A stretch of 64,000 nt of DNA from Plantibacter elymi (nom. nud.) (GTDB taxonomy: Bacteria > Actinomycetota > Actinomycetes > Actinomycetales > Microbacteriaceae), in NCBI RefSeq assembly GCF_900177795.1, contig NZ_FXWJ01000002.1, positions 868,001-932,000 on the forward strand. The letters run 5' to 3'. How positions within the stretch are numbered: position 1 is the stretch's first letter; each line of letters starts with the position of its first letter. Shown piece after piece: positions 1-64,000 of the stretch. Both the position numbers and the translations under genes were made by a program. The notes under the pieces are model-generated. The model saw only the letters and a program-made list of their open reading frames with translations, ran no database searches and was not told the origin of the DNA.

Positions 1-1131
1 GCCGACGGGCTCGGACGCGAGCTGAACGCCCAGCGCGAGCAGTACCGCGAGCTCGCCGAGCGCCACCGCGCCGACGCCGAACGACGATCGCGACAGGAAC
101 ACGAGGAGAGCCAGGTCCTGCAGGCACTCGCGCCCGTCCAGCACAGCCTCGAGCACATGCAGGCGAAGGTCGCGGAACTCGAGCAGCAGCGCAGCCGTCA
201 GCACGGCGAGCTCGCCCAACAGCTGAAGACGGCTTCGGAGTCCGAGGAACGCCTGCGGTCCACGACGGAGTCACTCGCCTCGGCGCTCCGGAACAACGCC
301 ACCCGTGGCGTCTGGGGCGAGACCCAGCTCCGCAACGTCGTGGAAGCCGCGGGCCTCACGCAGCGCGTCGACTTCGACCTGCAGTCGAGCATCACGTCCG
401 ACAACGGCATCGGCCGACCCGACATGGTCGTGCGACTCCCCGGCGGCAAGTCGATCGCGGTCGACGCCAAGGTGCCGTTCGCGCAGTACCTCGAAGCCAG
501 CACGATCCCCGTCACCGCGACGGGCGAGGAGGCGGCACGACGCACCGCCCTCCTCGCGCAGCATGTGAAGGCCGTGCGGTCGCATGTCGACGCGCTCGCC
601 GCGAAGGGGTACTGGCGAGGCCTCGAGTCGAGCCCGGAGTTCGTGATCTGCTTCATCCCGAGCGAGTCGCTCCTCGCCGCAGCGCTCGAGGCCGACGCGA
701 GCCTGCTCGACTACGCCTTCGGCAAACGGGTCGCCCTCGCCTCCCCCGTCAACCTGTGGGCGGTCCTCAAGACGGTCGCGTTCACCTGGCAGCAGGACGT
801 CCTCACCGAGGACGCGAAGCGACTGTTCGACCTCGGCAAGGAGCTCTACCAGCGGCTCTCGACGCTGTCGGACCACGCCGACCGCCTGCGCCGGTCCATC
901 GAGAGCACGGTCACCAACTACAACCAGTTCGCCTCCTCGTTCGAGACCCGCGTGCTCGTCACGGCGCGCAAGCTCGACGCCCTCGACGAGGCGACGGTCA
1001 TCGGTCAGGTGAGCCAGAGCGACGCCTCACCGAAGCGCCTCACCGCACCGGAGGCGCAGCCCTCGCCGGAGCCGTCCGATGCCGGGCCGAGCGAGCTCGA
1101 GGCGCGACTCGCGCACCGGCTCCAGGACTGA
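1..1131 (+). CDS. rmuC: DNA recombination protein RmuC (5' truncated by window)
   Basis: The reading frame is open from base 1, so the start lies outside the window; 376 residues are visible. The N-terminal part is a charged, Glu/Gln/Arg-rich coiled coil. The RmuC core follows, with the conserved GVWGETQLRNVVEAAGL stretch and DMVVRLPGG...VDAKVPF, a restriction-endonuclease-like fold. RmuC homologues limit inversions at short inverted repeats in E. coli, but the biochemical activity is unsettled. The C-terminal tail is Pro/Ala/Ser-rich and variable. The gene converges on glpX, with a shared hairpin between them. Family assignment is firm; the role is inferred from homologues. Confidence 0.9.
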   Translation, partial: ADGLGRELNAQREQYRELAERHRADAERRSRQEHEESQVLQALAPVQHSLEHMQAKVAELEQQRSRQHGELAQQLKTASESEERLRSTTESLASALRNNATRGVWGETQLRNVVEAAGLTQRVDFDLQSSITSDNGIGRPDMVVRLPGGKSIAVDAKVPFAQYLEASTIPVTATGEEAARRTALLAQHVKAVRSHVDALAAKGYWRGLESSPEFVICFIPSESLLAAALEADASLLDYAFGKRVALASPVNLWAVLKTVAFTWQQDVLTEDAKRLFDLGKELYQRLSTLSDHADRLRRSIESTVTNYNQFASSFETRVLVTARKLDALDEATVIGQVSQSDASPKRLTAPEAQPSPEPSDAGPSELEARLAHRLQD

Positions 1132-1151
1132 CCGGCACGAACGCCGCACGA

Positions 1152-1193
1152 CGAAGCGCCCGGCCCCACCGCGAGGTGGGACCGGGCGCTTCG
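1152..1193. terminator. Bidirectional terminator, rmuC/glpX
   Basis: A 12-bp arm CGAAGCGCCCGG pairs with CCGGGCGCTTCG. A C-A mismatch follows, then a 6-bp inner stem (CCCACC/GGTGGG) closed by a GCGA loop. It lies between the convergent stops of rmuC and glpX and could serve both. Confidence 0.75.
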
Positions 1194-1210
1194 CTCTGCT
1201 GCAGGAGCGG

Positions 1211-2197
1211 CTACAGCCACTTCGCAGCGAGGTGGTCCGCCTCGACGCGACGGATGGTGCCGGACCGCGACCGCAGCACGAGGCTCTCGGTGCGGATGAT
1301 CGGACCCTTGCGCTGCACACCGTCGACGAGTTCACCGTGGGTGACGCCCGTCGCGACGAAGTACGTGTTGTCGCCACGGACGAGGTCGTTCGCGCCGAGG
1401 ACGCGGTCGAGGTCGTGACCGGCCGCAAGAGCACGCTCGCGCTCGGCGTCGTCCTTCGGCATGAGCTTGCCCTGGATGAGCCCGCCGAGCGCCTTCACTG
1501 CACACGCGGTGATGATGCCCTCAGGCGTGCCACCGATGCCGACGCACATGTCGATCCGCGAGTCGTAGCGCGCGGCGTTGATGCCACCCGCGACGTCGCC
1601 GTCGAGCAGCAACCGCGTCCCGGCACCTGCGGCGCGGATCTCCTCGATGAGCTGCGCGTGGCGCGGTCGGTCGAGGACGGCGACGCGGATGTCCTCGGGC
1701 TGCTTGCCCTTGGCCTTCGCGAGCTCGCGGATGTTGTCGCCGATGGACTGGCTGATGTCGACGACACCGATGCCGTCGGCGCCGGTGACGATCTTGTCCA
1801 TGTAGAACACCGCGGACGGGTCGAACATGCTGCCGCGGTCGGAGACGGCGATGACGGAGAGGGCGTTCTGACGCCCGGCGGCGGTGAGGCTCGTACCGTC
1901 GATCGGGTCGACGGCGATGTCGCAGGACGGGCCGCGGCCGTTGCCGACGTGCTCGCCGTTGAACAGCATGGGCGCTTCGTCCTTCTCGCCCTCGCCGATG
2001 ACGACCACGCCGTCGAAGTTGACGGTGCCGAGGAAGGCGCGCATCGCGTCGACCGCCGCACCGTCTGCGGCGTTCTTGTCGCCTCGCCCGATGAACGGCG
2101 CCGCCCGGATCGCGGCGGCCTCCGTCGCTCTCACGAGCTCCATGGCGAGGTTGCGGTCGGGCTGCAGATAGTGGGAGCCGGTTTCAGGCTGGGTCAC
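1211..2197 (-). CDS. glpX: Class II fructose-1,6-bisphosphatase (GlpX)
   Basis: Hydrolyses fructose-1,6-bisphosphate to fructose-6-phosphate, the committed cytosolic step of gluconeogenesis. The 328-residue protein shows DRNLAMELVRATEAAA near the N-terminus, then GEGEKDEAPML and DPIDGTSL, the metal- and phosphate-binding acidic motifs of the lithium-sensitive phosphatase fold. I chose GTG at 2197 because GGAGG sits five bases upstream; an ATG at 2209 would add four residues and overlaps that Shine-Dalgarno. A second glpX-like gene lies immediately upstream in the same direction. This copy looks like the standard actinobacterial GlpX (Rv1099c type). Confidence 0.93.
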   Translation of the reverse strand: MTQPETGSHYLQPDRNLAMELVRATEAAAIRAAPFIGRGDKNAADGAAVDAMRAFLGTVNFDGVVVIGEGEKDEAPMLFNGEHVGNGRGPSCDIAVDPIDGTSLTAAGRQNALSVIAVSDRGSMFDPSAVFYMDKIVTGADGIGVVDISQSIGDNIRELAKAKGKQPEDIRVAVLDRPRHAQLIEEIRAAGAGTRLLLDGDVAGGINAARYDSRIDMCVGIGGTPEGIITACAVKALGGLIQGKLMPKDDAERERALAAGHDLDRVLGANDLVRGDNTYFVATGVTHGELVDGVQRKGPIIRTESLVLRSRSGTIRRVEADHLAAKWL

Positions 2198-2259
2198 TGG
2201 ATCCTCCATGGATCGCTCGCCTCGTGGGACACGACGCTTCGGTGGATGAGGGTTTCAGC

Positions 2260-3255
2260 CTATCGAACCGGGCTGGGAAGGCCGCTGGGTGCGTCTCGAT
2301 CGAGGCGCTTCCGTGACCTCGTCAGCGGGCTCCCGGGACCGACGACGACGGACTCGACGATGGCTGAACCGTCGTCCTCCAGACGCACCCCGGCGAGCTC
2401 GTGCCCAGCGGCGAGCGCGGTCGACGTGACGGCGCTGAGCAGCAGCCAGGCGTCATCGCGGCAGAGTTCGTCGAGCGGGACCTCGCGGTCGAGATCGGTC
2501 CCCGCCTCGACGAGCCGCGCACGTTCCTCCGGCGACTGCGGTGCGAAGCGCGCCGTCATCCACCCGCCGAGGGCCCGGACCGCGGCGGCCGTGAGGATGC
2601 CCTCAGGGGCTCCGCCCACACCGAGCAGCAGATCGAGGTCGCCGTCGGCGGCCGCGGCTCGCAGTGACAGGGCGACGTCGCCGTCCATGAAGCTCACGAG
2701 CCCGGCACCGGCGGCGGTCACGGCCTGGGCGGTCGCCGCGTTCCGAGGACGTTCCTGGACCGCGACCCGCAGCTGCTCGACCGGCCGCCCCAGCCGCGCC
2801 GCGAGCCGGTCGAGGGTCACCACGATCGGGTCGGCCAGCGACAACTCGCGTCCCCCACCGGCGGCGACGAGCTTCTCGAGGTAGTACGCCGGCCCGATGT
2901 CGAACATGGCACCGCGCGGGGCGATGGCGATCACGGCGACGGAGTCCGGCTTCCCGGAGGCCGCGAGCTTCGTGCCGTCCACGGGGTCGACGGCGAGGTC
3001 GATCGCCGGCCCGGAACCCATGCCGAAACGCTCCCCGACGAACAGCATGGGCGCCTGGTCCTTCTCGCCCTCCCCCACGACGACGCGCCCGTCGACCGGG
3101 AGCGATTCGAGCGCCCGGCGGAGCGCATCGACGGCGACCCCGTCGATGCGCATGCCGTCACCGCCTCCGACGAGACCCGCGACGGCCGCAGCGGCGGCCC
3201 TCGTGGCGTCGAGGAAGCCGTCGAGGAGGTCGGTGTCCGGAGCGCGCTCGATCAT
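2260..3255 (-). CDS. Second class II fructose-1,6-bisphosphatase-like protein
   Basis: This 331-residue protein belongs to the GlpX family but diverges from its neighbour. It keeps GEGEKDQAPML, the acidic DPVDGTKLA motif and GVGGAPEGILTAAAVRALGG, so the catalytic framework appears intact. The N-terminus (LDGFLDATRAAAAAVAGLVGG) differs from classical GlpX. It sits 62 bases upstream of glpX on the same strand and divergently from fba, suggesting a gluconeogenic or sugar-phosphate locus. Some class II enzymes also hydrolyse sedoheptulose-1,7-bisphosphate or inositol phosphates, so the substrate cannot be settled here. GGGGA before the ATG at 3255 supports the start. Confidence 0.85.
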   Translation of the reverse strand: MIERAPDTDLLDGFLDATRAAAAAVAGLVGGGDGMRIDGVAVDALRRALESLPVDGRVVVGEGEKDQAPMLFVGERFGMGSGPAIDLAVDPVDGTKLAASGKPDSVAVIAIAPRGAMFDIGPAYYLEKLVAAGGGRELSLADPIVVTLDRLAARLGRPVEQLRVAVQERPRNAATAQAVTAAGAGLVSFMDGDVALSLRAAAADGDLDLLLGVGGAPEGILTAAAVRALGGWMTARFAPQSPEERARLVEAGTDLDREVPLDELCRDDAWLLLSAVTSTALAAGHELAGVRLEDDGSAIVESVVVGPGSPLTRSRKRLDRDAPSGLPSPVR

Positions 3256-3292
3256 GTCCCCATCGTGCCGTATGCCTCGGAGCCCGAGTCAC

Positions 3293-3298
3293 TAGACT
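3293..3298 (+). promoter_or_regulatory. -10 box of fba
   Basis: TAGACT lies about 33 bases before the fba start and would give a short 5' UTR containing AAGGAG. No clear -35 box is seen. Confidence 0.45.
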
Positions 3299-3331
3299 TC
3301 AAGGCGAATCGTCCCCACGCAAGGAGAAGAC

Positions 3332-4357
<1,026 letters not shown>

Positions 4358-4374
4358 TCACCCACACGAACAGC

Positions 4375-4406
4375 ACGGGCCCGGCATCGCTGCCGGGCCC
4401 GTTCTT
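4375..4406 (+). terminator. Rho-independent terminator after fba
   Basis: A perfect 12-bp stem ACGGGCCCGGCA/TGCCGGGCCCGT with a TCGC loop is followed by TCTT, 17 bases after the fba stop. Confidence 0.85.
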
Positions 4407-4419
4407 CGTGTGTGGACGG

Positions 4420-5028
4420 CTACGGCTGCTGCGAGCGGACATACTCCATGAACGCCGGGTCGGCACCCATGGCCACGGCGAGACAGATCACCACGACCAG
4501 GTTCGCCGCGACACCGGCGACGAGCGGGATCCAGAAGGTCAGTCGACCCGCGCGGAGGGACCGGCTCGACAGGATGATGGCGCCCACCCACAGGGCGATC
4601 TGGAGACCGAGCGCCAGGATGCCCATGGCGCTCGCGAGACCGTCCGAGGAGTACCCCGAGACACCCATCTGCACGAGTGCGGGGCGGATCAGGCCGGGGA
4701 GGTCGAGCAAGCCCGGCATGGTCACGATCAGGCCGACGAGGCCGAGTCCGAGCAGGATCGACGTCGCGATCCGGTCTCCGGCGACGGGTCGTCTGGCGGC
4801 CACGGTCGGAGCGCCCGGCTGCAGCACCCCAGGCTCATGGGCCTGCTCACGCGTCTGCTCGCGGAGGGTCGGCTCCTGCTGCTGCCGCGGTTGCCGTTCG
4901 ACGGGGACGACCGGCGCGATGCCGAGCTCCTCCGCCCGCTGCTCGTCGATCGGCTCGGCGATCCGGGCACGCTGCTCCTCGGGGGACGCGTACTCACCGA
5001 ACTGCGGACGGGGGCGGGATTCGCTCAT
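4420..5028 (-). CDS. Small membrane protein, DUF6264-like
   Basis: A 202-residue protein. The first ~85 residues are hydrophilic and rich in Glu, Gln, Arg and Pro, with no signal peptide. Three hydrophobic segments follow (about residues 88-110, 132-156 and 164-190). The start codon overlaps the ispH stop as ATGA, so the two are probably translationally coupled. The architecture recalls proteins annotated as DUF6264 in Microbacteriaceae; that name is from memory and the function is unknown. Confidence 0.7.
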
Positions 5029-6095
5029 GGTCGACGCCCTCCCAGGGCGCGCGGATCGGTCGTGCCGGCAAGGTCTTTGCGCAGCTCCTTCGGCAGGGAG
5101 AACATGAGGTCCTCCTCGGCCGTCTTGACTTCCTGCACCGCGCCGTAGCCGGCTCCGGAGAGTTCTTCGAGGACCTCGTCGACGAGGACCTCCGGCACGG
5201 AGGCGCCGCTGGTGACACCGACCGTGACGACGCCGTCGAGCCAGGCCTGCTGGATCTCGTGCGCGTAGTCGACGCGGTAGGCGGCCTTCGCGCCGTATTC
5301 GAGCGCGACCTCCACGAGGCGCACCGAGTTCGACGAGTTCGCCGACCCGACCACGATCACGAGGTCAGCGTCCTGAGCGACCTTCTTGATGGCGACCTGG
5401 CGGTTCTGGGTCGCGTAGCAGATGTCGTCGCTCGGCGGATCCTGGAGCTTCGGGAACCGCTCGCGCAGGCGGCGGACCGTCTCCATGGTCTCGTCCACCG
5501 ACAGCGTGGTCTGCGAGAGCCACACGACCTTGTCGGGGTCGGTGACGACGAGGTCGTCGACGGCCTCCGGGCTCGTCACGAGCGTGACGTGGTCGGGCGC
5601 TTCACCGGCCGTCCCCTCGACCTCCTCGTGCCCCTCGTGTCCGATGAGCAGGATCTCGTAGTCGTCGCGGGCGAAGCGCACGGCCTCGCGGTGGACCTTG
5701 GTGACGAGCGGGCAGGTGGCGTCGATCGCGAGCAGCCCGCGGTCGGCGGCGGCATCGACCACGGCGGGCGAGACGCCATGCGCGCTGAAGACGATGTGCG
5801 CGCCGGACGGCACCTCGTCGACCTCTTCCACGAACACCGCGCCCTGGGCCTCGAGCTGGTCGACGACGTGCACGTTGTGCACGATCTGCTTCCGGACGTA
5901 CACCGGCGCGCCATAGTGCTCGAGCGCCTTCTCGACGGCGACGACCGCGCGGTCCACGCCGGCGCAGTAGCCCCGAGGGGCGGCGAGCAGGACGCGCTTC
6001 TCGCCGGCGACGGGGAGGTCTGCGAGGCGTCCGGCGATGCGTCGGAGCCTCGGCATGCCGAGGCCGATGGCTGGGGCGTCGCGGAGATCGGTCAC
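5025..6095 (-). CDS. ispH: 4-hydroxy-3-methylbut-2-enyl diphosphate reductase
   Basis: Last enzyme of the non-mevalonate (MEP) pathway, reducing HMBPP to IPP and DMAPP through a 4Fe-4S cluster. All three cluster cysteines are visible: APRGYCAGV near residue 43, IDATCPLV and DDICYATQN. The E-T-T/HGVSP substrate motifs are also present (VFSAHGVS). At 356 residues it is of normal length with a slightly long N-terminus. The GTG start at 6095 lies six bases after a TAGAAT box, so transcription is probably leaderless. It supplies the precursor used by UppS elsewhere in the window. Confidence 0.95.
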
Positions 6096-6101
6096 GTGTG
6101 G

Positions 6102-6107
6102 ATTCTA
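6102..6107 (-). promoter_or_regulatory. Leaderless promoter -10 box of ispH
   Basis: Reads TAGAAT on the minus strand, followed by CCACAC and the GTG start. A start site six to seven bases downstream would fall on the start codon. Confidence 0.6.
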
Positions 6108-6178
6108 CGCGGCAGCGCTCGGGAGTCGGCCGTGAACGCCCGGGTGGTCCGCGACCCCGCGCCGTCGGTGCTCGCGGC

Positions 6179-6184
6179 TAGGCT
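6179..6184 (+). promoter_or_regulatory. Leaderless promoter -10 box of xseA
   Basis: TAGGCT is followed by TGAGGG and then ATG. It is divergent from the ispH promoter within a 95-bp intergenic space. Confidence 0.6.
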
Positions 6185-6190
6185 TGAGGG

Positions 6191-7450
6191 ATGAGCGATG
6201 CACCGGCCACCATGGAAGCCCCCTGGCCGGTCGCGCTCCTCGGCACGAAGCTCCGCGACTACATCGACCGCCTCGGCACGGTCTGGGTCGAGGGCGAGAT
6301 CACGCAGTGGGGCGCCTCGGGCGGTAACGTCTACGGCAAGCTCAAAGACCTCGAGATCGATGCGACGGTCGGGTTCACCATCTGGTCGTCCGTCCGCGCG
6401 AAGATCCCCGCCGACCTCAAGCAAGGCGACCACGTGGTCGCGTTGGTCAAGCCGAACTACTGGCTCAAGGGCGGCACGCTCACCATGCAGGTCATGGCGA
6501 TGAAGCACGTCGGCATCGGCGACCTCCTCGAGCGACTCGAACGACTCCGTCGGCAGCTCGCCGAGGAGGGGCTCTTCGACGCGTCGCGCAAGCGGCCGCT
6601 GCCGTTCCTCCCGCAGTGCATCGGGCTGGTCACCGGCAAGGACTCCGACGCCGAGAAGGACGTCCTGCGCAACGCGGAGCTGCGCTGGCCGTCGGTCCGG
6701 TTCCGCGTCGTCCACGCCGCCGTCCAGGGCGACCGCACCCCCGGCGACGTCGTGAGCGCCTTGCAGACGCTCGACGCCGACCCCGAGGTCGACGTCATCA
6801 TCGTCGCGCGTGGCGGCGGCGACTTCCAGAACCTCCTCGGGTTCAGCGACGAACGCGTGGTCAGAGCCGCGGCCGCCTGCACCACGCCCCTCGTGAGCGC
6901 CATCGGCCACGAGGCGGACCGCCCACTGCTCGACGACGTCGCCGACCTCCGCGCCTCCACACCGACCGATGCCGCCAAGCGGGTCGTCCCCGACGTCGCG
7001 GAGGAGTTCGCTCGCGTGCAGCAGGCCCGCGTCCGGTTGTCCTCCCGGGTGACCTCCTTGCTCGGTCACGAGATCGACCGACTCGCGACCCTCCGCACCC
7101 GTCCTGCGCTCGCCGACCCGTCCTGGATCGTCGACTCGCGGGCGGACGAGCTGACCCGCACGGTCGCGAGGGGTGCCGAGCTCATCGACCGCGCCGTCGA
7201 GCGCTCCCAGCGCGAGGTGACGGAACTGCGCGCGCACCTCCGCGCCCTGTCGCCGCAGCGCACGCTCGACCGCGGCTACGCCATCGTCCAGCGAGCGGAC
7301 CCGGAGGCCGGTGTCCCGGGTGGCGCGGTCATCCGCGCGGAGGCCGACGCCCCCGCCGGCACGGAGCTCCTGGTCACCCTCGCCTCCGGCGCGATCGGCG
7401 CCTCCAGTACCGGCCCGGCCACGGCTGCCGCCCGGACCGACGACGAATAG
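6191..7450 (+). CDS. xseA: Exodeoxyribonuclease VII large subunit
   Basis: Catalytic subunit of ExoVII, which degrades single-stranded DNA from both ends. The 419 residues begin with an OB-fold domain (WVEGEITQWGASGGNVYGKLKD). The nuclease core follows with the family motif VITGKDSDAEKDVLRN-like segment, the IIVARGGGDFQNLLGFSDE stretch and SAIGHEADRPLLDDVADLRASTPTDAA. The C-terminal third is helical, as expected for the coiled arm that binds XseB. It is the first gene of an apparent xseA-xseB-DUF4245-carbonic anhydrase operon. Confidence 0.95.
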   Translation: MSDAPATMEAPWPVALLGTKLRDYIDRLGTVWVEGEITQWGASGGNVYGKLKDLEIDATVGFTIWSSVRAKIPADLKQGDHVVALVKPNYWLKGGTLTMQVMAMKHVGIGDLLERLERLRRQLAEEGLFDASRKRPLPFLPQCIGLVTGKDSDAEKDVLRNAELRWPSVRFRVVHAAVQGDRTPGDVVSALQTLDADPEVDVIIVARGGGDFQNLLGFSDERVVRAAAACTTPLVSAIGHEADRPLLDDVADLRASTPTDAAKRVVPDVAEEFARVQQARVRLSSRVTSLLGHEIDRLATLRTRPALADPSWIVDSRADELTRTVARGAELIDRAVERSQREVTELRAHLRALSPQRTLDRGYAIVQRADPEAGVPGGAVIRAEADAPAGTELLVTLASGAIGASSTGPATAAARTDDE

Positions 7451-7459
7451 GATAGAAGC

Positions 7460-7696
7460 ATGCCAACCCCCTCCGATGTCCAGGAGCTCAGCTATGAGCA
7501 GGCACGCGACGAGCTCGTGCGTGTCGTGTCCGAGCTGGAGCAGGGCTCGGCGTCGCTCGAGGACTCCCTCCGGCTCTGGGAGCGCGGTGAACAGCTCGCC
7601 CAGCGCTGCGAGGAGTGGCTGATCGGCGCGAAGGCACGGCTGGACGCGGCTCGCGCCGCCCAGCTCGGATCCGGCACTCCGGACGCATCGCGGTGA
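7460..7696 (+). CDS. xseB: Exodeoxyribonuclease VII small subunit
   Basis: A 78-residue helical protein with the XseB signature [38 protein letters not shown]. It starts nine bases after the xseA stop. Several XseB copies wrap the XseA arm to form active ExoVII. Its stop overlaps the GTG of the next gene (GTGA), so the genes are likely co-translated. Confidence 0.94.
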
Positions 7697-8388
7697 AGGA
7701 CACCAAGCCGCCGCGCGTCGTGGCCGAGCTCGGTCGCCCCGAGACGCCGCAGGAGACGGCCGACCGCAAGGCGGAGAACTCCCGCCTGTACCGCTCGCGC
7801 AAGACCGTCAACAACCTCGTCCTGTCGCTCCTGGCCACGGTCGGTCTCGTGGTCGTGATCGTGCTCGCCGTGCCCCGAGGTGAGGCCCCGGAACGCCCGA
7901 CCGTCGACTACGCGCAGCTCGCCGGTCAGGCGCAGCCCGACCTCCCCGTCCCGCTCCTCACCCCCGAGCTCGGCGACGACTGGGGCAGCAACTACGCCGA
8001 CGTCCGCACCGCAGCCTCACCGGTCGCCGGCACGCCCGACATCCGCTCCTGGAACGTCGGGCTCATCTCCCCCGACGACGAGTTCGTCGGCCTCGTCCAG
8101 GGCGTCGACGCCAACGACACCTGGCTCCTCGCCGAGCTCGACGAAGCCCGGCCCACCGGAACCGTCACCATCGACGGCGTCGAGTGGATCGAATACGCGA
8201 ACGGCAGCGGCTCCGACGACGGCAACGTCGCGTACGCCCTGTCGACCGTCGCCGGTCGGAGCACGATCGCCGTGTTCGGCACGGCGAAGCCCGAGTACGT
8301 CCTCGATGTCGCACGGTCCGTGCGCACCGGGGTCACCGCCAACCTCGACGCCCCGTCGGGCGCGCCTGCAGAAACGGACTCAGAATGA
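7693..8388 (+). CDS. DUF4245 family membrane-anchored protein
   Basis: A 231-residue protein starting at a GTG that overlaps the xseB stop. A longer frame from 7615 exists but would run through xseB and is not credible. A cytosolic N-terminus of about 35 residues precedes one transmembrane helix ([19 protein letters not shown]). An extracytoplasmic domain of about 170 residues follows, with no cysteines. DUF4245 is found next to xseB in actinobacteria (Rv1100-like); its function is unknown. It overlaps the next start by ATGA. Confidence 0.85.
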
Positions 8389-9026
8389 CCCAGAAGCGCC
8401 CCGGTGCCGTCTGGCGCGAGATGCAGCGCGGTAACGCGCGGTTCGTCGCCGGTCAGCCCGCCCATCCCCGCCAGGACGTCGAACGCCGCGCCACCCTCGC
8501 GCACTCCCAGGCCCCGGAGGCGGTCATCTTCGGCTGCTCCGACTCCCGCCTCGCGGCCGAGATCATCTTCGACAAGGGACTCGGCGACCTCTTCGTCGTC
8601 CGCAACGCCGGCCAGATCGTCTCCGACTCGGTGCTCGGCACCCTGGAGTACGCCGTCGGCGTCCTGCAGGTCCCGCTCATCCTCGTGCTCGCGCACGACG
8701 AGTGCGGCGCCGTCCGCGCGGCGATCGACTCGCAGATCGAGGACGCCACCCCGCTCCCCCCGTACATCGACCAGCTGATCCAGCAGATCGTCCCCGCCGT
8801 GAGTGCGGTCGCCGGCCCTGCACCGATCGACGCCGCCTCCGTCGACACCTCCGAGGTCGGACGACGCCACCTCCGCCGCACCGTCATGGAGGTCGTCTCG
8901 CGCTCCGAGCTCATCAGCGACGCCGTGGCGGCCGGGACAGTCGCCATCATCGGCGCGAACTACAAGCTCCTCGAGGGCACCGCCGTCGCCGACATCGTGA
9001 TCGGCGACGTCACCGTCCCCGAATGA
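8385..9026 (+). CDS. Beta-class carbonic anhydrase
   Basis: Zn-dependent interconversion of CO2 and bicarbonate. The 213 residues carry the beta-class zinc site: Cys and the Asp-Arg dyad in [11 protein letters not shown], then His and Cys in [12 protein letters not shown] at 8385 overlaps the DUF4245 stop (ATGA). A much longer frame upstream exists but has no homology and overlaps DUF4245. Location at the end of the xseA operon looks incidental to its metabolism. A gene symbol is not given because several actinobacterial paralogues exist. Confidence 0.93.
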
Positions 9027-9093
9027 CCTCCACCCCGCTCACCGACCGGTCGAGCGCAGCACCACCGCAATCGCACGAAGGAGAACGAACAGC

Positions 9094-10497
9094 GTGGTAG
9101 ACACCTCAGCAACCGAGTACCGCATCGAACACGACACCATGGGCGAGGTGCGGGTCCCCGCGAACGCGCTCTACGGCGCGCAGACGCAGCGGGCCGTCGA
9201 GAACTTCCCGATCTCGGGCAGCGGGCTCGAGTCGGCGCAGATCGCCTCGCTGGCCCGGATCAAGAAGTCCGCGGCACTCGCCAACGCCAAGCTCGGCGTC
9301 CTCGACCAGGGTGTCGCCGACGCGATCGCCGCAGCGGCCGACGAGGTCATCACCGGCGCCCACGACGCGCAGTTCCCGGTCGACACCTACCAGACCGGCA
9401 GCGGCACCTCGTCGAACATGAACATGAACGAGGTCCTGGCGACGCTCGCGAGCGCGCGCCTCGGCAGCCCGGTGCACCCCAACGACCACGTCAACGCCTC
9501 GCAGTCCTCCAACGACGTCTTCCCGACCTCGGTGCACATCGCGGTCACGAGCGCCCTCATCGACGACCTCATCCCGGCACTCGACCACCTGGCCGTGTCG
9601 CTCGAACGCAAGGCCGAGCTGTGGAAGACCGCGGTGAAGCCCGGGCGCACGCACCTCATGGACGCCACGCCGGTCACCCTCGGCCAGGAGTTCGGTGGCT
9701 ACGCGCGCCAGATGCGTCTCGGCATCGAGCGTGTGCGCACGGCGCTCCCCCGCGTCGCAGAGGTCCCGCTCGGCGGAACCGCGACGGGCACCGGCATCAA
9801 CACGCCGAAGGGCTTCCCCCAGCTCGTCATCGAGCTGCTGGCGCAGGAGACCGAGCTGCCCATCACCGAGGCCCAGGACCACTTCGAGGCCCAGGGCGCT
9901 CGCGACGGGCTCGTCGACGCCTCCGGGGCCCTCCGGGTCATCGCGGTGAGCCTGACGAAGATCTGCAACGACCTCCGCTGGATGGGCTCGGGCCCGAACA
10001 CCGGTCTCGGCGAGCTGCACATCCCCGACCTCCAGCCGGGGTCATCGATCATGCCCGGCAAGGTGAACCCCGTGATCCCGGAGGCCGTCCTGATGGTCGG
10101 CGCACGGGTCATCGGCAACGACGCGACCATCGCCTGGGCCGGCGCCTCGGGCTCCTTCGAGCTCAACGTGGCGATCCCGGTCATGGGCACGGCGCTCCTC
10201 GAGAGCATCCGTCTCCTGTCGAACGCGACCCGGGTCCTCGCCGACAAGACCGTCGACGGCCTCGAGGCCAACCTCGACCGCGCTGCGGCACTCGCCGGCT
10301 CCTCGCCCTCGATCGTCACCCCGCTGAACAAGATCATCGGTTACGAGTCGGCGGCGAAGATCGCCAAGCACTCCGTCGCCAAGGGACTGACCGTCCGCGA
10401 GGCCGTCGTCGACCTCGGGTTCGTCGAACGCGGCGAGATCACGGAGGAGCAGCTCGACACGGCGCTCGACGTCCTCTCGATGACGCACCCCGGCTGA
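9094..10497 (+). CDS. fumC: Class II fumarate hydratase
   Basis: Fe-independent fumarase, converting fumarate to malate in the TCA cycle. The 467 residues include the superfamily signature [12 protein letters not shown] with the catalytic Ser loop, plus [13 protein letters not shown] and [15 protein letters not shown]. It starts at GTG, with GAAGGAGAA about ten bases upstream. It is followed by a strong terminator. Length and motifs are normal for FumC; the related argininosuccinase/aspartase families differ in the signature region. Confidence 0.95.
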
Positions 10498-10522
10498 GTC
10501 GACCTGCGCGTCGAACGACCGA

Positions 10523-10556
10523 ACGGCCCCGGAACCCTCGCGGTTCCGGGGCCGTC
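10523..10556. terminator. Terminator between fumC and A24 peptidase
   Basis: A perfect 14-bp stem ACGGCCCCGGAACC/GGTTCCGGGGCCGT with a five-base loop lies 25 bases after the fumC stop and before the convergent prepilin peptidase stop. Confidence 0.85.
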
Positions 10557-10569
10557 TCCGTCCGTGTGG

Positions 10570-11151
10570 TCACGCCGAGGCGGCGATCGCGCTCCAGCAG
10601 CCGAGGAGCAGGAACGGGCCGAACGGGATGCGCGTGCGCCAACCGGCGGACCCACCCCGTGAGCGTGCGAGGAGCACGACGACCACACCCGCGAGGCCGG
10701 CCGAGGAGACCGACACCATCGCGAAGAGCAGTGCCGCGGACATCCCGAAGCAGCCGACCGCGAGGCCGATCAGCGCGCCGAGCTTCACGTCCCCCATGCC
10801 CAGCCCACCGAGGAGGGCGCACACGTACAGGACGGCGCCGACCGCGAACCCCATCAGGAGCGGTTCGAACGGGGCCACCTGACGCACTGCTGCATCGACC
10901 GCCGCGAGCGGCACCGCGATGGCGAGCGCCGGCAGGACGAGACGGTTCGGGAGCCGCCGCTCCGCGACGTCGATGCACACGAGCGGCGGCGTGATGCAGG
11001 CGAGCCACACGAGCACGATGCCGACCGGACGCGGGTCTGGGCCGAGTCGGGCCACGGTGACGGCCACGAGCAGCAGCGTCGAGCCGGCCATCGCCGCGGT
11101 GGCGACACGTGGGCGGAGCCGCCTGCCGGTGAAGGTCGGTCGCGAGGGCAT
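10570..11151 (-). CDS. A24 family prepilin peptidase
   Basis: A 193-residue polytopic membrane protease. Both aspartate motifs of the TadV/PilD C-terminal class are present: IDVAERRLPN after the second helix and GGLGMGDVKLGA. The N-terminal methyltransferase domain of full PilD is absent, as in small archaellum/Tad-type enzymes. It would cleave leader peptides of Flp/Tad or type IV-like pilins or Com pseudopilins at the membrane. No pilin genes are adjacent, so the substrate must be elsewhere. The start at 11151 is supported by a TATCCT box six bases upstream. Confidence 0.88.
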   Translation of the reverse strand: MPSRPTFTGRRLRPRVATAAMAGSTLLLVAVTVARLGPDPRPVGIVLVWLACITPPLVCIDVAERRLPNRLVLPALAIAVPLAAVDAAVRQVAPFEPLLMGFAVGAVLYVCALLGGLGMGDVKLGALIGLAVGCFGMSAALLFAMVSVSSAGLAGVVVVLLARSRGGSAGWRTRIPFGPFLLLGCWSAIAASA

Positions 11152-11157
11152 CCCGTC

Positions 11158-11163
11158 AGGATA
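11158..11163 (-). promoter_or_regulatory. Leaderless promoter -10 box of A24 peptidase
   Basis: On the minus strand TATCCT is followed by GACGGG and ATG. Confidence 0.55.
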
Positions 11164-11207
11164 GGAGGATCCTCGTGCAGGCCTTCGGCGTTCTCCACAG
11201 GTACCGG

Positions 11208-11246
11208 CGTCGGCGGAGCGAGCCTCGCGAGCCCGCTCCGCCGACG
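11208..11246 (-). terminator. Terminator after phoH
   Basis: A perfect 13-bp stem CGTCGGCGGAGCG/CGCTCCGCCGACG with a 13-base loop, placed just past the phoH stop. There is no long T tract. Confidence 0.65.
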
Positions 11247-11250
11247 GCCG

Positions 11251-12675
11251 CTAGGCCAGCTCGTTCCCTTCGAGCATCTCGGTGACGAGTGCCGCGATGG
11301 CCGAGCGCTCCGAGCGCGTCAGCGTGACGTGCGCGAACAGCGGGTGCCCCTTGAGCGTCTCGATCACGGAGGCGACGCCGTCGTGTCGGCCGACACGCAG
11401 GTTGTCGCGCTGGGCGACGTCGTGCGTGAGGACGACCCGCGAGTTCTGCCCGATCCGGCTGAGGACCGTGAGGAGGACGTTGCGCTCGAGCGACTGCGCC
11501 TCGTCGACGATCACGAAGGCGTCGTGGAGGGACCGGCCTCGGATGTGCGTCAGCGGGAGCACCTCCAGGATGCCCCGTTCGACCACCTCGTCGAGCACGT
11601 TCTGCGAGACGACCGCGCCGAGCGTGTCGAAGATCGCCTGTCCCCAGGGGTTCATCTTCTCGCCCTGGTCGCCGGGCAGGTACCCGAGCTCCTGGCCGCC
11701 GACCGCGTACAGCGGGCGGAACACCATGATCTTCTTGTGCGCCTGTCGCTCGAGGACGGCCTCCAGACCCGCGCACAGGGCGAGCGCGGACTTCCCCGTC
11801 CCGGCTCGACCTCCCAGCGAGAGGATCCCGATCTCGGGGTCGAGCAGGAGGTCGATCGCGAGCCGCTGCTCGGCCGAGCGTCCGTGCAGACCGAAGACGT
11901 CGCGGTCGCCGCGGACGAGCTTGTAGCTGCGCTTGCCCGTGACCCGTCCGAGTGCGGATCCCCGGTCGGAGTGGATCACGAGGCCCGTGTTGATCGGCAG
12001 GTCCTCGATGATCGGCGTCGTCCCCTCCTCGCGCTCCCACAGCGTGCTCATGTCCTCCGAGCCGAGGGTGATCTCGGACATGCCCGTCCAGCCGGAGTCG
12101 ACCGCGAGTTCCGCCCGGTACTCCTCCGCCTGCAGACCGATGGACGCCGCTTTGACGCGCAGCGGCAGGTCCTTGGACACGACCGTGACCGTCAGGCCGT
12201 CGTTCGCCAGGTTCAGCGCGACCGCGAGGATGCGCGAGTCGTTGTCGCCGAGCTGGAGACCGGACGGCAGCGAGGCCATACTCGAGTGGTTGAGTTCGAC
12301 CCGCAGGGATCCGCCGTCACCGACGGGGATCGGGAAGTCGAGGCGCTCGTGCTCGATGCGGAGTTCGTCGAGGATGCGGAGAGCCTGTCGTGCGAAGTAG
12401 CCGATCTCGGGGTCGTTGCGTTTACCCTCGAGCTCGCTGATGACGACGACCGGGATGACGACGGCGTGCTCGGCGAACCGGAAGAGCGCCTTGGGATCCG
12501 ACAGCAGCACGGAGGTGTCGAGCACGTAGGTGATCTCGGCCTGCGCCTGATCTCCCCCGCTCGCCGTGTGGTCGGCGGGTCGCCGGCTCGGTCTCGTCGA
12601 CGCGTCCCGCGTCTCGGTCCCGGCTGACGTGTTCTGGATTTCTCGCGAGGCCACAACCACTCCCACCCCGAGCAT
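11251..12675 (-). CDS. PhoH-family protein with PIN domain (PhoH2-like)
   Basis: A 474-residue fusion. A PIN RNase domain (about residues 50-200: [46 protein letters not shown]) precedes a PhoH P-loop ATPase with Walker [10 protein letters not shown] near residue 295 and Walker [12 protein letters not shown]. In mycobacteria the PhoH2 fusion is reported as a sequence-specific RNA helicase/RNase, often linked to a toxin-antitoxin-like upstream gene; no such partner is visible here. The start is uncertain: a GTG about six codons downstream follows a GGGGTGGGA sequence and may be used. Confidence 0.9.
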
Positions 12676-12878
12676 CTGATGCTCGGATCACTGTGCGAAA
12701 CGGCCGCCTGCAGGGTTTCGAGCCGAACTTGTGTGGCCGTCTCGACCGGGCTCCATGCCCGATGAGATGAACGTACGTCCGGCCACCGACATCGATGCGA
12801 CGACACGCCCCGTGTCCTGTTACGGGGAGGTGAACAGATGGGGGCCGTCTCCTGGCCCGCCGGTGGTCGGACGGCGGC

Positions 12879-14045
12879 TCAGTAGCTCGCGGCCGTCGCG
12901 AAGGAGAGCAGCGCACCGCGCAGCTGGTCCAGCGTCTGCCGGCTGGTACCGGCGTGCACGCTGAGCCGCACGGCCCCGGCGCGGATCGTCGCGGTGACGC
13001 CGTGGTTCTCGAGCGAGGTCCACAGTGTGTCGAGGACGGACTCCTCCGGCTCCAGGACGACGATGCCCGCGCGTTCGTGCTCGTCTCGCGAGGAGACCAC
13101 CGCGACACCGAACTCGTCCGCGAGCTCGATCACCTCGGCCGTGAGCTCGGCGATCGCGGCGTGGACGGTCGCGGTCCCGACGGCGACCGTGTCCTCCAGC
13201 GACGCCGCGAACCGCGCCGCCGCGAGCGGGTCGGGCCTGGTGATCGAGTATGCGCGCGCCGATCGGCTCGGTGCCGGGGTCGCGCTGAACGGCCAGGCCT
13301 CGTCGGTGCCGGTCACGCCCGAGAAGACCGGCTCGAGTCGCTCGACGGCGCGGTCGCTCAGGGCGAGGAATCCGGTGCCCCATCCTGCGCGCATCCACTT
13401 CTGCCCGCCCGAGGCGACCACGTCGGCGACGGCGTAGGGGGCGTCGACCACACCGAAGCCCTGGATGGCGTCGACGATCAGGAGGCGGTCACCGATCACC
13501 TCGCGGACCGCTTCGAGGTCGCAGACGTAGCCGGTGCGGTAGTCGACGAGGCTCACCGCCACGGCGGTGACGGTGTCGTCGAGCTGCTCGCGCACGCTCT
13601 CGGCCGTCACGTGTCCGCGTTGTGTCTCGAGCCATCTCGGCGTGAGCACGTGTCGGTGCTCGGCCGCCCGCTCCGCGGCGAGCGGCAGCGTGGGGTACTC
13701 CAGACGGGAGAGCAGGACGGTGCCGCTCAGGCCGAACATCGCGTGCATGAGGCCCTGCGAGGTGTTGGGCTGGGCGACGACCTGGTCGGCGCGGAACCCG
13801 GTGAGCGTCCCGACGGCGGCCCGCATCCGTTCGTCCTGCGCGTCGACCGCACCGAGTGTGCCGGGGGTCGCACTCGCGAGCACGTCGTTCCAGCGGTTGG
13901 CCTCGAGGACGACGGACGCCGCCAACGGACCGACACTGCCGTAGTTGAGATAGCCGTCGACCTCACCGAATCCCGCTTGGAAGATCTCCAACCGGGACGC
14001 CGTCTCCGGCTCGTCCGGCTCCGAGGCCGGAGTCGACCGGCTCAT
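12879..14045 (-). CDS. Class V aminotransferase-fold PLP enzyme
   Basis: A 388-residue protein. The PLP fold is shown by IVDAIQGFGVVDAPYAVADV (cofactor Asp) and the Schiff-base lysine in SGGQKWMRAGWG near residue 217, plus LNYGSVGPL at the N-terminus. The class includes cysteine desulfurase-like, isopenicillin N epimerase-like and kynureninase-like enzymes, and no motif decides the substrate. No mobile persulfide Cys loop typical of IscS/SufS is seen, which argues against a desulfurase. The start overlaps the uppS stop (ATGA), giving a two-gene operon. Confidence 0.8.
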   Translation of the reverse strand: MSRSTPASEPDEPETASRLEIFQAGFGEVDGYLNYGSVGPLAASVVLEANRWNDVLASATPGTLGAVDAQDERMRAAVGTLTGFRADQVVAQPNTSQGLMHAMFGLSGTVLLSRLEYPTLPLAAERAAEHRHVLTPRWLETQRGHVTAESVREQLDDTVTAVAVSLVDYRTGYVCDLEAVREVIGDRLLIVDAIQGFGVVDAPYAVADVVASGGQKWMRAGWGTGFLALSDRAVERLEPVFSGVTGTDEAWPFSATPAPSRSARAYSITRPDPLAAARFAASLEDTVAVGTATVHAAIAELTAEVIELADEFGVAVVSSRDEHERAGIVVLEPEESVLDTLWTSLENHGVTATIRAGAVRLSVHAGTSRQTLDQLRGALLSFATAASY

Positions 14046-14827
14046 CCGCCGAACCGCCGCTGCCGCCTGGAGAAGTCGCGGAGGGCGCGGAGGAAGTCGA
14101 CCTCGCGGAGGTCGGGCCCGAGCGCCTCGACGAAGTAGAACTCGCTATGGGCGCTCTGCCAGAGCATGAAGTCGCTCATCCGCTGTTCGCCGCTGGTGCG
14201 GATGACGAGGTCGGGGTCGGGCTGGCCTCCCGTGTAGAGGTGCTCACCGATGAGGTCGGGGGTGAGCAGCGCCGCGAGGTCTTCCAGACTCCGTCCCTCG
14301 AGGTGGTGCTTGGCGACGATCGCGCGCATCGCGTCCACGATCTCGGTGCGACCGCCGTAGCCGACCGCGAGGTTGATGTGCATGCCTGCACGGTCGGCCG
14401 TGCGCTCCTCGGCACTCGTCAACGCCGTGCGCAGCGACTCCGGGAGCCCCTCGCTCGAACCGACGTGCTTCACGCGCCAGTCACGGTAGTGCGACAGCCC
14501 CTCGGCGAGGTCGGCGATGATGTCGACGAGGTCGTCCAGCTCGTCCGGTGCGCGGTTCACCAGGTTGTCGCTCGACAGCAGGTACAGGGTGACGACGCCG
14601 ATGCCGAGGTCGTCGCACCAGGTCAGGAACTCGCGCATCTTCGCCGCACCGGCCCGGTGCCCGTGCGCCGCGGTGTCGTATCCGAGCTGCTTGGCCCATC
14701 GCCGGTTGCCGTCGATGATCATCGCGACATGGTGCGGCAGCGTCTGCGGAGTGAGCGCCTTCCGGAGGCGCCGTGCGTAGACGCCGTACAGGAAGCCGTC
14801 CACCGGTGCGGAATGCCTCGTCATCAC
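14042..14827 (-). CDS. uppS: Isoprenyl transferase (cis-prenyltransferase, UppS type)
   Basis: Condenses IPP onto an allylic diphosphate to make long cis-polyprenyl diphosphates, the lipid carrier for cell-wall synthesis. The 261 residues contain the catalytic-Asp P-loop MIIDGNRRWA, the GYGGRTEIVDA segment and the C-terminal RTSGEQRMSDFMLWQSAHSE. A GTG at 14827 lies exactly six bases after a TAGCGT box, so I take it as a leaderless start; an ATG follows in the next codon. In mycobacteria the genomic neighbour of trhA and mca is the Z,E-FPP or decaprenyl synthase, so product chain length is open. Confidence 0.93.
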   Translation of the reverse strand: MMTRHSAPVDGFLYGVYARRLRKALTPQTLPHHVAMIIDGNRRWAKQLGYDTAAHGHRAGAAKMREFLTWCDDLGIGVVTLYLLSSDNLVNRAPDELDDLVDIIADLAEGLSHYRDWRVKHVGSSEGLPESLRTALTSAEERTADRAGMHINLAVGYGGRTEIVDAMRAIVAKHHLEGRSLEDLAALLTPDLIGEHLYTGGQPDPDLVIRTSGEQRMSDFMLWQSAHSEFYFVEALGPDLREVDFLRALRDFSRRQRRFGG

Positions 14828-14833
14828 CCTGCA

Positions 14834-14839
14834 ACGCTA
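14834..14839 (-). promoter_or_regulatory. Leaderless promoter -10 box of uppS
   Basis: TAGCGT, then TGCAGG, then GTG on the minus strand. Confidence 0.6.
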
Positions 14840-14885
14840 GTGCAGTTTCCTGCATCGCTCCCAGTACGCGTTCCGCGCCACCCCG

Positions 14886-14891
14886 TATCCT
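14886..14891 (+). promoter_or_regulatory. Leaderless promoter -10 box of trhA
   Basis: TATCCT, then GGACCC, then ATG. It is divergent from the uppS promoter. Confidence 0.6.
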
Positions 14892-14897
14892 GGACCC

Positions 14898-15614
14898 ATG
14901 ACGAGTGGAGATCCCGAGCTGCCGAAGCTGCCGTTGCTCGAGGTCGCCGCCGATGACGCCGCCGCACCGGAGGAGGTCAAACCGACCTGGCGCGGATGGC
15001 TGCACGCCGGGATCTTCCCCATCTCGATCGTCGCCGGGATCGTCCTCGTCGTGCTCGCACAGGGCGCGGCCGCGAAGTGGAGTTCGACGGTCTTCGTGCT
15101 CACCTCGATGCTGCTCTTCGGGAACTCGGCGCTGTACCACCGGTTCTCCTGGCGCCCCTCGGTCAAGCTCCTCCTCAAGCGGATCGACCACGCCAACATC
15201 TTCCTGTTGATCGCAGGCACCTACACGCCGCTCGCCGTGCTCGCGCTGCCACCCGCGCAGGGGAACCTCCTGCTCGTGCTCGTCTGGGGCGGCGCGCTCC
15301 TCGGCATCGGTTTCCGCGTGTTCTGGATCAACGCCCCGCGGTGGCTCTACGTCCCGCTCTACCTGGCACTCGGGTGGGGTGCGGTCGCGTACCTCGGCGA
15401 CATCGCCCGCGGCAACTTCGCCACGATGGTGCTCGTCGCCGCCGGTGGCCTGTTCTACACGGTCGGCGCGGTCATGTACGCGATGAAGCGACCCAACCCC
15501 TGGCCGGGGCGGTTCGGGTTCCACGAGCTCTTCCACCTGTGCACGGTGCTCGCGTTCCTCTGTCACTGGACCGGCATCCTGCTGATCGCGATCGACCCGG
15601 TCTACAACCGCTGA
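14898..15614 (+). CDS. trhA: PAQR/hemolysin III family membrane protein
   Basis: A 238-residue protein with seven predicted membrane spans and the PAQR metal-site residues: His/Ser in LFGNSALYHRFSW, the KRIDHANIFLLIAGTYTP motif, and two late His residues in GFHELFHLCTVLAFLCHW. Bacterial members (YqfA/TrhA) are linked to membrane homeostasis; the hemolysin name is historical. It corresponds in position to Rv1085c of the conserved mca-uppS block. Confidence 0.9.
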   Translation: MTSGDPELPKLPLLEVAADDAAAPEEVKPTWRGWLHAGIFPISIVAGIVLVVLAQGAAAKWSSTVFVLTSMLLFGNSALYHRFSWRPSVKLLLKRIDHANIFLLIAGTYTPLAVLALPPAQGNLLLVLVWGGALLGIGFRVFWINAPRWLYVPLYLALGWGAVAYLGDIARGNFATMVLVAAGGLFYTVGAVMYAMKRPNPWPGRFGFHELFHLCTVLAFLCHWTGILLIAIDPVYNR

Positions 15615-15657
15615 CGACCGGCGGCCCGCCGAGCAGCGAGGCCTCGCGGTGGTGGTG

Positions 15658-15981
15658 TCAGCGGGCTGACTGGTCCGACGGCGGGCGAGGGTCGTCCTCG
15701 ACGCCTGCGGGGGCCGCCTCACCGGTGTCGCTCCCCGCGCGGTCCGCGGCTGCCCGCTCGGCGACCTCGGCCTGGAGCCGCTCGTCGATCTCCGCGCGGT
15801 AGTTGACCCGGCGCACGCGACGCACCATGTCGATGACGAGGAAGACGACGACGCCGGCGATGGCGAAGGTGATCACGAAGCCCCAGGGTCCCGGCGTCAC
15901 CTGGTTCTCGTCGAACGCCGGCGAGGGCGACGGCGACGGTGTGACCGCCAACAGGACCTCGGTGAACAGGTGGTGCATCAT
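15658..15981 (-). CDS. Small single-span membrane protein downstream of mca
   Basis: A 107-residue protein starting at ATG 15981, which overlaps the mca stop as ATGA. A longer frame to 16611 would run through mca and is rejected. A Pro/Ser-rich outside segment (TPSPSPSP) precedes one helix (WGFVITFAIAGVVVFLVIDM), then a basic patch and an acidic Ala/Pro tail. The size and position match the small Pro-rich membrane gene after mca in mycobacteria (Rv1083-like). Function unknown; co-translation with mca suggests a linked role. Confidence 0.8.
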   Translation of the reverse strand: MMHHLFTEVLLAVTPSPSPSPAFDENQVTPGPWGFVITFAIAGVVVFLVIDMVRRVRRVNYRAEIDERLQAEVAERAAADRAGSDTGEAAPAGVEDDPRPPSDQSAR

Positions 15982-16853
15982 GCGGTTCCTTCGCTGGTGT
16001 CGATGCCGTCGAACAGCTCCGACTCTGGGGTGGTCGACGCGACGTGCGACGTGACCAGTTGGTAGTCCTCGAACGGCCATGCGGCACGGAGGACGTCGTT
16101 GGGCCAGAAGAAGAACGGTGAGTCGGGCGGCACCTGGCTGCCGTGTGCCCGGAGCGCAGCGTCGCGCGCCTCGAAGAAGTCGCCGACGCGCACGTGCGTC
16201 GTCGCGAGATCGGGCCGGCCGGCCATCCACTCGCGCATCTCGGCCAGTCGCTCGACCGCCGGGTCGTCGGGGTGGTGCTCCAGCAGGTAGGCGTACACGG
16301 CTTCGAGCCGGGCGGGGCTGAACGAGCGGTCGTAGTACAGCTTGTCGACGCGCCAGGGCTCGCCCGCTTCGGGATAGCGCGTGGGATCGGCAGCCGCTTC
16401 GAACGCGGCGACGCTCACCTCGTGGCACCGGATGTGGTCGGGGTGCGGGTAGCCGCCGTTCTCGTCGTAGGTGATGATGACCTGCGGTCGGAAGGAGCGG
16501 ACGATGCGCACGAGCACACCGGTCGAGACCTCGAGGGGGATGTCGGCGAAGCTCGCGGGTGGGACCGTGCCGTCGTCGCGGGCCATCCCGCTGTCCTGGT
16601 AGCCGAGCCACCGGTGCTCGATGTCGAGGATCTCCTGCGCCGCGGCCATCTCGAGGCGACGGTAGCCGGGGAGGTCGCGCTCGATCATCGCGACGTCGGC
16701 GAGTCCGGGGTTCTGGAGGTCGCCGCGTTCACCACCCGTGCAGCTGACGACCATGACCTCGGCGCCGAGGCTCCGGTAGTGCGCGAGGGTCGCCGCCCCC
16801 TTGCTCGACTCGTCGTCGGGGTGCGCGTGCACGGCGAGCAGTCTCATGGTCAT
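15978..16853 (-). CDS. mca: Mycothiol S-conjugate amidase
   Basis: Zn amidase that cleaves mycothiol adducts of electrophiles and antibiotics into a mercapturic acid and GlcN-Ins. The 291 residues contain the LmbE-family zinc motifs AVHAHPDDES at the N-terminus and GGYPHPDHIRCHE in the middle. ATG at 16853 follows GGAAGGCGGAG; an upstream in-frame extension has no similarity. The C-terminal half matches Mca rather than the deacetylase MshB in neighbourhood. It indicates a mycothiol-producing actinomycete. Confidence 0.93.
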   Translation of the reverse strand: MTMRLLAVHAHPDDESSKGAATLAHYRSLGAEVMVVSCTGGERGDLQNPGLADVAMIERDLPGYRRLEMAAAQEILDIEHRWLGYQDSGMARDDGTVPPASFADIPLEVSTGVLVRIVRSFRPQVIITYDENGGYPHPDHIRCHEVSVAAFEAAADPTRYPEAGEPWRVDKLYYDRSFSPARLEAVYAYLLEHHPDDPAVERLAEMREWMAGRPDLATTHVRVGDFFEARDAALRAHGSQVPPDSPFFFWPNDVLRAAWPFEDYQLVTSHVASTTPESELFDGIDTSEGTA

Positions 16854-17021
16854 GGTGCTCCGCCTTCCGGCTGGTCTGCGCGAGGGGACCGCTTCGCGAC
16901 TCGTGACATGACGACGCGGTCGGGACTCCGCATCCAGGAAGAGGCAATACGCTTGAGGTGTCGACCTCGAGGCGTCTCGCACTCCTGGTCCAGCTTAACC
17001 GTTCGAACCGGAGCCCGTGAC

Positions 17022-17456
17022 GTGACCTCTCCCCTGCAGGATGCCGGCCCTCAGGACGCCATCGCGGCGCGATACGGACGCACCCCGGGCAACCGTGCCC
17101 GCGACCGCCGCCTGATCTGGCTCGCCGCCGCCGCGTTCGCCGTCGTCTTCATCGCGTGGGTCGTGTGGGCCGGTCTCGACGGCAGTCGTCCGAGCATCGA
17201 GTCGCGCAACACGGCACACGAGATCGTCGACGACACGATGGTCAGCGTGTCCTTCGAGGTCACCGGTCCGCAGGACACCCCCATGGCCTGCTCGGTCCAG
17301 GCGCTCAACGAGCAGTTCGCGGTCGTCGGATGGAAGGTCGTCGAGCTGCCGCCGTCCGAGCAGCGCACCCGCACCTTCACGGAGAGCGTCCGCACCACGG
17401 AGCTCAGCAACACCGGCGTCGTCGACACCTGTTGGGTGGTCGAGCACCGCTCCTGA
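17022..17456 (+). CDS. DUF4307 family membrane protein
   Basis: A 144-residue protein from GTG 17022, preceded by GGAG. It has a short basic N-terminus (IAARYGRTPGNRARDRR), one membrane helix (LIWLAAAAFAVVFIAWVVW) and an extracytoplasmic beta-rich domain with two Cys (PMACSVQAL, VVDTCWVV) that could form a disulfide. DUF4307 lies between mca and greA in many actinobacteria (Rv1081c-like). Its function is not known. Confidence 0.85.
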   Translation: MTSPLQDAGPQDAIAARYGRTPGNRARDRRLIWLAAAAFAVVFIAWVVWAGLDGSRPSIESRNTAHEIVDDTMVSVSFEVTGPQDTPMACSVQALNEQFAVVGWKVVELPPSEQRTRTFTESVRTTELSNTGVVDTCWVVEHRS

Positions 17457-17528
17457 CCCGCGACGACGGCGGCGCGTGCACCGCACTTCCGCGCCGATCG
17501 TGCGATACTCGAAGGCAGTACTTCATAC

Positions 17529-17551
17529 GCCCCGGCATTCCGCCGGGGCGT
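17529..17551 (+). promoter_or_regulatory. Hairpin in greA leader
   Basis: A perfect 9-bp stem CGCCCCGGC/GCCGGGGCG with an ATTCC loop lies 62 bases before the greA start and 73 bases after the DUF4307 stop. It has no T tract. It could be a terminator of DUF4307 or a leader hairpin of greA. Confidence 0.5.
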
Positions 17552-17612
17552 CTGGCATATGACGGGCGTTTCGGCCGTCGTGTGCGGACCCACCATGCAA
17601 AGGAGTTCCATC

Positions 17613-18104
17613 GTGTCCGAGCAGATCCAGGAGACGTTCCTCACCCAGCAGGCCTTCGACCGGCTGCAGGCGGAACTCGAACACCTCAGCACGACGGGCC
17701 GTGAGGAGATCGCCAAGCGCATCGAAGCGGCTCGAGAAGAGGGCGACCTCAAGGAGAACGGCGGCTACCACGCCGCGAAGGACGAGCAGGGCAAGCAGGA
17801 GGCCCGCATCCGGACGCTCACGCAGATGCTGCGAGACGCCAAGGTCAGCGAGGCACCGCAGTCCAGCGGCGTCGTGGAGTCCGGCACCGTCATCACCGCT
17901 GTCGTCGCGGGCGGCGAAGAACGGTTCCTCCTCGGCAGCCGCGAGATCGCCGGCAACACCGACCTCGACGTCTACAGCGAAGGCAGCCCGCTCGGCGCCG
18001 CCATCCTCGGTCTGAAGATCGGCGAGAAGACCACCTACGAGGCGCCGAACGGCAAGGAGATCACCGTGTCGATCAGCGCGGTGGAGACCTACACCGGTTC
18101 CTGA
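17613..18104 (+). CDS. greA: Transcription elongation factor GreA
   Basis: Rescues backtracked RNA polymerase by stimulating transcript cleavage. The 163 residues show the N-terminal coiled coil with the Gre signature (EIAKRIEAAREEGDLKENGGYHAAKDEQ), carrying the acidic tip Asp/Glu pair. The C-terminal domain contains SPLGAAILGLKIGEKTTYEAPNG. GTG at 17613 follows AAAGGAG; a longer frame from 17559 lacks a ribosome binding site. Confidence 0.95.
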   Translation: MSEQIQETFLTQQAFDRLQAELEHLSTTGREEIAKRIEAAREEGDLKENGGYHAAKDEQGKQEARIRTLTQMLRDAKVSEAPQSSGVVESGTVITAVVAGGEERFLLGSREIAGNTDLDVYSEGSPLGAAILGLKIGEKTTYEAPNGKEITVSISAVETYTGS

Positions 18105-18145
18105 TCCGGCGGGTCGCGTCCTCCGCGACCGACCAGACGCACGAA

Positions 18146-18175
18146 GGGCCCCGCCGACACGGCGGGGCCCTGCTG
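18146..18175. terminator. Bidirectional terminator greA/ilvA
   Basis: A 10-bp stem GGGCCCCGCC/GGCGGGGCCC with a short loop between the convergent greA and ilvA genes. Confidence 0.8.
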
Positions 18176-18191
18176 CGTTCCGTCAGTCGGA

Positions 18192-19448
18192 TCAGTCGTC
18201 GACGATCTGCGGGTCGTACCCCGCTTCGCGGAGCGTCTGCACGACGAGGTCGCGGTGGTCGGGCCCGCGCGTCTCGATGCTGAGCTCGAGTTCGACGTCG
18301 CTGATCTGCAATCCGTGGCCGTGTCGGGTGTGCAGCACCTCGATGACGTTCGCGTTGGCCTGCGCGACGAGCTCCGCCGTCCGTGCGAGCTGCCCCGGTC
18401 GGTCGGGCAGCGGGATGCGCAGCGTCAGGTAGCGGTCCGACGCCGCGAGGCCGTGGCTGACGACCCGCTGCAGCAGGAGCGGGTCGATGTTGCCGCCGGA
18501 GAGGATGGTGACCGTCGTGCCGGTCGGCTCGATCTTCCCGGCCAGGATCGCCGCGACACCGGCGGCTCCAGCAGGTTCGACGACGAGCTTGGCGCGCTCG
18601 AGGAGGACGACGATCGCCCGGGCGAGGTCGTCTTCGCTGACGGTGACGACCTCGTCGACGAGGGCGCTGATCATCTCGAAGTTGAGCTCACCGGGACGGG
18701 CCACGGCGATGCCGTCGGCGATGGTCGGCTGCACGGTGATGGTCGTCGGGGTTCCGGCTTCCAGCGACGCAGGGTACGCGGCCGCGTTCGCCGCCTGGAC
18801 GCCGATCACCCGGATGGTGCGTCCTTCAAGGGCCGCGCGCTGCTTCATGACACCCGCGACACCCGAGATGAGCCCGCCGCCGCCGATCGGCACGATGACC
18901 GTCTCGACGTCGGGGACCTCCTCGAGGATCTCGAGCCCGAGCGTGCCCTGCCCGGTGATGACGTCCGGGTGGTCGAACGGCGGGATGAGGATGGCACCGG
19001 TCTCCGCGGCGAACTCGGCAGCCGCGATCAGCGGTTCCGCCACCGTGTGGCCGCGCAGGATGACGTGCGCACCGTAGTCGCGCGTTGCGGCGAGCTTCGG
19101 GAGCGGGACGCCGACCGGCATGAAGATGGTCGCGGTGATGCCGAGCTCGCGGGCGGCGAAAGCGACACCCTGCGCGTGGTTGCCCGCCGAGGCGGCGACG
19201 ACGCCGCGCGCCCGCTCCTCGGGGGTCAGACTGGACATGCGGTTGTACGCGCCGCGGATCTTGTAGGAGCCGGTGCGCTGGAGGTTCTCGCACTTGAGGT
19301 GCACGGGCACGCCGAGGACGTCGGCGAGGTAGCGGGAGCTCTCCATCGGCGTGCGCTGGACGGTGCCGACGAGGGTGTCTCTGGCCCGCTCGAACGCGGC
19401 CAGCGACGGGCCGGGGAACACGGGTGTGGAGGTCGTTGAATCGGTCAT
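18192..19448 (-). CDS. ilvA: Threonine ammonia-lyase
   Basis: PLP-dependent deamination of threonine to 2-oxobutyrate for isoleucine synthesis or threonine breakdown. The 418 residues hold the Schiff-base lysine in RTGSYKIRGAYNR, the glycine loop PIGGGGLISG, and LSGGNIDP. A C-terminal single ACT-like domain begins near residue 335 (LRIPLPDRPGQLARTAELVA). This is the short form with one regulatory domain, as in catabolic (TdcB/actinobacterial) enzymes. ATG at 19448 overlaps the upstream exporter stop (ATGA); the 883-residue open frame in this phase is not one gene. Confidence 0.93.
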   Translation of the reverse strand: MTDSTTSTPVFPGPSLAAFERARDTLVGTVQRTPMESSRYLADVLGVPVHLKCENLQRTGSYKIRGAYNRMSSLTPEERARGVVAASAGNHAQGVAFAARELGITATIFMPVGVPLPKLAATRDYGAHVILRGHTVAEPLIAAAEFAAETGAILIPPFDHPDVITGQGTLGLEILEEVPDVETVIVPIGGGGLISGVAGVMKQRAALEGRTIRVIGVQAANAAAYPASLEAGTPTTITVQPTIADGIAVARPGELNFEMISALVDEVVTVSEDDLARAIVVLLERAKLVVEPAGAAGVAAILAGKIEPTGTTVTILSGGNIDPLLLQRVVSHGLAASDRYLTLRIPLPDRPGQLARTAELVAQANANVIEVLHTRHGHGLQISDVELELSIETRGPDHRDLVVQTLREAGYDPQIVDD

Positions 19449-20767
19449 GGTGTGCGGGGTCCTGGACTTTCTGGGGACGAGGTCTCTCGGAGGTCTTCGC
19501 TGGGGTGCTGGGGCTCCTGAACGCCTGGGCGATCCTGCGGCTCGTGAGACGAGCGGGAGCCCGGACGGATTCGCCTGGGGCTCGGGACGGTCTGCCAGAT
19601 GGCGCCGTCGGCGCCCGGCTCCGGCGGAGCACTGCCGCCGGTCCGCCAGGTGCCGCTGGCGATGGTGTGGACCATCACGTTGATGACGGCCACCACGGGC
19701 ACCGCGAACAGGGCGCCGGGGATGCCGGCGACGAGCGTGCCGCCCGCGACGGCGAGGACGACGGCGAGCGGGTGGACCTTGACGGCCGTACCCATGATGA
19801 GCGGCTGCAGGACGTGGCCCTCGAGCTGCTGGACGAGGAGCACGACGCCGAGCATGAGCAGCGCGATGACGGGGCCGTTGTAGACGAGCGCGAGGAAGAC
19901 GGCCACGGCGCCGGTCACCACTGCGCCGACGATCGGCACGAACGAGCCGAGGAAGACGAGCACGGCGACCGGGATCGCGAGCGGGACGCCGAGGAAGAAC
20001 GCGCCGAGACCGATACCGACCGCGTCGATCGAGGCCACCAGGATCTGCGTGCGGACGTAGTTGCCGAGCGTCCGCCAGCCTGCGCGACCGGCGCTGTCGA
20101 CGGCGGGGCGTGCTCGCTGCGGGAAGACGCGCACCGTCCAACGCCAGATCGTCCGACCGTCGATGAGCATGAACAGCAGGCAGAAGAGCGTCAGGAAGAC
20201 GCCCGTCGCGACATGGCCGAGCGTCGAACCGATCGACAGGGCACCCGAGAGCAGGACCTGGCTGTCCTGCTGGAGCGAGTCGAACGCCTGGGCGATGAAG
20301 TCGTTGAGCTGTGTCTCGGTCACGTGCAACGGACTGGCGAGCAGGAAGGCCTTGAAGTCGCCGTAGGCGGTCATGGTGCGGGCCTGCACGGAGGCGAACT
20401 GCGAGGTGATCTGCGAGATCGCGAGGAAGATCAGTCCGCTCACGACGGCGAGCGTGCCGACCATCGCGAGCGCGATGGCGAGGCCTTTCGGCCAACGGTG
20501 GCGTACCAGGACGTCGACGACGGGCTTCAGCAGAGCGGAGACGAGGACGGCGATGAGCAGCGGGATCACGATGAGGCGGAGCTGCACGACGAGGAAGACC
20601 AGCAGCGCGACGACCGCAGCCACCAGCAGGATCCGCCACGACCACGCTGCGGCAACGCGCATGCCTCGCGGGACGCTGCTCGATCCACTCAGGTCCGGTT
20701 CGCGCACGGGCGATGCCGCTTCGGGTAGGAAGCGTCCCCACCAGGTCTTCGGAGTGTCGTCCGCCAT
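19445..20767 (-). CDS. AI-2E family transporter (TqsA/PerM-like)
   Basis: A 440-residue integral membrane protein with about eight spans, in the paired-helix arrangement of the AI-2E exporter superfamily (LRLIVIPLLIAVLVSALLKPVV; GSFVPIVGAVVTGAVAVFLAL; LIMGTAVKVHPLAVVLAVAGG). Members export autoinducer-2 or act as Na/Li-proton antiporters, so the substrate is unknown here. The hydrophilic C-terminus (about 70 residues) is Pro/Ser/Arg-rich. The gene overlaps ilvA, suggesting co-transcription. Confidence 0.87.
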   Translation of the reverse strand: MADDTPKTWWGRFLPEAASPVREPDLSGSSSVPRGMRVAAAWSWRILLVAAVVALLVFLVVQLRLIVIPLLIAVLVSALLKPVVDVLVRHRWPKGLAIALAMVGTLAVVSGLIFLAISQITSQFASVQARTMTAYGDFKAFLLASPLHVTETQLNDFIAQAFDSLQQDSQVLLSGALSIGSTLGHVATGVFLTLFCLLFMLIDGRTIWRWTVRVFPQRARPAVDSAGRAGWRTLGNYVRTQILVASIDAVGIGLGAFFLGVPLAIPVAVLVFLGSFVPIVGAVVTGAVAVFLALVYNGPVIALLMLGVVLLVQQLEGHVLQPLIMGTAVKVHPLAVVLAVAGGTLVAGIPGALFAVPVVAVINVMVHTIASGTWRTGGSAPPEPGADGAIWQTVPSPRRIRPGSRSSHEPQDRPGVQEPQHPSEDLRETSSPESPGPRTP

Positions 20768-20773
20768 TGCTCA

Positions 20774-20779
20774 AGTGTA
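20774..20779 (-). promoter_or_regulatory. Leaderless promoter -10 box of AI-2E transporter/ilvA operon
   Basis: TACACT, then TGAGCA, then ATG on the minus strand. Confidence 0.6.
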
Positions 20780-20865
20780 GGGCTGCCACATGCCGGCGAG
20801 CGCATGCAAAGACCGGTGGGCGGCGTCCCTTCCGCCGGTACACGACGGGTGTCCGACGCCGGTGC

Positions 20866-20871
20866 TAGCGT
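20866..20871 (+). promoter_or_regulatory. Leaderless promoter -10 box of ycaQ-like gene
   Basis: TAGCGT, then CGGGCC, then GTG. Confidence 0.55.
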
Positions 20872-20877
20872 CGGGCC

Positions 20878-22218
20878 GTGTCCGGTTCCCTCTCCCCCGC
20901 CCTCGCCCGACGGATCGCGCTCGGTGCGCAAGGGTTCGGCGCCCCGCAACGCACGACCCCGGCGGGTACCCGCGCCCTGCGCTCGACGATCGATCGTCTG
21001 GGTCTCCTGCAGATCGACTCCGTCAACGTGTTCGAGCGCAGTCATTACCTGCCGCTGTTCGCGAGGCTCGGCGGATACGACAAGTCGCTGCTCGATCGCC
21101 TGACCCTCGGAGCCGACGCGCCCTACCTCGAGTACTGGGCGCATGAGGCGGCCTTCATCCCCCGCGACTCGTGGCCGCTGTTCCGGTGGCGGATGGACGC
21201 GCACCGCGCGAAGCATGCCGGCGACGAGACCACCTGGGCGAGCCAGAACACGGAGATGTTGGACTGGGTGCGAGCGCTCCTGCGCGTCGAGGGGCCGCTG
21301 AAGGCGAGCGAGATCGAACACGATGCGAACGTCCGACGCGGACCCTGGTGGGGATGGTCCGACGTGAAACGGGCGTTGGAGGTCCTGTTCCTCTACGGCG
21401 AGGTGGTCACGGCCGGTCGCGACCGGTTCGAGCGCCGGTACGCGCTGGCCGAGCATGTGCTGCCGCAGCACGTCCTCGACCTCGACGTCGCCCGGCCCGA
21501 CGCGATCCGTGCGCTCGTCGAGCAGGCAGCGGCAGCGCAGGGCGTCGCGACCGTCGCCGACCTGGCCGACTACTTCCGGATCAAACCGCAGACCGCCGTC
21601 CGCCGAGCGGTCGATGACCTCGTGGACGCCGGTGTCCTCGAATCCGTGACCGTGGCCGGCTGGGACCGACGCGGTGGGCCGCAGGAAGCGTGGCTGCACC
21701 GCGATGCACGACGGCCGCGACGGATCGAGGGGGCCGCGCTGCTCAGCCCGTTCGACCCCGTCGTCTGGTTCCGCGAACGCGCCCTCCGCATGTTCGGACT
21801 CCACTACCGGATCGAGATCTACACACCGGAGCCCAAGCGCGTCTACGGCTACTACGTGCTACCGGTCCTCATCGACGGCGAGATCGTCGCGCGCGTCGAT
21901 CTGAAGAGCGACCGCCAGGCCGGCGTCCTGCGGGTCCAGTCCGCGTGGTTCGAGCGTGGACACCAGGATGCCGTCGCCAGGAGGCTGCGTCCCATCGCCG
22001 ACGACGCGATCGCGGGACGCCTCGCGGAGCTCCTCGAGCAGACGGCCCGCTGGCAGGGACTCGACGCGGTGGTCGTCGTCGACCGCGGGACGCTGGCGGC
22101 ATCGTTGGCGCACGCCGTCGGCACCCGACTCCTCCCGCTCCCTCCCGCGCCGGACACGGGCACTACTCCCCATGCTCAGCCAGCACAATCATTCTCAGGA
22201 GATACACAACAACTATAG
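20878..22218 (+). CDS. YcaQ-like winged-helix DNA glycosylase family protein
   Basis: A 446-residue member of the HTH_42 (YcaQ/AlkZ) family, enzymes that unhook DNA interstrand crosslinks and bulky adducts. The catalytic motif region reads LGLLQIDSVNV near residue 42, a Q-hydrophobic-D pattern. As I recall, this marks the YcaQ-like rather than the AlkZ-like (Q-x-Q) branch. Tandem winged helices follow (GPLKASEIEHD; VATVADLADYFRIKPQTAVRRAVDDLVDAG). The C-terminal beta domain includes LSPFDPVVWFRERALRMFG. It is a housekeeping-type copy, not in an antibiotic cluster. Confidence 0.85.
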   Translation: MSGSLSPALARRIALGAQGFGAPQRTTPAGTRALRSTIDRLGLLQIDSVNVFERSHYLPLFARLGGYDKSLLDRLTLGADAPYLEYWAHEAAFIPRDSWPLFRWRMDAHRAKHAGDETTWASQNTEMLDWVRALLRVEGPLKASEIEHDANVRRGPWWGWSDVKRALEVLFLYGEVVTAGRDRFERRYALAEHVLPQHVLDLDVARPDAIRALVEQAAAAQGVATVADLADYFRIKPQTAVRRAVDDLVDAGVLESVTVAGWDRRGGPQEAWLHRDARRPRRIEGAALLSPFDPVVWFRERALRMFGLHYRIEIYTPEPKRVYGYYVLPVLIDGEIVARVDLKSDRQAGVLRVQSAWFERGHQDAVARRLRPIADDAIAGRLAELLEQTARWQGLDAVVVVDRGTLAASLAHAVGTRLLPLPPAPDTGTTPHAQPAQSFSGDTQQL

Positions 22219-22262
22219 GATTGGCGGGCACCTCCATGGTCCGAAACGAGGGGAACCCGCCC

Positions 22263-23792
22263 ATGAGCAACGACGACACCACACCACAGCAACCAGGCCG
22301 ACCGAACCCGGGCGAGCAGCCGAACCAGCCGTCCCAGGGCGACCAGCAGGCTCCGTACCAGCAGGGTCAGCAGCAGCAGCCCAACCCGTACCAGCAGGGT
22401 CAGCAGCAGCAGCCCAACCCGTACCAGCAGGGTCAGCAGGGTCAGCAGCAGAACCCGTACCAGTCCGGACAGCAGCAGACCCCGAACCCGTACCAGCAGA
22501 GTCAGCAGAACCCGTACCAGTCCGGGCAGCAGCAGACGCCGAACCAGGCGCCCCCGGCTCCCTACGGTCAGCAGACCGGCCAGCAGACCGGCGCCCAGAA
22601 CCCGTACCAGCAGGGACAGCAGCCCAACGGTCAGTACGCGACGGCGCAGAACCCGTACGCGACCGGCGCTCCGAAGCAGCCGATGGACCCGAAGCAGAAG
22701 AAGCGGATCATCCTGTGGTCGTCGATCGCCGGTGGCGCACTCGTGCTCATCGCCGCCGCCGCCATCACCATCGGTGTGCTGAACACCACGGCGTTCGGCC
22801 CGCAGGCGAAGGTCGAGGAATACCTCAAGGCCATCGCCGCCGGCGACGCGAAGCTCGCGACGAGCCTCGTCGCACCGGACCCCTCGATCGTCGGCAGCAC
22901 CGACGACGAGTCCGCAGAGCCCGAGGCGACCCCGGACCCGTCCGCGTCGGCCGATCCGGATGCGGACGCCGAGGCCGAGGCTCCGGCCGCCGTCAAGCCG
23001 ACCGCACTGCTCACGAACGAGGTCCTGAAGGGCGCCGACGAGCGCATCAAGAACCCTGAGGTCGGCCGCGTCTACAACCGCAACGGCGAAGCACGCGTGC
23101 AGGTCACGTACGAACTCGGCGGCAAGAAGTACGAGGACTCGGTCACGCTCGAGAGCGAAGGCAAGCAGTTCCTGTTCTTCGACCAGTGGAAGCTCGCCAG
23201 CTCCCTCGTCGGCAGCATCAACGTCTACACCGGTCTCGGTGGTACCGCGTTCAGTGTCAACGGCGTCAACTTCGACGGCGCGTCCGACGAGAGCCTGTTC
23301 GCCTACCCGGCCATCTACACGGTCGCTCCGCCGGAGAGCAAGTTCCTGCAGGGCGATGCCCAGACCATCACGCTGAGCTCGTACAGCGCCGGCGAGGGTT
23401 CGGCCTTCATCGACATCGACGTGACCGCCACCGAGGCGCTCACGACCGAGGTCACGAAGCAGGTCGTCGCGATGATCGAGAAGTGCCTCGACGTCACCAC
23501 GCTCGACACCACCTGTGGCGTCATGCCGGACTGGCAGCAGAAGCAGTTCACGAGTGTCGGCCCGGTGACCTGGACGCTCACCTCTCCCCCGACCGTCGAG
23601 GTCGACGAGAGCGGTTCGTACTTCTACACCTCGGACGGCCGCATCGACGGTTCGTTCGACGCCTCCTGGTACGGCAGCGCCGTGGCGGGTCAGCAGGTGT
23701 GGGACACGTACCTGAACTTCCCCGGCAAGATCACGATCGACGCCGACGACAAGGTCACGGTGACGTTCGACTCCGACGAGCAGACCGAGTAA
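22263..23792 (+). CDS. Gln/Pro/Tyr-rich repeat membrane protein
   Basis: A 509-residue protein. Residues ~25-140 are low-complexity repeats of the type QQGQQQQPNPY and QSGQQQTPN. One transmembrane helix follows near residue 155 (IILWSSIAGGALVLIAAAAITIGVL), then an extracytoplasmic region. That begins with an acidic Pro/Ala/Asp linker and continues with beta-rich domains containing two Cys (MIEKCLD, DTTCGVM). ATG 22263 follows GAGGGG; an alternative ATG lies at 22236. The cytosolic repeats resemble disordered N-termini of actinobacterial membrane proteins. I do not recognise a named family. Confidence 0.75.
   Translation: MSNDDTTPQQPGRPNPGEQPNQPSQGDQQAPYQQGQQQQPNPYQQGQQQQPNPYQQGQQGQQQNPYQSGQQQTPNPYQQSQQNPYQSGQQQTPNQAPPAPYGQQTGQQTGAQNPYQQGQQPNGQYATAQNPYATGAPKQPMDPKQKKRIILWSSIAGGALVLIAAAAITIGVLNTTAFGPQAKVEEYLKAIAAGDAKLATSLVAPDPSIVGSTDDESAEPEATPDPSASADPDADAEAEAPAAVKPTALLTNEVLKGADERIKNPEVGRVYNRNGEARVQVTYELGGKKYEDSVTLESEGKQFLFFDQWKLASSLVGSINVYTGLGGTAFSVNGVNFDGASDESLFAYPAIYTVAPPESKFLQGDAQTITLSSYSAGEGSAFIDIDVTATEALTTEVTKQVVAMIEKCLDVTTLDTTCGVMPDWQQKQFTSVGPVTWTLTSPPTVEVDESGSYFYTSDGRIDGSFDASWYGSAVAGQQVWDTYLNFPGKITIDADDKVTVTFDSDEQTE
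22341..22540 (+). repeat. In-frame tandem repeats encoding QQ(G/S)QQ..NPY
   Basis: Imperfect repeats built on CAGCAGGGTCAGCAGCAG and AACCCGTACCAG units. They start as two near-identical 33-base copies and become shorter and degenerate. They are coding repeats prone to slippage. Confidence 0.85.
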
Positions 23793-23812
23793 CGGCTCTC
23801 GCCTGAACGCCG

Positions 23813-23844
23813 AATGGGGCGGCACCTCCGGGTGCCGCCCCATT
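23813..23844. terminator. Terminator between repeat protein and htpX
   Basis: A perfect 14-bp stem AATGGGGCGGCACC/GGTGCCGCCCCATT with a four-base loop between convergent genes. Confidence 0.85.
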
Positions 23845-23872
23845 CGTGTGTCCGGGAGCGGGAGGCCCTCGC

Positions 23873-24757
23873 CTAGAAGCCGCCGCCGATGGTGCTCAGG
23901 CGCTTGATCCGTTCGACGAGCGGCGGGTGGGTGCTGAACAATCGTGCGACCGCGCCGGGCTTCAACGGGTCGGAGATCCAGAGGTGCGCCATGGACGAGT
24001 TCTGCTTCGCCATCGGTCGACCGTACGCGGCGAGCTTCCCCAGAGCGCTCGCGAGCGCTTCCGGGTGACGGGTCGTGAGGGCGCCCGTCGCGTCGGCGAG
24101 ATACTCGCGCTGGCGTGAGATGGAGAGCTGGACGAGCGTCGCGAGCAGCGGTGCCACGAGCATCGCCACGATGCCGATGATCAGCATGACGGGGTTGCCG
24201 CCGTTGTTGTTGTTCCGGTTGCCGCCTCCCCAGATGGTCATCCGGAGGAGCATGTCGGAGAGGAACCCGATCGCGACGACGAGGCCGAAGACGACCATGG
24301 ACACGCGGATGTCGTAGTTGCGGACGTGACCGAGTTCGTGGGCCATGACCCCCTCCAACTCGGCGTCGTTGAGGATCTCGAGGAGGCCGGTCGTCGCGGC
24401 CACCATCGCGTGCTGCGGATCGCGACCCGTCGCGAACGCGTTGGGCGCCGGGTCGGCGATGAGGTACACCTCGGGCATCGGCGTCCCGGTCGTGATCGCG
24501 AGGTTCTCGACGATGCGGTACAGCCTCGGGTTGTCGGCCAGCTCGATGCGCTGCGCTCCGGTCATCGCGATGGCCTGCCGCCCCGCCAAGAAGTACTGGA
24601 TCACCGCGTAGACGACGGCCACGACGAGCACCACGATCGTGATCGTCAGGTTCTGGTAGAGATACCCCGCGAGCCAACCGAGCCCGCCGATGATGACGAG
24701 GAAGACGACGAAGATCAGGACCGTGTTGAGCTTGTTCCTGGCGATGGCGCGGTACAT
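23873..24757 (-). CDS. htpX: M48 family zinc metalloprotease HtpX
   Basis: Membrane-bound protease for quality control of membrane proteins. The 294 residues contain two N-terminal helices, the zinc motif VMAHELGHVRNYD near residue 140, two further helices, and the third ligand Glu in QREYLADATGAL. The RLFSTHPPLVERIKRL C-terminus is family-typical. An Asn-rich loop (GGGNRNNNNGGN) lies between helices. It is 19 bases downstream of lemA, a common htpX partner. Confidence 0.94.
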   Translation of the reverse strand: MYRAIARNKLNTVLIFVVFLVIIGGLGWLAGYLYQNLTITIVVLVVAVVYAVIQYFLAGRQAIAMTGAQRIELADNPRLYRIVENLAITTGTPMPEVYLIADPAPNAFATGRDPQHAMVAATTGLLEILNDAELEGVMAHELGHVRNYDIRVSMVVFGLVVAIGFLSDMLLRMTIWGGGNRNNNNGGNPVMLIIGIVAMLVAPLLATLVQLSISRQREYLADATGALTTRHPEALASALGKLAAYGRPMAKQNSSMAHLWISDPLKPGAVARLFSTHPPLVERIKRLSTIGGGF

Positions 24758-24776
24758 GGGACTGCGCTACCGCACG

Positions 24777-25343
24777 TCAGAACTGGACGCGCGGCGGTTC
24801 GGCGATCGCCGCGTTGTCGGTGACCTCGAAGAAGTCGTGCTCCGAGAACCCGAGGCCCTTCGCGAACAGGTTGTTCGGGAACACCTTGACCTTGGTGTTC
24901 AGCTCCCGGACACCGCCGTTGTAGAAGCGGCGTGAGGCCTGGATCTTGTCCTCAGTGTCGACGATCTCGGACTGGAGCTGGAGGAAGTTCTGGCTTGCCT
25001 GGAGCTGCGGGTAGGCCTCCGCGACGGCGAAGATGCTCTTCAGCGCCTGCTGCATGTGGGTCTCGGCCTCACTCACGGCCGCCGGCCCCTGTGCGGTGAG
25101 CGTCTCGGCACGAGCCTTCGTCACGTTCTCGAACACGGCCTTCTCGTGCGCCGCGTACCCCTTGACCGCCTCGATGAGGTTCGGGATGAGGTCGGCGCGC
25201 CGCTTCAGCTGGACGGTGATGTCACTCCACGCTTCCTCGACCCGCACGTTCAGCGTCACGAGCGAGTTGTACGTCACCCAGAAGTAGATGCCGACGATGA
25301 GGACCAGGGCGACGACGATGAGGACTGGGATCAGCCATTCCAT
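24777..25343 (-). CDS. lemA: LemA family protein
   Basis: A 188-residue protein with one N-terminal membrane helix (LIPVLIVVALVLIVGIYFWVTYN) and a helical LemA domain: VEEAWSDITVQLKRRADLIPNLIEAVKGYAAHE and TEDKIQASRRFYNGGVRELNTKV. LemA proteins sit next to HtpX in many bacteria and may help envelope protein turnover, but the mechanism is unclear. AAGGAGCC precedes the ATG. Confidence 0.93.
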   Translation of the reverse strand: MEWLIPVLIVVALVLIVGIYFWVTYNSLVTLNVRVEEAWSDITVQLKRRADLIPNLIEAVKGYAAHEKAVFENVTKARAETLTAQGPAAVSEAETHMQQALKSIFAVAEAYPQLQASQNFLQLQSEIVDTEDKIQASRRFYNGGVRELNTKVKVFPNNLFAKGLGFSEHDFFEVTDNAAIAEPPRVQF

Positions 25344-25385
25344 GAGGATGGGCTCCTTGTGAGTCGATGGAGAGCAGGTCTGCTC

Positions 25386-25391
25386 ATTCTA
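25386..25391 (-). promoter_or_regulatory. -10 box of lemA-htpX
   Basis: TAGAAT on the minus strand, about 43 bases upstream of the lemA ATG, leaving a short leader with AAGGAG. Confidence 0.5.
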
Positions 25392-25477
25392 CCTGCGACC
25401 CGCCGGTGCCCTTGGGGAGTTCGGAGGAAGCACGCAGCAGGCGTGCAGCGCGGACGCATCGGACACTCGGCGGGCCG

Positions 25478-26791
25478 TCATTCCCCGAGGACGCGGGCGA
25501 GGTACCGGTTCCCGAACAGGCGGCCGGGGTCGAGGCGGTCGCGGAGGCGGACGAATTCGTCGAACCGAGGATAGGCACCACGCAGGGACGACGCGTCACG
25601 GCCGTGCAGTTTGCCCCAGTGGGGCCGACCGCCCAACTCGATCATGATCGCCTCGACGGCGCGGAAGTACTCCCCCGGGTCCTCGCGGAAGAAGCGGTGC
25701 ACGGCGACGTATCCGGTCGCTCGCCCCGATGCTGTGGAGAGCCACAGCTCGTCGGCCGCTGCGACCCTGACCTCGATGGGGAAGGAGATCCGCCACCCCC
25801 GCTCCTCGATGAGCGCGCGGATCCGGGCGAACGCGGTCGGGAGGTGCTCGAGCGGCACCGCGTACTCCATCTCCACGAACCGCACCGTGCGGCTGGAGGT
25901 GAACACCCGCGTCGACCGGTCGGTGAACTCGCGATCGCCGACGAGGCGGTCCGCGAGCCGGTTCACGCGCGGGACGATGGCCGGCGCGACGGCGCCCGTG
26001 TTGCAGAGGACCCGGTAGACCCCGTTGGCGAGGAGCGTGTCGTCGACCCACTTCGCGACCGGGCGGAGTGGTCTGGTGGGCGCGTCACCCGGCAGCCGGT
26101 GGTTCGTCTTGGTCAGGGCGGTCGCGGTGTGCGGGAACCAGTAGAACTCGAAGTGGTCGACGGCGGCGGCACGGTCGAGCAGCGTGGGCAGCAGCTCGTC
26201 GAGCGACTCCGGCCGTTCCACCGCGTGCAGGACGAACGCCGGGACGCACTGCAGCGTGACCTCGACGAGGATCCCGAGTGCACCGAGCGCGAGCGCCAGC
26301 GCCGGGAGGAGCCCTGACTCCTGCTCGGCGTCCGACGTCAGCAGCTCGCCGTCCGCCGTCACCATCGTCACCCCGACGACCTGCGTCGCGATGCCGCCGA
26401 ACGCAATCCCGGTCCCGTGTGTGCCGGTGGAGATCGCGCCGGCGACGGACTGCCGGTCGATGTCGCCGAGGTTCGGCATGGCGAGACCGAACGGTTCGAG
26501 GAGGCGCGGGATGTCGTGGAGGCGTGTGCCTGCGCGGAGGGTCACCCGGCCGCGTTCGCGATCGACCCGGACCAGACCGCTCAGGGCGTCGAGCTCGAGC
26601 AGCACACCGGGCGCCACGGCGATCCCAGTGAAGCTGTGTCCGGCTCCGACGGCCTTGATCGGCAAGCCCGCCCCCGCCGCAGCACGCACGAGGCGCTGCA
26701 CTGCACCGACCGAGTCGGGCCGCTCGACCCGCACGGGCCACGCCCGCTCGGTCCGCGCCCAGTTCGTCCACGCTGTCGTCGTTCCCATCAC
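25478..26791 (-). CDS. FAD-linked D-arabinono-1,4-lactone oxidase family protein
   Basis: A 437-residue flavoenzyme. The N-terminal PCMH/VAO FAD-binding domain includes VGAGHSFTGIA, whose His is the usual covalent-FAD residue, and GDIDRQSVAGAISTGTHGTG. The C-terminal ALO domain ends with GGRPHWGKLHG, the family's active-site motif. Relatives oxidise aldono-lactones or sugar alcohols (gulonolactone, arabinonolactone, xylitol). The substrate is not predictable. It is the last gene of a four-gene operon with a TetR regulator, and its start overlaps the upstream stop (ATGA). Confidence 0.88.
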   Translation of the reverse strand: MMGTTTAWTNWARTERAWPVRVERPDSVGAVQRLVRAAAGAGLPIKAVGAGHSFTGIAVAPGVLLELDALSGLVRVDRERGRVTLRAGTRLHDIPRLLEPFGLAMPNLGDIDRQSVAGAISTGTHGTGIAFGGIATQVVGVTMVTADGELLTSDAEQESGLLPALALALGALGILVEVTLQCVPAFVLHAVERPESLDELLPTLLDRAAAVDHFEFYWFPHTATALTKTNHRLPGDAPTRPLRPVAKWVDDTLLANGVYRVLCNTGAVAPAIVPRVNRLADRLVGDREFTDRSTRVFTSSRTVRFVEMEYAVPLEHLPTAFARIRALIEERGWRISFPIEVRVAAADELWLSTASGRATGYVAVHRFFREDPGEYFRAVEAIMIELGGRPHWGKLHGRDASSLRGAYPRFDEFVRLRDRLDPGRLFGNRYLARVLGE

Positions 26792-28032
26792 ACGAACCCC
26801 TGCCCTTCGCCGCGGTACGTCGGCAGGACGGCCTCCACCCCGTCGTCCCCGACCATGTGGAACACGTCCACCCGTTCGCTGAGCTCCCCGGACTTCGTGT
26901 GCCGCAACCAGACGCGGTCACCGAGCCGGAGCGACGCAGCCGCAGCCCCGGAGACCGGCGTCTGCACCTCGCCGGCCATCTCCCGCGGGAGCATCTCGAG
27001 GCCCTCCGGCCACGCGATGAGCGGGAGGCGGTCGAGCCCAGGGGGACCGGAGGCGACCCATCCGCCGCCGAGGATCGTCGCGAGCTCCGGCGACGGCTTC
27101 CGGACGACCGACAGACCGAACGCCGCTGCCGGTGCCGGGGTGAACGCCCGGTAGTGGTCGAAGAGGTGTCCGCCGAAGACACCGCTCCCCGCCGCGATCT
27201 CGGTCACCGAGTCGTCGGACGCGGTGAGTTCCAGGGATCCGGTCCCGCCGCCGTTGACGAACTCCAGCTCCGCGACCGCTCGGACCTCAGCGACCACGGC
27301 GGCACGACGTTCCCGGAGTTCGGCCCACGAGCGTCGCTGGATCGCGCGGAGCGCAGCCGACCACGCCGGTCGACCCGCGAGGTCGTCCCCCTGCCCGGCG
27401 ATCTGCGCCTCGTAGGCCATGATCCCGACCAGGCTGAAGCCGGGTCGGGCGACGACCGCCTCCGCGAGAGCCCGGACCTCGTCCGGCGTGCGCAGGGGCG
27501 AGCGGCGGACACCGACGTGGCCGAGGGCGGGCGCGCGGAACGAGGCGTCGAGCTCGATGCACACGCGGATGCGCGCACGTCGCTCCGGAGGTGTCACCGC
27601 GTCGACGAGGTCGAGGTGGTCGAGGGAGTCGATCATGAGGGTGATCCGCGAGGCCGCCCGTTCGTCGGCTGCCAGCCGCGCGATGGCACCGCGTTCCGCC
27701 GTCGGGTAGCCGACCACGATGTCGTCCACCGTCTCGGACAACCAGAGCGCTTCCGACAGGGAGTAGGCCAGCACGCCGGCGTACCCGGGTTGTCTGAGGA
27801 GCGCGTCGATCACCGCTCGGACGCGAATGGACTTGCTGGCGATGCGGATCGGTTTCCCCGCGGCCCGTCGGAGCATGTCGTGCGTGTTGTGGCGGAGGGC
27901 TCCGAGATGCAGGACGGCGACGGGCGAGTCGACGTCCGAGACGGCCCGCTCGATGCCGCCCCAGTATCGCCTCGGGTCGAGCCAGGGCATCGGTTCGGAC
28001 ACCCGGCCGCCGGCGGTCAGTTCGATGCTCAT
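26788..28032 (-). CDS. Alanine racemase N-terminal-fold PLP protein (amino acid deaminase/aldolase-like)
   Basis: A 414-residue protein. The fold-III PLP barrel starts with VAVLHLGALRHNTHDMLRRA and PIRIASKSIRVRAVID, where the Lys in ASKS should bind PLP. It continues with GIMAYEAQIAGQ and EFVNGGGTGSLELTA, which resembles D-threonine aldolase / D-serine dehydratase relatives. The C-terminus has a beta domain including LGDRVWLRHTKSGEL. Databases usually call such genes amino acid deaminase/aldolase; the substrate is unknown. The ATG shares one base with the MFS stop (TGATG). Confidence 0.82.
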   Translation of the reverse strand: MSIELTAGGRVSEPMPWLDPRRYWGGIERAVSDVDSPVAVLHLGALRHNTHDMLRRAAGKPIRIASKSIRVRAVIDALLRQPGYAGVLAYSLSEALWLSETVDDIVVGYPTAERGAIARLAADERAASRITLMIDSLDHLDLVDAVTPPERRARIRVCIELDASFRAPALGHVGVRRSPLRTPDEVRALAEAVVARPGFSLVGIMAYEAQIAGQGDDLAGRPAWSAALRAIQRRSWAELRERRAAVVAEVRAVAELEFVNGGGTGSLELTASDDSVTEIAAGSGVFGGHLFDHYRAFTPAPAAAFGLSVVRKPSPELATILGGGWVASGPPGLDRLPLIAWPEGLEMLPREMAGEVQTPVSGAAAASLRLGDRVWLRHTKSGELSERVDVFHMVGDDGVEAVLPTYRGEGQGFV

Positions 28033-29288
28033 CAGCGCACTCCTCGCACTCGGGTGACAGCGACCGCCCCTGCGACGGCGCAGGCCGCGGAGACGAGGTA
28101 CAGGCCGGCGAATCCGCCGAGCCAGGCGACGAGGCACGCGCCGATCAGCGGAGCGACCGCCTGCGGCACCGCCTGGGCGATGTTCATGATGCCGAGGTCC
28201 TTGCCGTGCGACGCAGGGTCCGGCAGGACCTGCGTCGCGAGCGCCTGATCGACCGACATGAAACAGCCGTAGCCGAGCCCGATGAGCGCCGCCGAGACGA
28301 ACCCCATCGGCAGCGAGGGCCAGATCGCGAGCAGGAGTGCGGCGAGCGCCTGTGAGGCGGAGGCCGCGACGACGAAGACACGTCGTCGTCCGATGCGATC
28401 GGACAGTCGGCCGAGCAGGATCGAAGAACCGACGACGAACACCGTGTAGACGACCGTGACCAGCAGGAGGTCGGTCTCGGCGTCGGCGTCCCCTAGCCCG
28501 AAGAGCAGGAAGTAGAACAGCAGCGAGGTGCTGAAGGCGTTGCCGAGGTTCACGAGGACGCGGCTGAGCATGGTCCAGGCGAAGTCGGGGTGGCGTCGCG
28601 GTGAGATCCAGAGACTCTCCAGGAGCGCGTGCGCGGTGAGTCGCAGGGGTCGATCGCCCGTCGGGAGTGGATCGGGCAGCCGCAGGAACGGCACGACCAG
28701 CACGATGAGGAGGACGGCGAGCGCCAGGTACCCCACGTCCATCTGGGTGCCGAGCAGGAGCAGGAGGGCGATGCCGAGGATGACCCCGACGGCCTGCGGC
28801 GCGGAGATCCACCCCGAGACGAAGCCGCGCTGTCCGACGGGCACCTGATCGGAGATGGTCGCGGTGAGCGCTGCTCCCAGGATGCAGAAGCCGATGATGG
28901 CGAGGCACCAACAGACGCCGATGCCGACGATGCCGGTCTGCAGTCCGAGGAGGACGAGCCCCAGGGCGAAGACGAGCGCGCCACCTGCGATCCACGGGCG
29001 GCGTCTCCCGAACCGCGACCGTGTGCGGTCGGACAGGGCGCCCGTCAGCGGATAGACGACGATGGAGCAGAGTCCGGCCGCCCCGGCGACGACACCGAAA
29101 GCGACGACACTGTCCACCCAGTGCTCGGGAGCGAGCGTCGCGTCGATCTGCGCGGGCAGGAGGAGCTGCAGCGGGGCGAGCTGGGCCATCCAGACGCCCA
29201 GCCAGGCGACCGCGAAGGCGGCGACCCAGCGCCCGGTGACCCGTCGGTCGGCCGGGTGGCCGACGGCTGCGGTGCCGAGGCCGCTCAT
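28032..29288 (-). CDS. MFS transporter
   Basis: A 418-residue protein with about 12 membrane helices. The loop motifs GALSDRTRSRFGRRRPWIAGG (between helices 2 and 3) and GRLSDRIGRRRVFV (between helices 8 and 9) are the conserved MFS signature. The first loop with RSRFGRRRPW is reminiscent of the sugar:cation (GPH) branch. It probably moves the substrate or product of the linked racemase-like and oxidase enzymes. Its start overlaps the tetR stop (ATGA). Confidence 0.88.
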   Translation of the reverse strand: MSGLGTAAVGHPADRRVTGRWVAAFAVAWLGVWMAQLAPLQLLLPAQIDATLAPEHWVDSVVAFGVVAGAAGLCSIVVYPLTGALSDRTRSRFGRRRPWIAGGALVFALGLVLLGLQTGIVGIGVCWCLAIIGFCILGAALTATISDQVPVGQRGFVSGWISAPQAVGVILGIALLLLLGTQMDVGYLALAVLLIVLVVPFLRLPDPLPTGDRPLRLTAHALLESLWISPRRHPDFAWTMLSRVLVNLGNAFSTSLLFYFLLFGLGDADAETDLLLVTVVYTVFVVGSSILLGRLSDRIGRRRVFVVAASASQALAALLLAIWPSLPMGFVSAALIGLGYGCFMSVDQALATQVLPDPASHGKDLGIMNIAQAVPQAVAPLIGACLVAWLGGFAGLYLVSAACAVAGAVAVTRVRGVR

Positions 29289-29914
29289 CTCGGCGCCGGT
29301 TCGGCGAGGGTTGCGACGAGGTGCGCCACCGTCCCGACGAGTCGCCGGGCTTCGGCGTCGTCGCGTCGCACCAGCCAGCCGAGTGTCAGGCCGTCGGTGA
29401 AGGCGATGACGGTCCGTGCGATCTCGTCGACGGGCTGCGTCCAGGTGCTGCCGCTGACCGTTGCGGCGAGCGCGAGCGCCTCACACGCGAGCTCCTCGTA
29501 CCGTCGGTACTGCTCGAGCGCGAGGTGCTCGAGGCCCGGCGTCCGCATCGCGTAGGCGCTGAGCTCCTGCATCGCCGCCTCCCGAGCCGGATCGGCGCGG
29601 AGGAGGTCGACGTAGCGTTCGAGGCCGGCACGGACGACGGCTTCGAGGGTGGGCGGATGCTCCTGACCGGCCTCCTCGTCCGGCAGCAGCTCCCCGACGT
29701 CGAGGACGACGCGTTCATGCTCGACGACGTGTGCGACCAGTTCGGCGAGGAGCTCGTCGCGGGAGGCGAAGGCGTAGTGGAAGCTGGCGAGCGACATCCC
29801 GGCCTCGGCCACGATGGCCCTGGTCGTGGCGGCGGCGACGCCCTCGGCTGCGACGACGCGGAGGGCGGCGCTGATCAGCTCGGCTCGTCGGTCGACAACG
29901 GAGATCCTCGGCAT
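29285..29914 (-). CDS. TetR/AcrR family transcriptional regulator
   Basis: A 209-residue regulator with an N-terminal HTH: DRRAELISAALRVVAAEGVAAATTRAIVAEAGMSLASFHYAF, followed by a helical ligand domain. ATG 29914 is preceded by GGGAAGGG; a longer frame upstream is not supported. As first gene of the tetR-MFS-racemase-oxidase operon it likely autoregulates the operon and senses the transported compound. No clear palindromic operator was identified by eye. Confidence 0.88.
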   Translation of the reverse strand: MPRISVVDRRAELISAALRVVAAEGVAAATTRAIVAEAGMSLASFHYAFASRDELLAELVAHVVEHERVVLDVGELLPDEEAGQEHPPTLEAVVRAGLERYVDLLRADPAREAAMQELSAYAMRTPGLEHLALEQYRRYEELACEALALAATVSGSTWTQPVDEIARTVIAFTDGLTLGWLVRRDDAEARRLVGTVAHLVATLAEPAPR

Positions 29915-30111
29915 CGCAACCCTTCCCGGGGCGCCTGCGGGTCGTGCCGCTCCATCGCGGTCGACCCGACTGGGACGGATGACCCAGTCGCGCCAGTATG
30001 GCGGACCACCGGTCGGAGCGCACCTGTCGCGACGGCTTTCCTGTGCGGATCGGCCGAGAATGTGACCCGATCTGGCGCGGGAGGTTGACTTCCCGCGGTG
30101 ATCTTGGGGGA

Positions 30112-32307
30112 ATGGAGACGGTGACCGGGGAACACGCGCGCGCAGGAACAGGAGTCCGATCGAATCGCTCGATCGGACGCGTCGCGATCCTCCTCGCCGT
30201 CTTCCTCTCGGCCGGACTCTGGACGACGACCGTCGCGGGCCCCGCATCGGCGACGCCCGAACCGCTCCCCTCCCCGAGCGAGAGCGCTGCGGCGCCGACC
30301 CCACCGCCACTCGACGGGCCGACCATCACGAGTCCCGATTCCGGTTTCTTCATCGGCAGCGGCGGCACCACGGTCACCGGGACGAAGGACGCCGGCACGG
30401 GTGTCCAGCTGCAGGTCGGCGACGGTCTCGAGCCGGTCTGCATCCTGCCGCAGGACGACAGCACCGACTGGTCCTGCTCGATCGACCTGCCCGACGGCGG
30501 CGGCCTGCTCATCACCGCCGTCGAGGTCGGCGTCCCGGAGACGCTCTCTGCACAGATCTCCGTGTCCGCGCTCGGCCCGCCCACCATCACCGAGGGGACG
30601 CCGAGCAACGGCGGCGTCCGCGGGACCGCCTACCCCGGAGCGACGGTGACGGTCCGCGCCGACTCCGGTGCCACCTGCAGTTTCGCAGCGGACAGCTCCG
30701 GAAGCTGGTTCTGCGTGCTGGGCGAGCCGCTGCGGGCCGGCGACCTCTCCGTGACGGCGACGCAACAGACGTCGTTCAGCGGCGGTCAGCGCTCCGACGC
30801 GTCCGCCCCGGTCGTGCTCACCATCGACCGCGACGCTCCGGCCCCGCCCGTGATGTCCTCACCGACGGCCGGACAGGCGATGCCGATCTCGGCGGCGAGC
30901 TACGCCGGCACCGGCGAGGAGGGCGCGACCGTCACCGTCTTCGCCGACTCGACGTCGGTCTGCACGGCGTTCGTCACCGGCGGCACGTGGAGTTGCTCCG
31001 GCGGTGGCGTGCCGGCGGGGGCGCACGTCGTCCTCGCGATCCAGCAGGATGCCGCGGGCAACACGAGCGGGGCGAGTACGGCGATCACCCTGACGTTCGG
31101 CGATGCATCGGCCGCGCCCGCCACGCCGGCACCGTCCGCCTCCCCATCGCCGTCCGACGGCACCGAGCCCGCGCCAGCACCTGGGACACCCGCTCCGGGC
31201 ACGCAGCAGCCGACCCCATCGCCGAGCGGCGAACCGGCACCCGGCGCCGCTCCACCCACCGGTGGTGGCGGCCTCTGGTCGGGGACGACGCCGTTCACGC
31301 AGACCCTCGCCTCCACGATCGACGGACGCGGCCAGCCGGTCTGGTGGCTCGCCGCCCTCCTCGCCCTCGCAGCGGTGGCGCTCATCGCGATCCCGGCCCG
31401 ACTCCTCGCGACCTCCATCGCCCCCTGGCGCGCCACGATCGCCGACCGTCGTCGTGCAGCGGTGACCGGGCGCAACCGACCGAGGGACGAGTTCGAGCGG
31501 GTCCCGTCGGTCCCGCTCCCGAGTCGCACGGCGATGGCCGTCGTCACCGCCGTGCTCGCGGCAGGCATCCTCATGTTCGCGCACCCCGTGAGCGGTCAGC
31601 CGGCGTATCTCCGGCTGTGGTTCGCCTCGCTCATCGCCGTGGTCGCGATCAACGTCGTGGGCCTCCTCGCGCAGCTCGTCGTCGCCCGCCGAGCCGGGCT
31701 GGGCTCGATGCGTGTCAGCGTCCGTGTCGGCGGGCTGGTCACGGTCGGTGTCGTCACCGCGCTCTCACGCCTCCTGGCCCTGCAGCCGGCTCTGCTCTTC
31801 GCGCTACTGACCGAAATCCGGCCGACACGGAGACCCGAAACGCATGTAGCCGGCTCCACATCCTCGGCGGAGACCGATTCCGATGCCATCACGCCACGCA
31901 TCGCGGGCCGCCTCGCGCTGGCCCGGATCGCTGCGGCCGCCGGGCTCGGTTCGATCGCCTGGCTCGCGTCGGCGCTGGCCGGCGAGCCGAGCGGCGGCGT
32001 GGGCGCGATGCTCGTCGAGGCCGTGAACCTGACCGCGATCGCGGGGATCGGATCCGCGTCGATCGCGCTCCTCCCCCTCGGGCCGCTCGGTGGACGCGCC
32101 ATCCTCGCCTGGTCGAGGCCGGTGTGGCTCGGCAGCGCGTTCGTGGGCTTCACGCTGCTGTTCGGACTCCTGGGCCCGACGGCGACGGTTCCGGGTGCGG
32201 GTGACACGCTCGTCGGGCTTCTCTTGGGGTCGCTCGCGTTCGCGGCCGTCGGCGCTGGCACGTGGGCCTGGAACCGTCACCTCCGGCCGCTCATCGACGC
32301 GCGCTGA
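30112..32307 (+). CDS. Secreted Ig-like-domain protein with C-terminal multi-span membrane region
   Basis: A 731-residue protein. After a signal peptide (VAILLAVFLSAGLWTTTVAG ... ASA), about residues 60-350 form three to four Ig-like repeats. Each has a Cys pair with a W/F-x-C end (DWSCSID, SWFCVLG, TWSCSGG). A Pro/Ala/Ser/Thr linker follows, then about eight hydrophobic helices (residues ~420-720) with a basic loop (IADRRRAAVTGRNRPRDEF). Adhesin-like repeats are usually anchored by one helix or a sortase motif, so the polytopic C-terminus is unusual. ATG 30112 follows GGGGGA. I cannot assign a function. Confidence 0.75.
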   Translation: METVTGEHARAGTGVRSNRSIGRVAILLAVFLSAGLWTTTVAGPASATPEPLPSPSESAAAPTPPPLDGPTITSPDSGFFIGSGGTTVTGTKDAGTGVQLQVGDGLEPVCILPQDDSTDWSCSIDLPDGGGLLITAVEVGVPETLSAQISVSALGPPTITEGTPSNGGVRGTAYPGATVTVRADSGATCSFAADSSGSWFCVLGEPLRAGDLSVTATQQTSFSGGQRSDASAPVVLTIDRDAPAPPVMSSPTAGQAMPISAASYAGTGEEGATVTVFADSTSVCTAFVTGGTWSCSGGGVPAGAHVVLAIQQDAAGNTSGASTAITLTFGDASAAPATPAPSASPSPSDGTEPAPAPGTPAPGTQQPTPSPSGEPAPGAAPPTGGGGLWSGTTPFTQTLASTIDGRGQPVWWLAALLALAAVALIAIPARLLATSIAPWRATIADRRRAAVTGRNRPRDEFERVPSVPLPSRTAMAVVTAVLAAGILMFAHPVSGQPAYLRLWFASLIAVVAINVVGLLAQLVVARRAGLGSMRVSVRVGGLVTVGVVTALSRLLALQPALLFALLTEIRPTRRPETHVAGSTSSAETDSDAITPRIAGRLALARIAAAAGLGSIAWLASALAGEPSGGVGAMLVEAVNLTAIAGIGSASIALLPLGPLGGRAILAWSRPVWLGSAFVGFTLLFGLLGPTATVPGAGDTLVGLLLGSLAFAAVGAGTWAWNRHLRPLIDAR

Positions 32308-32341
32308 GCGACGCTCGACGGCCGGTTGGCCCGATCAGACC

Positions 32342-32653
32342 TCAGCCGGCGTCGGCGGGACGCTCGACCGGCAGGCCGCTGGCAGCCCACTCGGAGATGC
32401 CACCGGTGACGTTCACAGCGTCGTAGCCCTGCTGTTCGAGGTAGCCCGTGACGCGGGCGCTGCGGCCACCGGAGTGGCACATGACGTACACGGTCTCTTC
32501 GCGGGGCACCTCGTCGAGGTGGTCGAGGAAGGACGACATCGGCAGGTGTCGGGCACCGGGCACGCTGGCGACGGCGACCTCGTCGGCTTCGCGGACGTCG
32601 ATGATGACGGCCTGCTCGAGCTTGCTCAGTTCGGTTGGGGTGATCTCCTGCAT
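32342..32653 (-). CDS. Rhodanese-like domain protein
   Basis: A single-domain sulfurtransferase-fold protein of 103 residues. The active-site loop reads MCHSGGRSARV with the Cys of the persulfide intermediate near residue 59. The start IIDVREADEVAVASVPGARHLPM is family-typical. Small rhodaneses carry sulfane sulfur or act in redox; the partner is unknown. A TAGGCT box six bases before ATG supports the start. Confidence 0.92.
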   Translation of the reverse strand: MQEITPTELSKLEQAVIIDVREADEVAVASVPGARHLPMSSFLDHLDEVPREETVYVMCHSGGRSARVTGYLEQQGYDAVNVTGGISEWAASGLPVERPADAG

Positions 32654-32659
32654 CGCTTC

Positions 32660-32665
32660 AGCCTA
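32660..32665 (-). promoter_or_regulatory. Leaderless promoter -10 box of rhodanese gene
   Basis: TAGGCT, then GAAGCG, then ATG on the minus strand. Confidence 0.6.
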
Positions 32666-32710
32666 CCGTCGAGGACGCGCGGCCGGGCCGGAAGATGCGG
32701 CAGGCAAGCG

Positions 32711-32743
32711 TGAGGGCGAGGTAACCCGAATACCTCGCCCTCA
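32711..32743. repeat. Perfect inverted repeat (13-bp arms)
   Basis: TGAGGGCGAGGTA and TACCTCGCCCTCA are separated by ACCCGAA. There is no T tract on either side. It lies 58 bases upstream of the rhodanese start and 186 bases past the stop of the next minus-strand gene. It may be a terminator of that gene or an operator. The rest of 32744-32928 shows nothing recognisable. Confidence 0.6.
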
Positions 32744-32928
32744 CTTGAGGCGTCTAGCAACCGGTCGACCAAGAAGCTTGCGGCTTCCGGGACCGGCTCA
32801 CGGGTGACGCCCCCACCTCGAAGGTAGCGGACCGGAGGCACCTTGCGTGACGCAACACCGCCGTGTCGCGTTCGCGTCGTCCGTTTTGTGCACCCCATTC
32901 AGGGGCCAACGCCCGAGGCATCGTTGTC

Positions 32929-33183
32929 TCAGTGCGCGCTGTCGGGATCGCGAGGGATGTGGAGCTCACCCGGGTCGACGTCGACGTCGCCGGTGTCGTC
33001 AGGACCGCCGGTCCCGGGGGCCACGTTGATCATGCCGGAGGCGATGTCGGGGTCGCGGACGACGGGCTGCCCGTCGTCCTGCTTGGCCGCCGTCTCCGCC
33101 TCGCTGGAGGGGCTGTACGTGCGGTCCTTGCTCGTCTGTTCTTCGTCGTTCAGTGCGTGGTCGTGGTCGCTCGGAGTACTCAT
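32929..33183 (-). CDS. Small acidic hypothetical protein
   Basis: An 84-residue protein with no membrane segment or Cys, strongly acidic and rich in Asp, Pro, Gly and Ser, probably disordered. TAGCGT lies seven bases before ATG 33183, close to the leaderless spacing seen elsewhere in the window. It sits downstream of the stand-alone Lsr2 domain gene in the same direction. I do not recognise the family. Confidence 0.6.
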   Translation of the reverse strand: MSTPSDHDHALNDEEQTSKDRTYSPSSEAETAAKQDDGQPVVRDPDIASGMINVAPGTGGPDDTGDVDVDPGELHIPRDPDSAH

Positions 33184-33254
33184 GCTGAGCACGCTAGTCG
33201 CGCTCCCCCGCCCGGCACGGACCCTTGCAGGATCGGGGCGAACGTGCAGACCGC

Positions 33255-33470
33255 TCAGTGCAGCCGGCGGAGCGATGCCGACGCGATGACGGGTCGTGCG
33301 GCTTCGACGTACGACGCCAGCGTCTCGCGCAGTGCCGCCGCGTTGTCGTCGGTCAGGTCGATCTCGTAGTTCTCGCCGTCGATGCCGAACCGGACCGTCT
33401 CCCCCAGCCCGCGGGGGATGTCGGAACCGTCGAGGTCGTCGACGAGCGTCGTGATCGTGCGGGTAGCCAT
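33255..33470 (-). CDS. Stand-alone Lsr2 N-terminal (dimerisation) domain protein
   Basis: A 71-residue protein matching only the N-terminal half of the xenogeneic silencer Lsr2: TTLVDDLDGSD, ETVRFGIDGENYEIDLTDDNA and ALRETLASYVEAAR. The C-terminal AT-hook-like DNA-binding domain with its RGR motif is missing, and the protein ends naturally in VIASASLRRLH. Full Lsr2 is about 110 residues. GGAAGGA precedes the ATG. It lies just outside the left att repeat of the island. It may dimerise with Lsr2 and modulate it; this is inference. Confidence 0.85.
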   Translation of the reverse strand: MATRTITTLVDDLDGSDIPRGLGETVRFGIDGENYEIDLTDDNAAALRETLASYVEAARPVIASASLRRLH

Positions 33471-33506
33471 GCGTCCATCCTTCCATGCGGGTTGGCGGTA
33501 CGGCGT

Positions 33507-33531
33507 CGTACCCCCGGTGGGGTTCGAACCC
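33507..33531 (+). repeat. attL-like copy of tRNA 3' end (25-bp direct repeat)
   Basis: Bases 33507-33531 are identical to 39607-39631. They correspond to the T arm and 3' acceptor strand of the tRNA gene on the right, plus two flanking bases. The rest of a tRNA is absent here, so this is not a tRNA gene. It marks the distal end of an element integrated at the tRNA 3' end. Confidence 0.85.
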
Positions 33532-33990
33532 TTTAGACACCCCTGTCAGTGCAACCAACCTGTCCCAATTCCGCCAGATTACGGCACTGAGAGCTCACAC
33601 GGACCAGGCTCGATCACCGCAGCTCGGCGGCGAGTGTTGTCACGTCGTTGTCATTAGCTCCACTCGGAGAGTTGGTGACTTGAGTCCTGTCCGCCCTGGC
33701 GATCAGAATGCGCAGCTGGTGATGTCGACTTGGAGCTCTGGTGACGCGAACCGCAGAGCGGTGACCGTTCGGAGCGACGCTGCGGGAGGGTTGGCTGGAG
33801 TTGAGCTGGCGGTCCCAGCGCGGGCGCAGGCACGGCACGCGACACTCCACACATACGCCGCCGTCAGGGTCCCGGACCAGGGCGCGAGCACGGAGCTCGT
33901 CGCGGGCGGTCTGATTCTCCTGCTTCATGCGGATCACGTCAGGGTCTCCCCTACTTGTGAGCCGTCTCCGACGACCGCGAGGATGAGCGA
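33532..33990. other. Left part of island without a confident gene
   Basis: The only sizeable minus-strand frame (33614-33937, 107 codons, GTG preceded by GGGGAGA) encodes a Cys-containing start (CVECRVPC) followed by sequence without recognisable features. It may be a degraded gene. I see no RNA gene or repeat in the remainder. Confidence 0.4.
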
Positions 33991-34269
33991 ATGGACCTCA
34001 ATGAGAACTTCGTCAGCTCCGCCCGCATGCACGACTTCGAGGTGCCCCGGGGTGACCGCACCTTCACGTTCAGCCGCTCCGATGCCATCTCCGGCAATCA
34101 GGTCGCCGAGCTCGTTGTCCTCGACGAAGACCGGCAGCCCATCGGCTACATCGTCCCGTACACCCGAGACGAACACGGTGCCATTGAGTCGAGGTTCTTC
34201 GGGGTGGGGATGCCGTCCGTTTTCAGAACAGTCGAAGATGCTCTCGAGTACATCGCGCCGTCCGTCTGA
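33991..34269 (+). CDS. Hypothetical protein (92 aa)
   Basis: A 92-residue soluble protein with a beta-rich appearance (FEVPRGDRTFTFSR, AELVVLDEDRQPIGYIVPYTRDEHG) and a C-terminal helix (VFRTVEDALEYIAPS). GAGGA lies seven bases before ATG. No Cys, signal or membrane segment. It is island cargo beside the methyltransferase stub, on the opposite strand. The shape could suit a small antitoxin-like or accessory protein, but no family is recognised. Confidence 0.55.
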   Translation: MDLNENFVSSARMHDFEVPRGDRTFTFSRSDAISGNQVAELVVLDEDRQPIGYIVPYTRDEHGAIESRFFGVGMPSVFRTVEDALEYIAPSV

Positions 34270-34274
34270 GGTAG

Positions 34275-34490
34275 TCACGCCGCCACCAGTTCTTCCCCGA
34301 GGAGGAACTCCGCGACCGCGTGCCCGAGGTCGCGGGCTGCCGGCTGCGTCACCGCGTTGCCCGCCTGCTTGACCTGTTCCCGCTTCGTGCCGAGCAGCAC
34401 GTAGTCGCGCGCGAACGCCACGCCGACCACAATCTCGCGCGGTTCGAGCGTCCGGGACCGCGTCTCGGCGGTGCCCTCGGGTATGGGCGG
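34275..34490 (-). pseudogene. C-terminal remnant of C5 cytosine DNA methyltransferase
   Basis: About 71 codons translate to the end of a phage/Dcm-type methyltransferase. RTLEPREIVVGVAF (target-recognition to motif IX junction) is followed by DYVLLGTKREQVKQAGNAVTQP, the motif X region with the conserved Q-GNAV-P. The frame ends at a normal stop (34275-34277). Upstream of about 34490 similarity ceases, and the catalytic PCQ and ENV motifs are missing. It is a broken cargo gene. Confidence 0.75.
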
Positions 34491-34575
34491 CCAACGAACT
34501 CTGCAGAGCGCGCACGCTCGGCTGAAACGGGGACCGCGTCCCGGTGGCTTGCAACCTAAGCCACCGGGACATCAA

Positions 34576-35286
34576 TCAGTCGACCTGGAACTCGCGGGTG
34601 GTGGCGACATCTTTCGCCGTCGGGATGCCTGTCGCGACGACCTGCACCGTGATCGTCCCGTCCTCATTGGTACGGCGGTTCATCTCGACCTCTCCCACAC
34701 GGGTCTTATAGGTCACGAGCTGGGAACGGCCGCTCTCAGTCTCCGTGTTGGTAGCCAGCACAGCGTTCGGGACGAGGCTGACCCGGCACAGCGCTTGGAA
34801 TCCTGCCAGAGTGTCCCCGTCCTTCCCCTTCGTCATGTCGGTTACGAAGAGCGATAGCGCCTTCCAGGCCCAAGGGTCGAACGCGACGCTGGCCGCCCCC
34901 TCTTCAACGCACACGATCAGCCGGTCGGTCTGCTCGTCGAACGTCTCGGCCTTCGTGGACGCGAACATGACCGCGGGCGGGACTCCGTCGCCGTACGAAG
35001 CGGTCGAGAAGAAGTTGTAGCCGCGCGCGACCTCTGCCTCGCGAGCAGCCTTCGCCCCTGCTTCCCAGCTCGCCCACTCGCCCTGCAGTCCCCCCGTGAG
35101 CGTGTCGGCAAGGACCGTAGCGGCGAGGGACGCGCTCATGTCTGCCAGCCACGACCCTGTGAAGGAGGCCACCGCGGGAAGCGCTGCACAACTGCTCAGT
35201 GTTGGCGCGGCCAACACTGCGACGACTCCTGCGCCGCCGATCTGGAAGGCAGATCGTCGACTGATTTTGGGGAGTTCAGTGATCAT
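34576..35286 (-). CDS. Predicted Tat-exported lipoprotein, unknown
   Basis: A 236-residue protein. The N-terminus has a twin-arginine motif (KISRRSAFQIGG), a hydrophobic stretch and a lipobox (TLSSC, Cys near residue 33), so it should be a Tat-exported lipoprotein. The mature part is mixed alpha/beta with Cys residues in IVCVEEG and ALCRVSL, and a C-terminal VEMNRRTNEDGTITVQVVA strand pair. It resembles no family I recognise. It is divergent from the next gene. Confidence 0.6.
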   Translation of the reverse strand: MITELPKISRRSAFQIGGAGVVAVLAAPTLSSCAALPAVASFTGSWLADMSASLAATVLADTLTGGLQGEWASWEAGAKAAREAEVARGYNFFSTASYGDGVPPAVMFASTKAETFDEQTDRLIVCVEEGAASVAFDPWAWKALSLFVTDMTKGKDGDTLAGFQALCRVSLVPNAVLATNTETESGRSQLVTYKTRVGEVEMNRRTNEDGTITVQVVATGIPTAKDVATTREFQVD

Positions 35287-35472
35287 CGGGTCTCACATTC
35301 TCTAGGGGGAACCAGAGGGTATCCAAGCCCGGAACGGACCGGTAGAGCAGTGCTGCAACGATGCTGCAACGGTCATCTGTCCTCGCTGCCCCGGAGCTTT
35401 CCTGGCGACGAACGCAGCCGCGTGTGTCGATCGGACGGAGCTTGTCGATGGTCGCTAGGACGGCGACCGCAG

Positions 35473-35478
35473 TATGTT
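35473..35478 (+). promoter_or_regulatory. Leaderless promoter -10 box of island gene
   Basis: TATGTT, then GTGCTC, then GTG at 35485. Confidence 0.5.
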
Positions 35479-35484
35479 GTGCTC

Positions 35485-36108
35485 GTGACCGAGGACCTTC
35501 CGCCGCAGTACGAGTTGTCGTTCTATCTCGGCGAGATCGTGCGAAATGACACGTGGGCTGAGAACGAGATGAAGAACCTGTGGATGCGACTCGCTCAGGC
35601 GGGCCTTGGCGAAGGCGAGCCGGATCGTGACTTCGCCCGGGTAACCAGGGACGTACGTCGGATGCTCAATCTCGAACCGGTGCCGTCGGAATTCCGAGCC
35701 CTGGCGCTGCCTGCGCTGGAGGCCACTCATCGAGCGCACCGGAGCCGAGTCGGGTATGTTCACCAGATCCTCATCCAGCCGCCTTGGGCGCTGGGACAAC
35801 TCCGTCCTGCGATCGGCGACCAGCCAGCGATTCACATGACGGATCTAATCAAGTGCGCCGAGGAACTGCGGGTGGCGATGTGGCGACTGCGCGGCTTGTG
35901 GATCATCGCGCCGCACTGGCTCGGCTATGGCGACGATGAAGATCAGCGCTGGGACGATCGGCAGGATCTGCTCAGCTGGACCCGCGTCGCCATGGGACAC
36001 ATCGCTGGCGATCGGCGCAGGGTGGTCGGGACAGAGGGCTCGGCCCCAGAGCCAGCCGGAGGGTATCGAGAGCTGTCACCGTCAGGTGGCGACAAGGAGT
36101 CGGAGTGA
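35485..36108 (+). CDS. Hypothetical protein (207 aa)
   Basis: A 207-residue soluble protein from GTG 35485, chosen because TATGTT lies exactly six bases upstream; the frame is open further 5' but that part is low-complexity. Helical, with many Trp, Arg and Asp residues (MKNLWMRLAQAGLG, LRVAMWRLRGLWIIAPHWLGYG) and a disordered Gly/Ser/Glu tail. No signal or membrane helix. Function unknown; it is island cargo. Confidence 0.55.
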   Translation: MTEDLPPQYELSFYLGEIVRNDTWAENEMKNLWMRLAQAGLGEGEPDRDFARVTRDVRRMLNLEPVPSEFRALALPALEATHRAHRSRVGYVHQILIQPPWALGQLRPAIGDQPAIHMTDLIKCAEELRVAMWRLRGLWIIAPHWLGYGDDEDQRWDDRQDLLSWTRVAMGHIAGDRRRVVGTEGSAPEPAGGYRELSPSGGDKESE

Positions 36109-36202
36109 CAAGGCGTCGATTCCGGCCTGCTAGATGGTGAAGACGATGATCACCGCCAGCGACGACGCTCGACAGCGTTCCTGTCCCACTGCGCTGGTCA
36201 CG

Positions 36203-36412
36203 CTACCGGCGACGTCGACGAGTCGGCGTGATCCGCCGACCGGCCTCCCTGTAGGGCTGGAGCGCCTCGCGGAGCGCCTCGGCGTTGTCGTCGCTGAGAT
36301 CAATCTCATAGGTACGGCCACCCACGCCGAACCGGATCGTCTCGCCAGATCCTCGCTGAAGGTCTGTTCCGTCGAGGTCGTCGATGAGCGTTGTTACTCT
36401 GCGCTGTGCCAT
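36203..36412 (-). CDS. Second stand-alone Lsr2 N-terminal domain protein
   Basis: A 69-residue protein with TTLIDDLDGTD, ETIRFGVGGRTYEIDLSDDNAEALREAL. It is about two-thirds identical by eye over the first 59 residues to the product at 33255-33470. It stops after a basic tail (RRITPTRRRRR) and lacks the Lsr2 C-terminal DNA-binding domain. GAGGAGGA precedes the ATG. It lies inside the island, so it is likely carried by it. A truncated silencer subunit on a mobile element recalls H-NS-like antagonists in enterobacteria; antagonism here is inference. Confidence 0.85.
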   Translation of the reverse strand: MAQRRVTTLIDDLDGTDLQRGSGETIRFGVGGRTYEIDLSDDNAEALREALQPYREAGRRITPTRRRRR

Positions 36413-36782
36413 GAAGTCCTCCTCGCATCTGAGCACAGGCCCACGGACAGCGTCTCCGGGAGGGGAGTCTCGGCCGGATCGCTGGGCGTCAGGTGGCGAC
36501 AACGGCCAGCTGTTCACCTGAACGCGGGCGGTGTGCTGTAGCGCCGTCGGTCGTCCACCTCAGAGCTGCCGCTGTAGCCCCACCGGTGGATGCCGAGCGT
36601 GCAGAGCAACTTCATCGTGACTTCCCATGTGTCCTTGTCGGGGCGGGCGCGGCGTCTGCCGTCACGCCCGCCCCGAATGGTGGATTGTTCTCACCCCGAA
36701 GTGCTCACGATCCGGCCTGGCGAAGGGCGCCCGGGATATGACGAAGGCCACTGAGACCGACGCCCGTCGGTATGGTTCAGGC
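36413..36782. other. Island stretch without a clear gene; one hairpin
   Basis: Contains a perfect 11-bp inverted repeat CGGGGCGGGCG/CGCCCGCCCCG (36639-36649 and 36665-36675) with a 15-base loop, perhaps a terminator left from a lost gene. An ATG at 36738 could extend the next gene by 15 codons. Nothing else recognised. Confidence 0.5.
36771..36776 (+). promoter_or_regulatory. Leaderless promoter -10 box of membrane protein gene
   Basis: TATGGT, then TCAGGC, then ATG at 36783. Confidence 0.5.
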
Positions 36783-37331
36783 ATGGATTGGGCTGACCTA
36801 ATGAAGACCGTGGCCGTATTGCTGGTTGGTGCCGGGATCTCGATTGGAACATCAGTCGTGCTCGATCGGCTCCGATTCCGCAGAGACGAAGCAGCAGCAG
36901 AGACTAAGCGTCAAAGCGAACTGGCGGAGTCCCGCAGGGTGGAGGCCGCTGACCACATTGCCAAGGTGTACAGACACCTGACCACCATGTGGCGGTACTC
37001 GACCACCGTCAGCATGGGGTCTAAGCGCCCTGCGCCTCCTCCTGAGGCGGTAGAGGCCGTGAATGAGCTCTGGCACACCTTCCAGCTCATCCCGGATGCC
37101 GTCGTGCGTGAGGCCGTGCATAATGGCCTCTACGCTCTGGGCAATCTCCAGAGTCTCGACAACTACCCCTGGAAGTATCAGGAGCTAGGTGAGGATGGCT
37201 ACCGCCAGACTGTGACCTCAATGCGGGACGTCGTCGCGGCGTACCTACGCCGGGACGAGCTGCCCCAAGACGAGGTCACGCAGCTCGGCGGCGTGGCCGA
37301 CTTGCTCGACCAGATCCAGCCTTTCAACTGA
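36783..37331 (+). CDS. Hypothetical single-span membrane protein
   Basis: A 182-residue protein. An N-terminal helix starts almost at the first residue (MKTVAVLLVGAGISIGTSVVL), then comes a basic stretch and a charged helical domain (RFRRDEAAAETKRQSELAESRRVEAADHIAKVYRHL), likely coiled coil and cytosolic. ATG 36783 is favoured by the TATGGT box six bases upstream. Codon use and G+C look less extreme than in flanking core genes. Function unknown; the layout is common for small island or phage-encoded membrane sensors. Confidence 0.6.
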   Translation: MDWADLMKTVAVLLVGAGISIGTSVVLDRLRFRRDEAAAETKRQSELAESRRVEAADHIAKVYRHLTTMWRYSTTVSMGSKRPAPPPEAVEAVNELWHTFQLIPDAVVREAVHNGLYALGNLQSLDNYPWKYQELGEDGYRQTVTSMRDVVAAYLRRDELPQDEVTQLGGVADLLDQIQPFN

Positions 37332-37473
37332 GCACACTGCTGCACTTCTTTGAGCACGGGGTGGGAGTCCAGCGCGGCACTGTCCCCACCCCAGGACATT
37401 GATCACTCCACATCCCGAGATGCTTATGATGCCGAACAGTCTCTCGACTTGGGGTCGATCCGGCCAGAAACAC

Positions 37474-37502
37474 GAAAGCCGCCCAGGGGCCGGGCGGCTT
37501 TC
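37474..37502 (+). terminator. Terminator in island
   Basis: An 11-bp stem GAAAGCCGCCC/GGGCGGCTTTC with a seven-base loop, 142 bases after the preceding plus-strand stop. The remainder of 37332-37649, including a run of nine G residues near 37530, shows no gene. Confidence 0.65.
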
Positions 37503-37649
37503 TCATGATCGTGCTTAGTTTCTATCTGGGGGGGGGACAACGGAACGGTGTCAACCGCCTCAGCAAAAGATGTTGGGAATGCAGTCGAGGCGTGCATAAG
37601 ACGCAGCTCTCGGCTCGTTGAACTCTACTCAAACCGTGGGCCGGCACGG

Positions 37650-38522
37650 TCAAGATCGAGTAGCTACTGTGGCGCGAATCGGCAGCCACGGTCGCACGAC
37701 CGGGCGAGGAGCGGGCGTACCAAGGGTCTCCCCTTCGGGCGTGAGTAACGCGGCCGCAGCGACCAACTCTCCGATGGCAGCTACGAGATAGGCGTCGGAC
37801 GCGAGATCCAGGTGAGCCTGAGTTATGCGCGAGGGAGTGGTGGTCTCGATCACGAGCACCCCCACGGAGCGCTTGTCACCTTCGATTCGGAGAGCCGCTA
37901 CGGTCTTGGCTCGCATCCGCATACGAGCGATGTCGTCGTCAGTGAAGTTCTGGCGTCTGGCTGCTTTGTCCCAGGTCTCCCTGTTGGCGCTCATCTGGAC
38001 AAGCGCCTGTCCATGCTCGGCGGCCCAAGCCGTGCCGATTGCGCCCTGGTCGATGGGATAGTGTCCTCGGCCCTTCTTCGCGAAGTTCGGGTTCTTCGCT
38101 GACCGAGCCAGCATGACGAACTGGTTCTCGTGGTAGTAGTACACGCTGAACCGATCTGAGTGCCCTTCGAGCTTGCAGTACTTCGCCAAGTGTTCGAGCA
38201 GGATCTGAAGCGAGCGCTCGAGCGCCCGCGATTTGGCTGCAGCCTTCTCTTCCGCTTCCTCGCGCAGCTTAGCTAGGTGCATGTAGCTGGGTCGCTGGAC
38301 GATGATCTCCGACAAGAATGCAGCGCCTGTGGCACCGAGACCAAGCCAAAAGAGCCACACGTGTTCTTCCCACCCGCCCCCTAACCCTCCCCAGATCGCG
38401 AGTGCAAGCGCGCCACCTCCGCCAAGGGTTCGCGGCAACCACCCCTTTACGAGACGAGCGAGCCAAACCACAGCTTTCGCAACTGTCTGCACTGCAGGCT
38501 GCGCGGCTCGCGCCGAGCTCAT
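37650..38522 (-). CDS. Membrane protein with GAF-like sensor domain
   Basis: A 290-residue protein. Two membrane helices near residues 32-75 (GGALALAIWGG; VWLFWLGLGATGAAFLSEIIV) are followed by a charged coiled coil (KLREEAEEKAAAKSRALERSL) and a cytosolic domain of about 130 residues. That domain reads like a GAF fold: RFSVYYYHENQFVMLARS, YPIDQGAIGTAWAAEHGQAL, and AALRIEGDKRSVGVLVIETTTP. A Pro-rich tail ends the protein. The start overlaps the upstream gene's stop (ATGA), so the pair is co-translated. No effector domain follows the sensor-like part. The GAF call is by pattern, not alignment. Confidence 0.65.
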   Translation of the reverse strand: MSSARAAQPAVQTVAKAVVWLARLVKGWLPRTLGGGGALALAIWGGLGGGWEEHVWLFWLGLGATGAAFLSEIIVQRPSYMHLAKLREEAEEKAAAKSRALERSLQILLEHLAKYCKLEGHSDRFSVYYYHENQFVMLARSAKNPNFAKKGRGHYPIDQGAIGTAWAAEHGQALVQMSANRETWDKAARRQNFTDDDIARMRMRAKTVAALRIEGDKRSVGVLVIETTTPSRITQAHLDLASDAYLVAAIGELVAAAALLTPEGETLGTPAPRPVVRPWLPIRATVATRS

Positions 38523-38851
38523 GCGAGGACGAGCGCCGACTCTTCGCGCTCCGGCCGGAGAGGCTTAGACCCATCTTGAGCAGCCACAAGTTCGACCGCT
38601 TCGTTCAGCATGTCGACAGCCATTTCCTCGATGTATCGGGGGTCGGCTCCGTCAAACCGGAAGCCAAGCATGAAGTCGCCTGTGCCCCGGTCCGGCGTGA
38701 CGAAATACGCTGTGACTGCTGGGTTGTCCGACAGCACGGTGCGGACGGCATCCTCGAGCTTTCGAGCGAACTCATCGAGGTGTTCAAGGGGTAGATGAGG
38801 GAACGTCACAGTCGTTGTGAGTTCGAAGACGCGCTTTCCAGAATCGGACAC
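38519..38851 (-). CDS. Hypothetical partner of GAF-like membrane protein
   Basis: A 110-residue protein from GTG 38851, chosen because GGGGAGG lies five bases upstream; the frame extends to a GTG at 38896 without a binding site. It alternates beta strands and helices (KRVFELTTTVTFPHLPLEHLDEFARKLEDAVR; YIEEMAVDMLNEAVELVA). No Cys, membrane or signal segments. It overlaps the next gene by four bases. The fold looks like a small ferredoxin-like or ACT-sized domain, but no family is recognised. Confidence 0.6.
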   Translation of the reverse strand: MSDSGKRVFELTTTVTFPHLPLEHLDEFARKLEDAVRTVLSDNPAVTAYFVTPDRGTGDFMLGFRFDGADPRYIEEMAVDMLNEAVELVAAQDGSKPLRPEREESALVLA

Positions 38852-38936
38852 TTCAGCCTCCCCAATTGCCTTACTGCGCTTGACCCGACCATACACTGTC
38901 CCGCGCTTACCGCATCCCGGCGCCGCGAGTAGAAAT

Positions 38937-39020
38937 CATGTCGTTTGCGCTGGTGGACACCGCTCTCTGGTCTACACGCTCGCATACACGGGCCTACGAT
39001 GGGGCGAAGCGACCGCTTTT
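38937..39020 (+). pseudogene. Tyrosine integrase remnant (Arg-I box)
   Basis: Twenty-eight codons include LVYTLAYTGLRWGEATAF, which matches the catalytic Arg-I box of actinobacterial phage-type tyrosine recombinases (LAYTGLRWGEA). Similarity stops on both sides, and the frame soon meets a different gene start. It points toward the tRNA/att site, as expected for the island integrase. Confidence 0.75.
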
Positions 39021-39040
39021 GGTGCTTACTGGACGCCCGG

Positions 39041-39046
39041 TAGCTT
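39041..39046 (+). promoter_or_regulatory. Leaderless promoter -10 box of small membrane gene
   Basis: TAGCTT, then CGAGAG, then ATG at 39053. Confidence 0.5.
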
Positions 39047-39052
39047 CGAGAG

Positions 39053-39388
39053 ATGACTTCGACACCACGCACCCGCACCGAGATAATCGAGCTCAACTTG
39101 AAGCAGATTCAGTGGTGGTGGGTGGGCCTCGGCGCTGTGACGTGCTTGGGTCTCGGGATTTCCTACGCGCTCGGTGGTTCCACTCTCGGAACGCGCGTCG
39201 GCATCATCGTGACCATCGTGGGTCTGCTAGCTGAAGTCATCGCGCAGACCGAGAACGCACAAACCGACCCGAATCAGAAATGGTGGGAGATCCTTCGAGA
39301 CACGGGCGCCGCTATGAAGCTCGTCGGACTCATCCCGCTCGCGCTCCAGCTCTTCGACCTGAAATTCGAAGGCCTCATGGCCGGTTAG
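39053..39388 (+). CDS. Small membrane protein, unknown
   Basis: A 111-residue protein with two or three hydrophobic segments (WWWVGLGAVTCLGLGISYALGG; VGIIVTIVGLLAEVIAQ; LVGLIPLALQLF). The start is supported by the TAGCTT box. It sits between the two integrase remnants, so it was probably inserted into, or replaced the centre of, the integrase. Function unknown. Confidence 0.55.
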   Translation: MTSTPRTRTEIIELNLKQIQWWWVGLGAVTCLGLGISYALGGSTLGTRVGIIVTIVGLLAEVIAQTENAQTDPNQKWWEILRDTGAAMKLVGLIPLALQLFDLKFEGLMAG

Positions 39389-39479
39389 GCCCGAAACCAC
39401 GAAACGGCCCCTCCTGACCCACAGGCCTGAAGAGACTGTCAATCATCGGGCCACGAGCAACCGAACTCCTGCGCAGCAG

Positions 39480-39590
39480 CATATAGACGACCTCGACGCC
39501 GTTGCGGACGCCCTCAATCAGGCGAAGGTGGAGACGGTTGTTGTCGAACCGTTGTCGCGGAGACCGATCAGGACGCTCAGATCCACGTGA
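39480..39590 (+). pseudogene. Tyrosine integrase C-terminal tail remnant
   Basis: Thirty-six codons and a stop read HIDDLDAVADALNQAKVETVVV, matching the tail after the catalytic Tyr in actinobacterial integrases (YSHLFDDDLDAVADALN-type, from memory). The catalytic HxxR and Tyr region is missing. It ends 16 bases before the right att repeat, the usual position of an integrase 3' end. Confidence 0.6.
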
Positions 39591-39606
39591 TTCTGCGGCA
39601 TACGAA

Positions 39607-39631
39607 CGTACCCCCGGTGGGGTTCGAACCC
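39607..39631 (+). repeat. attR-like direct repeat within tRNA 3' end
   Basis: Identical over 25 bases to 33507-33531, covering the tRNA acceptor 3' strand and T arm. The identity breaks immediately outside on both sides. Confidence 0.85.
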
Positions 39632-39682
39632 ACACTGCGGCGATTTTAAGTCGCCTGCCTCTGCCAGTTGGGCTACGGGGGC
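39609..39682 (-). tRNA. tRNA with UAA anticodon, class I shape (tRNA-Leu(UAA)?)
   Basis: On the minus strand a complete cloverleaf folds. Acceptor is GCCCCCG/CGGGGGU with a terminal G-U; the D arm is GCC...GGC; anticodon stem GGCGA/UCGCC with loop CUUAAAA; T stem GUGGG/CCCAC with UUCGAAC; discriminator A73. The anticodon UAA reads the UUA leucine codon. The variable loop is only five bases (GCAGU), so this is a class I tRNA, whereas bacterial leucine tRNAs are normally class II. A73 fits leucine identity. No encoded CCA. Its 3' end is the att site of the island. Confidence 0.85.
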
Positions 39683-39713
39683 GTGCACCTCATCGTATCG
39701 AGGCGTCGAACGC

Positions 39714-39757
39714 CGAGAGGCGCATGCCCCGGCGGACCGGATGACATGCGCCTCTCG
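39714..39757 (-). terminator. Terminator after ndh
   Basis: A perfect 13-bp stem CGAGAGGCGCATG/CATGCGCCTCTCG with an 18-base loop, 28 bases past the ndh stop and before the tRNA gene. Confidence 0.7.
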
Positions 39758-39784
39758 AGGAACGGAGCTGGGCTCCGGACCGGA

Positions 39785-41320
39785 CTACTTGTTCGCGCTG
39801 ACTTCCTCAGCGGGCGTCGCGTAGGCCTGCTCGTCGTCGGCACCGGTCGGGGCGCCTGCGGCAGCAGGAGCCTCGGCAGCGGGCGCTGCGGCCTCGGCCG
39901 GGGCGACCTTCGGCTTGCGCTTCACGGGAGCCTTGCGAGCGGGCTTCTCAGCCGCTGCGGGAGCCGCCGGAGCTGCTGCGGGGGCAGCAGCGTCTGCCGG
40001 GGGCTTCGGGCGCGACGCGAAGGTCTCGAAGGCCTCACGCGGGTTCTGCACGGCCGACAGGGAGACGATGTCGCGTCCCAGCCAGAAGTTGTTCCACCAG
40101 CCACCGAACACGCGGAACTTGCGCTCGAAGCTCGGCATCGCCAACCCGTGGTACCCACGGTGCGCGAACCAGGCCGGGAGGCCCTTGATCGCCAGGTTGC
40201 CGGACTGAAAGACACCGACGCCGATGCCGAGACCGGCGACCGCACCCATGTTCTTGTGGAAGTAGTTCTTCGGCTCCTCGCCACGGAGGACCGCGGTGAT
40301 GTTCTTCGCGAGGAGCTTGCCCTGACGGACGGCGTGCTGAGCGTTCGGCACGCAGAAGCCACCGACGCCACCGCCACTGAGGTCGGGGACGGCGGAGACG
40401 TCGCCGGCCGCCCAAGCACCCTCGACGATGTCGTCGTCGGTGCCCACGCGGAGGTCGGCGCGGGTCTTGATGCGACCGCGCTCCTCGACGGGGAGGTCGC
40501 CACCGCGGACGACGCCCGGGTTCGCCATGACACCGGCGGTCCAGACGATGAGGTCGGACTCGAACGACTCACCGGTCGAGAGCTCGATCTTGCCGTCGAC
40601 AGCCGACTGCAGCTGCGTGTCGAGGTGCACGAGCGCGCCGCGCTCGGCCAGGTTCTTGAGGACCCAGTGGCTCGTCTCGATCTTGACCTCGGGCATGATG
40701 CGACCCATGGCCTCGATGAGGTGGAAGTGCGTGTCCTCGAAGGAGAGCTGCGGGTAGAACTTCAGCAGCGAGCTCGCGAACGAACGCAGCTCGGCGAAGA
40801 CCTCGATACCGGCGAAGCCGCCACCGACGACCGTGAAGGTCAGGAGGCGGTCGCGCTCGGGACCGGCCGGCAGGTTCGCGGCCTTGTCGAAGTTGGAGAG
40901 CACGCGGTCGCGGATCGCGACGGCCTCTTCGATGGTCTTGAGACCGATCGCGGTGTCGGCGACACCGGGGATCGGGAAGGTGCGGGAGACGGCTCCGGCG
41001 GTGACGACGATGATGTCGTAGTCGACCTCCCAGGGCTCACCGATCTCAGGCGTGATGGTCGCCTTCTTCTCGGCGTGATTGATGCCCGTGACCTTGGCGG
41101 TGATCACGTTGGTGTGCTTCAGGTGGCGACGCGGCGAGACGACCGCGTGACGCGGCTCGATGGAACCGGCGGCGACCTCCGGCAGGAAGGGCTGGTAGGT
41201 CATGTAGGGCAGCGGGTCGACCATGGTGACTTCGGCCTCACCACGACGAAGCTGCTTCTCGAGCTTCCATGCGGTGTAGAACCCGGCGTAACCACCACCG
41301 ACGATCAGAATTTTGGGCAC
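39785..41320 (-). CDS. ndh: Type II NADH dehydrogenase
   Basis: Non-proton-pumping NADH:menaquinone oxidoreductase at the inner membrane face. The 511 residues contain two Rossmann motifs: ILIVGGGYAGFYTA for FAD at the N-terminus and FTVVGGGFAGIE near residue 165 for NADH. Also present are GAWAAGDVSAVPD and the quinone-site region CVPNAQHAVRQGKLLAKNI. The last ~85 residues form an Ala/Pro/Lys-rich tail that is not part of the catalytic fold and is longer than in E. coli Ndh. GTG 41320 follows AGGAGA. Confidence 0.92.
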   Translation of the reverse strand: MPKILIVGGGYAGFYTAWKLEKQLRRGEAEVTMVDPLPYMTYQPFLPEVAAGSIEPRHAVVSPRRHLKHTNVITAKVTGINHAEKKATITPEIGEPWEVDYDIIVVTAGAVSRTFPIPGVADTAIGLKTIEEAVAIRDRVLSNFDKAANLPAGPERDRLLTFTVVGGGFAGIEVFAELRSFASSLLKFYPQLSFEDTHFHLIEAMGRIMPEVKIETSHWVLKNLAERGALVHLDTQLQSAVDGKIELSTGESFESDLIVWTAGVMANPGVVRGGDLPVEERGRIKTRADLRVGTDDDIVEGAWAAGDVSAVPDLSGGGVGGFCVPNAQHAVRQGKLLAKNITAVLRGEEPKNYFHKNMGAVAGLGIGVGVFQSGNLAIKGLPAWFAHRGYHGLAMPSFERKFRVFGGWWNNFWLGRDIVSLSAVQNPREAFETFASRPKPPADAAAPAAAPAAPAAAEKPARKAPVKRKPKVAPAEAAAPAAEAPAAAGAPTGADDEQAYATPAEEVSANK

Positions 41321-41386
41321 GGCGAACGATCTCCTACGTCAAGACGATTGGTTCAGATGAGTGTCTGAGAATATCGGAACAGAGTA

Positions 41387-42706
41387 CTACTTCTGCAGCA
41401 CCCGCTTGAAATGCCTGGTAGCGCCTATGACACCGAGCGAGACCAGGCTACCAGTTCCGAGGAGGAGCGCCAGTGGCAGCGAGCCGTAGAGCAGGGTGCT
41501 CGGTGTCGGGAGGAACGGGTTGGCCCGCACCTCGACGGCCTCGTTCTCCGGGATCGCCGGGGGTATCGGCTCCGGTGTCGGCGACGGCTGCTCGGCACCC
41601 GGATCGGGGTCGGGGACCTGCGGAGCCCGCCGGTAGAGCGTGATCCAGTCCGACAGTTGCTGCTCCGGCGATGTTGACGCGGGACCGACGGACGCGCTGA
41701 CCGCCTTCGCCGCGTCGATGAGTCCTGCACCGTAGATGGGGCTCTGTGCGGAGTCGCCCACCTGCTTCGCCGTTGCCGTCACGCGCTTGATGGCGTCGGC
41801 GGCGCTGAGCTCCGGCCAGGCGGAGCGGACGAGGGCCACGAGTCCGGAGACGATCGGCGCCGCCCCGCTCGTCCCTTGCCACTGCACGTAGGACCCGGCG
41901 GGCGTCACCCCGACGAGTTGCTCGCTCGGCGCAGCGACGGCGATCGTGATGCCCTGGCTCGAGGCGTCGAAGCTCGCCGACCCCGTGCGGTCCACACCGG
42001 CGACGGTCAGCACACCCGGGATCGTCGCCGGAGCACCGACCTCGACCGTCCCGCTCCCCCGGTTGCCTGCTGCAGCCACCACGACGACGTCGTGTGAGAA
42101 GGCGTAGAGGAAGGCGTCGTCCCAGCTCGTCGGCCAGTCGAGGCTGTTGCGCGTCAGCGACATGTTGATGACGTCGGCACCGTTGTCCACCGCCCACCGG
42201 ACGGCGCTCGCGATCTGATCGTCCCAGGGGACGACCGCAGACCCGTCGGAGCCGAACCCGACCGAGACGGAGAGCAGGCGCGCCTCGGGTGCCACGCCGA
42301 TGACCCCGGCACCGCCCGTACGACCACGACCGGCGATCATCGAGGCGACCAACGTTCCGTGCTCACTCCCCTCGGACCCGACCGGCGTCCGGCCGTCGGG
42401 ACTCCCGAGCCCGGAGACGTCGACGCCACCCGCGACCGCACCGGTCAACTCCGCCGGACCGCTCGCGATGCCGGTGTCGATCACGGCGACGGTGACACCG
42501 GCGCCCTTCGTCGTCTCCCACGCCGTCGTGAAGCCGTAGTCGCCGAGCCAGTACTGCATGTCGCGCACCGTGTCCGCCGATGCCGGGAGCGCCTGCGTCC
42601 CCACGAGCAGGAACGCCAGGAGCACCGCGGACAGCGCCGACAGCGCACCTCGGAGGCCGCGCGGACGACGACGGTCTCCGCGTCGCGGTCCGTCACTCCC
42701 CCACAT
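41387..42706 (-). CDS. Mycosin-like S8 subtilisin-family serine protease
   Basis: A 439-residue secreted, membrane-anchored protease. After a signal sequence (LSALSAVLLAFLLVGTQALPASA), the triad is clear: Asp in VTVAVIDTGIA, His in GSEHGTLVASMIAG, and Ser in QGTSGAAPIVSGLVALV. A Pro-rich linker and one C-terminal helix (LLYGSLPLALLLGTGSLVSLGVIGA) follow. This layout matches mycosins of type VII secretion systems. No esx, eccC or other type VII genes are nearby, so it may have another substrate. ATG 42706 is favoured over a longer frame overlapping DUF501. Confidence 0.88.
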   Translation of the reverse strand: MWGSDGPRRGDRRRPRGLRGALSALSAVLLAFLLVGTQALPASADTVRDMQYWLGDYGFTTAWETTKGAGVTVAVIDTGIASGPAELTGAVAGGVDVSGLGSPDGRTPVGSEGSEHGTLVASMIAGRGRTGGAGVIGVAPEARLLSVSVGFGSDGSAVVPWDDQIASAVRWAVDNGADVINMSLTRNSLDWPTSWDDAFLYAFSHDVVVVAAAGNRGSGTVEVGAPATIPGVLTVAGVDRTGSASFDASSQGITIAVAAPSEQLVGVTPAGSYVQWQGTSGAAPIVSGLVALVRSAWPELSAADAIKRVTATAKQVGDSAQSPIYGAGLIDAAKAVSASVGPASTSPEQQLSDWITLYRRAPQVPDPDPGAEQPSPTPEPIPPAIPENEAVEVRANPFLPTPSTLLYGSLPLALLLGTGSLVSLGVIGATRHFKRVLQK

Positions 42707-42729
42707 GCGACCCCCGTCGCGTGCGGGGC

Positions 42730-43251
42730 CTATCCCTGCCCCGCCTGGCCGTCCGCGCATGCGCACACCTCGGGGCTCCAGCTCGCGCGGTCGAGCGCGA
42801 GGTCGCCGATGGGGTTGACGCCCGGACCAGCCGCGAGGGCGTGGCCGACGAGCGCGTGGAGGCACTTGACCCGGACCGGCATACCGCCGGCGGAGATCCC
42901 GTCGATCTCGGCGACCTCGGCGATGGAGGTGCGGTCGGCGAGGTAGGCCTCGTGCGCGGTGGCGTAGCCGGCGCGGACCGCTTCGTCCTCGGCCAGGAGC
43001 TCGTTGTACTCGTTCATCACCTGGGTCGCCTCGAGCGAGGAGACCGCGGCCGTGGCCGCCGGGTGGGTCAGGTAGTAGAACGTGGGGAACGGCGTGCCGT
43101 CGGCCAGGCGAGGAGCGGTGGAGACGACCGTCGGGGCGCCGCAGACACAGCGCGCCGCGATGCCGACGACGTTTCGGGCCGGGCGTCCCAGCTGCGCCGA
43201 CACGATCTCGACGTCGCGCTCGGAGACGGGGCCGAAGGGAGGGGTGCTCAT
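42730..43251 (-). CDS. DUF501 family protein
   Basis: A 173-residue protein with the DUF501 pattern: N-terminal VSAQLGRPARNVVGIAARCVCGAPTVV (Cys pair), TPFPTFYYLTHPAATAAVS, and C-terminal GGMPVRVKCLHALVGHALAAGPGVNPIGD. Its conserved Cys and His residues suggest a metal site, but the function is unknown. The order eno-ftsB-DUF501 is conserved in actinobacteria (Rv1023-Rv1025), often followed by ppx, which is not seen here. A GATAAT box lies six bases before the ATG. Confidence 0.92.
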   Translation of the reverse strand: MSTPPFGPVSERDVEIVSAQLGRPARNVVGIAARCVCGAPTVVSTAPRLADGTPFPTFYYLTHPAATAAVSSLEATQVMNEYNELLAEDEAVRAGYATAHEAYLADRTSIAEVAEIDGISAGGMPVRVKCLHALVGHALAAGPGVNPIGDLALDRASWSPEVCACADGQAGQG

Positions 43252-43257
43252 GGTTCC

Positions 43258-43263
43258 ATTATC
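43258..43263 (-). promoter_or_regulatory. Leaderless promoter -10 box of DUF501 gene
   Basis: GATAAT, then GGAACC, then ATG on the minus strand. Confidence 0.55.
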
Positions 43264-43289
43264 GCCGGGTTCACCACCGCGTCCGGACG

Positions 43290-44066
43290 TCAGCCGCCGG
43301 CGGGCGGCGTCGTCTGCGCGGGAGCGGGGGTCTCCGTCGCGACCGGGGCCGGCGAGTAGCCGGTGGCGACGAGCGAGGACAGCAGGCCGTCGAGCCAGTC
43401 GGACTGCGAGTCGACGAGCGTGTCGCTCACGGGTGTGTCGGTGGTGGGCAGCGAGGCAGGGTCGACGTCGTTGATGATGATGTAGCTGACCTCACCGGGC
43501 AGGGCGTAGAACAGACGGTCGCGCGCCTGCGTCATGACGTAACTCTGGTCGTTCCAGCGCTCGCGTTCGGCCTGCTGCGCGTCCACCTTCTTCTGGGTGT
43601 CGGCGACACCGGCCTCCAGCGCGGTGATCTGCTGCCGCTGCTCGAGGAAGGTCTTGAGGTTGGGCGCAAGGACGACGACGCCGAGCACGAGGATGCCGAG
43701 GAGCAGGACGCTGAACCCGGACAGTCGCAGACTCCGCAACCAGCCGCCGGCGTCCGACTGGCGTGCCGGGGCGGTCCGTGTCGAGCCGGTCCGGGAGCGC
43801 GGCGCCGAGGAACCGGTCGACGCGGATCGCGGAGCTTTCGTCGTCGATCGTGGGGCCGTGCCTGCGGAGCGTGCGGGCTTCGCCGTGGCTCCTGCCGGGC
43901 GCTTGGACGACGAGGAGGCACGCTTGGAGGAGGTATTCGCGGAGCTCGACCGGGGCTTCGACGTCGGTCGCTGCTTCGACGAGCCGGAGGACGAGGAGGA
44001 CGATGCTCCGCTGCCGGACGGCGTGGGCCTCGACTCGCCGCCGGCCGGCATCGATGGCTTCTTCAC
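43290..44066 (-). CDS. FtsB/DivIC-family septum formation initiator
   Basis: A 258-residue bitopic cell-division protein. The first ~115 residues are a Ser/Lys/Arg/Pro-rich disordered cytosolic region. One membrane helix follows (SGFSVLLLGILVLGVVVLA) and then a coiled coil (LEQRQQITALEAGVADTQKKVDAQQAERERW). The next part, QSYVMTQARDRLFYALPGEVSYIII, matches the DivIC domain that contacts FtsL/FtsQ. GTG 44066 is chosen because GGGAGG lies six bases upstream, after the eno terminator. The disordered N-terminus is much longer than in E. coli FtsB, as is usual in actinobacteria. Confidence 0.88.
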   Translation of the reverse strand: MKKPSMPAGGESRPTPSGSGASSSSSSGSSKQRPTSKPRSSSANTSSKRASSSSKRPAGATAKPARSAGTAPRSTTKAPRSASTGSSAPRSRTGSTRTAPARQSDAGGWLRSLRLSGFSVLLLGILVLGVVVLAPNLKTFLEQRQQITALEAGVADTQKKVDAQQAERERWNDQSYVMTQARDRLFYALPGEVSYIIINDVDPASLPTTDTPVSDTLVDSQSDWLDGLLSSLVATGYSPAPVATETPAPAQTTPPAGG

Positions 44067-44087
44067 AGGCGCCTCCCGCACACGACG

Positions 44088-44127
44088 AAGGCTCTCAGGG
44101 GTGCCGATCGGCACCCCTGAGAGCCTT
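44088..44127 (-). terminator. Strong terminator after eno
   Basis: A perfect 18-bp stem AAGGCTCTCAGGGGTGCC/GGCACCCCTGAGAGCCTT with a GATC loop, between the eno stop and the ftsB-like start. It separates the two genes into distinct transcripts or limits read-through. Confidence 0.85.
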
Positions 44128-44140
44128 CAGGTGACGATGC

Positions 44141-45481
<1,341 letters not shown>

Positions 45482-45537
45482 CTAGTGACATCGGCTGAAC
45501 GGGCGCAGAGCCGCGGATCGTCGCCCGAGGCGCGCGG

Positions 45538-46611
45538 TCAGCGGTCGAGCCGGAAGCTCGACACGATGCCGTGGTGGTCGCTGCCCTCGGCGTCGCCGAC
45601 GGCGTTGTGGGTCGCGGTCATGCCGCGGACGAAGACGTGGTCGAGTCGCATGAGCGGTGTCCCGGCCGGCCAGGTGAGTCCGAAGCCGCCCTCGCTCTGG
45701 TTGGGCTCCGAGACCTCGCTCTGGAGTGCGGCGAGCGCCCGGTCGGAGGCGGAGGCGTTGAAGTCGCCCATGACGACGATCCGATCGCGGGTGTTCGCCG
45801 CGACGGTGTCGGCCAACTCCGTGAGCATCACGTCCCGCTCGGCGTGCGCGCCCGGACGCGCGGAATCGGCGTGGATCACGTAGACGCTCACGGCCCCGGA
45901 CGGGGTGTCGACGACGGCGTTGATCGCCCGGTACCAGTCGAGGCCGAGCTTCAGCCCGACCGAGTCGGCGATCGGATAGCGGCTCCAGAGCCCCACCGTC
46001 CCCGTGAGCACGGAGTACGGGTACTGCTCGTCGAGCGTGGCGGCGAGCGGTTCGCGGTCGTGGTCCTCGATCTCCTGGAGCGCGATGAGATCCGCCCCAC
46101 TGGCCTGGAGGGAAGCCGCGATGACCGAGGGATCGCCCTCCGGCCCGAGGTTCTGGCTGGCGACCGTGAGGGAGGCCCCGGCGGGGACAGCCGAGCGTGC
46201 GTCACCCATCGGGAGGACGCCGGGACCGAACAGGAAGGCCCAGACGAGCGTCGGCGCGAGGAGACCGATGACGGCGCCCGGCGTGCGGGCGACGAGGAGG
46301 ACGAGGAAGAGCACCGGCAGCACGACCCACGTCCACGGCAGGGCGTTGTCCCAGACGAGCCCGAGGCCGAGGATGTCGGGGACGAGGGCGTGGGCGGCCG
46401 TCAGCAGGGCGAGCGGGACGCCGATGGCCAGCGCGAGCGTGGTCGCCCGGCGCCGCACCATGCTCACCCGGCGGCGCGGCGAGCCCGTCGACTCCGGGGG
46501 GCGCTGCGGGCGCGCTGCAGGGGCCATGACGCTCATCGGGGGAACCAGTTCTTCGATCGGGGGCAGAGCGGACGGATCGCTCGTGGGAGGCGATCCGGCC
46601 GAATGTTCCAT
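45538..46611 (-). CDS. Endonuclease/exonuclease/phosphatase (EEP) family membrane protein
   Basis: A 357-residue protein. An N-terminal disordered segment is followed by three membrane helices (TTLALAIGVPLALLTAAHAL; WTWVVLPVLFLVLLVA; VIGLLAPTLVWAFLFG). A C-terminal EEP domain has TVASQNLG, LIALQEIEDHD, IVVMGDFNAS and EGSDHHGIVSSF, covering the catalytic Glu, Asp-x-Asn and the final Asp-His. The membrane position suggests an extracytoplasmic nuclease, sphingomyelinase-like lipase or phosphodiesterase. The start is uncertain: ATG 46611 and ATG 46536 are both possible and neither has a clear binding site. Confidence 0.82.
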   Translation of the reverse strand: MEHSAGSPPTSDPSALPPIEELVPPMSVMAPAARPQRPPESTGSPRRRVSMVRRRATTLALAIGVPLALLTAAHALVPDILGLGLVWDNALPWTWVVLPVLFLVLLVARTPGAVIGLLAPTLVWAFLFGPGVLPMGDARSAVPAGASLTVASQNLGPEGDPSVIAASLQASGADLIALQEIEDHDREPLAATLDEQYPYSVLTGTVGLWSRYPIADSVGLKLGLDWYRAINAVVDTPSGAVSVYVIHADSARPGAHAERDVMLTELADTVAANTRDRIVVMGDFNASASDRALAALQSEVSEPNQSEGGFGLTWPAGTPLMRLDHVFVRGMTATHNAVGDAEGSDHHGIVSSFRLDR

Positions 46612-46678
46612 CCTGCACCGACGAGCTGGGCAGCGGCTCGGAAGCGCGCCGCGGAGCGGAAAGCGGGTGGGCGAATCG

Positions 46679-47986
46679 TCAGTCGAGCGGTTTGAACTCG
46701 AGCGACTCGAGCGTCGAGTCGGCCGACACGAACGCGAAAGCACCGAAGCCGGCCGCCGACACGCGGTCGAGGAGGGCCTTGACGTTCTTCACGCGGGCTT
46801 CGAGGCGCACCCGACGCCCCTGGGCGACGAGCTTGGCCTTCAACGCCACGAGCGTCACCGGAGGCACGTCCCGGTCGTGCACGAGCACGACGGCATCCGC
46901 GGCCGCACCGGCGGGGAGTTCGATGAGGTCGACGATGCGCTCGAAGCCGATCGAGAACCCGACCGCCGGGACGTCCTGGCCGAGGAAGCGCCCGATCATG
47001 CCGTCGTAGCGACCGCCGCCGCCGAGCGAGTACCCGAGGTCGGGGTGCGCGATCTCGAAGATGGCGCCGGTGTAATACCCCATGCCCCGCACCAGGAAGG
47101 GATCGAACACGAGCGGGTTCGCGAAGGGGTCGGCCGGCTGACCCTGGAGGGAGGTGGCCGCGGCGACAGCCTTCCCGAGTGCGTCCAGCTCCGCGACGAC
47201 GGCGTCGTCGGCACCGATCGGCAGCGCCTTGCGGATAGCCCGCTCGCCGAAGGTGTTGAACTCCATCGTCTGCGGACGGGAGAAGAAGGCCTCGAGCGCG
47301 TCGACGGCGGTGGCGTCGACGCCACGGTCGCGCAGTTCGGCGACCACGCCCTGCTGACCGATCTTGTCGAGCTTGTCGATCGTGATGAGCACCTGCGCGT
47401 GCTCATCGGCGGGGAAACCAAGCGACTCGAGCATGCCGATGAGGAGTCGGCGGTCGTTGATCCGCACGCTGCAGCCGGTGATGCCGAGCTCGGCGAGGGC
47501 CCCAAGGGTCGCGATGATGAGCTCGGTCTCGGCGAGGTTCGACGACTCTCCGATGATGTCGATGTCGCACTGCACGAACTGGCGGTACCGGCCCTGCTGC
47601 GGACGTTCGCCGCGCCAGACCGGAGCGATCTGGATCGAGCGGAACACCGGCGGGAGCTCAGCCCGGTGCGTCGCGTAGAACCTGGCGAGCGGCACGGTGA
47701 GGTCGAAGCGGAGGCCGAGGTCGGTGAGTTCGGTCTGGTTGTCGGCTGCGGCCACGATGGCCTCCGGGGTGAGCTTGCGCCGGAGGATGTTGAACGCCAT
47801 CTTCTCGTTGTCGCCGCCGAGGCCGGAGTGCAGCCGGTCGTACTCCTCGACCACGGGCGTCTCGATCTCGTCGAAGCCGTGTGCAGTGAAGACGCGACGG
47901 ATGGTGCCCAGCGCGTGCTCCCGACGGGCCTTGTCGGCGGGGAGGAAATCGCGCATGCCGCGCGGCGGGTTCACTGGAGCTGCCAT
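46679..47986 (-). CDS. hisS: Histidine--tRNA ligase
   Basis: Class II aminoacyl-tRNA synthetase, 435 residues. Motif 2 is visible as FRSIQIAPVWRGERPQQGRYRQFVQ, with the histidine-binding LGGGGRYDGMI and FSIGFERIVDL (motif 3). The C-terminal domain with VSAAGFGAFAFVSAD follows the anticodon-binding fold. Similarity to the related HisZ is less likely given full length and the tRNA-binding end. A CAGAAT box lies six bases before the ATG. Confidence 0.95.
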   Translation of the reverse strand: MAAPVNPPRGMRDFLPADKARREHALGTIRRVFTAHGFDEIETPVVEEYDRLHSGLGGDNEKMAFNILRRKLTPEAIVAAADNQTELTDLGLRFDLTVPLARFYATHRAELPPVFRSIQIAPVWRGERPQQGRYRQFVQCDIDIIGESSNLAETELIIATLGALAELGITGCSVRINDRRLLIGMLESLGFPADEHAQVLITIDKLDKIGQQGVVAELRDRGVDATAVDALEAFFSRPQTMEFNTFGERAIRKALPIGADDAVVAELDALGKAVAAATSLQGQPADPFANPLVFDPFLVRGMGYYTGAIFEIAHPDLGYSLGGGGRYDGMIGRFLGQDVPAVGFSIGFERIVDLIELPAGAAADAVVLVHDRDVPPVTLVALKAKLVAQGRRVRLEARVKNVKALLDRVSAAGFGAFAFVSADSTLESLEFKPLD

Positions 47987-48046
47987 GCCTCAATTCTGGC
48001 ATGGCGGGGAACCGGCACCGTGAGCAGGCGCCCGGCGACCCCTCGC

Positions 48047-48715
48047 TCAGTCGTCGGTCGGAGACGCCACCGGACGCTCGGCGTCCTGCACTCGCGCGCT
48101 CAACCGACGGACGGCACCCCGGAGCGCCCGTTCCGCGTCGAGCCCGTTCGCCCGTGCTGCCGCCACGACGGCGAGGAGCTGCTCCCCCAGCGCGTCCTCG
48201 TCGTCCATGACATCGGCGTCGACCGTCGGCCCCACTCCGAACGGCACGGCCCTGCCCAGCACCTTGTCGGCGAGGGCGAGCGACGGCATCCCCTGCGGGA
48301 TCCCCTCGAGCGCGCTGCTCCGCTTCGCCTTCTCCTCGGCCTTCGCGGCGTTCCAGACGCGCACGACGTCCTCCGGGGTCGGAGCCGCCTCGTCGCCGAA
48401 GACGTGTGGATGACGGTGGACCATCTTGCGGGTGACGGCCTCGGCGACGTCGTCGAAGTCGAACGGCGCATCGGCGTCACGGGAAGCGATCTCCGCATGG
48501 AAGACGACCTGCCACAGCACGTCGCCGAGTTCCTCGACGAGCTCGTCGCGCGTCCCGGCCTCGACCGCTTCGACGAGCTCGTAGCTCTCCTCGATGAGGT
48601 ACGGCACGAGCATGTCGTGGTCGATGCCCTGCGTCCAGACGCAGCGGTCGCGGATCTGCCGCATGGCGTCGACGAGGCGCTCACCGGAGGTGTCGCCGAC
48701 GGGTTCGCTGCTCAC
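48047..48715 (-). CDS. mazG: MazG nucleoside triphosphate pyrophosphohydrolase
   Basis: House-cleaning enzyme that hydrolyses (oxidised) NTPs to NMPs. The 222 residues hold the EExxE...ExxD metal motif: VPYLIEESYELVEAV and LVEELGDVLWQVVFHAEIA. A second, degenerate MazG half follows. I chose GTG 48715: it overlaps the aldehyde dehydrogenase stop (GTGA) and is preceded by GGGGAG; a GTG at 48730 would add five residues. Rv1021-like, normally near mfd. Confidence 0.92.
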   Translation of the reverse strand: MSSEPVGDTSGERLVDAMRQIRDRCVWTQGIDHDMLVPYLIEESYELVEAVEAGTRDELVEELGDVLWQVVFHAEIASRDADAPFDFDDVAEAVTRKMVHRHPHVFGDEAAPTPEDVVRVWNAAKAEEKAKRSSALEGIPQGMPSLALADKVLGRAVPFGVGPTVDADVMDDEDALGEQLLAVVAAARANGLDAERALRGAVRRLSARVQDAERPVASPTDD

Positions 48716-50163
48716 CGACGGGCTCCCCACGAGCGGCGGTCGTCGGTGCTGCCGGTCTTCGAGATCAGTCGCGCGATCCGGTCGCGCGCTTCGGTGAAGG
48801 GTGGGTACACGAGCGACAGCGTGTCCGGGGACAGCGGCTTGGAGAACACCGCCTTCGCGTGACTGAACGTGTCGAAGGAATGGCGACCGTGGTACGCGCC
48901 CATTCCGCTGGCCCCGACACCGCCGAACGGCAGACCCGGCACGAGGAGGTGCGCGGCCGGCACGCCGAACGCCAGCGCGCCCGAGGAGGTGTCGCGTGTG
49001 AACCGCTTCCGCGTGGCGCGGTCGTCACTGAAGACGTAGAGCGCGAGCGGCTTCTCCCCCGCCCGGATGTGCGCGATGGCCTGTTCGAGCCCGGACACGT
49101 GGAGGATCGGCAGGATCGGACCGAAGATCTCCTCCTGCATGATCGACGCTGAAGCGTCGACGCCGTTCACGACCGTCGGGGCGATGTACCGCTCCGAGGC
49201 GTCGACCTCGCCGCCGAGGGCCGGCTCGAGACCGTCGAGCAGACCGCTGACCCGGGCGAAGTGCTTGTCGGAGATGATGCGGCCGTAGTCGGCGCTGCCG
49301 GCGGGGTCCGGTCCGTAGAGCGCCGCGATCGCGTCGCGCAGGTACGGGACGAGCCGATCGGCGACCGAGCGCGTCGCGAGCACGTAGTCGGGAGCGACGC
49401 AGGTCTGGCCGGCGTTCATGAGCTTGCCCCAGACGATCCGGCGGGCCGCGTCCGCGAGGTCCACGGTGTCGTCGACGTACACCGGTGACTTCCCGCCGAG
49501 TTCCAGGGTGATCGGGGTCAGATGCTCCGCCGCTGCCCGGGCGACGACCTTGCCCACGGTGGCGCCACCCGTGTAGAAGATGTGGTCGAACCGCTCGGCG
49601 AGGAGGGCGGTGGCGACCTCCGCATCGCCCTCGACCACCGCGACGGCACGGTCGTCGAGGTACTCCGGGAGGAGTCGCGCGAGTGCGGCGCTCGTTGCGG
49701 GGGCGAGCTCGCTGGGCTTCAGGAGGACGGCGTCACCCGCGGCGAGCGCCCCGATGACGGGACCGATGCAGAGCTGGACCGGATAGTTCCACGGGCCGAT
49801 GACGAGGACCACGCCGACCGGTTCCGCCACGACCGATGCAGACGCCGGGGCGAGGGTGAGTGGCACCGCGACGCGTCGGGGCCGCACCCACCGCTTGAGG
49901 TGCTTGAGCGTGTGATCGATCTCGCCGACGAGGAGGCCGATCTCGGTGATCTGCGCCTCGGTGCCGCTCTTACCCAGGTCGGTCGCCAGCGCCCGCTCGA
50001 GCTCGCCGCCGCGTTCGAGGAGCAGTTGCTTCAGCGCACGGAGTTGGCGGAGCCGCCAGGCGACGGGCTTCGTGGTGCCGCGGTCGAAGGTCTGTCGGAG
50101 ACGGGCCACGGTGTCGGCCACGACGACCTTCGGCTCCTGCTTCGTCCGGATGCTGGTCGCCAT
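48712..50163 (-). CDS. NAD(P)-dependent aldehyde dehydrogenase
   Basis: A 483-residue member of the ALDH family, close in type to class 3/fatty aldehyde enzymes. It carries the NAD-binding GPWNYPVQLCIGPV, the catalytic Glu in ITLELGGKSPVYVD and the Cys in LMNAGQTCVAPDYVLAT, near residue 255. The C-terminus ends in FSHAKAVFSKP, typical of this subgroup. The aldehyde substrate is unknown. GGAGG precedes the ATG. It overlaps mazG, an operon link without an obvious metabolic reason. Confidence 0.92.
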   Translation of the reverse strand: MATSIRTKQEPKVVVADTVARLRQTFDRGTTKPVAWRLRQLRALKQLLLERGGELERALATDLGKSGTEAQITEIGLLVGEIDHTLKHLKRWVRPRRVAVPLTLAPASASVVAEPVGVVLVIGPWNYPVQLCIGPVIGALAAGDAVLLKPSELAPATSAALARLLPEYLDDRAVAVVEGDAEVATALLAERFDHIFYTGGATVGKVVARAAAEHLTPITLELGGKSPVYVDDTVDLADAARRIVWGKLMNAGQTCVAPDYVLATRSVADRLVPYLRDAIAALYGPDPAGSADYGRIISDKHFARVSGLLDGLEPALGGEVDASERYIAPTVVNGVDASASIMQEEIFGPILPILHVSGLEQAIAHIRAGEKPLALYVFSDDRATRKRFTRDTSSGALAFGVPAAHLLVPGLPFGGVGASGMGAYHGRHSFDTFSHAKAVFSKPLSPDTLSLVYPPFTEARDRIARLISKTGSTDDRRSWGARR

Positions 50164-50240
50164 GGGTTCCTCCGACTCGACGGGATCGTGGGCACCAGCA
50201 TACGTCCGTCCGCAGACCGACGGCCCGGCTCGGCGACCGG

Positions 50241-51185
50241 CTACCGGCCGCTCGGAGTCGCGAGGAAGCGGTCGACGTCCGCCGCGATCTCGCGGGACTT
50301 CGTGTGGTGCAGGTAGTGGTCGGCATCGAGCGGCACGACCTCGCCTCGATCGACGCTCGCAGCCTGCTCCTCATGGAGCGGCAGCCACCCTTCCACCGTC
50401 GGGTTGTCCCGCTGGGCGAAGAGCAGCACCGGGAGGTCTACGGGGAAGGTCTTCCCCTTCGCCGCACGGAAGTTCGCCGCGATGCGCGACATCTCGTCCG
50501 AGGACGTCGCACTCGAGGTGTTGCGCAGCGAGATCATCCCGAGTTGCTCACGTGTGTGCTGGTCGTACGGCGGATCCGGGTACGGGTCGCCCGACAGCGC
50601 CGTGACGACCCGGGTGATGCCGAGTGCCTTCGCCGCACGCAGGGCGTCGACCGGCAGCGCGGCGTCCATACCCGGCTGGTCGGGCACACTGCTGTCGATG
50701 CCGACGAACGCCGTCACCTCGTCGCGGAACCGCTCGACGTAGTCCAGCGCGTAGATCCCCGCGATGGAGTGTCCCATCAGCACGTACCGGTCGATGCCGA
50801 GCCCGGCGACCGCCTCGTGGATCTCGGAGACGATGTTCTCGGTCGTGCGCGGCACGTCGGTCTGGTCGCTGAGCCCGTAGCCGAAGGGCTCGACCACGAC
50901 CACCCGGTAGGAGGACGAGAGCTCCCCGACGAGCGGCGAGAAGTCGAGCACGGGCGAACCGGTGCCGAAGCCGGGCAGCAGGACGATCGTCTGGTCGCCC
51001 TCCCCCGTCACCGACACGTTCATGCGTTTACCGTCGACCTCGACCCGCTGCCCGTACTCCTCGATGCGCGTGGCCTCGGAAGCCGATGCGGCGGTGTTGA
51101 CGATGGTGGTCGTGAGGAGCCCGGCGAGCACGAGCGCGACGAGCGCCACGACCCCGGTGAGGACGATGCGGAGGAACTTCTTCAT
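50241..51185 (-). CDS. Alpha/beta hydrolase, membrane-anchored or secreted
   Basis: A 314-residue protein with an N-terminal signal-anchor (FLRIVLTGVVALVALVLAGLLTTTIV). The hydrolase fold shows VLLPGFGTGSPVLDF (oxyanion region), the nucleophile Ser in LMGHSIAGIYA, and the terminal His in DADHYLHHTKS. The acid is probably the Asp in LFAQRDNPT. The substrate is not evident. A TAGCGT box with six bases before the ATG supports leaderless expression. Confidence 0.86.
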   Translation of the reverse strand: MKKFLRIVLTGVVALVALVLAGLLTTTIVNTAASASEATRIEEYGQRVEVDGKRMNVSVTGEGDQTIVLLPGFGTGSPVLDFSPLVGELSSSYRVVVVEPFGYGLSDQTDVPRTTENIVSEIHEAVAGLGIDRYVLMGHSIAGIYALDYVERFRDEVTAFVGIDSSVPDQPGMDAALPVDALRAAKALGITRVVTALSGDPYPDPPYDQHTREQLGMISLRNTSSATSSDEMSRIAANFRAAKGKTFPVDLPVLLFAQRDNPTVEGWLPLHEEQAASVDRGEVVPLDADHYLHHTKSREIAADVDRFLATPSGR

Positions 51186-51191
51186 CCCTCC

Positions 51192-51197
51192 ACGCTA
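51192..51197 (-). promoter_or_regulatory. Leaderless promoter -10 box of alpha/beta hydrolase
   Basis: TAGCGT, then GGAGGG, then ATG on the minus strand. The spacer could also act as a weak binding site. Confidence 0.5.
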
Positions 51198-51271
51198 GGG
51201 ATGGACGACGACCGTCGGATCGGCCGCGGGTACCGACGATGTCGTCCCGCAGGCCCATCTGCGGCTGCCCG

Positions 51272-54200
51272 TTAGGACGACGTCGAGCCCTCCGGCAGCG
51301 GGTAGATCGCGTTCAGGAACTGCTGCACCCAGGCGATGAGGTCGGTGTCGGCCAGCGGTTCGTCGCCGACGCGCGGCAACGGCACGATGACGGTGTTCGT
51401 CTGGGCCAGGTACTTCGCGCCGGGATACATGCGGCGCAGCCGCGTCTGGATGGAGTCGGGGAGGTCCGCAGGCGTGACCCGCAGGTTCGGTCCGACGGCG
51501 ATGAGGTCGCTGAGTCCCGAGCGCTGCGCACGCTGACGGAGCCGCGACACGGCGATGAGCGTGCTCACCTGCGCCGGCGGCTCGCCGTAGCGGTCGGTGA
51601 GTTCGTCGATCACGAGGTCGATCTGGCCGTCCTTGGCCGCAGGTCCGGACGCGGCCGACAGCTTCTGGTAAGCCTCCAGCCGCAGCCGCTCGCTGTCGAC
51701 GTACTCCTCGGGGATGTGTGCGTCGACGGGCAGTTCGAGCCGGAGCTCGGTCTGCCCTTCGGCGACGTCGCCACGGAAGGTGGACACGGCCTCGCCGATC
51801 ATGCGGAGATAGAGGTCGAAGCCGACGCCCGCGATATGGCCGGCCTGCTCGCCCCCGAGCATGTTGCCGGCGCCACGGATCTCGAGGTCCTTCAGGGCGA
51901 CCTGCATGCCGCTGCCGAGCTCGTTGTTCGCCGCGATCGTCGAGAGCCGGTCGTGGGCGGTCTCGGAGAGCGGCTTGTGCTCGTCGTACAGGAAGTACGC
52001 GTAGGCGCGCTCGCGGCCGCGACCGACACGACCCCGCAGCTGGTGCAGCTGGCTCAGGCCGTACTTGTCGGCGCGGTCGATGATGATCGTGTTCGCGTTC
52101 GAGATGTCGAGGCCGGTCTCGATGATCGTCGTACAGACGAGGACGTCGAAACGGCGCTCCCAGAAGTCGACCACGACCTGTTCGAGCGCGGCCTCGCCGA
52201 GCTGCCCGTGGGCGATGGCGATGCGCGCCTCGGGGACGAGCTCCGCGAGGTCTGCCGCGACGCGGCTGATGGACGAGACCCGGTTGTGCACGAAGAAGAT
52301 CTGGCCTTCGCGCAGGAGCTCGCGCCGGATCGCCGCGCCGACCTGCTTGCCGTTGTACGGACCGACGAAGGACAGGATCGGGTGGCGGTCCTCCGGTGGC
52401 GTCGCGAGCGTGGACATCTCCCGGATGCCGGTGACCGCCATCTCGAGCGTGCGCGGGATCGGGGTCGCGCTCATGGCCAGGATGTCGACGTTCGTCTTCA
52501 GCTTCTTGAGGGCGTCCTTGTGCTCGACGCCGAACCGCTGCTCCTCGTCGATGATGACGAGGCCGAGGTCCTTGAAGTGCACCTTGTCGGTCAGCAGACG
52601 GTGCGTCCCGATGATGACGTCGACCGTGCCGTCGGCGAGTCCGGCGAGCGCCTCCCGCGCCTCCTTGTCGGACTGGAACCGGCTGAGCGGCCGCAGGTGC
52701 ACGGGGAACCCGGCGAACCGCTCCTGGAAGGTCTCGAAATGCTGCTTGACGAGCAGGGTGGTCGGCACGAGCATCGCGACCTGCTTGCCGTCCTGGACGG
52801 CCTTGAACGCGGCACGGACGGCGACCTCGGTCTTCCCGAACCCCACGTCGCCGGAGAGGAGGCGGTCCATCGGGATCTCGCGCTCCATGTCGGCCTTGAC
52901 CTCGTCGATGGTCTGCAGCTGGTCGGGGGTCTCCGCGAACGGGAACGCCTCCTCGAGCTCGCGCTGCCACGGGGTGTCGGGACCGAAGGCGTGCCCCTTC
53001 GACGCCATGCGCGCCGAGTAGAGCTTGACCAGCTCGACGGCGATGTCGCGGACGGCCTTGCGCGCCTTGCTCTTCGCCTGCGACCAGTCGCTGCCGCCCA
53101 TCTTGCTGAGCTGCGGAGCCTCGCCACCGACGTAGCGGGTAAGGAGGTCGAGCTGGTCCGTGGGGACCAGCAGCTTGTCGCCCGGGTAGCCGCGCTTGGA
53201 GGGTGCGTACTCGAGTACGAGGTACTCGCGGGTGCTCTTCACCGGGTTGCGTCCACCGCTCGAGACCTCGCGCTGGGTCATCTCGACGAACTTGCCGATG
53301 CCGTGGGTCTGGTGCACGACGAAGTCGCCGGACCGGAGCTGCATCGGGTCGACGACGTTCTTGCGTCTGGTGGCGAGCTTCTTGACCAGGCGCGAGTCGT
53401 ACCCGGCGGTGCGTCCGTAGAACTCGGTCTCGCCGAGCAGCATGAGCTTCGACGTCTCGAGTTCGAAGCCGCCCTCGACGTCGGCCTGCAGCAGGTAGGC
53501 GACGCCGGGCTCCGGATCGGCCGGCAGCTCGTCGACCATGCGTGCGGCGATCTCGTGCTCGGCGAGGACGTCCGCCGCGCGCTCGACGAGACCGACCCCG
53601 CGGGCGGCGACGACGACCGTCCACCCCTCGCGGATGCGGTCGGCGACGTGTTCGATGGCGCCCTCGACGTTGCCGTGGAAGCTCGGCACGGTGTCGCCGT
53701 CGACCGTGACGGTGAGGAGCTCGTCGAGTTCGAGGTGCTCCGGGAGCGTCTCGACGTCGGGGCCGGCGCGGAAGCCGCTGAACGTCCACCACGGGTGGTC
53801 GGGCGCCGGCTGGCCGGGAGCGCTGAAGGTGACGGACTCCTTCAGGGCGCCCAGCGAGATGAAGTCGCCGGAGGCGAGGTCGATCGGCGCGTTCGCGCCG
53901 ACGGTCGCGGCGCTCCATGCGGCGGCGAGGAACTCGCGGTTCGTCTCGGCGAGGCTGATCGACCTCGTGACGACGCGCTCCGGTGAGACGACGGCGACCG
54001 CCGCTCCATCCGGCAGGTAGTGGGTGATCGGGACGAGGCGGTCGACGAGGGCCGGGGAGAGCGACTCCATGCCCTCCACCGCGATGCCCTCCGCGATCTT
54101 CTCGAGGATGCCGGTGAGGCTCGGGAACTCGTGCTGCATCTCTGCGGCGCGCTGCCGGACAGCCGGGCTGAGGAGCAGCTCCCGAGAGGGCGGCAGGCGG

Positions 54201-54883
54201 ATCGCGTCGACCGGCTCGGGCAGTGAGCGCTGGTCGGCGACCGAGAACGCCCGGATGCCGTCGACCTCGTCGCCGAAGAACTCGACGCGGTACGGGTGGT
54301 CGGCGACCGGCGGGAAGACGTCGAGGATGCCACCGCGCAACGCGAACTCGCCACGCCGCGACACCATGTCGACCCGGGTGTACGCGAGTTCGACGAGGCG
54401 CAGCGCGATCGCGGCGAGGTCGTGTCCGCGACCGCCCTGGACGAGCTCGATCGGAGCGGTCTCGGTGAGGTTGTCGGCCACGGGTTGCAGCGCGGCGCGC
54501 ACCGAGGCGACGAGGAGGAACGGCCGCTCCCCCGTCCAGGCGCCGAGCCGCCGCAGCGCCTCCAGGCGTCGGCCGACGATCTCGGCGCTCGGGCTGAGGC
54601 GCTCGTGCGGCAGAGTCTCCCAGGCCGGGAACTCGACGATCTCGGCCTCGGGCATGAGGTCGCTGAGCGCGGAGCGGAGCCGCTCGGAGTCGCGGCCGGT
54701 CGCGGTGACGACGAGGGCCGCCTGGGCGGCCCCCTGCCGACCACGCTCGTCCATGAGCGCCGCGAGGAGCGGTGCACGCAGCCCGTCGATCACGGAGAAG
54801 TCCGCGCTCTTGCCCGCGTACGCGAGGGCATCGTCGATCGTTGCGGCGCGCCGAAGCGCGTGAGTCAAACCCTGAAGCGTCAC
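51272..54883 (-). CDS. mfd: Transcription-repair coupling factor
   Basis: Removes RNA polymerase stalled at DNA lesions and recruits UvrA. The 1203 residues contain the UvrB-like N-terminal module, and a CarD/RID domain near residue 490-540 (GDFVVHQTHGIGKFVEM). RecG-like helicase motors follow: LLSGDVGFGKTEVAVRAA (Walker A), VIIDEEQRFGVEHK (DEEQ box), ILAMSATPIPRTLEMA, LVCTTIIETGLDI and QLRGRVGRGRERAYAYF. The C-terminal TRCF domain ends the protein. The GTG start is six bases from a TAGGCT box, so transcription is leaderless. Confidence 0.96.
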   Translation of the reverse strand: MTLQGLTHALRRAATIDDALAYAGKSADFSVIDGLRAPLLAALMDERGRQGAAQAALVVTATGRDSERLRSALSDLMPEAEIVEFPAWETLPHERLSPSAEIVGRRLEALRRLGAWTGERPFLLVASVRAALQPVADNLTETAPIELVQGGRGHDLAAIALRLVELAYTRVDMVSRRGEFALRGGILDVFPPVADHPYRVEFFGDEVDGIRAFSVADQRSLPEPVDAIRLPPSRELLLSPAVRQRAAEMQHEFPSLTGILEKIAEGIAVEGMESLSPALVDRLVPITHYLPDGAAVAVVSPERVVTRSISLAETNREFLAAAWSAATVGANAPIDLASGDFISLGALKESVTFSAPGQPAPDHPWWTFSGFRAGPDVETLPEHLELDELLTVTVDGDTVPSFHGNVEGAIEHVADRIREGWTVVVAARGVGLVERAADVLAEHEIAARMVDELPADPEPGVAYLLQADVEGGFELETSKLMLLGETEFYGRTAGYDSRLVKKLATRRKNVVDPMQLRSGDFVVHQTHGIGKFVEMTQREVSSGGRNPVKSTREYLVLEYAPSKRGYPGDKLLVPTDQLDLLTRYVGGEAPQLSKMGGSDWSQAKSKARKAVRDIAVELVKLYSARMASKGHAFGPDTPWQRELEEAFPFAETPDQLQTIDEVKADMEREIPMDRLLSGDVGFGKTEVAVRAAFKAVQDGKQVAMLVPTTLLVKQHFETFQERFAGFPVHLRPLSRFQSDKEAREALAGLADGTVDVIIGTHRLLTDKVHFKDLGLVIIDEEQRFGVEHKDALKKLKTNVDILAMSATPIPRTLEMAVTGIREMSTLATPPEDRHPILSFVGPYNGKQVGAAIRRELLREGQIFFVHNRVSSISRVAADLAELVPEARIAIAHGQLGEAALEQVVVDFWERRFDVLVCTTIIETGLDISNANTIIIDRADKYGLSQLHQLRGRVGRGRERAYAYFLYDEHKPLSETAHDRLSTIAANNELGSGMQVALKDLEIRGAGNMLGGEQAGHIAGVGFDLYLRMIGEAVSTFRGDVAEGQTELRLELPVDAHIPEEYVDSERLRLEAYQKLSAASGPAAKDGQIDLVIDELTDRYGEPPAQVSTLIAVSRLRQRAQRSGLSDLIAVGPNLRVTPADLPDSIQTRLRRMYPGAKYLAQTNTVIVPLPRVGDEPLADTDLIAWVQQFLNAIYPLPEGSTSS

Positions 54884-54889
54884 CGGGAC

Positions 54890-54895
54890 AGCCTA
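54890..54895 (-). promoter_or_regulatory. Leaderless promoter -10 box of mfd
   Basis: TAGGCT, then GTCCCG, then GTG on the minus strand. Confidence 0.55.
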
Positions 54896-55016
54896 CGCCG
54901 AGCCACCGACACCCATGACCCGATCGCCGGTCGGTCACCGCCAGGCACCGCTGTCAATCGGCTGCGACGACGCGTCACGCGGCATCCTCGCGCGCCGGAC
55001 GCGTCATGATTGACCC

Positions 55017-55949
55017 ATGACGAGCACGGAGACCCGGTCAGACAGACACCCCGAACGGACCGGCGGCTTCCCGCTCCCCCCGATCCGTCAGCCGATCCGC
55101 CGGATCGGAGCGCGGACGTTCGACTTCTCGAAGCAGGTCGCGGTCATGGCGATCATCAACCGCACCCCGGACTCCTTCTTCGACCAGGGCGCGACGTTCT
55201 CACTCGACCGAGCCGTCGACGCCGCCGTGAGCGCCGCAGAACAGGGCGCCGACTGGGTCGACATCGGCGGAGCCAAGTTCGCCCCGGGGCCGGAGATCCC
55301 CAGCGCCGAGGAACTCGACCGCGTGCTCCCCGTCGTCGAGGCGTTGGCCGCACGGAGCGACGTCGTCATCTCCGTCGACACCTTCCGCCCCGAAGTGGCG
55401 GAGGCCTGCATCGCGGCAGGCGCCTCCGTCATCAACGACACCACGGGGATCCACGACCCGGCTCTCGCGGACGTCGTCGCCGCGAGCGACGCCACCCTCG
55501 TCATCACGCACAGTCTGGCCAGGCCGAGGCAGCCGCATCCCCGCCCACACTACGACGACGTCGCCGGTGAGGTCGCAGCCTTCCTCGCGGCCCGCGTCGA
55601 CCTCGCGATCTCACACGGCGTCCCCGAGTCACGGCTCATCGTGGACCCCGGGCACGACCTCAACAAGAACACCGTGCAGACGCTCGAACTCACCCGTCGG
55701 TTCGACGAGATCGCCGCGCTCGGGCTGCCGACGCTCGCCGCGGTCTCGAACAAGGACTTCATCGGCGAGTCCCTCGACCGACCGAAGTCGGAACGCCTCG
55801 AGGGCTCCCTGGTGTCTGCGGCGGCGTGCATCCTCCTCGGCGCCCGCATCGTGCGGATGCACGCCGTACCAGAGTCGATCGCGGCCGTGCGGATGACCGA
55901 GGCGATCCTCGGCTTCCGCGGGCCGGTGGCGCCCGTCCACAACGTCTGA
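55017..55949 (+). CDS. FolP2-like dihydropteroate synthase homologue
   Basis: A 310-residue DHPS-fold protein. It keeps VMAIINRTPDSFFDQG, SVINDTTGIHDP, DPGHDLNKNT, AVSNKDFIGE and RIVRMHAV. However, the substrate loop that normally reads GGESTRPG is replaced by GGAKFAPGPE, and FIGE follows the catalytic Lys. These features match mycobacterial FolP2 (Rv1207), which is reported to lack DHPS activity, rather than FolP1. It is 22 bases upstream of a RibD-like reductase. The gene may have a different pterin or related substrate. A CATGAT box six bases before ATG supports the start. Confidence 0.88.
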   Translation: MTSTETRSDRHPERTGGFPLPPIRQPIRRIGARTFDFSKQVAVMAIINRTPDSFFDQGATFSLDRAVDAAVSAAEQGADWVDIGGAKFAPGPEIPSAEELDRVLPVVEALAARSDVVISVDTFRPEVAEACIAAGASVINDTTGIHDPALADVVAASDATLVITHSLARPRQPHPRPHYDDVAGEVAAFLAARVDLAISHGVPESRLIVDPGHDLNKNTVQTLELTRRFDEIAALGLPTLAAVSNKDFIGESLDRPKSERLEGSLVSAAACILLGARIVRMHAVPESIAAVRMTEAILGFRGPVAPVHNV

Positions 55950-55971
55950 TCCGGAACCCTCGAGGAGTCGC

Positions 55972-56724
55972 ATGAGCATCCCCAGCATCACGAGCCTGGT
56001 CCCCACGCAGGACCGACCGCTGTCGGTCGACGAACTCGTGGCGGCGTACACCGTCGAGGACCGATCCGCCACGACCGTCCGCGTGAACTTCGTGACGAGC
56101 CTGGACGGTGGGGCGACCGTCGACGGCGTCTCCGGCGGGCTCGGCGACCCGGCCGACAAGACCGTGTTCGACATCCTGCGTCGACTCGCGGACGTCGTGC
56201 TCGTCGGTGCCGGGACCGTGCGCGACGAGGGCTACGGTGCCATGCGGCTCGATGTCGACGCCGCGGCGTGGCGCGACGACCACGACCTCCCCCTGCACCC
56301 GGTCTTCGCGATCGTGTCGGGCTCGCTCGACCTCGATCTCCGCTCGGAGGTCTTCACCCAGGCACCGGTCCGGCCCCTCGTCGTGACGACCGACCGCGCC
56401 GACCCCGCGAAGCGCACGGCACTCGAGGCGGTCGCCGACGTGGTGGCATGCGGCGACGAACACGTCGAACCGGCGCGTGTCGTCCAGACGCTCTCCGACC
56501 GTGGCCTGCGGCAGATCCTGTGCGAGGGCGGTCCGGCGCTCTTCGGCTCGTTCATCGCTGCCGACGCCGTCGACGAACTCTGTCTGACGATCAGTCCGAC
56601 CCTCGTCGGCGGGGAGAGCGTCCGGGTCGCCGCAGGTCCCGCGTCCGAGGTGCCGCGAGCGATGCGGTTGCAGCACCTCCTGCGCGCGGACGACCTCCTG
56701 ATCTCGCGGTACATGCGAGCCTGA
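55972..56724 (+). CDS. RibD C-terminal-domain (pyrimidine reductase) family protein
   Basis: A 250-residue NADPH-dependent reductase-fold protein. NFVTSLDGGATVDG at the N-terminus and VLVGAGTVRDEGYG are the RibD/DHFR-like nucleotide motifs, followed by ILCEGGPALFGSFIAADAVDELCLTISPTLVGG. It lacks the RibD deaminase domain. In M. tuberculosis a similar stand-alone protein (Rv2671) has dihydrofolate reductase activity, as I recall. Its position after a folP2-like gene points to pterin or folate metabolism rather than riboflavin. The exact reaction is unknown. Confidence 0.87.
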   Translation: MSIPSITSLVPTQDRPLSVDELVAAYTVEDRSATTVRVNFVTSLDGGATVDGVSGGLGDPADKTVFDILRRLADVVLVGAGTVRDEGYGAMRLDVDAAAWRDDHDLPLHPVFAIVSGSLDLDLRSEVFTQAPVRPLVVTTDRADPAKRTALEAVADVVACGDEHVEPARVVQTLSDRGLRQILCEGGPALFGSFIAADAVDELCLTISPTLVGGESVRVAAGPASEVPRAMRLQHLLRADDLLISRYMRA

Positions 56725-56836
56725 GCCGTCGGCTTCCGCGCCGTCGACACCCACCCCTCGATCGTCTGATATCTCAGTAGACCAGCACTGCTACGCTGGC
56801 GGCCTCCCCCCATCCGATGATCTCTTGGGATGCTGC

Positions 56837-58879
56837 ATGCGCGTTTCGACCAGCCCACTCCGTCCGATCCTGACCGCGACCCTCGTGCTGGCGGTCGGCT
56901 GGACGCTCTCGATGATCCAGCCGTCAGCGGCCGGAGCGTCGGTTTCCGAGCCGACGACCGACGCAGCGGGTGCTCCACGCGGGGAGGTCTTCCACGAGGA
57001 CTTCGAACGCGCACCCGACACCGGTACGCCCATGTCGGTCCGCGACTACCTGGGCCGTTCGGACCTGCGGTTCGACGCCGACGACTTCTGGACGGACCGA
57101 GCGGCGTGCAACGGCTTCATCCTGTCCGCCTCCATGACGGGCGCCGAGCCCGGCGACTGTCTGGACGCTCCGAGCGCTCTGGCGCACGTCCGAGCCCTCG
57201 CCGGAGTGCTGGGTATCCTCAACGGCACCGATCCGAGGTCCAATTCCGTCGTTGCGGCCTACACCCAGACGAACGGTCCCGACGGCGCGGTCGAGCTCGA
57301 GACGACCACATTGGTCCCACTCGCGACCGGTTCCGGCCGCTTCCTGACCGCCTCCGTGAACGTCGCGTCCCTGAACTGCTTCGCAACGGTCCCGACCGCC
57401 CTGCAGCTCGCGCTGCTGACCCCCGACGGCGTCGAACACCCGGTGTCCGAGCAGGCGATCGACCCGTGCACGGACGACCGTGCCGAATCGTTCAGCCACG
57501 GCGGCGTCCCCGCTCGTGCCGGGCACTTCACCGCCGATGCCTCGATGCTGGTGGACGCGACCTCGATCGGTGTCGTCATGCGCAACGAGCAGGGCAGCGG
57601 ATTCGGGAACGATCACGCCTTCGACGATCTGAGCATCATCGACGTGACCCCGACCCTCGATGTCGAGCTGTCGGAGGACACCGCTGTCGTCGGTGAAACG
57701 GTCCGCCTCCGCTTCCTCGTGCGCAACACCCCGGAACTCGCAGCGAAGGCCGGCTGGTCCGTGCAGACGGCCTTGCCCGGTGGACTCGCGGTCGCCGCCG
57801 ATCCGCGCGTCAGCGCGAGTTGCACGGCGGAGGTGACCGCTCCGGCGTCCGGGGCCGACATCGCGTTCACCGGCGACCTCGCGACAGGCGAGGAGTCCTG
57901 CACGATCGAGGTCGACGCCACACCGGTCGCTCGTGGCGCGCTGACCGTCGCCCTGACGGGTGACGCCGTCCGCGGGCTCGACATCGGCTCACAGCCGGCC
58001 CTGACGGCCATCGACCGGGTCGCGATCGAGAGCCCGGTGTCCGATGCCCTCGTGGAGTCCTCACGACCGACCTTCGCCGGAACGGGCGAGCCGGGCGCCG
58101 ACATCACGGTGCGCGACGGCGAGGGCCACACCCGGTGTGAGACCACCGTCGACGCGTCCGGCCGCTGGAGTTGCACGAGCACCGTGACCGTCGAGTCCGG
58201 CGAAGCGGTCGTCCGCGTGGAACAGACCGCCTCTGAACTCAGCAGCACGGACGAGACCACCTACCGCGTGCTCGTCCCTGAGCTGGCCGCGGAGGGCACC
58301 GTCCGCCTCGAGATCCAGGGTGCCGACGGATCATGGGTTCCGGTCGAGGGTGAGACCGTCACGACCGACCCGGGTGACCGGCTGCGCGTCATCGCGACGG
58401 TCACCAACACCGGCGCGAACGCGCTGGGCGACATCACGCTCGCGGAGACGCCGGACACCCGCCTCACCTGCACCAGCGAGCTCATCGAGCCTGGCACCTC
58501 GACGGTCTGCGCCAGTACCGAACCGCTCGTCCTGACGCCGGCCGCGCTCGACGACGGCTCGTTCGCCCACGCGTTCGAGGCGGTCCTGACCGGGTACTCG
58601 CGCGCGTCGGACCACGCCGCCATCGGGTCGGTGACCGCCGCCGACACCGGTCGTCTACCGCTCCCGGACGCACCCCGCGTCTCGACGGGGGCACTCCACA
58701 CCTCGCTCGGCATCGTGTGGAGGGTCGCGCCACTCGATCCGCAGGCGCCGCTGGCCCGGACGGGAGCAGAGGTCCCGCTCTCCACCGCACTGCTCATCAG
58801 CGGACTGCTCCTGGTGGGCGCGGTGCTCGTCGGCGCCGGCACGCGCCGGGGCCGACGCGTCCGCTCACCGCTCGGCTGA
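56837..58879 (+). CDS. LAxTG-anchored surface protein with Ig-like and DUF11-like domains
   Basis: A 680-residue secreted protein. After a signal peptide (LTATLVLAVGWTLSMIQPSAAGA) comes an N-terminal domain with paired Cys (RAACNGFILSASM, GDCLDAP, NCFATVP, DPCTDDRAE). DUF11-like repeats follow (LDVELSEDTAVVGETVRLRF; VIATVTNTGANALGDITLAE). One Ig-like module with ITVRDGEGHTRCETTV and GRWSCTSTV is shared with the protein at 30112-32307. The end has LARTGAE, a membrane helix (ALLISGLLLVGAVLVGAG) and RRGRR: a sortase E-type LAxTG anchor. ATG 56837 is preferred to an upstream TTG. No sortase is adjacent. Confidence 0.82.
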   Translation: MRVSTSPLRPILTATLVLAVGWTLSMIQPSAAGASVSEPTTDAAGAPRGEVFHEDFERAPDTGTPMSVRDYLGRSDLRFDADDFWTDRAACNGFILSASMTGAEPGDCLDAPSALAHVRALAGVLGILNGTDPRSNSVVAAYTQTNGPDGAVELETTTLVPLATGSGRFLTASVNVASLNCFATVPTALQLALLTPDGVEHPVSEQAIDPCTDDRAESFSHGGVPARAGHFTADASMLVDATSIGVVMRNEQGSGFGNDHAFDDLSIIDVTPTLDVELSEDTAVVGETVRLRFLVRNTPELAAKAGWSVQTALPGGLAVAADPRVSASCTAEVTAPASGADIAFTGDLATGEESCTIEVDATPVARGALTVALTGDAVRGLDIGSQPALTAIDRVAIESPVSDALVESSRPTFAGTGEPGADITVRDGEGHTRCETTVDASGRWSCTSTVTVESGEAVVRVEQTASELSSTDETTYRVLVPELAAEGTVRLEIQGADGSWVPVEGETVTTDPGDRLRVIATVTNTGANALGDITLAETPDTRLTCTSELIEPGTSTVCASTEPLVLTPAALDDGSFAHAFEAVLTGYSRASDHAAIGSVTAADTGRLPLPDAPRVSTGALHTSLGIVWRVAPLDPQAPLARTGAEVPLSTALLISGLLLVGAVLVGAGTRRGRRVRSPLG

Positions 58880-58886
58880 GCGGGCG

Positions 58887-59468
58887 TCAGGCGCCGTGGA
58901 ACCGGGTCTGTGCAGCCAACAGGCCCTCGTTCACGAGGAGTTCGACCGCATCGGCCGCGTCGGAGACCAGCATGGGAAGCTGCTCCCGCTCGGTTCCCGC
59001 GAAGTCCTTGAGGACGAAGTCGGCGGCGTCCTGACGGCCCGGCGGCCTACCGATGCCGACCCGGACGCGCAGGAACTCGGGGGTCTTCAGCGCTGAGGCG
59101 ATGTCGCGGATGCCGTTGTGCCCACCGTGCCCACCACCCTGCTTGAGCTTGATCGAGTCGAAGGGGATGTCGAGCTCGTCGTGGACGGCGATGACGTGGT
59201 CGGGGTCGACGGAGAAGAACTGGGCGAGCGCGGCGGTCGGGCCGCCTGAGAGGTTCATGTAGCTGTTCGGCTTGCCGAGGACGAGCTTCGGGCCACCCGG
59301 CACGAGCCGCCCCTCGGCCACGCGCGCGTTGCCCTTGTGGGTCTTGAAGGTTCCGCCGATCCGCTTCGCGAGCTCGTCGAGGACCATCTGCCCGACGTTG
59401 TGCCGGTTGCGGGCGTACTGCTCGCCCGGGTTCCCGAGTCCGACGATGAGCCACGTGTCTGCAGCCAT
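58887..59468 (-). CDS. pth: Peptidyl-tRNA hydrolase
   Basis: Releases tRNA from prematurely dropped peptidyl-tRNA. The 193 residues show LIVGLGNPGEQYARNRHNVGQM, with the catalytic His in RHN, PNSYMNLSGGP and AVHDELDIPFDSIKLKQGGGHGGHNGIRD. ATG 59468 follows AGGAAGG; the frame extends to 59543 but without homology. It is followed upstream by rplY, the usual pth partner. Confidence 0.95.
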   Translation of the reverse strand: MAADTWLIVGLGNPGEQYARNRHNVGQMVLDELAKRIGGTFKTHKGNARVAEGRLVPGGPKLVLGKPNSYMNLSGGPTAALAQFFSVDPDHVIAVHDELDIPFDSIKLKQGGGHGGHNGIRDIASALKTPEFLRVRVGIGRPPGRQDAADFVLKDFAGTEREQLPMLVSDAADAVELLVNEGLLAAQTRFHGA

Positions 59469-59596
59469 GCTGCCTTCCTGATCGAACGCCTCGGCGCGAC
59501 CGGTGAGACCGGCCAGAAACCGAGCGAACCTGCCGCCTGCCATGCACCGAGACTATCGGGGCGGGCGGGCGACAGGTTCGTCTGCTGGAGTGCTGA

Positions 59597-60205
59597 CTAC
59601 TCCGCGGCCTCGGCTGCGGTCTCCTCGGCGGCGGCCTCAGCGGCCTCCGTCTCCTCGTCCGCCGGAGCGGCCGGGACGGTGATCGCGACGATGAGGACGT
59701 CGGCCTCGGTGATGAGCGAAGCGCCCTTCGGGAGCTCGAGGTCGCCGGCCAGGATCTGGGCGCCCTCTTCGAGGCCCTCGACGCTGACGGTGACGCGCTC
59801 GGGGATGTGGGTCGCCTCGACCTCGAGGCTCACCGTGGTGGCGTCCTGGTTGAGGATGGTGCCGGCGGCGGACTCTCCCTCGATGGTCACGGGGATGTCG
59901 ACCTGGACCTTCTCGCCCTTCTTGACCACGATGAGGTCGAGGTGCTCGATGATCTGGCGCACGGGGTCCTTCTGGACGTCCTTGACCAGCGCGAGCTGGC
60001 CCGTGCCGGCGATGTCGAGCTCGAGCACCGCGTTGGACTTGCGGAGGATGAGCAGCATCTGGTGGCCGGGCAGCGAGACGTGCACGGGCTCGGTGCCGTG
60101 GCCGTAGAGCACGGCCGGGATCTTGCCGAGGGCACGGAGCTTGCGGGCTGCGCCCTTGCCGAACGATTCGCGGAGTTCCGCGGTGACCTTCAGGTCATCG
60201 GACAT
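59597..60205 (-). CDS. rplY: 50S ribosomal protein L25/Ctc
   Basis: A 202-residue protein that binds 5S rRNA. The L25 domain includes TAELRESFGKGAARKLRALGKIPAVLYGHG, and the longer TL5/Ctc C-terminal domain follows (VEATHIPERVTVSVEGLEEG). It ends in an acidic Ala/Glu-rich tail. GAGGAGAAC precedes the ATG. The long form is typical of actinobacteria. Confidence 0.95.
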   Translation of the reverse strand: MSDDLKVTAELRESFGKGAARKLRALGKIPAVLYGHGTEPVHVSLPGHQMLLILRKSNAVLELDIAGTGQLALVKDVQKDPVRQIIEHLDLIVVKKGEKVQVDIPVTIEGESAAGTILNQDATTVSLEVEATHIPERVTVSVEGLEEGAQILAGDLELPKGASLITEADVLIVAITVPAAPADEETEAAEAAAEETAAEAAE

Positions 60206-60379
60206 GATGTTCTCCTCACGGGTCTTGCACCCGGTTGGTCGTGCCGCGACGATGCGCGGCGGAATGGATGAGTCAACTCGAACGCGTATCTGCGTGAGGA
60301 AAAGCCGGAAGCCAGACCACCGCGTCGATCACGGAAGCTGCCACGGGCCGCTTCCCTCGCCGAAGTTCAGTGGGAGAGT

Positions 60380-60883
60380 CTATCGCACCGCGCTGAGGCC
60401 CGCGACCGCCTCGTCCACGATCTCGTCGACGGTGGCGTCGACGTCCACCACGAACCCCGGTTCGTCGGCGTCCAGGTCCTCGAGGAGCGCGAACTGCGAG
60501 TCGAGGAGCGACGGCGGCATGAAGTGACCGCTCCTGCCCTCCATGCGGCGTCCGAGCACCTCGCGCGAGCCGTGGAGGAGCACGAACCGCACCCCGGGCG
60601 CCTCCGCGAGGATCGCCTCCCGGTAGGCCCGTCGGAGTGCGGAGCAGGCCATCACGAGCCCGGTGTCCGAGGCGTCGGCGAGTGCTTTGCCCACGAGGGC
60701 CAGCCAGGGCCAGCGGTCGGGGTCCTCGAGCGGCGTGCCGGCGGCCATCTTCCGCACGTTCTCGAGCGGGTGCAGGGCGTCGGCGTCGACGAAGGGCACC
60801 CCGAGCCGGTCGGCGATCAGCACTCCGGTCGTGCTCTTCCCGGACCCGGACACGCCCATGACGACGACGAGCGGTGCATTCAC
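60380..60883 (-). CDS. Gluconokinase
   Basis: Phosphorylates gluconate to 6-phosphogluconate. The 167 residues contain the P-loop GVSGSGKSTTG near residue 9, the FVDADALHPLENVRKMAAGTPLEDPDRWPWL stretch and CSALRRAYRE, all typical of the GntK/IdnK family. GTG 60883 follows AGGGGG; the frame extends further 5' without support. It is divergent from gnd, which uses its product. Confidence 0.92.
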   Translation of the reverse strand: MNAPLVVVMGVSGSGKSTTGVLIADRLGVPFVDADALHPLENVRKMAAGTPLEDPDRWPWLALVGKALADASDTGLVMACSALRRAYREAILAEAPGVRFVLLHGSREVLGRRMEGRSGHFMPPSLLDSQFALLEDLDADEPGFVVDVDATVDEIVDEAVAGLSAVR

Positions 60884-61150
60884 ACGGAACCCCCTGTGGT
60901 CTCCGGCCGATGGCCGGGCGGCCGGCTCGTCCGACCCGCACAGCACGATACCGGACACCCCCGGACGGTCCGCTCGGACCTCACCTGCACGCGGGGTCAT
61001 TGAGAGGTGCAGCGACACCTCCCTTTGCTACGGTTGCAGGACGGGCCGTGCCCGGATCGACGAGGGTGTCGCCGCTGTCCCGCAGCCGCCCCCAACGACT
61101 CCTGAGCGCTCGGAACGCTTCCCGCATCACCCACTCTGAAGGAGAACCAC

Positions 61151-62611
61151 ATGGTGAACACCGCCGAAGCTCGCGCCAACATCGGCGTCGTCGGTCTGGC
61201 CGTCATGGGCAGCAACCTCGCACGCAACCTGGCGAGCCGCGAGGGCAACACGGTCGCCGTGTACAACCGCTCCCCCGAACGCACCGACCTGCTCGTGAGC
61301 GAGCACCCCGAGGCCGGCTTCGTCGCGTCGAAGACCATCGAGGAGTTCGCCGCGTCGCTCTCGAAGCCACGCACCGCGATCATCATGGTGCAGGCTGGCA
61401 AGGGCACCGACGCCGTCATCCAGCAGCTCACCGAGGTCTTCGAGCCCGGCGACATCATCGTCGACGGCGGCAACGCACTCTTCACCGACACCATCCGCCG
61501 CGAGAAGGCCGTCCGCGAGACGGGGATCAACTTCGTCGGCGCCGGTATCTCCGGCGGCGAGGAAGGCGCCCTCAAGGGACCGTCGATCATGCCGGGCGGC
61601 TCCGCCGAAGCGTGGGAGACCCTCGGCCCCATCCTCAAGTCGATCGCCGCGATCGCCGAGGGTGAGCCCTGCGTCACCCACGTCGGCACCGACGGCGCCG
61701 GCCACTTCGTCAAGATGATCCACAACGGCATCGAGTACGCGGACATGCAGCTCATCGCCGAGGCCTACGACCTCATCCGTCGCGGCACCGGCAAGTCGCC
61801 GGCCGAGATCGCGGAGATCTTCGCCGAGTGGAACCGCGGCACGCTCGAGAGCTACCTGATCGAGATCACCGCCGAGGTCCTCAAGCAGGTCGACGCGAAG
61901 ACCGGGCAGCCGCTCGTCGACGTCATCCTCGACCAGGCCGGCGCCAAGGGCACCGGCGCGTGGACCGTGCAGACGGCCCTCGACCTCGGCATCCCGGTGT
62001 CGGGCATCGCGGAGGCCGTGTTCGCCCGTTCGCTGTCGTCGAAGCCGGCGCAGCGCGCAGCGGCCCGCGAGCTCGCCGGTCCCTCCGAGGAGTGGACCGT
62101 CGCCGACCCCGACCAGTTCGTCGAGGACGTGCGCCAGGCGCTCTACGCGTCGAAGATCATCGCCTACTCGCAGGGCTTCGACGAGATCGTCGCCGGTGCC
62201 GAGCAGTACGGCTGGGACATCAAGAAGGGCGAGATCGCGAAGATCTGGCGTGGTGGCTGCATCATCCGTGCGCAGTTCCTCAACCGCATCACCGAGGCCT
62301 ACGAGGAGAACCCCGAGCTGGTCGCCCTCGTGACGGCGCCCTACTTCAGCGACGCCGTCGCGGAGGCGCAGGACAGCTGGCGCCGCGTGGTCGTCGCAGC
62401 CGCCCAGGCTGGCATCCCCTCGCCGGCGTTCTCGTCGTCGCTGTCGTACTACGACGGACTCCGCGCCGAGCGTCTGCCCGCAGCGCTCGTCCAGGGCCAG
62501 CGTGACTTCTTCGGCGCGCACACCTACAAGCGCGTCGACCTCGACGGCACGTTCCACACCCTCTGGTCGGGCGACCGCAGTGAGGTCGAGCAGGCGGGCT
62601 CGAGCCACTAG
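61151..62611 (+). CDS. gnd: 6-phosphogluconate dehydrogenase, decarboxylating
   Basis: NADP-dependent oxidation of 6-phosphogluconate to ribulose-5-phosphate and CO2 in the pentose phosphate pathway. The 486 residues have the Rossmann GLAVMGSNLARNLA near residue 12, GISGGEEGALKGPSIMPGG, and GHFVKMIHNGIEYADMQLIAEA with the catalytic Lys. The C-terminal domain ends in GQRDFFGAHTYKRVD. This is the long NADP-specific form. GAAGGAGAA precedes the ATG. It is divergent from gluconokinase and supplies ribose-5-phosphate for the neighbouring prs. Confidence 0.96.
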   Translation: MVNTAEARANIGVVGLAVMGSNLARNLASREGNTVAVYNRSPERTDLLVSEHPEAGFVASKTIEEFAASLSKPRTAIIMVQAGKGTDAVIQQLTEVFEPGDIIVDGGNALFTDTIRREKAVRETGINFVGAGISGGEEGALKGPSIMPGGSAEAWETLGPILKSIAAIAEGEPCVTHVGTDGAGHFVKMIHNGIEYADMQLIAEAYDLIRRGTGKSPAEIAEIFAEWNRGTLESYLIEITAEVLKQVDAKTGQPLVDVILDQAGAKGTGAWTVQTALDLGIPVSGIAEAVFARSLSSKPAQRAAARELAGPSEEWTVADPDQFVEDVRQALYASKIIAYSQGFDEIVAGAEQYGWDIKKGEIAKIWRGGCIIRAQFLNRITEAYEENPELVALVTAPYFSDAVAEAQDSWRRVVVAAAQAGIPSPAFSSSLSYYDGLRAERLPAALVQGQRDFFGAHTYKRVDLDGTFHTLWSGDRSEVEQAGSSH

Positions 62612-62625
62612 CTCACGGCCTGCAG

Positions 62626-62666
62626 ACGCAGAACGCCCGGTCCGAGTCGGACCGGGCGTTCTGCGT
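62626..62666. terminator. Bidirectional terminator gnd/prs
   Basis: A perfect 19-bp stem ACGCAGAACGCCCGGTCCG/CGGACCGGGCGTTCTGCGT with an AGT loop between convergent gnd and prs. Confidence 0.88.
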
Positions 62667-62685
62667 ACCAGCGGAAGGTGACGGG

Positions 62686-63702
62686 CTACGCAGCGCCGTC
62701 GAACATGCTCGTCACGGAACCGTCGTCGAAGACCTCATGGATCGCCCGGGCGATGAGCGGCGCGATCGAGAGGACGGTCAGCTTGTCGAAGCGCTTGGCC
62801 TCGACGACCGGCAGGGTGTCGGTGACGACGACCGAGTCGATGGCGTCGCTCTGCAGGAGTTCGACCGCCGGGTCGGAGAACACCGCATGGGTGGCCGCGA
62901 CGACGACACCGATGGCACCGGCGTTCTTGAGCGCTTCGGCAGCCTTGACGATCGTGCGTCCGGTGTCGATCAGGTCGTCGACGAGCAGGCAGACCCGCCC
63001 CTCGACCTGGCCGACGATCTCGTGGACGCTGACCTGGTTGGGGACCAGCGGGTCGCGGCGCTTGTGGATGATGGCGAGCGGCGCTCCGAGCTTGTCGCTC
63101 CAGATGTCGGCCACGCGGACGCGGCCCATGTCGGGCGAGACGACCGTCAGCGTCGAGGCGTCGAGCTTGGCGCGGAAGTGCTCGAGGAGGACCGGCATCG
63201 CGAAGAGGTGGTCGACCGGGCCGTCGAAGAAGCCCTGGATCTGCGCGGCATGGAGGTCGACCGACATGATGCGGTCGGCGCCGGCGGCCTTGAAGAGGTC
63301 GGCGACGAGGCGGGCCGAGATGGGCTCGCGTCCGCGACCCTTCTTGTCCTGGCGCGCGTAGGGGTAGAACGGGGCGACCACGGTGATGCGCTTGGCGCTC
63401 GCCCGCTTGGCCGCGTCGACCATGATGAGCTGTTCCATGAGCCACTCGTTGATCGGAGCGGTGTGCGACTGGATGACGAAGACGTCGGTGCCGCGGATGC
63501 TCTCGTCGTACCGGGCGTAGATCTCGCCGTTGGCGAAGGTCCTGGCATCGGTGGGGAGGAGCTCGGAGTCGAGCTCCGCCGCGATCGCCTCGGCGAGTTC
63601 CGGGTGGGCTCGTCCGGAGACGAGAACCAGCTGCTTCTTGTTGTCCGCCGTGATGCCTGACACAGACCCTGCCTTCTGCCGGAATGCTCCGGCCTCACTC
63701 AC
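62686..63702 (-). CDS. prs: Ribose-phosphate pyrophosphokinase
   Basis: Makes PRPP from ribose-5-phosphate and ATP. The 338 residues show PVDHLFAMP, the [14 protein letters not shown] region, [14 protein letters not shown] (catalytic loop), [20 protein letters not shown], and the PRPP motif [21 protein letters not shown]. The GTG start overlaps the upstream glmU stop (GTGA), giving the conserved glmU-prs operon. The N-terminal extension of about 16 residues is typical of actinobacterial forms. Confidence 0.96.
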
Positions 63703-64000
63703 GAGTCGACGTTACCAGCAGCAGCCGCGTCGTCCGACACGGCATCGACGGCCGGGGTCGCCGATGCGGCGCTCGCGGCCGTCGCGGCAGCCGTGCCCGG
63801 GCGCTTCTGCTCGACCCAGCCCTCGACGTTCCGCTGCTGAGCCACCGTCAACGCCAGCGCCCCTGCCGGGACGTCCTTGCGGATGACGGTGCCGGCACCG
63901 GAATAGGCGCCGTCGCCGACGCTGACCGGGGCGACGAGCGTGTTGTGCGCGCCGGTGCGGACGTGCGATCCGATGGTCGTGCGGTGCTTGTGCACACCGT
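63699..64000 (-). CDS. glmU: GlmU C-terminal end (bifunctional N-acetylglucosamine-1-P uridyltransferase/acetyltransferase, partial)
   Basis: Only the last ~100 residues are in the window; the gene runs past base 64000. Left-handed beta-helix repeats are visible ([41 protein letters not shown]), followed by [15 protein letters not shown] and an Ala-rich tail. GlmU makes UDP-GlcNAc for peptidoglycan and mycothiol. It is in operon with prs. Confidence 0.9.

Follow-up and report, generated by a model that had tools for sequence, protein, structure and literature searches.

How a cryptic 6.1-kb block of genes came to lie beside a tRNA-Leu gene in Plantibacter elymi, and what the genes that it has kept may do there, is the question raised by the 64,000-nucleotide stretch of DNA analysed here (the window). 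An earlier note, made from the letters alone, described the block as a satellite or integrative element that had entered at the 3' end of the tRNA and lost its integrase, leaving a small cargo.

Attachment repeats, tRNA-Leu target and empty site

The claim that a 25-bp exact repeat occurs at the tRNA 3' end and again 6,100 bases away is confirmed: the direct repeat is exact, its copies are spaced 6100 apart, and no third copy occurs anywhere in the 4.12-Mb genome. In the window, these two copies are the sole matches at ≤3 mismatches (shuffles, mean 0), and the 21-bp core of the repeat has only two copies in the genome, both at the island ends. Since tRNA-Leu(TAA) is encoded on the minus strand at 39608-39682, the right repeat copy spans its 3' end, and the locus combines an intact tRNA gene with a displaced piece of its end, whose side and strand are those expected of a tRNA-integrated island.

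33255..33470, minus strand: neighbour outside the island, a conserved short Lsr2 of 71 aa, core, adjoining the site in all 7 genomes
33507..33531, no strand assigned: distal attachment repeat copy, the displaced tRNA 3' fragment (repeat search and empty-site alignment)
39607..39631, no strand assigned: tRNA-side attachment repeat copy (repeat search)
39608..39682, minus strand: tRNA-Leu(TAA), intact, the integration target, called also in 6/6 congeners

The comparison with relatives that the earlier note suggested bears out site-specific insertion at the tRNA 3' end. All six congeners carry a single repeat copy, and in two of them (G004, G005) the site is empty, the left flank being continuous, across the repeat, with the flank on the tRNA side. 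The remaining four have unrelated DNA of 1.4-3.7 kb at the same junction, each with one repeat copy. Island DNA was found at the site in none of the six, and the repeat is unique; neither outcome that would have spoken against the earlier reading (relatives with the same genes and no repeats, or a repeat that is common elsewhere in the genome) was encountered. GC content and codon usage, likewise suggested for checking, deviate as well: island GC is 62.9% versus 69.8% (458 same-size segments outside the island span 67.6-72.1%), and GC3 is 0.66-0.82 in the 8 island genes versus 0.86-0.89 in four neighbours.

Gene remnants and the origin of the island

34278..34445, minus strand: C5 DNA methyltransferase of phage type, C-terminal fragment (methylases of Gordonia phages match at the DNA level)
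38949..39017, plus strand: tyrosine integrase fragment of ~23 residues with a GLRWGE box (PHROGs, phage tblastn, whole-integrase reverse test)
39480..39590 (about), plus strand: candidate integrase C-terminal fragment, resembling by eye the ends of L074 and the Schmidt integrase

The methyltransferase stub seen earlier matches the DNA of Gordonia phage DNA methylases (E to 2e-13 among the matches listed), its Pfam match being weak (E 0.085). The integrase fragments claimed for the island can be placed more precisely, with one 23-residue piece at 38949-39017; the second piece at ~39480-39590 is proposed by eye, and no database support for it was found (PHROGs and Pfam included). The first piece matches an integrase in PHROGs (E 0.074), and tblastn against 50,697 phage records returned 27 records at E ≤10 (best E 0.08); among the 20 phage matches listed, 17 are annotated as integrase or recombinase and the other three are unannotated or hypothetical. 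In the reverse test, four of five whole integrases matched 38949-39017 (E 0.002-0.006; best reversed-sequence control 0.022), but three of these four had been picked via the fragment's own phage matches, so that only L074 is independent, and this is its second-best place. The whole integrases L073, L138, L146 and L147 gave no match at 38949-39017. The proposed loss of the integrase agrees with the distribution of PF00589, as none of the genome's four such domains lies inside the island. A counterpoint to an integrase origin is the brevity of the remnant, with its second piece recognised by inspection.

Both the integrase and the methyltransferase are truncated, which indicates that the island was once larger and makes internal deletions likely. 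The island is a decayed tRNA-integrated island: with good confidence, it represents 6.1 kb of foreign DNA between 25-base tRNA-end repeats; a tyrosine integrase, of whose gene a fragment is left, probably placed it there, and autonomous movement is predicted to be impossible. Recombination would have taken place between the tRNA 3' end brought by an incoming phage-like or integrative element and that of the chromosome. The tRNA would thereby have been restored at one end of the insert, with the displaced fragment now 6.1 kb off; most of the mobility genes would then have been deleted and a few cargo genes spared. The 8 island ORFs yielded neither a relaxase nor an FtsK-type transfer gene (ICE/IME), and no convincing PHROG match to phage structural or lysis genes (best, holin, E 0.25). 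As the ORFs tested include no phage structural gene, the origin may be a prophage, an ICE or an IME, and the island may be a deleted prophage; the indications of a phage origin are the methylase fragment and the cargo relatives.

An origin without an integrase, in which a general hotspot lies downstream of the tRNA and another recombination event duplicated the repeat, is improbable. The four congeners with other DNA and a single repeat copy do indicate that DNA can be acquired or retained at the junction where no two repeats flank it, but the displaced 3' fragment, which is exact and correctly oriented, the integrase remnant close to the tRNA end and the uniqueness of the repeat in the genome argue against it. 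It is very unlikely that the island has lost its integrase alone and, as a mobilisable island or a phage satellite (PICI/P4-like), continues to be mobilised by a helper acting in trans, and the satellite part of the earlier description is not upheld: the small size, the tRNA site, the two intact repeats and two tyrosine recombinases elsewhere in the genome (frames of 387 and 375 aa) would suit it, but none of the 8 island ORFs is a packaging-hijack, primase/replication or AlpA-type gene (Pfam, PHROGs, PADLOC, NCBIfam), and integrase and methyltransferase are both truncated.

Cargo genes and the short Lsr2

33991..34269, plus strand: gene A, 92 aa, assigned to no family, matched in 2 of 249 genomes besides its own
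34576..35286, minus strand: gene B, 236 aa, start resembling by eye the twin-arginine/lipoprotein type, own genome only, of 249
35485..36108, plus strand: gene C, 207 aa, no assigned function, an integrase or a resolvase near some of its relatives
36203..36412, minus strand: 69-aa short Lsr2, reduced to the dimerisation domain (PF11774 without PF23359) and an Arg-rich tail
36735..37331, plus strand: gene D, ~198 aa, by eye with a membrane segment at the N-terminus, start uncertain (homologue search)
37650..38522, minus strand: gene E, 290 aa, a GAF domain (Pfam) together with N-terminal helices that look by eye like a membrane anchor
38519..38851, minus strand: gene F, 110 aa, predicted ferredoxin-like fold (AF2 pLDDT 89.5)
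39053..39388, plus strand: gene G, 111 aa, probably a membrane protein of two helices (weak PADLOC 2TM match, E 0.016)

The cargo described earlier as unknown can be specified further: it includes a GAF/ferredoxin-fold pair as well as a short Lsr2. The distribution of the cargo within the family is sporadic: counting the own genome, matches occur in 3 (A), 1 (B), 8 (C) and 6 (D) of 249 genomes, and in 8 (E) and 2 (F) of 299. Gene B has a single sub-threshold Pfam match, to CbtA, and gene D has no phage match. The recurrence of cargo genes beside integrases and tRNAs, which the earlier note proposed to look for, was observed for some of their relatives. Of the relatives of gene C, two lie near an integrase (L073; L074, at a tRNA-Arg) and a third (L072) near what is by eye a serine resolvase; one relative of gene E adjoins a tRNA-Ser (L049). 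The stop of gene F and the start of gene E overlap by 4 bp, and E/F is a conserved pair that recurs elsewhere, including on an IMG/VR viral contig (L047). The PDB matches of the gene E model (AF2 pLDDT 81.5) are GAF folds. The pair is a second compact module found repeatedly in mobile DNA, and is tentatively proposed to be a ligand-sensing membrane module.

The Lsr2-type gene noticed earlier matches PF11774 with E 2.7e-23. Its product thus has the first of the two domains of a full Lsr2 xenogeneic silencer, whereas the C-terminal DNA-binding domain PF23359, present in the full-length Lsr2 of the genus, was not found in it. It groups (support 83/84) with the conserved 71-aa copy, which is under purifying selection, and with 8 further short copies of sporadic occurrence, which all lie in low-GC DNA, some of them near integrase, relaxase or defence genes; in total, the genus holds one conserved short Lsr2 and nine scattered ones, the latter in low-GC DNA. 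Accessory full-length Lsr2 copies reside in DNA that is equally low in GC.

Without the Lsr2 DNA-binding domain, the short protein would enter host filaments and loosen silencing. By analogy with H-NST, the truncated H-NS of E. coli islands, a counter-silencing function is inferred, and it is possible, if tentative, that the retained short Lsr2 dimerises, joins the filaments of host Lsr2 and weakens the silencing of lower-GC genes, the island's own among them. No firmer is the broader proposal that a mobile clade of natural dimerisation-only Lsr2 proteins poisons or tunes host filaments as an actinobacterial counterpart of H-NST. In this proposal, prophages and islands disseminated the clade, one member became domesticated at the tRNA site used by the element, and others came to lie repeatedly near integrase, relaxase or anti-phage defence genes. 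The Arg-rich tail of the island protein could itself bind DNA.

It is quite conceivable that the island copy is instead a co-silencer or a neutral paralogue, with the basic tail replacing the lost DNA-binding domain and helping to coat the element. The Arg/Lys-rich tails of the sporadic short copies, the full-length Lsr2 (by length) at 18 of 21 loci in viral contigs and the purifying selection on the conserved short copy are consistent with this role; the detection of PF23359 in 0/11 short copies scanned versus 7/7 full-length ones speaks against it, as does the antagonism exerted by a dimerisation-only form of H-NS, according to the portion of PMC7074111 used here.

Relation to known systems

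An island of this kind is ordinary as such, yet this one is cleanly documented by the repeat pair, the empty site and the remnants. The new part is the short Lsr2, for which the genus provides a group of truncated derivatives. In a table of a 2019 review (PMC6936261, excerpt), H-NST and sRok are given as truncated derivatives of H-NS and Rok, and the entry for Lsr2 reads 'unidentified'; a non-exhaustive literature search found no published description of a natural truncated Lsr2.

As judged from excerpts of PMC4383910, the island is like Islander-type tRNA islands in its intact tDNA with a displaced 3' fragment on the correct side and in the correct orientation, and in its size, with 6.1 kb falling inside the 2-200 kb filter. 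Unlike them, it has a fragment in place of an intact integrase ORF; therefore, it does not pass the Islander integrase filter and would be a decayed member. With the 'grounded' (defective) prophages, as presented in part of PMC6379469, it shares a broken recombinase and retained cargo, but it differs in having no phage structural gene among the ORFs tested. The Lsr2 homologues of actinobacteriophages and plasmids (PMC8612146 and PMC7074111, in part) have an N-terminal domain identical in kind and are also borne on mobile DNA; in contrast to the island protein, they are full length by length, namely, in 9/9 plasmid cases checked out of 87 records (109-116 aa) and at the above-mentioned viral loci.

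The closest likeness is to H-NST, as covered by the excerpts of PMC7074111 and PMC6936261: both proteins are island-encoded on acquired DNA, both consist of a dimerisation domain only, and in both cases full-length silencers are kept by the host (here, Lsr2 proteins of 111 and 113 aa). The island protein differs in belonging to another silencer family, Lsr2, with antagonism being predicted, and in that its clade also includes a conserved core copy in the genus. If short Lsr2 proteins antagonise Lsr2, the mobile elements of high-GC bacteria would share a trick with the islands of E. coli.

Site and composition of the island

The interval 33507-39631, observed directly in its site, repeats, empty site, composition, gene fragments and domain content, is well supported as an ordinary decayed tRNA island; the satellite reading of an earlier note is not supported. 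The features are:

34278-34445, minus strand: methyltransferase C-terminus, matching Gordonia phage DNA methylases at the DNA level
36203-36412: island Lsr2, 69 aa, with the PF11774 dimerisation domain and without the PF23359 DNA-binding domain
near 39480-39590: candidate integrase C-terminal piece, by eye and without statistical support
39608-39682, minus strand: tRNA-Leu(TAA)

The exact 25-bp repeat that had been claimed for the tRNA 3' end is present in two copies (33507-33531 and 39607-39631). The right copy is the tRNA 3' end, since tRNA-Leu(TAA) spans 39608-39682 on the minus strand, and the left one is a displaced tRNA 3' fragment on the downstream side, in the same orientation. A repeat common elsewhere in the genome had been named as grounds for refutation, and this was not seen: a window scan allowing up to three mismatches gave no further match (shuffle mean 0), and the 21-bp repeat core has exactly two copies in the 4.12-Mb genome, both at the island. 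The core motif occurs in 11 of 359 family genomes, in two copies in this genome only. A deviating GC content, a further check proposed earlier, was also found, i.e., 62.9% in the island vs 69.8% outside, below all 458 same-size windows outside it (67.6-72.1%). Elsewhere in the window, 22300-22630 is repeat-rich, has strong AT skew (0.379 at 22001-23000) and aligns to a congener in several overlapping segments.

Comparison with all six available congeners (G001-G006), in each of which ARAGORN called the tRNA, revealed the islandless single-repeat site anticipated for relatives: each has one repeat copy, and in G004 and G005 the site is empty, the flank to 33531 joining the flank from 39607 with one shared 25-bp copy. 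Island-matching DNA was absent from the junction in all six, except for an Lsr2-like segment belonging to the adjacent core gene. The other four carry other DNA there (G001 ~3.7 kb, G002 ~1.8 kb, G003 and G006 ~1.4 kb each, common to these two), and the spot is therefore a hotspot. These gene sets of 1.4-3.7 kb (L028-L031), flanked by tRNA-Leu and by the core short lsr2, are unrelated and lack a second repeat; the junction is either an integration hotspot or holds older inserts without repeats. Among the seven genomes, only the window's occupant has the two-repeat signature of site-specific integration.

Broken genes and cargo

Two island genes are broken, namely, the methyltransferase and the integrase. 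The methyltransferase stub reported earlier is real: its C-terminus matches Gordonia phage DNA methylases (E down to 2e-13 among the matches listed), and weakly Pfam DNA_methylase (E 0.085). For the integrase, a 28-residue stretch at ~38937-39020 matched 27 phage records with an E cut-off of 10 (best, Streptomyces phage VWB, E 0.08), 17 of the 20 listed being annotated as integrase or recombinase and the other three unannotated or hypothetical; PHROGs also gave integrase (E 0.074). In the reverse test, the 'GLRWGE' box of four of five whole integrases fell at 38949-39017 (E 0.002-0.006; best for a reversed-sequence control, 0.022). Only the match of L074 (from G022), which ranked second behind a low-complexity place, is independent, because VWB, Footloose and Schmidt were picked through this fragment. 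The integrase of L073 (from G134) gave no match there in this test, nor did those of L138 (a G002 locus) and of the viral contigs L146 and L147. Genes F and G lie where the remaining integrase should be. PF00589 domains number four in the genome and none in the island; with the integrase broken, as the earlier note had claimed, the element is therefore predicted to be immobile by itself, and may be excised in trans. The island would have been inserted by an integrase, would have suffered an internal deletion after insertion, and is probably immobile now.

All cargo is sporadic within the family. Counting this genome, matches occur in 3, 1, 8 and 6 of 249 genomes for genes A, B, C and D, and in 8 and 2 of 299 for E and F, several of these matches being weak (E above 1e-5). 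Recurrence of cargo beside integrases, also suggested previously, holds for gene C relatives in G134 (integrase within 5 kb; Pycsar effector near, PF18967 E 5e-10, cyclase below threshold) and G022 (near an integrase at tRNA-Arg), and not for two fetched gene A relatives and one gene D relative, near which no integrase was found by motif. A third gene C relative, in G118, adjoins a serine resolvase (by eye), making three near mobility genes, with the four weakest relatives left out. Besides the integrase and the gene C relative, the G134 stretch (C48:6000-22000) encodes a Pycsar-type cyclase/PycTM effector pair and, below cut-off, an HTH-like protein. A nine-G run lies between genes D and E (37528-37536).

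Genes F and E share a 4-bp overlap and constitute a module. F directly precedes E in L045 (Microbacterium algeriense), L046, L047 (a viral contig in IMG/VR whose sequence is that of L045) and L048, and they are neighbouring locus tags in Agromyces atrinae. L049 and L050 have a small ORF in F's position with no sequence match to F, and the L049 pair adjoins a tRNA-Ser 3' end. AlphaFold predicts long N-terminal helices and a GAF domain for E (pLDDT 81.5) and a ferredoxin-like fold for F (pLDDT 89.5). The two may be a ligand-sensing membrane module.

Short Lsr2 proteins in the genus

Downstream of the island lsr2, no PF23359 remnant was seen by eye in any frame. PF11774 matched in 17 of 30 relatives, and 28 times in the seven genus genomes.

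PF11774 matches in the genus (class; copies; length; GC of 3.18-kb surroundings)
Core full-length; 7/7 genomes; 111 aa; 68.5-69.3%
Core short, at the island's left edge; 7/7 genomes; 71 aa; 66.2-70.5%
Accessory full-length; four; -; 60.0-64.2%
Sporadic short; nine in five genomes, island's included; 69-76 aa, one 99 aa; 59.4-63.8%
Degenerate; one; -; -

Because accessory full-length copies have equally low surroundings, low GC marks accessory Lsr2 generally and not short Lsr2 specially. By Pfam, PF23359 was found in 0/11 short Lsr2 scanned (9/9 sporadic, 2/7 core) and in all seven full-length ones scanned. Classed by length and eye, Lsr2 was full length in all 11 (of 12) out-of-genus matches read (108-125 aa), in 9/9 plasmid copies checked from 87 matching records (109-116 aa), and at 18 of 21 loci in viral contigs, the other three being short. 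In L146 and L147 the short Lsr2 lies 361 bp from an integrase; both genes in L146 are identical to those of L138, where tail genes are near.

In a tree built from 22 selected rows and only 60 columns, a single branch separates the 11 short Lsr2 from the rest (support 83/84, with 84% of the 200 bootstrap trees), so a single truncation followed by spread would be the simplest reading. The core short Lsr2 is under purifying selection (dN 0-0.05, dS 0.07-0.47). This gene (33255-33470 and its orthologues) is conserved in all seven genomes and immediately adjoins the tRNA-Leu integration site; it groups weakly with a prophage copy (80/68) and may be a domesticated phage gene.

Ten neighbouring ORFs from five of the eight other sporadic loci were searched; chosen by eye, they are examples and not enrichment. 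L144 gave a SIR2/nSTAND protein, L143 an N6 methylase, L142 a relaxase as well as a PDC-S11 candidate, L140 an AAA ATPase and a GmrSD_N/NsnA protein that has a HEPN partner, and L138 an integrase plus a tail-spike-like protein. One ORF among the ten lacked a match, and two further ones had none above threshold. In L144 (G003, 9137-12587) the short lsr2 is just upstream of the 1013-aa SIR2/nSTAND protein, which matches ThsA and LmuA models, and in L140 (G003, 8957-10805) it is divergent from the adjoining GmrSD_N/NsnA-like gene, which a HEPN-like gene follows. No tRNA was found in the eight stretches.

Proposed function and known truncated silencers

According to passages in PMC7074111 and PMC6936261, H-NST is the dimerisation part of H-NS, is found on islands and antagonises H-NS. 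By this analogy, and with less confidence than for insertion and decay, short Lsr2 might join host Lsr2 complexes and loosen them. It is also possible that it acts as a co-silencer, as its Arg-rich tail keeps DNA binding possible; for H-NST, too, some DNA binding of its own is reported in PMC7074111. One table of PMC6936261 enters truncated Lsr2 derivatives as 'unidentified', and the plasmid and phage Lsr2 homologues in a table of PMC7074111 are full-length. Short Lsr2 is a new form among the already known truncated xenogeneic silencers.
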